DNA of 24,189 nucleotides from a virus, in IMG/VR virus record IMGVR_UViG_3300027906_000151, positions 1 to 24,189 of that record. One strand, given 5' to 3'. The number at the start of each line of letters is the position of its first letter. The stretch's first letter is position 1. Position numbers and translations under genes: made by a program. Of this stretch, positions 1 through 24,189 are shown in pieces. The notes beneath the pieces are model-generated. The model had not been told where the DNA came from. It was given only the letters and a program-made list of their open reading frames with translations, and made no database searches.

Positions 1-36
1 TGGTCATCCTAAGGCTCGAATATTTTCTAGGCATAA

Positions 37-84
37 GTTAACCAAGTAGTTAACCGTTAACTAATATGTAAGCGTATGGTTAAC
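37..84. promoter_or_regulatory. Cluster of four GTTAAC palindromes upstream of the small terminase gene
   Basis: Perfect GTTAAC hexamers lie at 37-42, 49-54, 56-61 and 79-84; a fifth is inside the next gene at 191-196. The hexamer is its own reverse complement, and two copies read GTTAACC while a third is preceded by CC. In lambda the small terminase binds repeated R sites in cosB, immediately upstream of its own gene, so this position fits a packaging-recognition site. It could equally be an operator. The assignment is inference; the repeats are directly seen. Confidence 0.4.
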
Positions 85-91
85 TTTTTAT

Positions 92-592
92 ATGGAATTA
101 GTTTCGGCGGCGCAATTTAGCAGAGATATAAAAGTGACAAAGGCAGCGGTGAGCAAGGCTTTAAAGAGTGGTCGGCTAGATGAGGCAAAAGTTAACCGTG
201 ATGGGAAAGTCTTTCTAATAAAGGCTAAAGCTTTTGAGATATGGGAACAGACGTCAGACCCCTCACATCCAAGAGCAAGAAAGAAAGAGATAGTTCCCAG
301 AGATAGTGAAGACCTGCCAAGCTTTAACGAATCAAGAGCAAAGCGTGAGGCGATGATGGCAAGGCTAGCGGAAATAGATGTTGAGGAAAGAGAGAAATTA
401 TTAGTTCCTAGTGAAGACGTAAAAAACGCATGGGTTCAATTAGTGACTATTGCAAAAACAAAGGTGCTAGGAATACCGACAAAAGCGAAACAGCGTATTC
501 CTGATCTTGATAAAAGTGCGATTGGTCTATTAGATGAAATCGTAAGAGAAACTCTTGAAGATTTAGCTGTTTCAGATGTAGAGGCAGCATGA
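92..592 (+). CDS. Terminase small subunit, Nu1-like DNA-binding protein
   Basis: Probable small terminase subunit, which recognises the phage packaging site and brings the large subunit to it. The 166-residue protein begins with a likely winged helix-turn-helix (about residues 5-45, including VTKAAVSKALKSGRL), resembling the lambda gpNu1 class in layout: DNA-binding N-terminus, then a charged helical region (about 75-105) suited to oligomerisation, and a C-terminal tail that would contact the large subunit. Lambda gpNu1 is 181 residues, so the length fits. The stop overlaps the next start as ATGA, and the next gene is an unmistakable GpA-type terminase, which is the main support. No clear Shine-Dalgarno precedes the ATG; upstream are GTTAAC repeats this protein might bind. 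Confidence 0.75.
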   Translation: MELVSAAQFSRDIKVTKAAVSKALKSGRLDEAKVNRDGKVFLIKAKAFEIWEQTSDPSHPRARKKEIVPRDSEDLPSFNESRAKREAMMARLAEIDVEEREKLLVPSEDVKNAWVQLVTIAKTKVLGIPTKAKQRIPDLDKSAIGLLDEIVRETLEDLAVSDVEAA

Positions 593-2487
593 ATAACGCA
601 GCCGACATTTTAAAAGATGCTTTTTTAGCATTTAGACCCCCTGAGAAATTAACGCTTAGTCAATGGGCTCAAAAGTTCGCAAGATTATCACTTGAATCAA
701 GCTCAGAGGGTGGGCGTTGGAAAAGTATCCCTTATCAAGTCGGGATGATGGACGCAATGACTGACCCAGATATTGAACAGGTGACGGTTATGAAGAGTGC
801 AAGGGTTGGATATACAAAGATGCTTAATCATTTGATCGGCTACCACGTGCATCAAGATCCCTGCAATATTATGATTGTTCAACCAACTTTGGATGATTGT
901 AATGGTTACTCAAAGGAAGAAATCGCTGTAATGATAAGGGATACGCCGTGTTTAAGGGGTTTAATTAGTGAAGCAAAAGCAAAGGATGGGACGAATACAT
1001 TATTAAGTAAACAATTTCCTGGCGGAACTTTAGGATTAGTCGGCGCAAATTCACCCAGAGGGTTTAGAAGGGTTTCCAGAAGAGTGGTCTTATTTGATGA
1101 GGTAGACGGTTATCCAAGTAGCGCGGGTTCTGAAGGTGATCCGATTAAATTAGGAATTAAGAGAACAGACTTTTATTGGAATAGGAAAATTGTTGCAGGT
1201 AGTACGCCAACAGATAAGGATTTTTCAGCAGTTGAGAAACTCTGGGAAAAGTCAGATAAAAGGTTTTATTTTTGCCCATGTCCAGACTGCGGTCACATGC
1301 AATATTTGAAATTTGAAAATTTCCGTTGGACTGATGACGATCCTTCGACTACTAGATACGTCTGCGAAGAGTGCGGGGTTTTAATTCCACACGAAAAGAA
1401 AAGGTGGATGGTTGAGCGTGGTGAATGGAGGAAGACAGAAGAAGGGAACGGAAAACACGCAGGGTTTCATATTTGGGCGGCTTATAGCTATTCGCCTAAT
1501 GCTTCTTGGCCTCAACTGATTGAAGAGTGGCTTTCTTGCCAGGGAAATATTGAACAAATCAAGACTTATCGCAACACTGTTGAGGGTGAATTATGGACTG
1601 ATGAATTTGAAAGAAAAGTTGGTGCTAGTCAATTAAAAGAAAGAGCCGCTAAAGAGACATATCAGAAAGGGGTTCCACCTAGAGAAGTTTTAGTCTTGGT
1701 TGCTGGAATTGATACCCAGGATGATCGTTTGTCTATGTCGATCTGGGGAGCTGGAGCACCTAAAGAATCAGATAGTTACGACAGACCTGAACAGCTTTAC
1801 TTAATTGATCGAATTGTTCTTTATGGAAATATAGGCAGGGCTGATGTATGGCAACAATTAGATGATGTTTTAGCTACTCCTTATAAGAACGAAGACGGGG
1901 TTGAATTAAAGATACAAGCGGCGGCGATTGACTCAGGTGGACATTACACGGAAGAGGTTTATCGATGGGCTAAGGATCGGGCCGCCCTGGGTGTTATGCC
2001 TATAAAAGGGGTTGACCGATTGAAAGGCGATATAATGCTAGGCAAGCCAAATAAGGTTGAATATGGAGCAAGAGGAAAACTATTAAAGAACAGTGTTAAG
2101 TTGTTCAGTATTGGCGTTAATAAGGTAAAATCTTATTTATATAGAAGATTGAGAGATGCCGAGCCTGGTGATGGCTACTTGCATTTCTATCCAACAATCA
2201 CTGAAGAATACTTTGAAGAGTTAACAGCAGAAAAAGAAGTTAGGAAATATAAAGCAGGTAAAGTTTACGAAAGAGTATGGCGATTAAAATCAGGCGCACG
2301 TAATGAGGCATGGGACGAGCTCATATATGCCTATTCATGCGTCCTTAGGCTCTATCAGACCCATAATCGAAGAACAATGTGGACTAATCTTGCTAATAAA
2401 CTCTTAAATCCCGCTAATTCAAATGGCAAAAACACGCTAAAATCAAAGAATACTATGCCTAAGCAGTCGTATGTTAATCAGTGGTAA
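589..2487 (+). CDS. Terminase large subunit, lambda GpA family (ATPase plus nuclease)
   Basis: DNA-packaging motor: it hydrolyses ATP to drive DNA through the portal and cuts concatemers at genome ends. At 632 residues it nearly equals lambda gpA (641). Visible motifs: variant Walker A KSARVGYTK (69-77), almost the lambda form; Walker B VVLFDEVD (166-173) with the acidic pair at 170-171; coupling motif AGSTPT (203-208); a zinc-ribbon-like set of cysteines (C231/C234 and C259/C262); and an acidic nuclease motif AGIDTQDDRL (372-381) at the position of the lambda endonuclease aspartate. It starts inside the stop of the small subunit (ATGA), suggesting translational coupling. GpA-type enzymes usually act at cohesive ends, so cos packaging is likely but not shown. 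Confidence 0.96.
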   Translation: MNNAADILKDAFLAFRPPEKLTLSQWAQKFARLSLESSSEGGRWKSIPYQVGMMDAMTDPDIEQVTVMKSARVGYTKMLNHLIGYHVHQDPCNIMIVQPTLDDCNGYSKEEIAVMIRDTPCLRGLISEAKAKDGTNTLLSKQFPGGTLGLVGANSPRGFRRVSRRVVLFDEVDGYPSSAGSEGDPIKLGIKRTDFYWNRKIVAGSTPTDKDFSAVEKLWEKSDKRFYFCPCPDCGHMQYLKFENFRWTDDDPSTTRYVCEECGVLIPHEKKRWMVERGEWRKTEEGNGKHAGFHIWAAYSYSPNASWPQLIEEWLSCQGNIEQIKTYRNTVEGELWTDEFERKVGASQLKERAAKETYQKGVPPREVLVLVAGIDTQDDRLSMSIWGAGAPKESDSYDRPEQLYLIDRIVLYGNIGRADVWQQLDDVLATPYKNEDGVELKIQAAAIDSGGHYTEEVYRWAKDRAALGVMPIKGVDRLKGDIMLGKPNKVEYGARGKLLKNSVKLFSIGVNKVKSYLYRRLRDAEPGDGYLHFYPTITEEYFEELTAEKEVRKYKAGKVYERVWRLKSGARNEAWDELIYAYSCVLRLYQTHNRRTMWTNLANKLLNPANSNGKNTLKSKNTMPKQSYVNQW

Positions 2488-2493
2488 AAGCTA

Positions 2494-3060
2494 ATGTCTA
2501 TTCCAAGTTTGTTTAGGGCAGGGGATACAATTCGTTGGAGAGATCCAGCGGGCGTTAATTGGCTAAATGAATCAGTTACCAATACTGATTACACCTGTAC
2601 CTATTACCTAAGGTTTAACGCAAGCGGCGAAGCAAAAGCAATTGTCGGAACTGCTTACGGTACAGGGTGGGAATTTGTAATTACACAGGCTTCGACTAGC
2701 ACTATGGATGCTGGAACTTGGTATTACCAAGCAAGGGCCGTTAAGTCAGGGGATGAAATAACGCTTTATGAAGGACAAATAGAAGTCAAAGCACAACTTA
2801 CATATACCGGAACGCCTGGAGCTTATGACGGAAGGTCAACGGCTCAAGTTGACTTGGAATCAGTACAGTCTGCAATTAGAACAATCGTTAGTGATAAAGC
2901 AAAGGCTTATTCAATAGGTGGGCGTTCTTTTACTCGATTAGATCTTTCTGAATTAAGGGAAAGAGAAAGCCAATTAAAAGCAGAAGTTGTAAGGGAGAGA
3001 AAGGCAAACATGATTGCTAATGGTTTAGGCAATCCTCATTCACTTTTTGTACGTTTTTAA
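2494..3060 (+). CDS. Head-tail joining protein with gpW-like C-terminus and beta-rich N-terminal domain
   Basis: It occupies the place of lambda W, between terminase and portal. Residues about 119-175 resemble gpW: a helix, a GGRSFTRLDL strand-turn, and a second charged helix (LSELRERESQLKAEVVRER). Lambda gpW is only 68 residues and completes the head so that tails can attach. Here about 110 residues precede that part; they look like an all-beta sandwich, with alternating aromatic strands starting FRAGDTIRWRDPAG and ending near GAYDGRS. The extra domain may decorate the neck or contact the portal. Head-completion function is inferred from position and the short C-terminal resemblance. It ends in PHSLFVRF, comparable in style to the gpW terminus. 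No strong ribosome site is seen before the ATG. Confidence 0.6.
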   Translation: MSIPSLFRAGDTIRWRDPAGVNWLNESVTNTDYTCTYYLRFNASGEAKAIVGTAYGTGWEFVITQASTSTMDAGTWYYQARAVKSGDEITLYEGQIEVKAQLTYTGTPGAYDGRSTAQVDLESVQSAIRTIVSDKAKAYSIGGRSFTRLDLSELRERESQLKAEVVRERKANMIANGLGNPHSLFVRF

Positions 3061-3063
3061 ATC

Positions 3064-4593
3064 ATGGGCCTTATAAATGCTTGGAAGGGATTTTGGACAT
3101 CAGAGCCAGAGAATCCCACGATATTGCCAGCCCCTAAGCGGCGCACGTATCAGGGCGCAACTGTTAGCCGTTTAACTAGCGGGTGGATTGCCGACGGAAC
3201 CTCTGCTGATGCTGAGATTAAAGGCTCGATAAAAAGATTGCGTCAAAGGGCGCGGCAATTAGTTCGGGATAATTCTTATGCGAGGCAAGCAGTAAGAAGT
3301 ATTACTTCAAATGTTATTGGGCCCACTGGAATAAAATTGCAATCTCAGGTAAGGATGCAAAGAGGCAAAAAATTAGATCCAAAAATAAATGAAGCGATAG
3401 AAACAGCGTGGAAAGAATGGGGCCGTTATGATTCATGCCATACGGCGGGGCGTCTTTGTTTTGTTGATATAGAAAGGCTGATTGTTCAAAGCTTGGTTGA
3501 ATCTGGGGAGGTTTTTATTCGTATTGTTCGTAAACCTTTTGGTCGTTCATCAGTTCCTTTAGCTTTAGAAATTCTAGAAAGCGATCAATTAGATGATGAC
3601 TACACAGGGCCAAGCAAGGGAAAAAATACATGGAGGATGGGGGTTTTGTGCTCGGAGTGGATGCGGCCTCTTGAGTACGCCTTTTTGACAAAACATCCGG
3701 GTGACACACCTTTTCCTGCTCAGGCAGGGTTAGACCGCCACATGTTCATTCCGGCGAAAGATATTATTCATATAATGTTGTGCGAAAGACCCCAGCAAAC
3801 AAGGGGCGTTAGTTGGCTTGCTTCTGCAATACAACCATTGCATCACTTGGCGGGATTTCAAGAAGCTTCTGTAATCAGGGCAAGGGCAGCAAGTTCTTTA
3901 ATGGGATTTATAACTTCTCCTGAAGGGGAATTGGACCCAGGTGGTGAGGTTTATGACGGTGAAAGGGTAACAGAATTTTCTCCTGGTATGTTTCATTACT
4001 TGGATCAAGGGCAACAAGTCCAAATTCCAGATATGGATTCACCTAATGGGGAGTTTCCTGATTTTTTACGTGCAATGTTGCGAAGTGTTGCCGCTGGGTG
4101 CGGGGTATCGTTTGAATCAGTTTCCAGGGACTTCAGTCAAACCAACTACAGCTCTTCGAGGCTCAGTCTTTTAGAAGATCGCAGTCAATACAGGATGATT
4201 CAACATTACTTGATCGAGAACTTCCACAGTAGAGTTTTCAACGAGTGGTTAGATATGGCTACCTTAAGCCAGGCTTTAGTTTTGCCCTCTTATGACTCAG
4301 AACCGGAGAGATATAAAAAGCCTCGTTGGATGCCTCGCGGCTGGGGATGGATTGACCCTCAAAAAGAGGTTGCTAGTGCTAAAGAAGCGGTAAAAGCAGG
4401 GTTTAAAACTCAGAGCCAAATCATCGCAGAATTAGGCGGAGATATAGAAGAACTTCTTCCAGCTAGAAAAAATGAGGTTGAATCAGCGCAACAACTTGGG
4501 TTAGTTTTCGATACCGATATGTCGGCGTATGGTGGATCTACTAATATAGATGGAAATGTTAACAATCAAACCGATGACGAAAAAGAAGCGTGA
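3064..4593 (+). CDS. Portal protein, lambda gpB family
   Basis: Portal subunit; twelve copies would form the ring at one capsid vertex through which DNA enters and leaves and on which the head assembles. The 509 residues are close to lambda gpB (533). Family features include the N-terminal stretch running from RRTYQGATVSRLTSGW into IKGSIKRLRQRARQLVRDN and YARQAVRSITSNVIGPTGI (roughly residues 27-93), the central LESDQLDD segment, and the later GCGVSFESVSRDFSQTNYSS block, all typical of lambda-type portals. The gene begins three bases after the preceding stop and its end overlaps the capsid fusion gene. Lambda gpB is proteolytically trimmed; whether this one is cannot be judged here. Confidence 0.93.
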   Translation: MGLINAWKGFWTSEPENPTILPAPKRRTYQGATVSRLTSGWIADGTSADAEIKGSIKRLRQRARQLVRDNSYARQAVRSITSNVIGPTGIKLQSQVRMQRGKKLDPKINEAIETAWKEWGRYDSCHTAGRLCFVDIERLIVQSLVESGEVFIRIVRKPFGRSSVPLALEILESDQLDDDYTGPSKGKNTWRMGVLCSEWMRPLEYAFLTKHPGDTPFPAQAGLDRHMFIPAKDIIHIMLCERPQQTRGVSWLASAIQPLHHLAGFQEASVIRARAASSLMGFITSPEGELDPGGEVYDGERVTEFSPGMFHYLDQGQQVQIPDMDSPNGEFPDFLRAMLRSVAAGCGVSFESVSRDFSQTNYSSSRLSLLEDRSQYRMIQHYLIENFHSRVFNEWLDMATLSQALVLPSYDSEPERYKKPRWMPRGWGWIDPQKEVASAKEAVKAGFKTQSQIIAELGGDIEELLPARKNEVESAQQLGLVFDTDMSAYGGSTNIDGNVNNQTDDEKEA

Positions 4594-6544
4594 TCTAGAG
4601 GCACAGATTCAACACCGTTCTGAATCGGTTGAATTTAAAATTGATAAAGACGATAGGACTATTGAATTTCCTTTTAGTAGTGAAAAGCCTGTTAACCGTG
4701 GTTACTTAGGAAATGAGATTCTTGATCATCGTGAAGGTGCAATTGATTTCTCTCGTTTAAATGATTCAGCGCCTTTGCTATTTAACCATGATCCAAACAA
4801 GCCTATTGGTGTAGTTGAAAAGGCATGGACAAAAGATAAAAGAGGTTATGCCCGTGTTCGTTTTAGTGATAATCCGTTTCCTTCAGAAATATACAATGAT
4901 GTGAAAAATGGAATTTTAAGAGGTGTTTCTGTTGGCTATACAGTTAACAAGACAGAAGAATCGGGAGAAGACAAAGATACATATATTGTTCGTTCGTGGG
5001 CCCCGGCGGAAATTAGTATTGCTGTAATCGCTGCCGATCCTGATGTAGGAGTTGGAAGATCTAAGGAATTAAAAGAAGAGAATAATAAGGCCGCTATGCC
5101 TACAGAGCAGGATTCAGTTAATATGCAAGCACAGCGTAAAAACGCCGTTGCGTCTTCTGACGCACCACTGTCCAAAACCCCTCAATCTGAACCTGAGATG
5201 ACTAGCACCCCTGATTTAGAAGTGGTGCGTTCTGAAGCCACTAAAAAGGCGGCTTCTGAAGAGCGTAACCGTATCAAAGAAATTTCTGCATTATGTAGAA
5301 AGCACGACTTGGGAGAAGAAACCCTTGAGTCACTTTTGGATAATCCAAAGGCAGATATCAACTATGCCCGTGGAGTTGTATTAGACAGAATAGAAGCAAC
5401 CCCAGCCAAAACGGTTTCACCTGTTGACCTAAGCAAAGAGAAGAACGTTGACTACAGCATTTCCGCTGGTATTCGCGGCGCTCTTACTGGCGATTGGTCT
5501 TCTAGAGAAGCCGGTTTTGTTAGAGAGCTAAGCCAAGAAGTAGAGCGTTCTGGTGTTAAGAGAACATCTGAAAAGAGTTTCCTTATTCCTTACGCAGCTC
5601 TACAAAAAAGAGCGACTTACGTCACAAGTGGCGCGACAACTGGAGGGAATTTAGTTGAGGCTGAATTGAAGCCTGAAGATTTCATAGAAAGTTTGAAAAA
5701 TAACACTCTGATGATTTCTATGGGCGTGGGAACACTCCCTGGATTAGTCGGTGATGTTGCGATTCCTAGGCGTTCTGGAAATGCTACAGGTTATTGGCTT
5801 GCAAATCAGACAACCGCAATTACTCAGTCTGAATCAACCTTCGATCAGATCAGCCTAAGTCCTAAGAACTACGGTGTCCTTTCTAAGTATTCTAGGCAGA
5901 CTCTTTTACAGGCAACTCCTGGCATAGAAGAGTTAGTTCGCAGAGATTTGGTTAGCACTGTGAATATCGGTGTAGACCTTGCAATTCTTAATGGCTCCGG
6001 TTCTTCTGGCCAGCCAACAGGAATTATGCAAACTTCTGGGATTGGCAGTGTAGCCGGTGGCACTAACGGTGCTGCAATCACACTGGAAAACCTCATCAAG
6101 TTAGAAGAGGAAGTTCTAGTTGATAACGCTGGTGGCAATAACATGGGTTATATAACCAATGCCAAAGTCTTAAGCGCACTTAAGCAATTAAGAGCTGGTG
6201 GGTCTACGGCTGGTAATGGTTCATTCCTTTGGAATACAGACCTTTCCGGTATTGGTCGCGGTGCTACTCCTGGTGTTGTTAACGGTTATGCAGTTGGTGT
6301 TACTAATCAAGTTCCTTCAAACCTAACTAAGGGGTCAACAAGTGGTGAATGTTCTGCTGTTGTCTTTGGTGACTACTCACAAGCTTTAGTTGGCTTCTGG
6401 GGTAATGGAATGGAATTAGCTGTATCTGATTCAGACGGTTCTGATTTCACTAAGGCTCTAACTTCAGTAAGAGCTATTACAACTCTCGACGTTGCTGTTA
6501 GACAGGCTTCCGCCTTCGCTGCAATTCTTGACGTTACAACTTAA
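4550..6544 (+). CDS. Prohead protease-major capsid protein fusion (HK97 fold)
   Basis: One 664-residue polyprotein carries both the maturation protease and the shell protein. The N-terminal part (about 20-170) matches the HK97/U35 prohead serine protease family: LLFNHDP gives a likely catalytic His80, RGVSVGY a likely Ser127, and WAPAEISI/AADPD the usual acidic region. A low-complexity linker (about 172-225) and a charged helical stretch around SEERNRIKEISALCRK (236-251) follow and could act as a delta-type scaffold. From about 300 comes the HK97-type capsid protein, with TTGGNLVE, PRRSGNATGYWLANQ, KYSRQTLLQATPGIEELVR and LNGSGSSGQPTGIM. Self-cleavage would release the mature capsid protein; a site near 350-360 is a guess. 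The start overlaps the portal gene; ATG at 4574 (residue 9) is an alternative. An intrinsic terminator follows. Confidence 0.93.
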   Translation: MEMLTIKPMTKKKRDLEAQIQHRSESVEFKIDKDDRTIEFPFSSEKPVNRGYLGNEILDHREGAIDFSRLNDSAPLLFNHDPNKPIGVVEKAWTKDKRGYARVRFSDNPFPSEIYNDVKNGILRGVSVGYTVNKTEESGEDKDTYIVRSWAPAEISIAVIAADPDVGVGRSKELKEENNKAAMPTEQDSVNMQAQRKNAVASSDAPLSKTPQSEPEMTSTPDLEVVRSEATKKAASEERNRIKEISALCRKHDLGEETLESLLDNPKADINYARGVVLDRIEATPAKTVSPVDLSKEKNVDYSISAGIRGALTGDWSSREAGFVRELSQEVERSGVKRTSEKSFLIPYAALQKRATYVTSGATTGGNLVEAELKPEDFIESLKNNTLMISMGVGTLPGLVGDVAIPRRSGNATGYWLANQTTAITQSESTFDQISLSPKNYGVLSKYSRQTLLQATPGIEELVRRDLVSTVNIGVDLAILNGSGSSGQPTGIMQTSGIGSVAGGTNGAAITLENLIKLEEEVLVDNAGGNNMGYITNAKVLSALKQLRAGGSTAGNGSFLWNTDLSGIGRGATPGVVNGYAVGVTNQVPSNLTKGSTSGECSAVVFGDYSQALVGFWGNGMELAVSDSDGSDFTKALTSVRAITTLDVAVRQASAFAAILDVTT

Positions 6545-6551
6545 GGATCTG

Positions 6552-6580
6552 GAGGGGTCGGCAACGGCCCCTTTCTTTTT
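6552..6580 (+). terminator. Intrinsic terminator after the capsid gene
   Basis: The stem AGGGGTCG (6553-6560) pairs with CGGCCCCT (6565-6572), with one G-U pair, around a GCAA (GNRA-class) tetraloop, and is followed by TTCTTTTT. This is a textbook Rho-independent terminator. It begins eight bases after the capsid stop, and its T-run touches the ATG of the next gene. Partial termination here would make capsid transcripts far more abundant than tail transcripts. Confidence 0.85.
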
Positions 6581-6778
6581 ATGAAAGTATTTTTAACACG
6601 CAATACCGCCGTCAAGGGTCAGCACTTAGGGGCGGGTGAAGTGCATGAAGTAACCGATGCTGATGGGACTTTTTTAATTAGGCAGGGTAAAGCTACTGAG
6701 GCTATAGAGGCTCCGGCTTGTCCACCTATAAAACCAAAAGTTAAAAAACTAAGAGTTGTGGAAGACAATGGCGCTTAG
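6581..6778 (+). CDS. Small post-capsid protein, unknown role
   Basis: A 65-residue protein placed directly after the capsid gene, where lambda has a decoration protein and many phages have a short head protein. It has a beta-like N-terminus (MKVFLTRNTAVKGQHLGAGE) leading into a TDADGTFLIRQGKA helix, then a basic proline/lysine tail (PPIKPKVKKLR). The pattern of an early GxxxxxGE turn followed by an aspartate-rich helix ending in GKA is common among small phage proteins found just after capsid genes, but no function is established from sequence. Its ATG abuts the terminator T-run and has no free ribosome-binding site; the only GGAGG (6551-6555) is 26 bases away and partly inside the hairpin. 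Its stop overlaps the next gene. Confidence 0.65.
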   Translation: MKVFLTRNTAVKGQHLGAGEVHEVTDADGTFLIRQGKATEAIEAPACPPIKPKVKKLRVVEDNGA

Positions 6779-7046
6779 TGACGATCTTGACGGATTCTTC
6801 TCTGATTTCGCTGTTGATGTATCTAGCGGCGGAACAAGTGGGAAAGGTATTTTAGATGAACCAACAGAAGTGGTTGCTGGTGATCAAGTTATTTTCGTAG
6901 ACAGAAATGTATTAGTAAAAAATTCTGATTTTGGAACTCTTGTTGGTGGCGATGCAATAACTGTAGACGGGGTGAATTATAAAGTTCGCACAAATTCAAA
7001 AGAATTAGACGGCCTTACTTGTCAAATCTCATTGGAGAAAGTTTAA
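6768..7046 (+). CDS. Head-tail connector, lambda gpFII-like
   Basis: Probable gpFII-type joining protein that sits below the portal ring and meets the tail. At 92 residues it is a little shorter than lambda gpFII (117). The shared pattern is an acidic start LSDDLDGFFSDFAVDV, then GKGILDEPTEV (lambda has a G-x-F-D-D-P turn here), an LV-rich strand, GGDAITVDGVNYKV (lambda has GDTLTIGEENFWV), then ELDGLTCQISL. The ATG at 6768 is chosen because GTGGAAGA lies just before it; a TTG at 6756 is in frame but has weaker support. It overlaps the upstream gene by 11 bases, and its stop is adjacent to the next ATG. The match is by eye and position, so it is good but not certain. Confidence 0.72.
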   Translation: MALSDDLDGFFSDFAVDVSSGGTSGKGILDEPTEVVAGDQVIFVDRNVLVKNSDFGTLVGGDAITVDGVNYKVRTNSKELDGLTCQISLEKV

Positions 7047-7475
7047 ATGGCCTCAAAAAGGGAAGACATATTAGACGCAATTAAAACAGCATTAGCGGGA
7101 ACTGTTGGAGTCTCTACGAGGATTTATAGATCAAGAACTATTCCACTCGCGCAAAGAAGCCAGCTACCTAGTTTGATTATTGAATGGAGCAATGACACTC
7201 CAGAGCAAAACACTGCCTTGCCTACTTTGGACTGGGCTTTATCTGTCAGCGTTACGATTCTCAGTTCAGGTGACGTTCCCGATTCTCAGGCAGACGCTAC
7301 CTTAGTCAGTATGCATAGCAAAATAATGGCAGATTTAACTTTAGGCGGAGAAGCAATAGATATTCAACCAAGCTCAGTTTCTTTTGAAGCGATTGATGGA
7401 GACAGCCCCATTGGAGTCACTAGCTGTGAATATATCGTTTTATATAGAACTGAAGTTGATGATTTGACTCAGTAA
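7047..7475 (+). CDS. Tail terminator protein, lambda gpU-like
   Basis: Likely tail terminator, the hexamer that stops tail-tube growth and docks onto the head. At 142 residues it is near lambda gpU (131). The order of elements agrees: an N-terminal helix REDILDAIKTALAG, an early strand with IYRSRTIPL, the SQLPSLIIEW strand, WALSVSVTI, the DVPDSQADATLVSMHSKIM segment (lambda has a very similar VPDSELDAWM), and a final strand CEYIVLYRTEV. It starts on the base after the stop of the FII-like gene. A gpZ-type protein, expected between FII and U in lambda, is absent. It lies directly before the tail tube gene, as lambda U lies before V. Confidence 0.8.
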   Translation: MASKREDILDAIKTALAGTVGVSTRIYRSRTIPLAQRSQLPSLIIEWSNDTPEQNTALPTLDWALSVSVTILSSGDVPDSQADATLVSMHSKIMADLTLGGEAIDIQPSSVSFEAIDGDSPIGVTSCEYIVLYRTEVDDLTQ

Positions 7476-7534
7476 TACGGCAACATAACAAAGAAGGTTT
7501 AATATGTAGTCATATGTTTTAAATCCTTTGGACT

Positions 7535-8701
7535 GTGGCTTTACTATCAAGATCTAGGTTAATTCAAACAAAGATCGAATCAAGTTCAGGTTCCGATAGC
7601 TCCCCAGCCGGAACAGATGCACTCTTAGTAAGAAGTTTAGACGTTACGCCTCTGGAATCGGAAACAGTTTCAAGGGATTTGATTAGGTCTTATATGGGGA
7701 ATAGCGACCAGCTCTTAAGTAATGTCAGAGTTGCGTTGAATTTTGAAGTTGAGGTTGCGGGATCTGGAGCCGCCGCGACCCCTTCAAGAATGGATAGTTT
7801 GTTGCGTGCTTGCGGCCTTTCTTCGACTACTACAGGATCAGCAATTACAGGATCATCACAGGCAGGATCAGCAGGTTCTATAACTCTTGCTTCAGGTGCT
7901 AGCGCGACAGATGATTATTACGTTGGCATGACAATCACCATAACTAGCGGAACAGGTAACGGTCATAAAGGCTTGATAGTTGATTACAATGGAACGTCAA
8001 AAGTAGCGACAGTAAAACCCGGCGGAACAGCAACATTCGTACCCGGATCAAGCTCAGGTTATTCAATTAGCGCAAACGTAAAATATTTACCAATATCAAC
8101 AGGGTTTGAATCTACAACGATTTATTTCAATAACTCAGGCGTTTTACATAAGGCGGTGGGCTGTAGAGGAAGCGTGAACCTTTCATGGGGATTAGGTGAA
8201 ATTCCTACATTCTCTTTCTCCATGACGGGGCAATATGTAGCGCCAACAGATACGGCTTTACCTTCTACAACGTATTCAAATCAGACAACGCCTGTTCTAT
8301 TTAAATCAGGTAATACCGTTGCTGTTTCTGTGATGGATTACGACACTGCCAAGATTTCAAGTATCAACGTCGATCTGGCTAATGAAATTGTTTATAGAGA
8401 GTTAGTTGGTGGATCTACTGAAGTGCTTTTAACCAACAGAGCGCCAACAGGTGAAATCGTTATAGAGGCCCCAACAATTGCCCAAAAAGATTTCTTCACG
8501 ATTGCTAATGACAACACAACAGGTCGCGTTTGCCTTCAACATGGAACGACAGCCGGCAATATTGTCACGGCGGTAATGCCTGTTTGTGACATTGGAAACC
8601 CAACTTACTCTGATGATTCGGGTATTCAGATGCTTTCAATACCCTATGTTCCAACTCCTACAGCAACAGGCAACGACGAGTTAGCTTTAGTCTTCCAGTA
8701 A
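7535..8701 (+). CDS. Major tail tube protein with inserted beta domain
   Basis: Probable tail tube subunit, forming the stacked rings around the tape measure. The 388-residue protein opens with a tail-tube-like segment (SRLIQTKIESSSGSD, then LLVRSLDVTPLESETVSRD) and has GCRGSVNLSWGLGEIPTFSFSMTGQYVAP further on, a strand-rich hallmark of this class. Residues about 112-180 look like an inserted domain, from SITLASGASATDDYYVGMTI to FVPGSSSGYSI, which is absent from compact tubes. The C-terminal third may add another surface domain. The start is a GTG at 7535; the two ATGs just upstream (7504, 7514) meet stop codons at once. It lies between the tail terminator and the chaperone pair, as lambda V does. 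Confidence 0.82.
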   Translation: MALLSRSRLIQTKIESSSGSDSSPAGTDALLVRSLDVTPLESETVSRDLIRSYMGNSDQLLSNVRVALNFEVEVAGSGAAATPSRMDSLLRACGLSSTTTGSAITGSSQAGSAGSITLASGASATDDYYVGMTITITSGTGNGHKGLIVDYNGTSKVATVKPGGTATFVPGSSSGYSISANVKYLPISTGFESTTIYFNNSGVLHKAVGCRGSVNLSWGLGEIPTFSFSMTGQYVAPTDTALPSTTYSNQTTPVLFKSGNTVAVSVMDYDTAKISSINVDLANEIVYRELVGGSTEVLLTNRAPTGEIVIEAPTIAQKDFFTIANDNTTGRVCLQHGTTAGNIVTAVMPVCDIGNPTYSDDSGIQMLSIPYVPTPTATGNDELALVFQ

Positions 8702-8757
8702 ATAATTGCTAAAAAGGTAAGCTAGGCTTAGATTAATACTTAGACATAGTAAATTTA
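8702..8757 (+). promoter_or_regulatory. Short gap with a hairpin and a weak promoter-like pair
   Basis: This 56-base gap holds TAAGC-TAG-GCTTA (a 5-bp stem with a 3-base loop) and a weak sigma70-like pair: TTGCTA near 8707, then TAGATT after 17 bases. Each hexamer matches consensus at only about four of six positions. It may provide extra transcription of chaperone and tape-measure genes, but this is a suggestion only. Confidence 0.2.
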
Positions 8758-9102
8758 ATGGCTTTTACGTTAAAGACATCTGACAGTTATAAATGGCCTG
8801 TCTCTATTGATATTCCTGTTGATCATGGAAAGCATGAGCGCCGAACATTTGACGCTGAGTTTAAACGCATAACACAATCAAGAGTTAGGGAAATGGGCGA
8901 GATGATAGAGGCCGGTCAAATTACTGATGTTGAATTAGTCCAAGAAGTTTTAATTGGCTGGGATGGCATCAGCGACGAGGATTCAAACCCCGTTAAATTT
9001 TCTAATAATGCCCTAATTCAGTTATGCGAGATACCGATGGCGGCAACTGCTATTTCAAGAGTGTTCTTTGAAAGCATCGCAGGAGCAAAAAGAAAAAACT
9101 AA
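8758..9102 (+). CDS. Tail assembly chaperone, lambda gpG-like (zero-frame product)
   Basis: Between tail tube and tape measure genes, this 114-residue protein takes the place of lambda gpG, the chaperone that coats the tape measure before tube assembly. Sequence resemblance to lambda is not obvious, as is normal for this family; recognition rests on position, size, the sequence style (PVDHGKHERRTFDAEFKRITQ, then a helical acidic stretch), and the frameshift signal at its end. The last codons read AGA AAA AAC TAA, so the slippery A AAA AAC sits immediately before the stop. Most ribosomes would finish here, giving the abundant short form. No strong ribosome site is seen upstream of the ATG. Confidence 0.82.
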   Translation: MAFTLKTSDSYKWPVSIDIPVDHGKHERRTFDAEFKRITQSRVREMGEMIEAGQITDVELVQEVLIGWDGISDEDSNPVKFSNNALIQLCEIPMAATAISRVFFESIAGAKRKN

Positions 9103-9128
9103 TAGAGGCTGCCGAGTATTGGGTAGCC
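9081..9128 (+). promoter_or_regulatory. Programmed -1 ribosomal frameshift signal
   Basis: Three elements are lined up: a Shine-Dalgarno-like AGGAG (9081-9085), a slippery heptamer A AAA AAC (9093-9099) in the correct zero frame, and after a 7-base spacer a stem GGCTGCC (9107-9113) with GGTAGCC (9122-9128), one G-U pair, and an 8-base loop. The upstream AGGAG plus downstream hairpin is the arrangement known from E. coli dnaX. A -1 slip enters the open frame that runs to 9428. Confidence 0.85.
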
Positions 9129-9428
9129 GGTGATAAAGACAATACGGAAGATTTAATGGGTGACGCTGCAATGATGGGCATCGCATTACCTGAACCGAAA
9201 AAGTCTCCAGATTTTGAAGTTTGGAAAGAGAATATTGATATTGTTAAATGTTTTCTATCAGTACAAAGTCAATGGAATACATCAGTAGGAGGGGTAACGG
9301 GTTTAAATTATGTAAGCGTATTAGCTATTATAGATATGTATAAATATGATGAACCAATTGCCGTGTTTGAAGGTCTTCAAGTTATGGAAGCGGCGGCTAT
9401 GGCTCTTATGAATAAGGAGGGTAAATAA
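9099..9428 (+). CDS. Tail assembly chaperone T domain, expressed as a frameshifted G-T fusion
   Basis: This is the lambda T equivalent. In the -1 frame the sequence continues from the slippery site as LIEAAEYWVAGDKDNTEDL and then MGDAAMMGIALPEPKK, without a stop, to 9426-9428. Joined to the upstream gene it gives about 223 residues. In lambda, the minor GT product binds the tape measure through G and the tube protein through T. The ATG at 9156 has no ribosome-binding site and lies inside the natural fusion frame, so I treat it as an internal methionine and not as a separate gene start. The T part is largely helical (WKENIDIVKCFLSVQSQW, IDMYKYDEPIAVFEGL). Its stop overlaps the tape measure start as TAATG. 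Confidence 0.82.
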   Translation, partial: LIEAAEYWVAGDKDNTEDLMGDAAMMGIALPEPKKSPDFEVWKENIDIVKCFLSVQSQWNTSVGGVTGLNYVSVLAIIDMYKYDEPIAVFEGLQVMEAAAMALMNKEGK

Positions 9429-11392
9429 TGCCAAGGGGTGTTCCTGGCTCTGGTGGTTCTAAATATGGAATTACCATTGCAGCCAATGTAAAAGGCACGC
9501 AGAACATTAAGCGTCTTGGCAACTCCATGCAGGGAGTCCAGGGCAGAGCCAAAAATCTTGCAGGATCACTAAAAGGATTAGTTGGCCCGCTATTAGCAAT
9601 AGGTGGCGCGGCGGCTGTATTTGGAACACTAAGAAAAAGCTTTCAAGTATTAGCAGAAAGGGAAGCGGATTTTGCAACCTTAGCTAATGGATTGTCAAGG
9701 GTTAGCACTGATGCTCCTAAAGCAGCTAAAGCCCTAAGAGGTATGGCTGATGAATTAGGTTTCAAAACTTTATTCGACGAGAAAGCATTTCAAAAAGGTT
9801 TTTCATTATTAACGAGCTTTAAAAATATTGGTCTTGATTCTTATGGGCGGGTAGCAGAAACGGCGGCGGATTTAGCGCAGATTAACCAAGTTGATTTAAA
9901 AAGTTCTTTCTTACAATTAGCAAAAGCTTTAAGTGATCCGACAAGAGGATTAACGGCGTTAAGTCGTTCAGGTGTGATCTTCACAGAAGAACAACGGAAC
10001 ATGATTCTGGCTCTGCATGAGTCGGGGCAGGAAATGAAAGCGCAAGCTGAAATCCTGAGAATTGTTGAGGGTAGTTATAAGGGAGCAGCAAGAGCAGCGG
10101 CTACAGGTTTAGCGGGTGCGTTTGATACGTTAGGGCAAAAGGTAAGAGACTTTAATGAAGCATTTGGGGGAGCCGCCGAGCCATTTATGGAACCCTTAGT
10201 AAGGGCAACTACTGAGCTGTTTGATGTAGCTTCACTTGGCCTTGATGGAATAGCTGATGATATGGAGGTTTTTGCTAAGGAGGCACAAATAGCGCTAACA
10301 CCTCTTTTCAATTTTATTTTAGAAAATTTAAGAAATATATTTACTTGGTTAGATGAGGTCTTTGCAACACAAAGGAATTTAGCAACCATTCAAGTCAAGA
10401 CAGGCGATCAATTTAAAAAAGTAAGACAGGAATTAATGCTTGATGCAAAAGGACTTCAAAGCGGAAATCTGTTTACTGGCGGCTTAAATTATGGCGCTAA
10501 TACCAAAGCTATTGATAGAGCTAAAGAAATGGCCGGTGTATATACGGAAGACGATTTCAAGGGGGTTTTATTTCCTAGAAAAGATCTTTTAGGACAGGCA
10601 AAGGATTTTAAACCGTTTTTGCAAAAAGCTATTAATGAAGTCTTCCAAGAAAATGTAGCAGCGTATGTGGAAAAAGAATTAGGGCTTAAATCAGTTAAAC
10701 CAAAAATCAAAGACATTACGCTTTCATTAGAAGAACAAAAAGAGAAATTAAACGGATTAAAGACATCGGCTGATGGTGTTAAAGAAAGTTTCCGTGAAGC
10801 TTTTGGTAAAGACGTAAAAGGGAAACTAGAGGCCTTTTCTAATTCAATGAAAACTGTAGGTGAGTCGATGGGTGATATTTTCGTGAAATCAATTAAAGGC
10901 ATGGAAGACGCTCTTGTCTCCTTTGTCACTTCGGGAAAACTGGATTTTAAATCTTTAGCAAATAGCATTATTGCGGATATGGCTCGGATAGCAATACAAC
11001 AGGCCATCACAGCACCGTTAACTGGTTGGTTTAAGGGATTATTCAGTGCGAAAGGAAACGCTTTTTCAGGGGGCCAACATTTAACGGCTTATGCAAAAGG
11101 CGGCGTGATAGATAGCCCTCATTACAAATACATGGCAGACGGGGGCATTGCCGTTGCTGGTGAAGGGTCTGGGGCTGAGGCGATACTACCTTTAAAGCGT
11201 GGTAGGAATGGAATCTTAGGCGTAGAAGGTGGCGGTAATTCGACAAGTATTTCCGTTTCAGTTGATGCAACAGGTAGCAAAGTAGAAGGTGATGAGCCTA
11301 ATGCTAGAGAATTAGGCAACCTAATAGCCGCTGCAATTCAATCTGAATTAATTAAGCAGAAACGAAATGGCGGCCTCTTAGCCCCTGCATAA
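9428..11392 (+). CDS. Tape measure protein, lambda gpH-like
   Basis: It sets tail length and is delivered toward the host membrane during DNA entry. At 654 residues with about 0.15 nm per residue in an extended helix, a tail of at most roughly 100 nm would be expected (inference). Features: an N-terminal KGTQNIKRLGNSMQGVQGRA start, a hydrophobic stretch at about 51-67 (LVGPLLAIGGAAAVFGT), long helical middle sections with SLTSFKNIGLDSYGRVAETA and SDPTRGLTALSRSGV as in lambda-type tape measures, and a C-terminal AEAILPLKRGRNGILGVEGG near 582-601, the usual end motif. A strong AGGAGG sits upstream (9416-9421), and the ATG overlaps the preceding stop. It is shorter than lambda gpH (853). Confidence 0.93.
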   Translation: MPRGVPGSGGSKYGITIAANVKGTQNIKRLGNSMQGVQGRAKNLAGSLKGLVGPLLAIGGAAAVFGTLRKSFQVLAEREADFATLANGLSRVSTDAPKAAKALRGMADELGFKTLFDEKAFQKGFSLLTSFKNIGLDSYGRVAETAADLAQINQVDLKSSFLQLAKALSDPTRGLTALSRSGVIFTEEQRNMILALHESGQEMKAQAEILRIVEGSYKGAARAAATGLAGAFDTLGQKVRDFNEAFGGAAEPFMEPLVRATTELFDVASLGLDGIADDMEVFAKEAQIALTPLFNFILENLRNIFTWLDEVFATQRNLATIQVKTGDQFKKVRQELMLDAKGLQSGNLFTGGLNYGANTKAIDRAKEMAGVYTEDDFKGVLFPRKDLLGQAKDFKPFLQKAINEVFQENVAAYVEKELGLKSVKPKIKDITLSLEEQKEKLNGLKTSADGVKESFREAFGKDVKGKLEAFSNSMKTVGESMGDIFVKSIKGMEDALVSFVTSGKLDFKSLANSIIADMARIAIQQAITAPLTGWFKGLFSAKGNAFSGGQHLTAYAKGGVIDSPHYKYMADGGIAVAGEGSGAEAILPLKRGRNGILGVEGGGNSTSISVSVDATGSKVEGDEPNARELGNLIAAAIQSELIKQKRNGGLLAPA

Positions 11393-11394
11393 TT

Positions 11395-11739
11395 ATGGCG
11401 ACCTTCCCAAGCATTGAATCTGATTTCGGGATTGCTAAAAGCAGCAACCCACAGATCACTACAACGAGATTTCAAGACGGTTATGTTCAGAGAATTAAAT
11501 GGGGCATGAATGTTGACCCTAAAACTTGGTCGCCTAGATGGAACAACATCACGGAAGCACAATCAGACACAATAGAAGTATTTTTACAAGCCAGAATTGA
11601 CGATGGTGATTCTTTTGCTTGGACTCCGCCTAATGAGTCAGCGGCGGGGAGATATGTTTGTGAATCTTGGAATAAGACGATGAACTATGCAGGATTAGCA
11701 AATATCTCAGCAACCTTTTTAGAAGTATTTGAACCCTAA
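11395..11739 (+). CDS. Minor tail protein, lambda gpM-like
   Basis: Probable M-type tail tip protein, needed at the distal end where the tape measure meets the tip. At 114 residues it matches lambda gpM (109). Shared pattern: TTTRFQDGYVQRIKWGMNVDPK (lambda VRKVRFGDGYSQRAPAGLNAN), then a mid-protein helix, SFAWTPP (lambda SFLWTPP), a cysteine in GRYVCESW (lambda VTCAKW), and a final strand ISATFLEVFEP. The GDGY/QDGY turn and the F-WTPP motif are clear, so the call is firm despite modest overall identity. Two bases separate it from the tape measure stop, and its own stop overlaps the next start as TAATG. Confidence 0.9.
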   Translation: MATFPSIESDFGIAKSSNPQITTTRFQDGYVQRIKWGMNVDPKTWSPRWNNITEAQSDTIEVFLQARIDDGDSFAWTPPNESAAGRYVCESWNKTMNYAGLANISATFLEVFEP

Positions 11740-12371
11740 TGGCAATACCTGTATCTGAGTTACAGAAAAGAAACCCAAGCAACATTATTGAGCTTTTTCA
11801 GCTTCAATTGTCAACGGCAATTCATGGCACGAATACAACTTATTATTTCCATAATGGGGTTTCTGAAGATGGTTACAGGAATATTATTTTTGACAATCAA
11901 GAGTACACAAGGATGCCGATTGAAAGTGATGGATATGAATACAATGGGCGGCAACTACCAAGACCAACTCTTCGCGTTTCAAATATTGCAGGAACAATCA
12001 CAACCTTACTTTTGACATTGCCTCAGGGATTAGAGGGCGCGAAGGTGACGAGAATTAGAACTCTTGAAAGATATCTCGACGCTGCCAATTTCAGCGGGGG
12101 AGACATTTTATTAGAAAATAGTTCGAGTAATTTAATCGTGCAAGAAGATGATTCGCTTATCAATCAAGAGGAAGGGACTAACCCACATGGAACCCCAGAT
12201 GCATCGGCAATATTCCCAAGCGAGGTTTATTTTATTTCTAGGAAAGTCACAGAGAACAGAGCGCTTGTTGAATTTGAATTAGCTGCAAGCTTCGACCTGG
12301 ACGGCGTGCGAATACCTAAAAGGCAAGTCTTACCGGCTGATTTCCCTGGCATTGGTTCGTTCTATTCCTAA
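11739..12371 (+). CDS. Minor tail protein, lambda gpL-like, without the cysteine-rich C-terminal domain
   Basis: Tail tip protein of the gpL family. The N-terminal part fits: [20 protein letters not shown], then [19 protein letters not shown] with [10 protein letters not shown] (lambda has GFELNGKGTSTRPTLTVSN), and [12 protein letters not shown]. At 210 residues it is slightly shorter than lambda gpL (232). Lambda gpL ends in a cysteine-rich part reported to hold an iron-sulfur cluster; this protein has no cysteine anywhere and stops at [13 protein letters not shown]. It also carries an extra segment at about 123-146 ([20 protein letters not shown]) that is repetitive and acidic. The gene is TAATG-linked to both neighbours M and K. 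Function in the tip is by homology. Confidence 0.87.
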
Positions 12372-13075
12372 TGTGGAAAGATGATGCTTTAAAACATGCA
12401 AAGGCAGAAGACCCAAGGGAGTCTTGCGGTTTGTTAGTTGTAGTAAAAGGGAAGAAGAAATATTGGCCTTGTGAAAATCTAGCTGTTAACCCGGAAGATC
12501 AATTTATTCTCAACCCTATCAATTGGGCGGATGCCGAAGACAAAGGCGGGGAAATTATTGCTGTTATCCATAGTCACCCAACAACAAGCCCTCAACCTTC
12601 GGAAGCGGATAAAGTCGCATGTGAAAAATCTGGACTTAAATGGTATATCGTTCAACCGAATCTCGAACAATGGGTTGAATATAAACCTTGCGGATTTAAA
12701 GCAAGCCTAATTGGGAGGTCGTGGGTATGGGGTGTTAATGATTGCTGGAGTTTATGCAGGGACTATTACCAGGAAGAATTAGGGATTGAGTTAGTGGATT
12801 GGGATAGGCCAAATGACCCTGATGATTTTATTAAAAGACCAATGTTTGATACTTGTTTTGAAGCTACAGGTTTCAGGGAATTAAAGCCGGAAGAGGATTT
12901 ACAAAAAGGTGATTTACTATTACTAAGTATTGGCAGTACAGGTTTAAATCATATTGGTGTTTATTTAGGGGAACAAATACTTTTGCATCATTTACAAAAT
13001 AGGCTTTCAAGTCGTGACTTATTAGACGAATGGCTACTAAAATGCATAGGTAGGAGGATTCGACATGTTGCGTAA
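12371..13075 (+). CDS. Tail tip protein, lambda gpK-like (JAMM plus NlpC/P60)
   Basis: A two-domain protein of the gpK family, involved in tail tip assembly and probably in local peptidoglycan cleavage during entry. The N-terminal JAMM/Mov34 domain keeps all expected residues: ESCG with Glu17, HSHP with His67 and His69, and PSEAD with Ser77 and Asp80, ligands for zinc. The C-terminal NlpC/P60 domain has a likely catalytic Cys125 in [13 protein letters not shown] and His194 in NHIGVYLG, with a polar third residue near HH206-207. Both active sites therefore look intact. Length is 234 against about 199-246 for relatives. It overlaps the next gene by 11 bases, with that gene's AGGAGG inside its end. 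Confidence 0.94.
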
Positions 13076-13652
13076 AGTTCGATTGTATGGAGACTTAGCA
13101 AAGTTTGTTGGCGAGCGTGTGCTAGAAGCCGACGTTGCTAACGCTGCTCAAGCATTAAGGTTTCTTGTCGCTAATTGGCCTGAGTTAAAGAATTACATGG
13201 CAGATAGAAGGTATAAAGTTGTTGCTGATAATTGGGACATAGAAAAAGAAGAGTTGTTTTATCCAACAGGTCAAAGTGATATAAAAATCATTCCTGTTAT
13301 TGGTGGAGCTGGTGGAAACTGGGGAAAGGTTATTTTAGGAGTTGCTTTAATTGGTATTGGCTTTGCAGTTGGTGGTGGTGTCTTTGGTGCTTCCTTGGCA
13401 AAAAATTTAGGTGCTATTAGTTTTGTTAAAGGCGTAGGTGCGGCGGTGGCGTTAAGTGGGGTAGCTGGGTTGCTAACTCCTGTGCCTCCTATACCAGAAC
13501 TTGCACAAGACCCGCGCAATAATTCGTTTAGCTTTAGCGGGATTCAGAACACTTCAAGGGCTGGTGTTTGCGTTCCTGTCATTTTCGGGGAGGTCATAAC
13601 CGGCTCTGTTGTCATATCGGCGGGTGTTGATACTCATCAGGTGGAAGCATGA
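13065..13652 (+). CDS. Tail assembly protein, lambda gpI-like
   Basis: A tail-tip assembly factor of the gpI family, probably working with K and J. The 195 residues start with a ubiquitin-like fold ([17 protein letters not shown], then [19 protein letters not shown]), pass through [13 protein letters not shown] near 72-84, a glycine-rich hydrophobic stretch (about 88-140, with [17 protein letters not shown] and [16 protein letters not shown]), and end in [20 protein letters not shown] and IFGEV, the typical closing motif. The hydrophobic part could insert in membrane at entry, which is inference. Lambda gpI is 223 residues. A strong AGGAGG (13052-13057) precedes the ATG inside the end of the K gene. 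Its stop overlaps the J start as ATGA. Confidence 0.92.
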
Positions 13653-16600
13653 GCATCGTCATTGGAGCTGGTAGCGCAACAGGCAAGGGCGGCGGTGGCG
13701 GTGGCGGAACTCCGACTGAAGCGAAAGATAATTTAGATTCAAAGCAATTTGCAAAAGTACTTGATCTCTTAGCCGAAGGTGAAATAGAGGGTTTAGTGGA
13801 TGGGGCTAAATCTATTTATTTAAATAACACACCTTTGCAGGATTTTCATGGTGCTTACAATTTCAAAGATGTTACTTACGAGGTAAGAACAGGAACATCA
13901 AATCAAACAAGCATTCCAATTACTGTTAATACAGAAACTACAAAAACAACAGGACTAAGCACAATTGTCCAAGCAACTCCGGGCGTTGTTCAGATTACAG
14001 ACAGTGAAGTAGATGCAGTAAAAGTTATTGTCTCTGTTCCACAGTTACAGGAGATTTCAGACAAGGGAGATATTTTTGGAACAGAGGTTGAAATTCAAAT
14101 ACAAGTTCAATATAGCGGCGGTTCTTATGCAACAAAAATTTCAGGAGCATCAGGCAAAATTACAGGGCGAACGGGTGATTTATATGCCCGTGAATATTTA
14201 GTCAATTTAGACGGCGCTTTCCCTGTCAATATAAAACTCATAAGAGTTACAGCCGATAGCGGAAGTTCAAAGCTAACAAATGCGATTCAGTGGAACAATT
14301 ATGTAGAGATTAAATATGAGAATCGAACTTATCCGAATAGTGCTTTAGTTGGTATACGTGTAGACGCGGAGCAATTCACTAGCATTCCAACTAGGAAATA
14401 CCGTATAAAGGGGCAGAAAGTCCAAATTCCGCATAACGCAACTGTCAGAGCTGATGGAAGCCTTTCTTATTCAGGAACATTTAACGGGACATTAGGGGCA
14501 GCGCAATATACAAATGATCCGGCTTGGTGTTTATATTCGCTTTTGACAAGTTCACGTTTTGGGCTTGGTGATCATTTAGAAGCATCAGAACTTGATAAGT
14601 TTTCTTTTTATTCGGCTAGTCAATATTGCGGCACTCAAGTTGATGATGGAACAGGAACAGGTTCAACAGAACCACGTTTTGCAATATCGGCAAATTTACA
14701 AAATCAACAAGAAGCTTATAGCGTCGTCAATCAAATGTGCTCTGTATTTAGAGCTATGCCTTATTGGGCAGCGGGATCTTTAGAAATTACGCAAGATAGC
14801 CCAGCCGATGCGAGCTATTTATTTACTCTTGCTAATGTTTTACCCCCTGGGTTCGTTTATTCGAATACAAGCCAAAGGACAAGGCCAACCGTTGTTGTTG
14901 TTAAATATTTAGATCTGGAATTGATGGATGTAAATTACGAAGAAGTTATTGATAGTGCAAACCTGGCAAGATATGGCCGAGTAGTTAAAAACATTGATGC
15001 TTTTGGGACAACTTCAAGGGGCCAGGCTAATCGTCTTGGTAAATGGCTTTTATATGAAGAAAACTTAGAAAAGGAACTGGTCAATTTTACAACTTCGGTT
15101 TCAGCCGGTGTAATCGTTAGACCTGGGCAAGTTATAGAAATAGCTGATGAGATGAAAAGCGGAACCCGTCGCGGTGGTTTAACCAAAAGCGGTGCAACAA
15201 CAACCGCCGTTCCTGTTGATGATATTACGGGCATTAGTTATACAGTGAGCGCCTCTTTATCTGTTGTCTTGCCTGATGGGTCAGTTGAGAAGAAAACAGT
15301 CAGCGGTATTTCTTCCAATACGATTTCTGTTGTGGGTAATGCTTTTAGTGCAGCGCCTAATGAAAATAGTATGTGGGTATATGAAACAACTGATATCGAG
15401 TCTTCCCAATGGCGTGTTTTAACTGTTGACGAACAAGACAGAGCAACTTATTCAATAACAGCTAATGAACATCACTCTGGTAAATATGCACATATAGAAT
15501 CAAATATTGCTTTAGTTAAAAGAGACATAACTAATTTGGATGTTCCCCCTCCAAGCCCATCAGGTCTAATAGCTACAGAAACAATTTATGAAAATACAGG
15601 AATTGCCAGAGTAAAAATTATACTTAGTTGGACGAGCGACAATGATAATGCTTATGTTCGTTGGAGATATGAAAACGGTAACTGGGTAGGCAGGGCAATA
15701 GAAGGATCAAAGACCTATGAAATATTAGACACTGTTGATGGAAATTATAGGATTGAAGTTTATAACGTTAGCGCGTCTGGTTTAAGGTCAACTCTGCCAG
15801 CACAGTTAAGTCCTTTTGTAGCAGAAGGAAAAACAGCTTTACCCCAGCAAGTCACGGGCGTAAGTCTTTTACCTATAGATGAAGCGAGCGCAATTCTTAG
15901 CTGGAACAGAGCTACGGAGCTTGATGTTTTACTGGGTGGCAAAACGCTAATAAGATTTGCACAGGTATCAACCGGGGCTACTTGGCAGAACTCGCAAGAA
16001 ATCGGGATTGTTGCCACAGGATCACAGACACAGAAGCAAGTCCCTTTAATTGACACAGGTTCTTATCTTTTGAAATTTGAAGATGATGGAGGTCGTCGAT
16101 CAGGCACGCCGGGTAGTAGTGATTCAGATTGGAATGATTCAAGGGTGACGATTGATTACCCAGCTCCATCAGAAAGGTTATTACTTCAAACAATTGATGA
16201 ACATACAGCCAACTTCGCAGGGACAGATTCTAATACTGAATTTGATGCAAGCCTGGACGCTTTAAAATTAACCGTAACTGATAACGCTACGGCGGCATCG
16301 GGTGAATATACCTTTGCCAATGCTGTTAACTTGACTCAATCTTATTCTGTTAATGTTCGCAGGAATTTAAAAGCATCAGGATTTTTCTTAAATAGTTTAT
16401 GGGATGCAAGAACAGACTTAATCGACTCCTGGGGGCTAATTGATTCAATAGGTTCTGACCAGGCCGATAAAGTTAATTGCAACGTATATCTAAGAACAAG
16501 CCTTGACAATTCAACATGGACAACATGGAGAGAATTTACGAATGTTTTAGTTAAAGCAAGGCATATACAATTCAAGGCGAAACTAACCTGTTCCGATACG

Positions 16601-16894
16601 AACCAAAATATTCAGGTTACAGAACTAGGAGCCGTATTAGAATTACAAGGAAGAACGGAGTCTATTTCGACTCCAGTCACAACAGGATCATCAGCTTACA
16701 CAGTGACATTTATCAAAGCCTTTAAAAACACTCCTTCTGTCGTCATTACGCCGACATCGCAGCAAACGGGTGATTTCTATGAATTGGCAAGCATCACAAG
16801 AACAGGTTTTCAAGTAACCTTTAAAAATGGTAGTGCTGCCGTTGCTCGTCCATTTGTATGGGCTGCGTCAGGTTTCGGTAAGGAGGTTACTTAA
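13649..16894 (+). CDS. Central tail tip / host specificity protein, lambda gpJ-like
   Basis: Likely the central tip protein that closes the tail and contacts the host. At 1081 residues it is near lambda gpJ (1132). The N-terminus has a glycine run (KGGGGGGG, 13-20) followed by LDLLAEGEIEGLVDGAKSIY, diagnostic of the family. The PTRKYRIKGQKVQIPHNATV segment, AQYTNDPAWCLYSLLTSSRFG and FRAMPYWAAGSLEITQDSP agree as well. From about 630 there are two fibronectin-III-like repeats (about 632-724 and 730-815). The C-terminus (about 1020-1078, PSVVITPTSQQTGDFYELAS to FVWAASGFG) is a compact beta domain of the kind often ending phage tip proteins and may bind a receptor. It ends at the AGGAGG that serves the next gene. 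Confidence 0.93.
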   Translation: MSIVIGAGSATGKGGGGGGGTPTEAKDNLDSKQFAKVLDLLAEGEIEGLVDGAKSIYLNNTPLQDFHGAYNFKDVTYEVRTGTSNQTSIPITVNTETTKTTGLSTIVQATPGVVQITDSEVDAVKVIVSVPQLQEISDKGDIFGTEVEIQIQVQYSGGSYATKISGASGKITGRTGDLYAREYLVNLDGAFPVNIKLIRVTADSGSSKLTNAIQWNNYVEIKYENRTYPNSALVGIRVDAEQFTSIPTRKYRIKGQKVQIPHNATVRADGSLSYSGTFNGTLGAAQYTNDPAWCLYSLLTSSRFGLGDHLEASELDKFSFYSASQYCGTQVDDGTGTGSTEPRFAISANLQNQQEAYSVVNQMCSVFRAMPYWAAGSLEITQDSPADASYLFTLANVLPPGFVYSNTSQRTRPTVVVVKYLDLELMDVNYEEVIDSANLARYGRVVKNIDAFGTTSRGQANRLGKWLLYEENLEKELVNFTTSVSAGVIVRPGQVIEIADEMKSGTRRGGLTKSGATTTAVPVDDITGISYTVSASLSVVLPDGSVEKKTVSGISSNTISVVGNAFSAAPNENSMWVYETTDIESSQWRVLTVDEQDRATYSITANEHHSGKYAHIESNIALVKRDITNLDVPPPSPSGLIATETIYENTGIARVKIILSWTSDNDNAYVRWRYENGNWVGRAIEGSKTYEILDTVDGNYRIEVYNVSASGLRSTLPAQLSPFVAEGKTALPQQVTGVSLLPIDEASAILSWNRATELDVLLGGKTLIRFAQVSTGATWQNSQEIGIVATGSQTQKQVPLIDTGSYLLKFEDDGGRRSGTPGSSDSDWNDSRVTIDYPAPSERLLLQTIDEHTANFAGTDSNTEFDASLDALKLTVTDNATAASGEYTFANAVNLTQSYSVNVRRNLKASGFFLNSLWDARTDLIDSWGLIDSIGSDQADKVNCNVYLRTSLDNSTWTTWREFTNVLVKARHIQFKAKLTCSDTNQNIQVTELGAVLELQGRTESISTPVTTGSSAYTVTFIKAFKNTPSVVITPTSQQTGDFYELASITRTGFQVTFKNGSAAVARPFVWAASGFGKEVT

Positions 16895-17854
16895 ATGAGC
16901 AATACTCACGATTACTCGCTCGGGAATGCAAACGGCCTGAATTTTAGAAATGACATTAATAGCGTTCTAGCAGATATTCAATCGACCAATTCAGGTTCCT
17001 CAAGTCCTTCAACTACTGTTGCTGGTAAATTATGGATTGATACGACTAACAATTTAATTAAGCTCAGAAATAATAGTAATAATGCTTGGATTACAATCGG
17101 CTCAAGCAATACAGCAAATCTAGGTTTAGCTTCTACTGCCTCCCCTTCTTTTAGCGGAACTCTCACATCAGCCGGGGATATTGTTTGCACAGGTACAGGA
17201 TCATTACAATTACCAGCCGGAACAACAGCGCAGAGGCCAACGGGTGCAACTGGCGACCTGCGATTTAATAGCACAATAAGTAAGGTAGAAACTTATACAG
17301 GCTCTACATGGGAAAGCGTCGGTGGGGTTCCCGCTGGGTCTGTTGTATCTTTTGCTCATACAACTCCTCCTAGTGGTTGGCTTGAATGTAATGGGGAGGC
17401 AATTAGCCGTTCAAATTTTGCAACACTCTTTGCGGCGATTGCTACAACCTGGGGGGCGGGTGATGGATCAAGTACTTTCGCCCTCCCAGATTTAAGGGGT
17501 GAGTTTGTTCGCGGTTGGGATCATTCGAAAGGTACAGATAGCGGAAGAAATATGAACGCAACTGTTCAAACCGATCAAAATAAATCACATAATCACTCTG
17601 CTAGCATTTCTGACCCAGGGCATACACATCAAGGTAGAGGCTTGACTTTGAACAATATCTTTGGTGGTGTTGCTGTAACGCTTGGTTCTGGTCAGAGTTA
17701 CACAGTTGGTTATAGAAACGATAATGTGAACTTTAGTAATGCAAATACATCGAACACTACGGGCATTTCCCTATCTGGTGGAGTTACTGATAATCAAGGC
17801 GGTACTGAAGTTAGAGTTAGAAATATTGCCATGATGTACATAATCAAGTATTAG
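16895..17854 (+). CDS. Tail fibre protein with tail-collar domain and HxH motifs
   Basis: A fibre or tip-attached protein. Residues 1-70 contain a small attachment-like module (SLGNANGLNFRNDINSVLAD, then GKLWIDTTNNLIKLRN). Residues about 110-145 hold the QRPTGATGDLRFNS module, shared with the next gene. A phage tail-collar domain follows (146-205: GSVVSFAHTTPPSGWLECNG to FALPDLRGEFVRGW). Beyond it are two HxH motifs, HNH (232-234) and HTH (243-245), like those that bind iron in T4 fibre tips and gp12. It closes with RVRNIAMMYIIKY, a common fibre end. AGGAGG (16881-16886) precedes the ATG, the best ribosome site in the fibre cassette. Receptor binding is inferred. Confidence 0.88.
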   Translation: MSNTHDYSLGNANGLNFRNDINSVLADIQSTNSGSSSPSTTVAGKLWIDTTNNLIKLRNNSNNAWITIGSSNTANLGLASTASPSFSGTLTSAGDIVCTGTGSLQLPAGTTAQRPTGATGDLRFNSTISKVETYTGSTWESVGGVPAGSVVSFAHTTPPSGWLECNGEAISRSNFATLFAAIATTWGAGDGSSTFALPDLRGEFVRGWDHSKGTDSGRNMNATVQTDQNKSHNHSASISDPGHTHQGRGLTLNNIFGGVAVTLGSGQSYTVGYRNDNVNFSNANTSNTTGISLSGGVTDNQGGTEVRVRNIAMMYIIKY

Positions 17855-17856
17855 TT

Positions 17857-19173
17857 ATGGCAAACAGGAAGATCAGTGAATTTACAGCGCTAACGGCTCC
17901 GGCGGCGTCTGATGTCCTTGCGATTATTGATCAAAGTGAATCAGGGGCAGATAAGAATAAAAAGATTACTTTCGAGGATCTTCTTACTAATGCACCGGCT
18001 GGGACTCAAAGTGCTCCGAGCTTTAGTTTCATTGGGGATAATGACACAGGTCTGGCTCAAAGTGGAGACAACGGCTTATTACTGACAACAGGTGGAACAG
18101 CACGTTTAACAATAAATTCGGCTGGCCTTGTCACCATTCCGGGCGACTTAACTGTTAGCGGTACTACTACCACTATTGACACAACAACTCTTACGATAAA
18201 AGACAAAAATATCGAAGTTGCAAAGGGGCTAGGTAATGATGCCGCTGTTAATGGGGCAGGTATAACGATTGATTCTACTGACGGGGATAAAACATTCAAT
18301 TGGGTTGATTCCACTGATGCCTGGACAAGTTCAGAACATATAGATCTTGCATCAGGAAAAGTTTTAAAAGTTGCTGGCACGCAAGTTCTTTCTGCTACTC
18401 AATACACAGGAAACGCTGCAACCTCAACAAGCGCTGCAACTTTAACAACAGCTCGCGCAATTAATGGCGTTAACTTTGACGGGTCAGCGGCAATTACAGT
18501 TACAGCAGCGGCGGGCACTCTTACAGGTACAACTTTAAAAAGTACCGTTGTTACTTCAAGCTTGACCTCAGTTGGAACTCTTACTTCTTTAGCTTCAGGA
18601 GCAATAACAACTACAGATAATCTTTCTATTGATAACGCAAAAGAGCTGCGTTTATATGAGGCGGATTCAAACGGCGCGGCCTACGTTGGGATTAAATCTC
18701 CAGACGATAAGGGATCAGAAGCTAGTTATACAGTTTCATTACCAGCGGCGGCCCCAACTGCAAATCAAATATTAAAGGCTAATGCTTCTACTCCTACGAC
18801 TTTGGAATGGGCAACTGATACAGCCACAGACTCAAGTAAAATGCCCTTGGCAGGAGGATCTTTTAGCGGTTCTGTAATTCATAACTATACCGATGCAATT
18901 AAGGTTCCTGTAGGTACAACAGGCCAACGGCCCACAGGTGCGGCGGGTCACTTTAGATATAACTCAACCACTGGAAAGTTTGAAGGGTACACGGATGAAT
19001 GGGGAGAAATTGCAGGTGGTGGTGGAGGTGACGCAGGTCTATTACAGATGGCGCAAACTGTTGCAACATCAATTACTTTAACCACTAACTACAATGCCTT
19101 TAGTGTTCAGCCAACAATTGCAAGTGGCGTAACGGTTACTGTGCCAGCGGGTGCGGTATGGGCTGTCATTTAA
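17857..19173 (+). CDS. Tail fibre-like structural protein (KISEFTAL module)
   Basis: A 438-residue repetitive beta-rich protein, probably fibre. It starts with KISEFTALTAPAASDVLAII plus KKITFEDLL, an N-terminal module seen on many marine phage fibres and likely used for attachment. Then come FIGDNDTGLAQSGDNGLLLT/TGGTARLTINSAGL, a threonine-rich repeat region (SGTTTTIDTTTLTIKDKNIE), a VSLPAAAPTANQILKANAS module, DSSKMPLAGGSFSG, and QRPTGAAGHFRYNSTTGKFE. The C-terminus (LLQMAQTVATSITLTTNYNA) is a short beta cap. It begins two bases after the previous stop and lacks an obvious Shine-Dalgarno. Modules are shared with four neighbouring genes, which argues for shuffling. Fibre role is inferred from position and repeats. 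Confidence 0.78.
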   Translation: MANRKISEFTALTAPAASDVLAIIDQSESGADKNKKITFEDLLTNAPAGTQSAPSFSFIGDNDTGLAQSGDNGLLLTTGGTARLTINSAGLVTIPGDLTVSGTTTTIDTTTLTIKDKNIEVAKGLGNDAAVNGAGITIDSTDGDKTFNWVDSTDAWTSSEHIDLASGKVLKVAGTQVLSATQYTGNAATSTSAATLTTARAINGVNFDGSAAITVTAAAGTLTGTTLKSTVVTSSLTSVGTLTSLASGAITTTDNLSIDNAKELRLYEADSNGAAYVGIKSPDDKGSEASYTVSLPAAAPTANQILKANASTPTTLEWATDTATDSSKMPLAGGSFSGSVIHNYTDAIKVPVGTTGQRPTGAAGHFRYNSTTGKFEGYTDEWGEIAGGGGGDAGLLQMAQTVATSITLTTNYNAFSVQPTIASGVTVTVPAGAVWAVI

Positions 19174-19218
19174 TTAAAGACACTATGCCATCGCATGAAT
19201 ATCAATTAAACTGAAATC
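19174..19218 (+). other. Short gap between fibre genes with a small inverted repeat
   Basis: This 45-base spacer holds ATGC-CATC-GCAT (a 4-bp stem). It begins TAATTAAAGAC counted from the preceding stop, loosely like the repeat found after the next two fibre genes, but too diverged to call a copy. No ribosome site or promoter is clear before the ATG at 19219. Confidence 0.3.
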
Positions 19219-20415
19219 ATGGCTACTAAAATTTCTGGGACAAATACAGCGGCAAATCCGGGTATAACTGGAGACGACACAGACACAGGTTTATTTTATG
19301 GGACTAATGAGATCGGGTTTAGTACTGGTGGAACCTCAAGACTGACACTTGATAGTGATGCATTAACAGTTAGTGGTGAATTAGTAATCAATCATGATGA
19401 TTGGAATACAATACGAGCATTAAATACAAAAGATGATATCTATGGTGCTTATCTTGTTTTAGCAAAGAAATCATCATCTCCCGCTGATAACGATCAAGTA
19501 GGAGTAGTCAATTTCAGAGGTGATAATGATGCAGGAGAAGAACTTACATATGGCACAATAATAGGTAAAAGTATAGATGTTACTGATGGTACAGAAGATG
19601 GTCAACTTGAGTTCTATACTGTTGGAAATGGTACTTATGCAGAAAGACTCCGCATCACAAGTGATGGAAAAGTTGGTCTTAATGAAGATACTCCTCTTGC
19701 TGATTTGCATATAATTACTGTTGGAAGCAGTGGGCAGAATGGATCTCTACAATTAGGAGGAAGTGGCGCAACACTAGGATTAAAACTTGAATATGATCAA
19801 AGCGGTAATACTGTTTCAAAAATTACTGCAAACCCAACATATACAAATTCTTCTTCCCAATTAAAAATTTGTGTTGATGGAGATAATAACGCTGACCAAT
19901 TAGTATTAACAGGAGACGGGAATGTAAAAATAGGTGATGGCAACCTAGTAATAGGAACCGCTGGTCACGGTATTGACTTTAGTGCTCAGAGTACTCACGC
20001 TGCTACAGGTGCGACTACAACTGCAGAGCTTTTGGATCATTATGAGGTTGGCACATGGACACCAACTGTTGATGGTTCAGGACATAGTTATAGTCAACAA
20101 CACGGTGACTATACAAGAATTGGCAACGTAGTAACTGGTAGTTTCTACATGACTGTATCTACTTACGGATCGGCTGGAGGTCGAGCAGGTAGTCTTCGTG
20201 GGCTGCCCTATACTTCTGCTTCAATTACGGCAGGTGGAAACCCTGTATGGTGGCAGAATCTAAATACTAATTATGTTTTCCTTAATTTTTACACGTACAA
20301 CTCTGCATACTTTGATTTCTATGGAATGACCTCTGCAAGTGATGACGCTACTTGGGTCAATCCCTGGCAAACAAGCACAAGTATTCAAGGTGTTTTTCAA
20401 TATAATGTAGCTTAA
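19219..20415 (+). CDS. Tail fibre-like protein with GHGIDFSA module
   Basis: A 398-residue fibre candidate. The N-terminus (PGITGDDTDTGLFYGTNEI, then STGGTSRLTLDSDALTVSGE) repeats the FIGDNDTGL...TGGTARL module of the upstream gene. The middle has AERLRITSDGKVGLNEDTPL, the trimerising 'LRI-x-S-x-G-x-VGI' style found in beta-helical fibres. The C-terminal third has GHGIDFSAQSTHAATGA and LLDHYEVGTWTPTVDGS, with GDYTRIGNVVTGSFYM, a receptor-binding-type module seen again in the gene at 20779. It ends with aromatic-rich sequence (WWQNLNTNYVFLNFYTYNS). No Shine-Dalgarno is visible. A 33-base repeat begins at its stop codon. By eye its codons are more A/T-ending than those of the head genes. Confidence 0.78.
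   Translation: MATKISGTNTAANPGITGDDTDTGLFYGTNEIGFSTGGTSRLTLDSDALTVSGELVINHDDWNTIRALNTKDDIYGAYLVLAKKSSSPADNDQVGVVNFRGDNDAGEELTYGTIIGKSIDVTDGTEDGQLEFYTVGNGTYAERLRITSDGKVGLNEDTPLADLHIITVGSSGQNGSLQLGGSGATLGLKLEYDQSGNTVSKITANPTYTNSSSQLKICVDGDNNADQLVLTGDGNVKIGDGNLVIGTAGHGIDFSAQSTHAATGATTTAELLDHYEVGTWTPTVDGSGHSYSQQHGDYTRIGNVVTGSFYMTVSTYGSAGGRAGSLRGLPYTSASITAGGNPVWWQNLNTNYVFLNFYTYNSAYFDFYGMTSASDDATWVNPWQTSTSIQGVFQYNVA
19936..19988 (+). repeat. Fibre module repeat, copy 1 (GHGIDFSA coding)
   Basis: GATGGCAACCTA at 19936-19947 and a 28-base block at 19961-19988 recur in the gene at 20779, the block with one mismatch (C/T). Conservation at DNA level between two otherwise different fibre genes points to recent recombination or duplication. 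Confidence 0.8.
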
Positions 20416-20445
20416 TTAGACCGTAGCTAAGTCTCTAAACTAAGT
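20413..20445 (+). repeat. Post-fibre 33-base repeat, copy 1
   Basis: It runs from the TAA stop of the fibre gene to TAAGT. The second copy (22063-22095) is identical except at 20430 (A here, C there). It contains AGAC/GTCT as a 4-bp stem around a 9-base loop. Beyond it the two intergenic sequences diverge. Another small stem, AGTTC-AATC-GAACT, lies at 20463-20476. Confidence 0.9.
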
Positions 20446-20485
20446 TTCATTTAAACCTGTTTAGTTCAATCGAACTCTCCTAAAA

Positions 20486-20779
20486 ATGGCTACCTTAACC
20501 GAAGAAAAAATGAACGACAAATTGGAGGTAGTCAATAGATTCAACCTTCAGATTAGGGAGGCGACCATTATTAAGCGTGACGGGGTAGAGATTTCAAGAA
20601 CTTTTCATAGGAAAGTATTAACACCTGGAACACTAGACGATTCTGACAATCTTATAGAGACAGACTTATCAGGCGAGGACGCTGATGTTAAAGCCGTTGC
20701 AGAAGCAGCTTGGGGAGTTGGAACAGTAAAGGCAGACTACAAAGCTTTTCTTATAGCTAACAAAACAGCTACACCATAA
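20486..20779 (+). CDS. Small protein between fibre genes, unknown role
   Basis: A 97-residue protein not recognised as a named family. It begins MATLTEEKMNDKLEVVNRFN, has a strand-like middle (IREATIIKRDGVEISRTFHR, KVLTPGTLDDSDNL), an acidic section (ETDLSGEDADVKAVAEAAW), and a helical end (KADYKAFLIANKTATP). No signal peptide or membrane segment is evident. The mix of ERDG-type turns and an acidic helix is reminiscent of small phage proteins located next to fibre genes; a chaperone for the fibres is conceivable but unsupported. It has no clear Shine-Dalgarno, and its stop overlaps the next start as TAATG, so it is likely to be co-translated with the fibre gene that follows. Confidence 0.75.
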   Translation: MATLTEEKMNDKLEVVNRFNLQIREATIIKRDGVEISRTFHRKVLTPGTLDDSDNLIETDLSGEDADVKAVAEAAWGVGTVKADYKAFLIANKTATP

Positions 20780-22065
20780 TGTCAAAGCTCAAATTACAAG
20801 CAACAGACGGTTCGGCTGGAACTGTATCTCTAAAAGCACCCGCATCAACAACGGGTAACGCTGAATTTGAGCTAACCCTCCCTGGGAATGCGGGGAGTAA
20901 TGGGCAGCTTTTATCCACGAATGGATCGGGTGTCTTAAGTTGGTCAGATGATAACTCTGGTGTTTCGCTTAGTGGCTCGACGAATAATACTATTGCAACT
21001 GTAAGCGGAGCTAATGCGCTCGTCGGTGAGGCAAATCTTACCTATGATGGAACAGATTTAAAGCTAACTACAGACGCTAATGGCGAAGGAATAGTAATGT
21101 ATTCCAGTGGTTCTACTTTCTCTAAATTATCTGGTGACGCTAATAGAGCAAGTGAGAATCAAAGTTGTTTATATATTCAAGCAAACTGGAACGGAACAGC
21201 GGTTGGTGCGATAGATTTCGTTGCTGGTCCAGATACAACAAATAAAGATGATGGGCACATAAAATTCCAAACGGCAACATCTGGAAGCACTATTACAGAA
21301 AGGATGCGTATCGATTCTGAGGGGAGAATTGATTTAGGTGGTCAAACTAACAGTTCAACTGGTATAGGAGTTTTAAGAACAAAACACCATACAACCTCAA
21401 ATAATCCAGTAAATGTCATTGGATGTGTTTCAGGTAGTGGCTATAACAACGTTCAAATTGGTGGTAATGATACAAGTTTTGCTGGCACTGCATCAACTGC
21501 CGTTAGATTTTATACAGCAGCAAACGCTACAACAGCAAATGGGACATATAGAGGACAATGGGATGGTAGCGGAAACCTTTCTATAGATGATGGCAACCTA
21601 ATAGTTGCCTCTGGTCATGGTATTGACTTTAGTGCTCATGCTAATGACGGAGGTATGACAAGTGAACTGTTTGACGATTATGAAGAAGGCGGATTCACTC
21701 CAGGCAGTACAAATGCAGACTTTTCAACTAAAACTGGATGGTATACGAAAGTTGGTAGATTAGTTCATGTTCAACTAAAAGTAGAAGGCGGTAGTAATTT
21801 TAATGGTAGTAATGCTGTCTATATTACTGGATTACCTTATACTAATGCAGCGAGCAAAGATGTTGTTGGAAGTGCTTTGTACTATAAAATCAGCTTTGCA
21901 TCTGGTTATACTGATCTTGTAGCACCTTATATCGCAGGTGGTGGTACTAGCATATATTTCATGAGAATGAATAGTGGTAGCGGTAGTGGTAACTATCTTC
22001 TTGCAGATGCCTTTCACACTAATGCATCCATTGATGTTAATATCACATACTTTGCAGCTACATAA
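20779..22065 (+). CDS. Tail fibre-like protein with VSLKAPA and GHGIDFSA modules
   Basis: A 428-residue fibre candidate. It starts with KLQATDGSAGTVSLKAPAST and GQLLSTNGSGVLSWSDD, a module also at the start of the gene at 22114. The centre has ITERMRIDSEGRIDLGG, the LRI-S-G type beta-helix repeat. Near residue 278 comes GHGIDFSAHANDGGMTSELF with DDYEEGGFTPGSTN, then WYTKVGRLVHVQLKVEG, parallel to the gene at 19219. The last part differs completely from that gene (GGTSIYFMRMNSGSGSGNYL), as expected for a receptor-binding tip. The TAATG overlap with the small gene before it suggests coupling. A 33-base repeat starts at its stop codon. Confidence 0.8.
   Translation: MSKLKLQATDGSAGTVSLKAPASTTGNAEFELTLPGNAGSNGQLLSTNGSGVLSWSDDNSGVSLSGSTNNTIATVSGANALVGEANLTYDGTDLKLTTDANGEGIVMYSSGSTFSKLSGDANRASENQSCLYIQANWNGTAVGAIDFVAGPDTTNKDDGHIKFQTATSGSTITERMRIDSEGRIDLGGQTNSSTGIGVLRTKHHTTSNNPVNVIGCVSGSGYNNVQIGGNDTSFAGTASTAVRFYTAANATTANGTYRGQWDGSGNLSIDDGNLIVASGHGIDFSAHANDGGMTSELFDDYEEGGFTPGSTNADFSTKTGWYTKVGRLVHVQLKVEGGSNFNGSNAVYITGLPYTNAASKDVVGSALYYKISFASGYTDLVAPYIAGGGTSIYFMRMNSGSGSGNYLLADAFHTNASIDVNITYFAAT
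21589..21638 (+). repeat. Fibre module repeat, copy 2 (GHGIDFSA coding)
   Basis: It matches 19936-19988 with a 3-base length difference: GATGGCAACCTA at 21589-21600 and a 28-base block at 21611-21638 carrying one mismatch. The protein frame is the same in both copies. Confidence 0.8.
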
Positions 22066-22095
22066 TTAGACCGTAGCTACGTCTCTAAACTAAGT
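22063..22095 (+). repeat. Post-fibre 33-base repeat, copy 2
   Basis: It starts at the TAA of the fibre gene and is identical to 20413-20445 except at 22080. That change makes GTAGCTAC a perfect palindrome inside the loop. The next gene starts 18 bases later. It could be a recombination junction for swapping fibre genes, an RNA processing site or a weak regulatory site; nothing decides between these. Confidence 0.9.
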
Positions 22096-22113
22096 ATTAC
22101 CAACGCTTGAATT

Positions 22114-23367
22114 ATGGCAGATCTAAAACTAATTGCTGATTCTGGTGGTGGAACGGTATCCCTAAAAGCACCTGCTACTACAACAAGTAATGCAGCGGTA
22201 ACGTTAAAGCTCCCTGTGGCTGATGGGAGTGCGAACCAACTATTAAAAACTGATGGCTCTGGTCAGTTGGGATGGGCAACAGATGGCACGACTGACAGTA
22301 CTAAAATGCCTCTCGCAGGTGGAACGTTTAGTGGGGATACTCTATATAACGATTCTGTAAAAGCTAAATTTGGGACATCATCAGATCTTCAACTACATCA
22401 TACAAGTAATGTTAATTATGTAGATAATGCTGGCACTACTAATTTAGAAATTAGATCTAATGGTGGTTCTGAATATATGGCTAGTTTTAAAGCTGATTCC
22501 TCAGTAGATCTCTATTATAACAGCTCAAAGAAATTTGAGACAGAGCCAAAAGGTATAATAGTTAATGGTGGTGGATCTGGTGAAGGTTTAGTTCAAATTA
22601 TAGGAGCTAATAGTTCTTCTTCCACTATTGAATTTGGTGATACAGATGACGATGATGTTGCTCAGATTTGGTATGACCATTACGGCAAAAATCTATATTT
22701 TAGGACATCGGAAGATGCTGGTATGAGTTGGCATGTTAATGGATCTGAACGTTTAAGACTTAATTCAGCTGGATGGTTAAAAGCTTGGGGAACATCTTCA
22801 ACTATTATTGGTTCTGCTAATAACTACCATGAGCTTAATGCTGACACAGCTCATAATCTTACTTTAGGTTTAAGACATAAATCCTCTCAAGGGTATGGTA
22901 TACAAACTCAATTAGCTCATAGTGGTTCTGGACATTACCATTACTTAGCCTATGATTACGTTAATGATGTTATACGCTGTGTCATTCGTGGAGATGGTGA
23001 CTTAGAAAATTCCAATAATAGTTATGGACAGTATTCAGATATTAAACTTAAAGAAAATGTTGTTGATGCTAACTCTCAATGGGATGATATTAAAGCTCTA
23101 AGAGTTAGGAATTTCAATTTCAAAGCATCTACTGGACAAAGTACACATAAACAACTCGGATTAGTAGCTCAAGAAACTGAATTAGTTTGTCCTAATCTTG
23201 TAAAGGAAATGCCAGATTTAGAATATGATAATGAAAATAAAGATTTAGGAACAACAACTAAAGCTATTAAATATTCTGTGCTTTATATGAAAGCTATTAA
23301 AGCTCTTCAAGAAGCAATGGCAAAGATAGAAACCTTAGAAACAAAAGTAGCTGCTTTAGGTGGCTAG
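22114..23367 (+). CDS. Tail fibre or spike with C-terminal S74 autocleaving chaperone
   Basis: A 417-residue fibre candidate. The first part repeats the upstream fibre's start (LKLIADSGGGTVSLKAPATT, NQLLKTDGSGQLGW) and carries DSTKMPLAGGTFSGD, shared with the gene at 17857. The last about 110 residues are a Peptidase S74 intramolecular chaperone: YSDIKLKENV at 307-316 with likely catalytic Ser308 and Lys313, then ALRVRNFNFKAS, KQLGLVAQETELVCPNLV and a coiled-coil end (MKAIKALQEAMAKIETLETK). In this family the chaperone drives trimerisation and is then cut off just before the serine. Codons look more A/T-ending than elsewhere. No Shine-Dalgarno is obvious. Hairpin-forming sequence follows the stop. 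Confidence 0.9.
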   Translation: MADLKLIADSGGGTVSLKAPATTTSNAAVTLKLPVADGSANQLLKTDGSGQLGWATDGTTDSTKMPLAGGTFSGDTLYNDSVKAKFGTSSDLQLHHTSNVNYVDNAGTTNLEIRSNGGSEYMASFKADSSVDLYYNSSKKFETEPKGIIVNGGGSGEGLVQIIGANSSSSTIEFGDTDDDDVAQIWYDHYGKNLYFRTSEDAGMSWHVNGSERLRLNSAGWLKAWGTSSTIIGSANNYHELNADTAHNLTLGLRHKSSQGYGIQTQLAHSGSGHYHYLAYDYVNDVIRCVIRGDGDLENSNNSYGQYSDIKLKENVVDANSQWDDIKALRVRNFNFKASTGQSTHKQLGLVAQETELVCPNLVKEMPDLEYDNENKDLGTTTKAIKYSVLYMKAIKALQEAMAKIETLETKVAALGG

Positions 23368-23385
23368 GTCATAGCCTAGGGCTAT
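23362..23385 (+). other. Competing hairpins after the last fibre gene
   Basis: ATAGCC (23371-23376) pairs with GGCTAT (23380-23385) around TAG. Alternatives overlap: GGCTA (23362-23366) with TAGCC (23372-23376), and CTAGG (23364-23368) with CCTAG (23375-23379). No T-run follows, so it is not an intrinsic terminator. It may mark the end of the fibre cassette. Confidence 0.45.
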
Positions 23386-23411
23386 ACTTACGCTATGTCT
23401 AAATAGTCCTA

Positions 23412-23627
23412 ATGTCTTCTGTAATTGATGCCAAAATTGCTACATGCGAAGCGACTCTTGTCGAAAAGAAAGAGTATCTAGGTCAGGTGCAAAATGCTGA
23501 AAGGGTAACGACCCAAGATATTATTGGGCTTCAAGCTGCTATTCAAGTCCTAAAAGATACACAGGCAGAAATGCTTTCTAGCGCTGGCCAAGCTGCTGAA
23601 ACTGCTGAATGTGAACTTGCCCAATAA
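23412..23627 (+). CDS. Small helical protein, unknown role
   Basis: A 71-residue protein with no recognised family. It is almost entirely helical in appearance: DAKIATCEATLVEKKEYLGQ, then ERVTTQDIIGLQAAIQVLKD, then an alanine/glutamate-rich end. The spacing of hydrophobic residues suits a two-helix coiled coil, similar in style to small phage structural or tail-associated proteins. No signal peptide or membrane segment is present. It follows the last fibre gene by 44 bases that contain hairpins, and no Shine-Dalgarno is evident. Its last 50 bases overlap a possible gene on the other strand. Confidence 0.65.
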   Translation: MSSVIDAKIATCEATLVEKKEYLGQVQNAERVTTQDIIGLQAAIQVLKDTQAEMLSSAGQAAETAECELAQ

Positions 23628-23724
23628 GGTATAAGGGCGTCAGGCTAGCAGCCAAGGCAAGGATCATAATCAAGGCCGGGGTTAAAGCTCTTAGAAACGC
23701 ATCGCGCCAAATATTGTCATACAT
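23578..23724 (-). CDS. Possible minus-strand membrane microprotein (48 residues)
   Basis: Reading the minus strand from ATG at 23724 to TAG at 23578 gives 48 residues: MYDNIWRDAFLRALTPALIM, continuing ILALAASLTPLYLIGQVHIQ and ending QFQQLGQR. It has a charged amphipathic start, one convincing membrane segment (about residues 15-35), and a polar glutamine-rich tail. It would fill most of the 146-base gap between two + strand genes. Against it: no clear Shine-Dalgarno (only AAAAAG), a poor promoter (a CATAAT-like hexamer upstream), it is the only candidate on this strand, and it overlaps the neighbour's end. A holin- or antiholin-like role is possible but unsupported. Confidence 0.3.
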   Translation of the reverse strand: MYDNIWRDAFLRALTPALIMILALAASLTPLYLIGQVHIQQFQQLGQR

Positions 23725-23773
23725 GCTTTTTATTGTCTTTACGTTTATTATGGCGACGTATTGATATTAAATC

Positions 23774-23977
23774 ATGGTAAGAAAAATTCTTGACGGATTG
23801 GCCGCCGCTAGTTTCGTCTTAATTCTAGGAACTCTAGGCTCTGCTTTTTTCGGGTACAAGTACATCACGAGCGAACAAGGTAAGGCTCAAATCAAAAACG
23901 CAATTATGAGTGATTTGCCTGGTGCTATTGGTGATCAATTACCAAAGGTCACAGGGCCAGCCTTGCCGTTTAAATAA
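23774..23977 (+). CDS. Small membrane-anchored protein ending in GPALPFK
   Basis: A 67-residue protein with an N-terminal membrane segment (about residues 8-30: GLAAASFVLILGTLGSAFFG) preceded by basic residues, then ITSEQGKAQIKNAIMSDLPG and a proline-rich end QLPKVTGPALPFK. The layout of one N-terminal helix, a short amphipathic region and a terminal GPALPF motif is one I associate with unnamed small proteins of marine cyanophages; no function is known to me. The single segment and small size are compatible with a holin-class or envelope-associated protein, but nothing shows this. No Shine-Dalgarno precedes the ATG. After the TAA the same frame stays open for a further 48 codons. Confidence 0.65.
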   Translation: MVRKILDGLAAASFVLILGTLGSAFFGYKYITSEQGKAQIKNAIMSDLPGAIGDQLPKVTGPALPFK

Positions 23978-23983
23978 AACTGT

Positions 23984-24124
23984 TTGGATAAGCGTAAGAC
24001 TGAGGAAGAGAAGAAAGAAGAGGCAAAGCAAAAAGCTAAAACCGAATGGCTAGAAGCGCAGTTAATTAACGAACAAAAGAAAAAAAATGAGCGAAATTCA
24101 GATCCCAGAAGTTCCAGAGATTAA
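23984..24124 (+). CDS. Small charged protein, possibly TTG-started
   Basis: A 46-residue frame from TTG at 23984: MDKRKTEEEKKEEAKQKAKT, then EWLEAQLINEQKKKNERNSD, ending PRSSRD. It is almost wholly charged helix. It lies in the same frame as the preceding membrane protein, separated by one TAA and two codons, so it may be a distinct gene with a TTG start or an ancestral extension of that protein cut by a stop. No ribosome-binding site is seen. Its end overlaps the next ATG in another frame, a common phage arrangement that mildly supports coupled expression. Confidence 0.35.
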   Translation: MDKRKTEEEKKEEAKQKAKTEWLEAQLINEQKKKNERNSDPRSSRD

Positions 24125-24189
24125 CGTTCCTGAGATCTTAGAAATACCGGCGGCTATTGTTGTTCCACCTGCTATAAATTTGCAGCAAG
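24087..24189 (+). CDS. Proline-rich hypothetical protein, truncated by window edge
   Basis: It starts at ATG 24087 and remains open to the window end; 34 residues are visible: MSEIQIPEVPEINVPEILEI then PAAIVVPPAINLQQ. Evenly spaced IPE/VPE/PP units suggest an extended proline-rich arm. The style resembles unnamed cyanophage proteins with VPP segments, but I cannot assign a function. It overlaps the small charged frame before it. The 3' end lies outside the window, so length and domain content are unknown. Confidence 0.55.
   Translation, partial: MSEIQIPEVPEINVPEILEIPAAIVVPPAINLQQ

What the first reader, a model, noticed from the sequence alone, without database searches (positions are those of the whole stretch)
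20413..22095. Near-identical 33-base repeat starting at two fibre stop codons
Both 20413-20445 and 22063-22095 begin at the TAA of a fibre gene and match at 32 of 33 positions although the coding ends before them differ. They flank a unit containing the small gene at 20486 and the fibre gene at 20779. This could be a recombination boundary allowing exchange, loss or duplication of a small-gene plus fibre unit.
Basis: seen in the sequence. Interest (0 to 1): 0.6.

Follow-up and report, generated by a model that had tools for sequence, protein, structure and literature searches.

The report
Shared boundary for swapping fibre tips
The repeat is a small conserved stretch sitting right behind tail-fibre genes in many unrelated ocean viruses of bacteria, and comparing those viruses shows that it marks the edge at which they exchange the host-binding tips of their fibres.

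Summary
The 33-base repeat is real: 32/33 identical, no chance match in 100 shuffles, no third copy in the window. It is not a private duplication. The same core (stop-TAGACC-loop-GTCT-nn-AAACTAAG) follows fibre genes in about 200 IMG/VR instances and in cultured Prochlorococcus podoviruses (P-GSP1, P-RSP2, the P-SCSP group) and a myovirus (P-TIM68); it usually precedes a ~95-aa gene (PHROG 6228). Its 3' extension holds a covariation-supported RNA hairpin over the small gene's ribosome site. It marks a recombination edge. Contig L030 is 95-97% identical to the window up to 19986, carries an unrelated fibre tip (~430 bases), and is ~95% identical again from the repeat onwards. Conversely L031 carries the window's tip (89%) with different sequence beyond the repeat. 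So the usual exchanged unit is the C-terminal receptor-binding head (predicted fold like the Det7 tailspike head, Z 14.5), bounded 5' by a conserved GHGIDF...YEEGTWTP coding block and 3' by this element. Closest known: T4 gp37/38 tip shuffling, PeSL cassettes, marine metaviromic islands. New variant of a known kind.

The parts
20413..20445 (+). copy 1 of the element core, starting at the stop of fibre 1; hairpin-1 arms AGAC 20418-20421 / GTCT 20431-20434
   Evidence: conserved in ~200 loci
22063..22095 (+). copy 2 of the element core, starting at the stop of fibre 2; hairpin-1 arms 22068-22071 / 22081-22084; no hairpin 2 and no small gene after it
   Evidence: same arrangement in L006
20446..20485 (+). 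3' extension of copy 1: linker TTTAAACCTGTTT and hairpin 2 (AGTTC 20463-20467, loop AATC, GAACT 20472-20476) in front of the small gene's ATG
   Evidence: covariation in relatives
20486..20779 (+). small gene, 97 aa, PHROG 6228 (E 1.9e-18); candidate fibre chaperone (inferred)
   Evidence: AF2 pLDDT 93.5; no confident PDB match
19219..20415 (+). fibre 1 (398 aa)
19949..20052 (+). 5' edge of the exchanged cassette in fibre 1: GHGIDF (19963-19980) to YEVG (20041-20052)
   Evidence: identity with L030 ends at 19986
19987..20412 (+). exchangeable C-terminal head (tip) of fibre 1
   Evidence: replaced in L030, shared with L031; Det7 tailspike head-like fold, Z 14.5
20779..22065 (+). fibre 2 (428 aa); tip about 21637-22062, edge motif GHGIDF 21613-21630
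22114..23367 (+). fibre 3 (417 aa) with C-terminal Peptidase_S74 intramolecular chaperone
   Evidence: Pfam PF13884 E 1.8e-9

Best explanation
The repeat is the 5' part of a conserved, structured intercistronic element between a tail-fibre gene and the small gene after it (or the next fibre gene). In about half of the instances the element's own TAG is the fibre stop codon. Together with a conserved coding block (GHGIDF...LLDDYEEGTWTP) it frames a hypervariable cassette of about 130-145 codons, the receptor-binding head. Because both frames are conserved between otherwise unrelated marine phages, homologous recombination during co-infection can replace the head while keeping stem, stop codon, small gene and its translation signal intact. 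A second copy after fibre 2 gives the same socket to a second fibre and allows gain or loss of a whole fibre unit by crossing over between copies. Shown: the repeat, its recurrence, head replacement at these edges, hairpin 2 by covariation, hairpin 1 by few compensatory changes. Inferred: that the element guides recombination rather than only surviving it; that the hairpins tune termination or translation of the fibre/small-gene pair; that the small gene is a fibre chaperone; that hosts are picocyanobacteria.
For: Window v L030: 97.2% over 11613-18422 and 95.4% over 18574-19986, then unrelated tip, then 94.4% from 20409. Window tip in L031 (88.7%, 513 nt) with different downstream DNA; L009/L035 tips 89.9% with different downstream; alignments switch inside or just after the core. 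19 pairs with body kept and no detectable tip match (a few include the second copy of the same contig), among them cultured P-GSP1 v L096; about a dozen further pairs with tip shared and body different. Of 73 pairs with 90-95% identical downstream DNA only 2 have alignable tips. DNA information: 1.48 bits at the YEEG block, about 0.2 in the tip, 1.16 in the element (the element value is partly by construction). Element TAG is the stop in 109/205; small gene follows in 185/205. In 104 small-gene loci found by protein, 74 have hairpin 1. Hairpin covariation: 31 two-sided cells v 9.8 in shuffles; slid structures 0-7.
Against: No experiment or read-level junction. Conservation of the element for RNA reasons alone would give the same mosaic pattern. 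Single-sequence folding energies are ordinary (|z|<1 for the window copies). Hairpin 1 hardly varies, so covariation there rests on few sequences. Many loci were fetched with the element pattern, so its conservation is partly by construction. The small gene also occurs behind fibres without hairpin 1, so the element is not required for the arrangement.
Confidence: 0.68

Rival explanations
1. The element is only an expression signal (structured fibre 3' end plus ribosome-site hairpin of the small gene). Tips are exchanged by random recombination and selection keeps only products broken at domain edges, so the repeat plays no causal part in exchange.
For: Covarying hairpin 2; hairpin 1 retained with other sequence (AGCC/GGCT in L091 and L081, TGAC/GTCA in L115); several small genes without the hairpins carry a plain AGGAG-type ribosome site instead; the small gene follows fibres without hairpin 1 too.
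Against: Similarity in tip-sharing pairs continues through the 27-33 base core and stops right after it, and the core follows fibres even when no small gene follows.
Confidence: 0.22
2. Direct repeats acting as a switch in this phage: crossing over between 20413-20445 and 22063-22095 deletes or duplicates the small gene plus fibre 2.
For: Equal 1650-base spacing of both edge motifs; L006 has fibre-element-fibre3 without the unit; 13 other loci carry two copies, most of them flanking one fibre gene.
Against: No near-identical genome with and without the unit; L006's tail genes are only distantly related (about 40-60% in protein over most matched stretches); relatives vary the fibre region in many other ways.
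Confidence: 0.12
3. A site for a site-specific recombinase (invertase or integrase type).
For: Short partly palindromic core with conserved flanks.
Against: All copies examined lie in the fibre's orientation; loop and stem sequence vary; the 5' edge of the cassette is a coding motif, not the core; no recombinase was recognised among the window ORFs inspected (no dedicated search).
Confidence: 0.03
4. Assembly artefact joining two fibre genes at a repeat.
For: The stretch 20805-22062 is covered by this contig only among those compared.
Against: A 33-base repeat is shorter than usual reads; L030 and L006 support the two junction types independently.
Confidence: 0.02

Closest known systems
T4-type gp37/gp38 adhesin shuffling (Tetart 1998; Trojet 2011, as cited in PMC3797505)
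   Same: C-terminal receptor-binding part of a fibre is replaced often; edges lie at conserved motifs (own knowledge of Tetart 1998)
   Different: There both edges are coding motifs in gp37/gp38 (own knowledge); here the 3' edge is a non-coding structured element shared by a lambda-type phage, podoviruses and a myovirus
PeSL 'mobile regulatory cassettes' of T4-type phages (Arbiol 2010, PMC2839356; paper not held, known from memory and from citations)
   Same: Small repeated intergenic cassette with a stem-loop that marks module exchange
   Different: PeSLs carry an early promoter (from memory); no promoter was shown here and the cassette is tied to fibre genes
Metaviromic islands of marine phages (Mizuno 2014, PMC3909814)
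   Same: Hypervariable fibre C-termini in otherwise near-identical marine phages
   Different: No boundary element was found described there; this gives both edges of such an island at base resolution
Shared fibre + chaperone modules of Alteromonas phages A5/V22 (PMC10579305) and Pam3 gp24/gp25 (PMC9608196)
   Same: Fibre gene followed by a small chaperone gene; in A5/V22 shared across morphotypes
   Different: The small protein here has no detected sequence or fold match to known chaperones; whole-module sharing there, head-only exchange here

Membership tests
PeSL-type mobile regulatory cassette | Short intergenic repeat with a stem-loop, in several copies or contexts | tested here: met
PeSL-type mobile regulatory cassette | Contains an early promoter | not tested
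   No promoter scan or transcript data; conserved AAACTAAG is not a clear -10 box
PeSL-type mobile regulatory cassette | Located at edges of exchanged modules | tested here: met
T4-like adhesin tip swapping | Tip replaced between related phages with flanks kept | tested here: met
   Window/L030 and other pairs
T4-like adhesin tip swapping | Tip determines host specificity | not testable with these tools
   Only fold similarity to receptor-binding heads
Structured RNA element | Base pairs kept by two-sided changes | tested here: met
   Hairpin 2: 5 of 6 pairs change on both sides; hairpin 1: 2 of 5 pairs, one sequence each
Structured RNA element | Match to a described Rfam family | tested here: not met
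   0 matches at E<=1 in four loci
Tail-fibre chaperone (small gene) | Sequence or fold of a known fibre chaperone | tested here: inconclusive
   No Pfam hit; beta-sheet plus two helices, best Z 5.5
Metaviromic island | Region variable among near-identical phages | tested here: met

The most novel reading that the evidence does not exclude
A portable structured 'socket' shared by marine lambda-type phages, T7-like podoviruses and T4-like myoviruses gives them access to one common pool of receptor-binding heads: its 5' hairpin ends the fibre reading frame and anchors recombination, and its 3' hairpin sets translation of a shared fibre-assembly protein, so any incoming head is expressed in the right ratio.
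Probability: 0.33. Interest if true: 0.75.

Novelty: new variant of a known kind. Interest (0 to 1): 0.6.

Why it matters
It gives base-resolution edges for the fibre-tip islands known in marine phages and a DNA tag that finds them in sequence data. With it, the rate, partners and limits of receptor-binding head exchange across phage families, at least some infecting Prochlorococcus, become measurable, and an unlisted, covariation-supported phage RNA element can be tested directly.

Tried and rejected
Outer helix pairing the linker with the start codon: complementarity no better than shuffled partners (4.97 v 5.17 mean bp). Loop-linker pseudoknot: no consistent pairing seen by eye. Rfam: no match. 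Thermodynamic z-scores: ordinary. GGA hairpin as CsrA-type site: dropped as a claim, since the window's own version has AATC in the loop. Host origin of the element: rejected, of 5 genome matches 4 are chance-like and one is a phage-like contig. Small-protein fold search against PDB: nothing confident. A near-identical genome lacking the unit: none found among the window's close tail-module relatives. Literature searches found no description of the element.

Full report
Observation. The two copies are where the finding says, 32/33 identical, each starting at a fibre TAA. They are the only copies in the window and not a chance match. The coding DNA before them is unrelated (52% v 48% for shuffles). 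The earlier segments 19949-19999 and 21599-21649 (80% alike) have the same 1650-base spacing; they encode GHGIDFSA at the start of the fibre tips.

Recurrence. An exact scan for 15 core bases gave 33 IMG/VR contigs; about two thirds show the extended element after a fibre stop or before the small gene, the rest are chance. Over all fetched loci I kept 205 instances. In 109 the element's TAG is itself the fibre stop codon. In 185 the next gene is a relative of the window's 97-aa protein (PHROG 6228); elsewhere mostly a fibre gene follows, as after copy 2 of the window. In L026 the upstream ORF is not a fibre. Cultured carriers of the full element are P-GSP1, P-RSP2 and P-SCSP1/2 (Autographiviridae) and P-TIM68 (Kyanoviridae); S-CAM4, S-B05, RB11-B and S-SRM01 carry only the 3' half with the small gene. 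The window itself has a lambda-type terminase and tail gene order (gene order by inspection). In 104 distinct small-gene loci found by protein similarity, not by the element, 74 carry the hairpin-1 stem. This is the less biased figure. Of five bacterial-genome matches four lack the flanks and the fifth is a phage-like contig with the small gene.

Exchange. L030 (same contig as L280) is 97.2% identical to the window over 11613-18422 and 95.4% over 18574-19986. It then has an unrelated tip and returns to 94.4% from 20409 through the small gene into fibre 2. So a tip was replaced between the GHGIDF block and the element in two otherwise near-identical phages. The reverse also occurs: L031 ends its fibre with the window's tip (88.7% over 513 bases) but continues with another linker and a small gene only 73% alike; L009 and L035 behave the same way. 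In these pairs the match runs through the core and stops just behind AAACTAAG. In all, 19 pairs keep the fibre body but have no detectable tip match, and about a dozen further pairs share the tip but not the body; not all of these are independent. Among 73 pairs with 90-95% identical downstream DNA only 2 have alignable tips. Anchored profiles show 1.48 bits at YEEG, about 0.2 bits inside the tip, and 1.16 bits in the element, the last partly by construction. The YE.G.[WFYV].P motif was found in 138 of 193 upstream ORFs, a median of 131 residues before the stop.

What is exchanged. AlphaFold2 of the window tip with 51 relatives (pLDDT 82.8) resembles the C-terminal head of Det7 tailspike gp208 (Z 14.5, 2.3 A over 121 residues), then more weakly the heads of TP901-1 and PSA receptor-binding proteins. 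A receptor-binding role is inferred from fold and position. Some contigs carry the tip as a stand-alone ~150-aa gene that also ends at the element; one such tip (L096) is 81% identical over 371 bases to the tip of a full fibre in L219.

RNA anatomy. Hairpin 1 is (T)AGAC-loop-GTCT, nearly invariant; TGAC/GTCA occurs in L115 and AGCC/GGCT at the same place in L091 and L081. Hairpin 2 lies before the small gene, usually with a GGA loop; its stem appears as TTAATC/GATTAA, TATATC/GATATA, ACGTTC/GAACGT, AGCTC/GAGCT, AATTC/GAATT, AAGTC/GACTT and, in the window, AGTTC/GAACT. In 116 distinct sequences pairs 47-60, 48-59 and 49-58 are always paired with three or four pair types each. On an 18-sequence alignment the named structure has 31 two-sided cells against 9.8 in shuffles and 0 to 7 in slid versions. 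Where both hairpins are missing, a plain AGGAG-type site precedes several of the small genes, which suggests hairpin 2 is a structured ribosome-binding site. Single-sequence folding energies are unremarkable, a pairing of the linker with the start codon was not supported, and no Rfam family matches.

L006 has fibre 1-like, element, fibre 3-like, with no small gene or fibre 2 between; 13 other loci have two copies, most of them flanking a fibre gene. This fits gain and loss of fibre units through the element. L006 is distant, and the window's tail-module relatives vary this region in many ways, so no particular event is shown.

Comparison. Tip exchange is known in T4-type phages (cited in PMC3797505), fibre C-termini are hypervariable in marine phages (PMC3909814), and fibre-chaperone modules move between morphotypes (PMC10579305). 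PeSL cassettes are the nearest kind of non-coding boundary (from memory and citations; the paper is not held). What appears new is a structured, fibre-linked element shared by three kinds of tailed phage that gives one edge of the exchanged head at base resolution. The literature search covers open-access papers only.

Noticed in passing
window 23366-23414: A strong hairpin follows the fibre 3 stop (-13.1 kcal/mol, z -2.2), unrelated in sequence to the element.
   Followed up: partly
window 18423-18573: A second variable stretch inside the fibre at 17857: L030 is unalignable here although both sides are 95-97% identical; its protein is 473 aa against 438.
   Followed up: no
L096 2557, L113 1869, L129 9242, L142 4670, L203 3708, L227 6698: Stand-alone ~150-aa fibre-head genes (MSIFIGGTGSANELDDYEEGTWTP...) ending at the element, upstream of a full fibre gene.
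   Followed up: partly
L276: A contig binned as a Neomarinimicrobiota MAG carries the element and the start of the phage small gene; probably phage DNA in the bin.
   Followed up: partly
window 20486-20779: PHROG 6228 protein family with a confidently predicted beta-sheet plus two-helix fold without a good PDB match.
   Followed up: partly
L026 3401: Element plus small gene behind a non-fibre ORF: the element can stay with the small gene when the fibre is absent.
   Followed up: no
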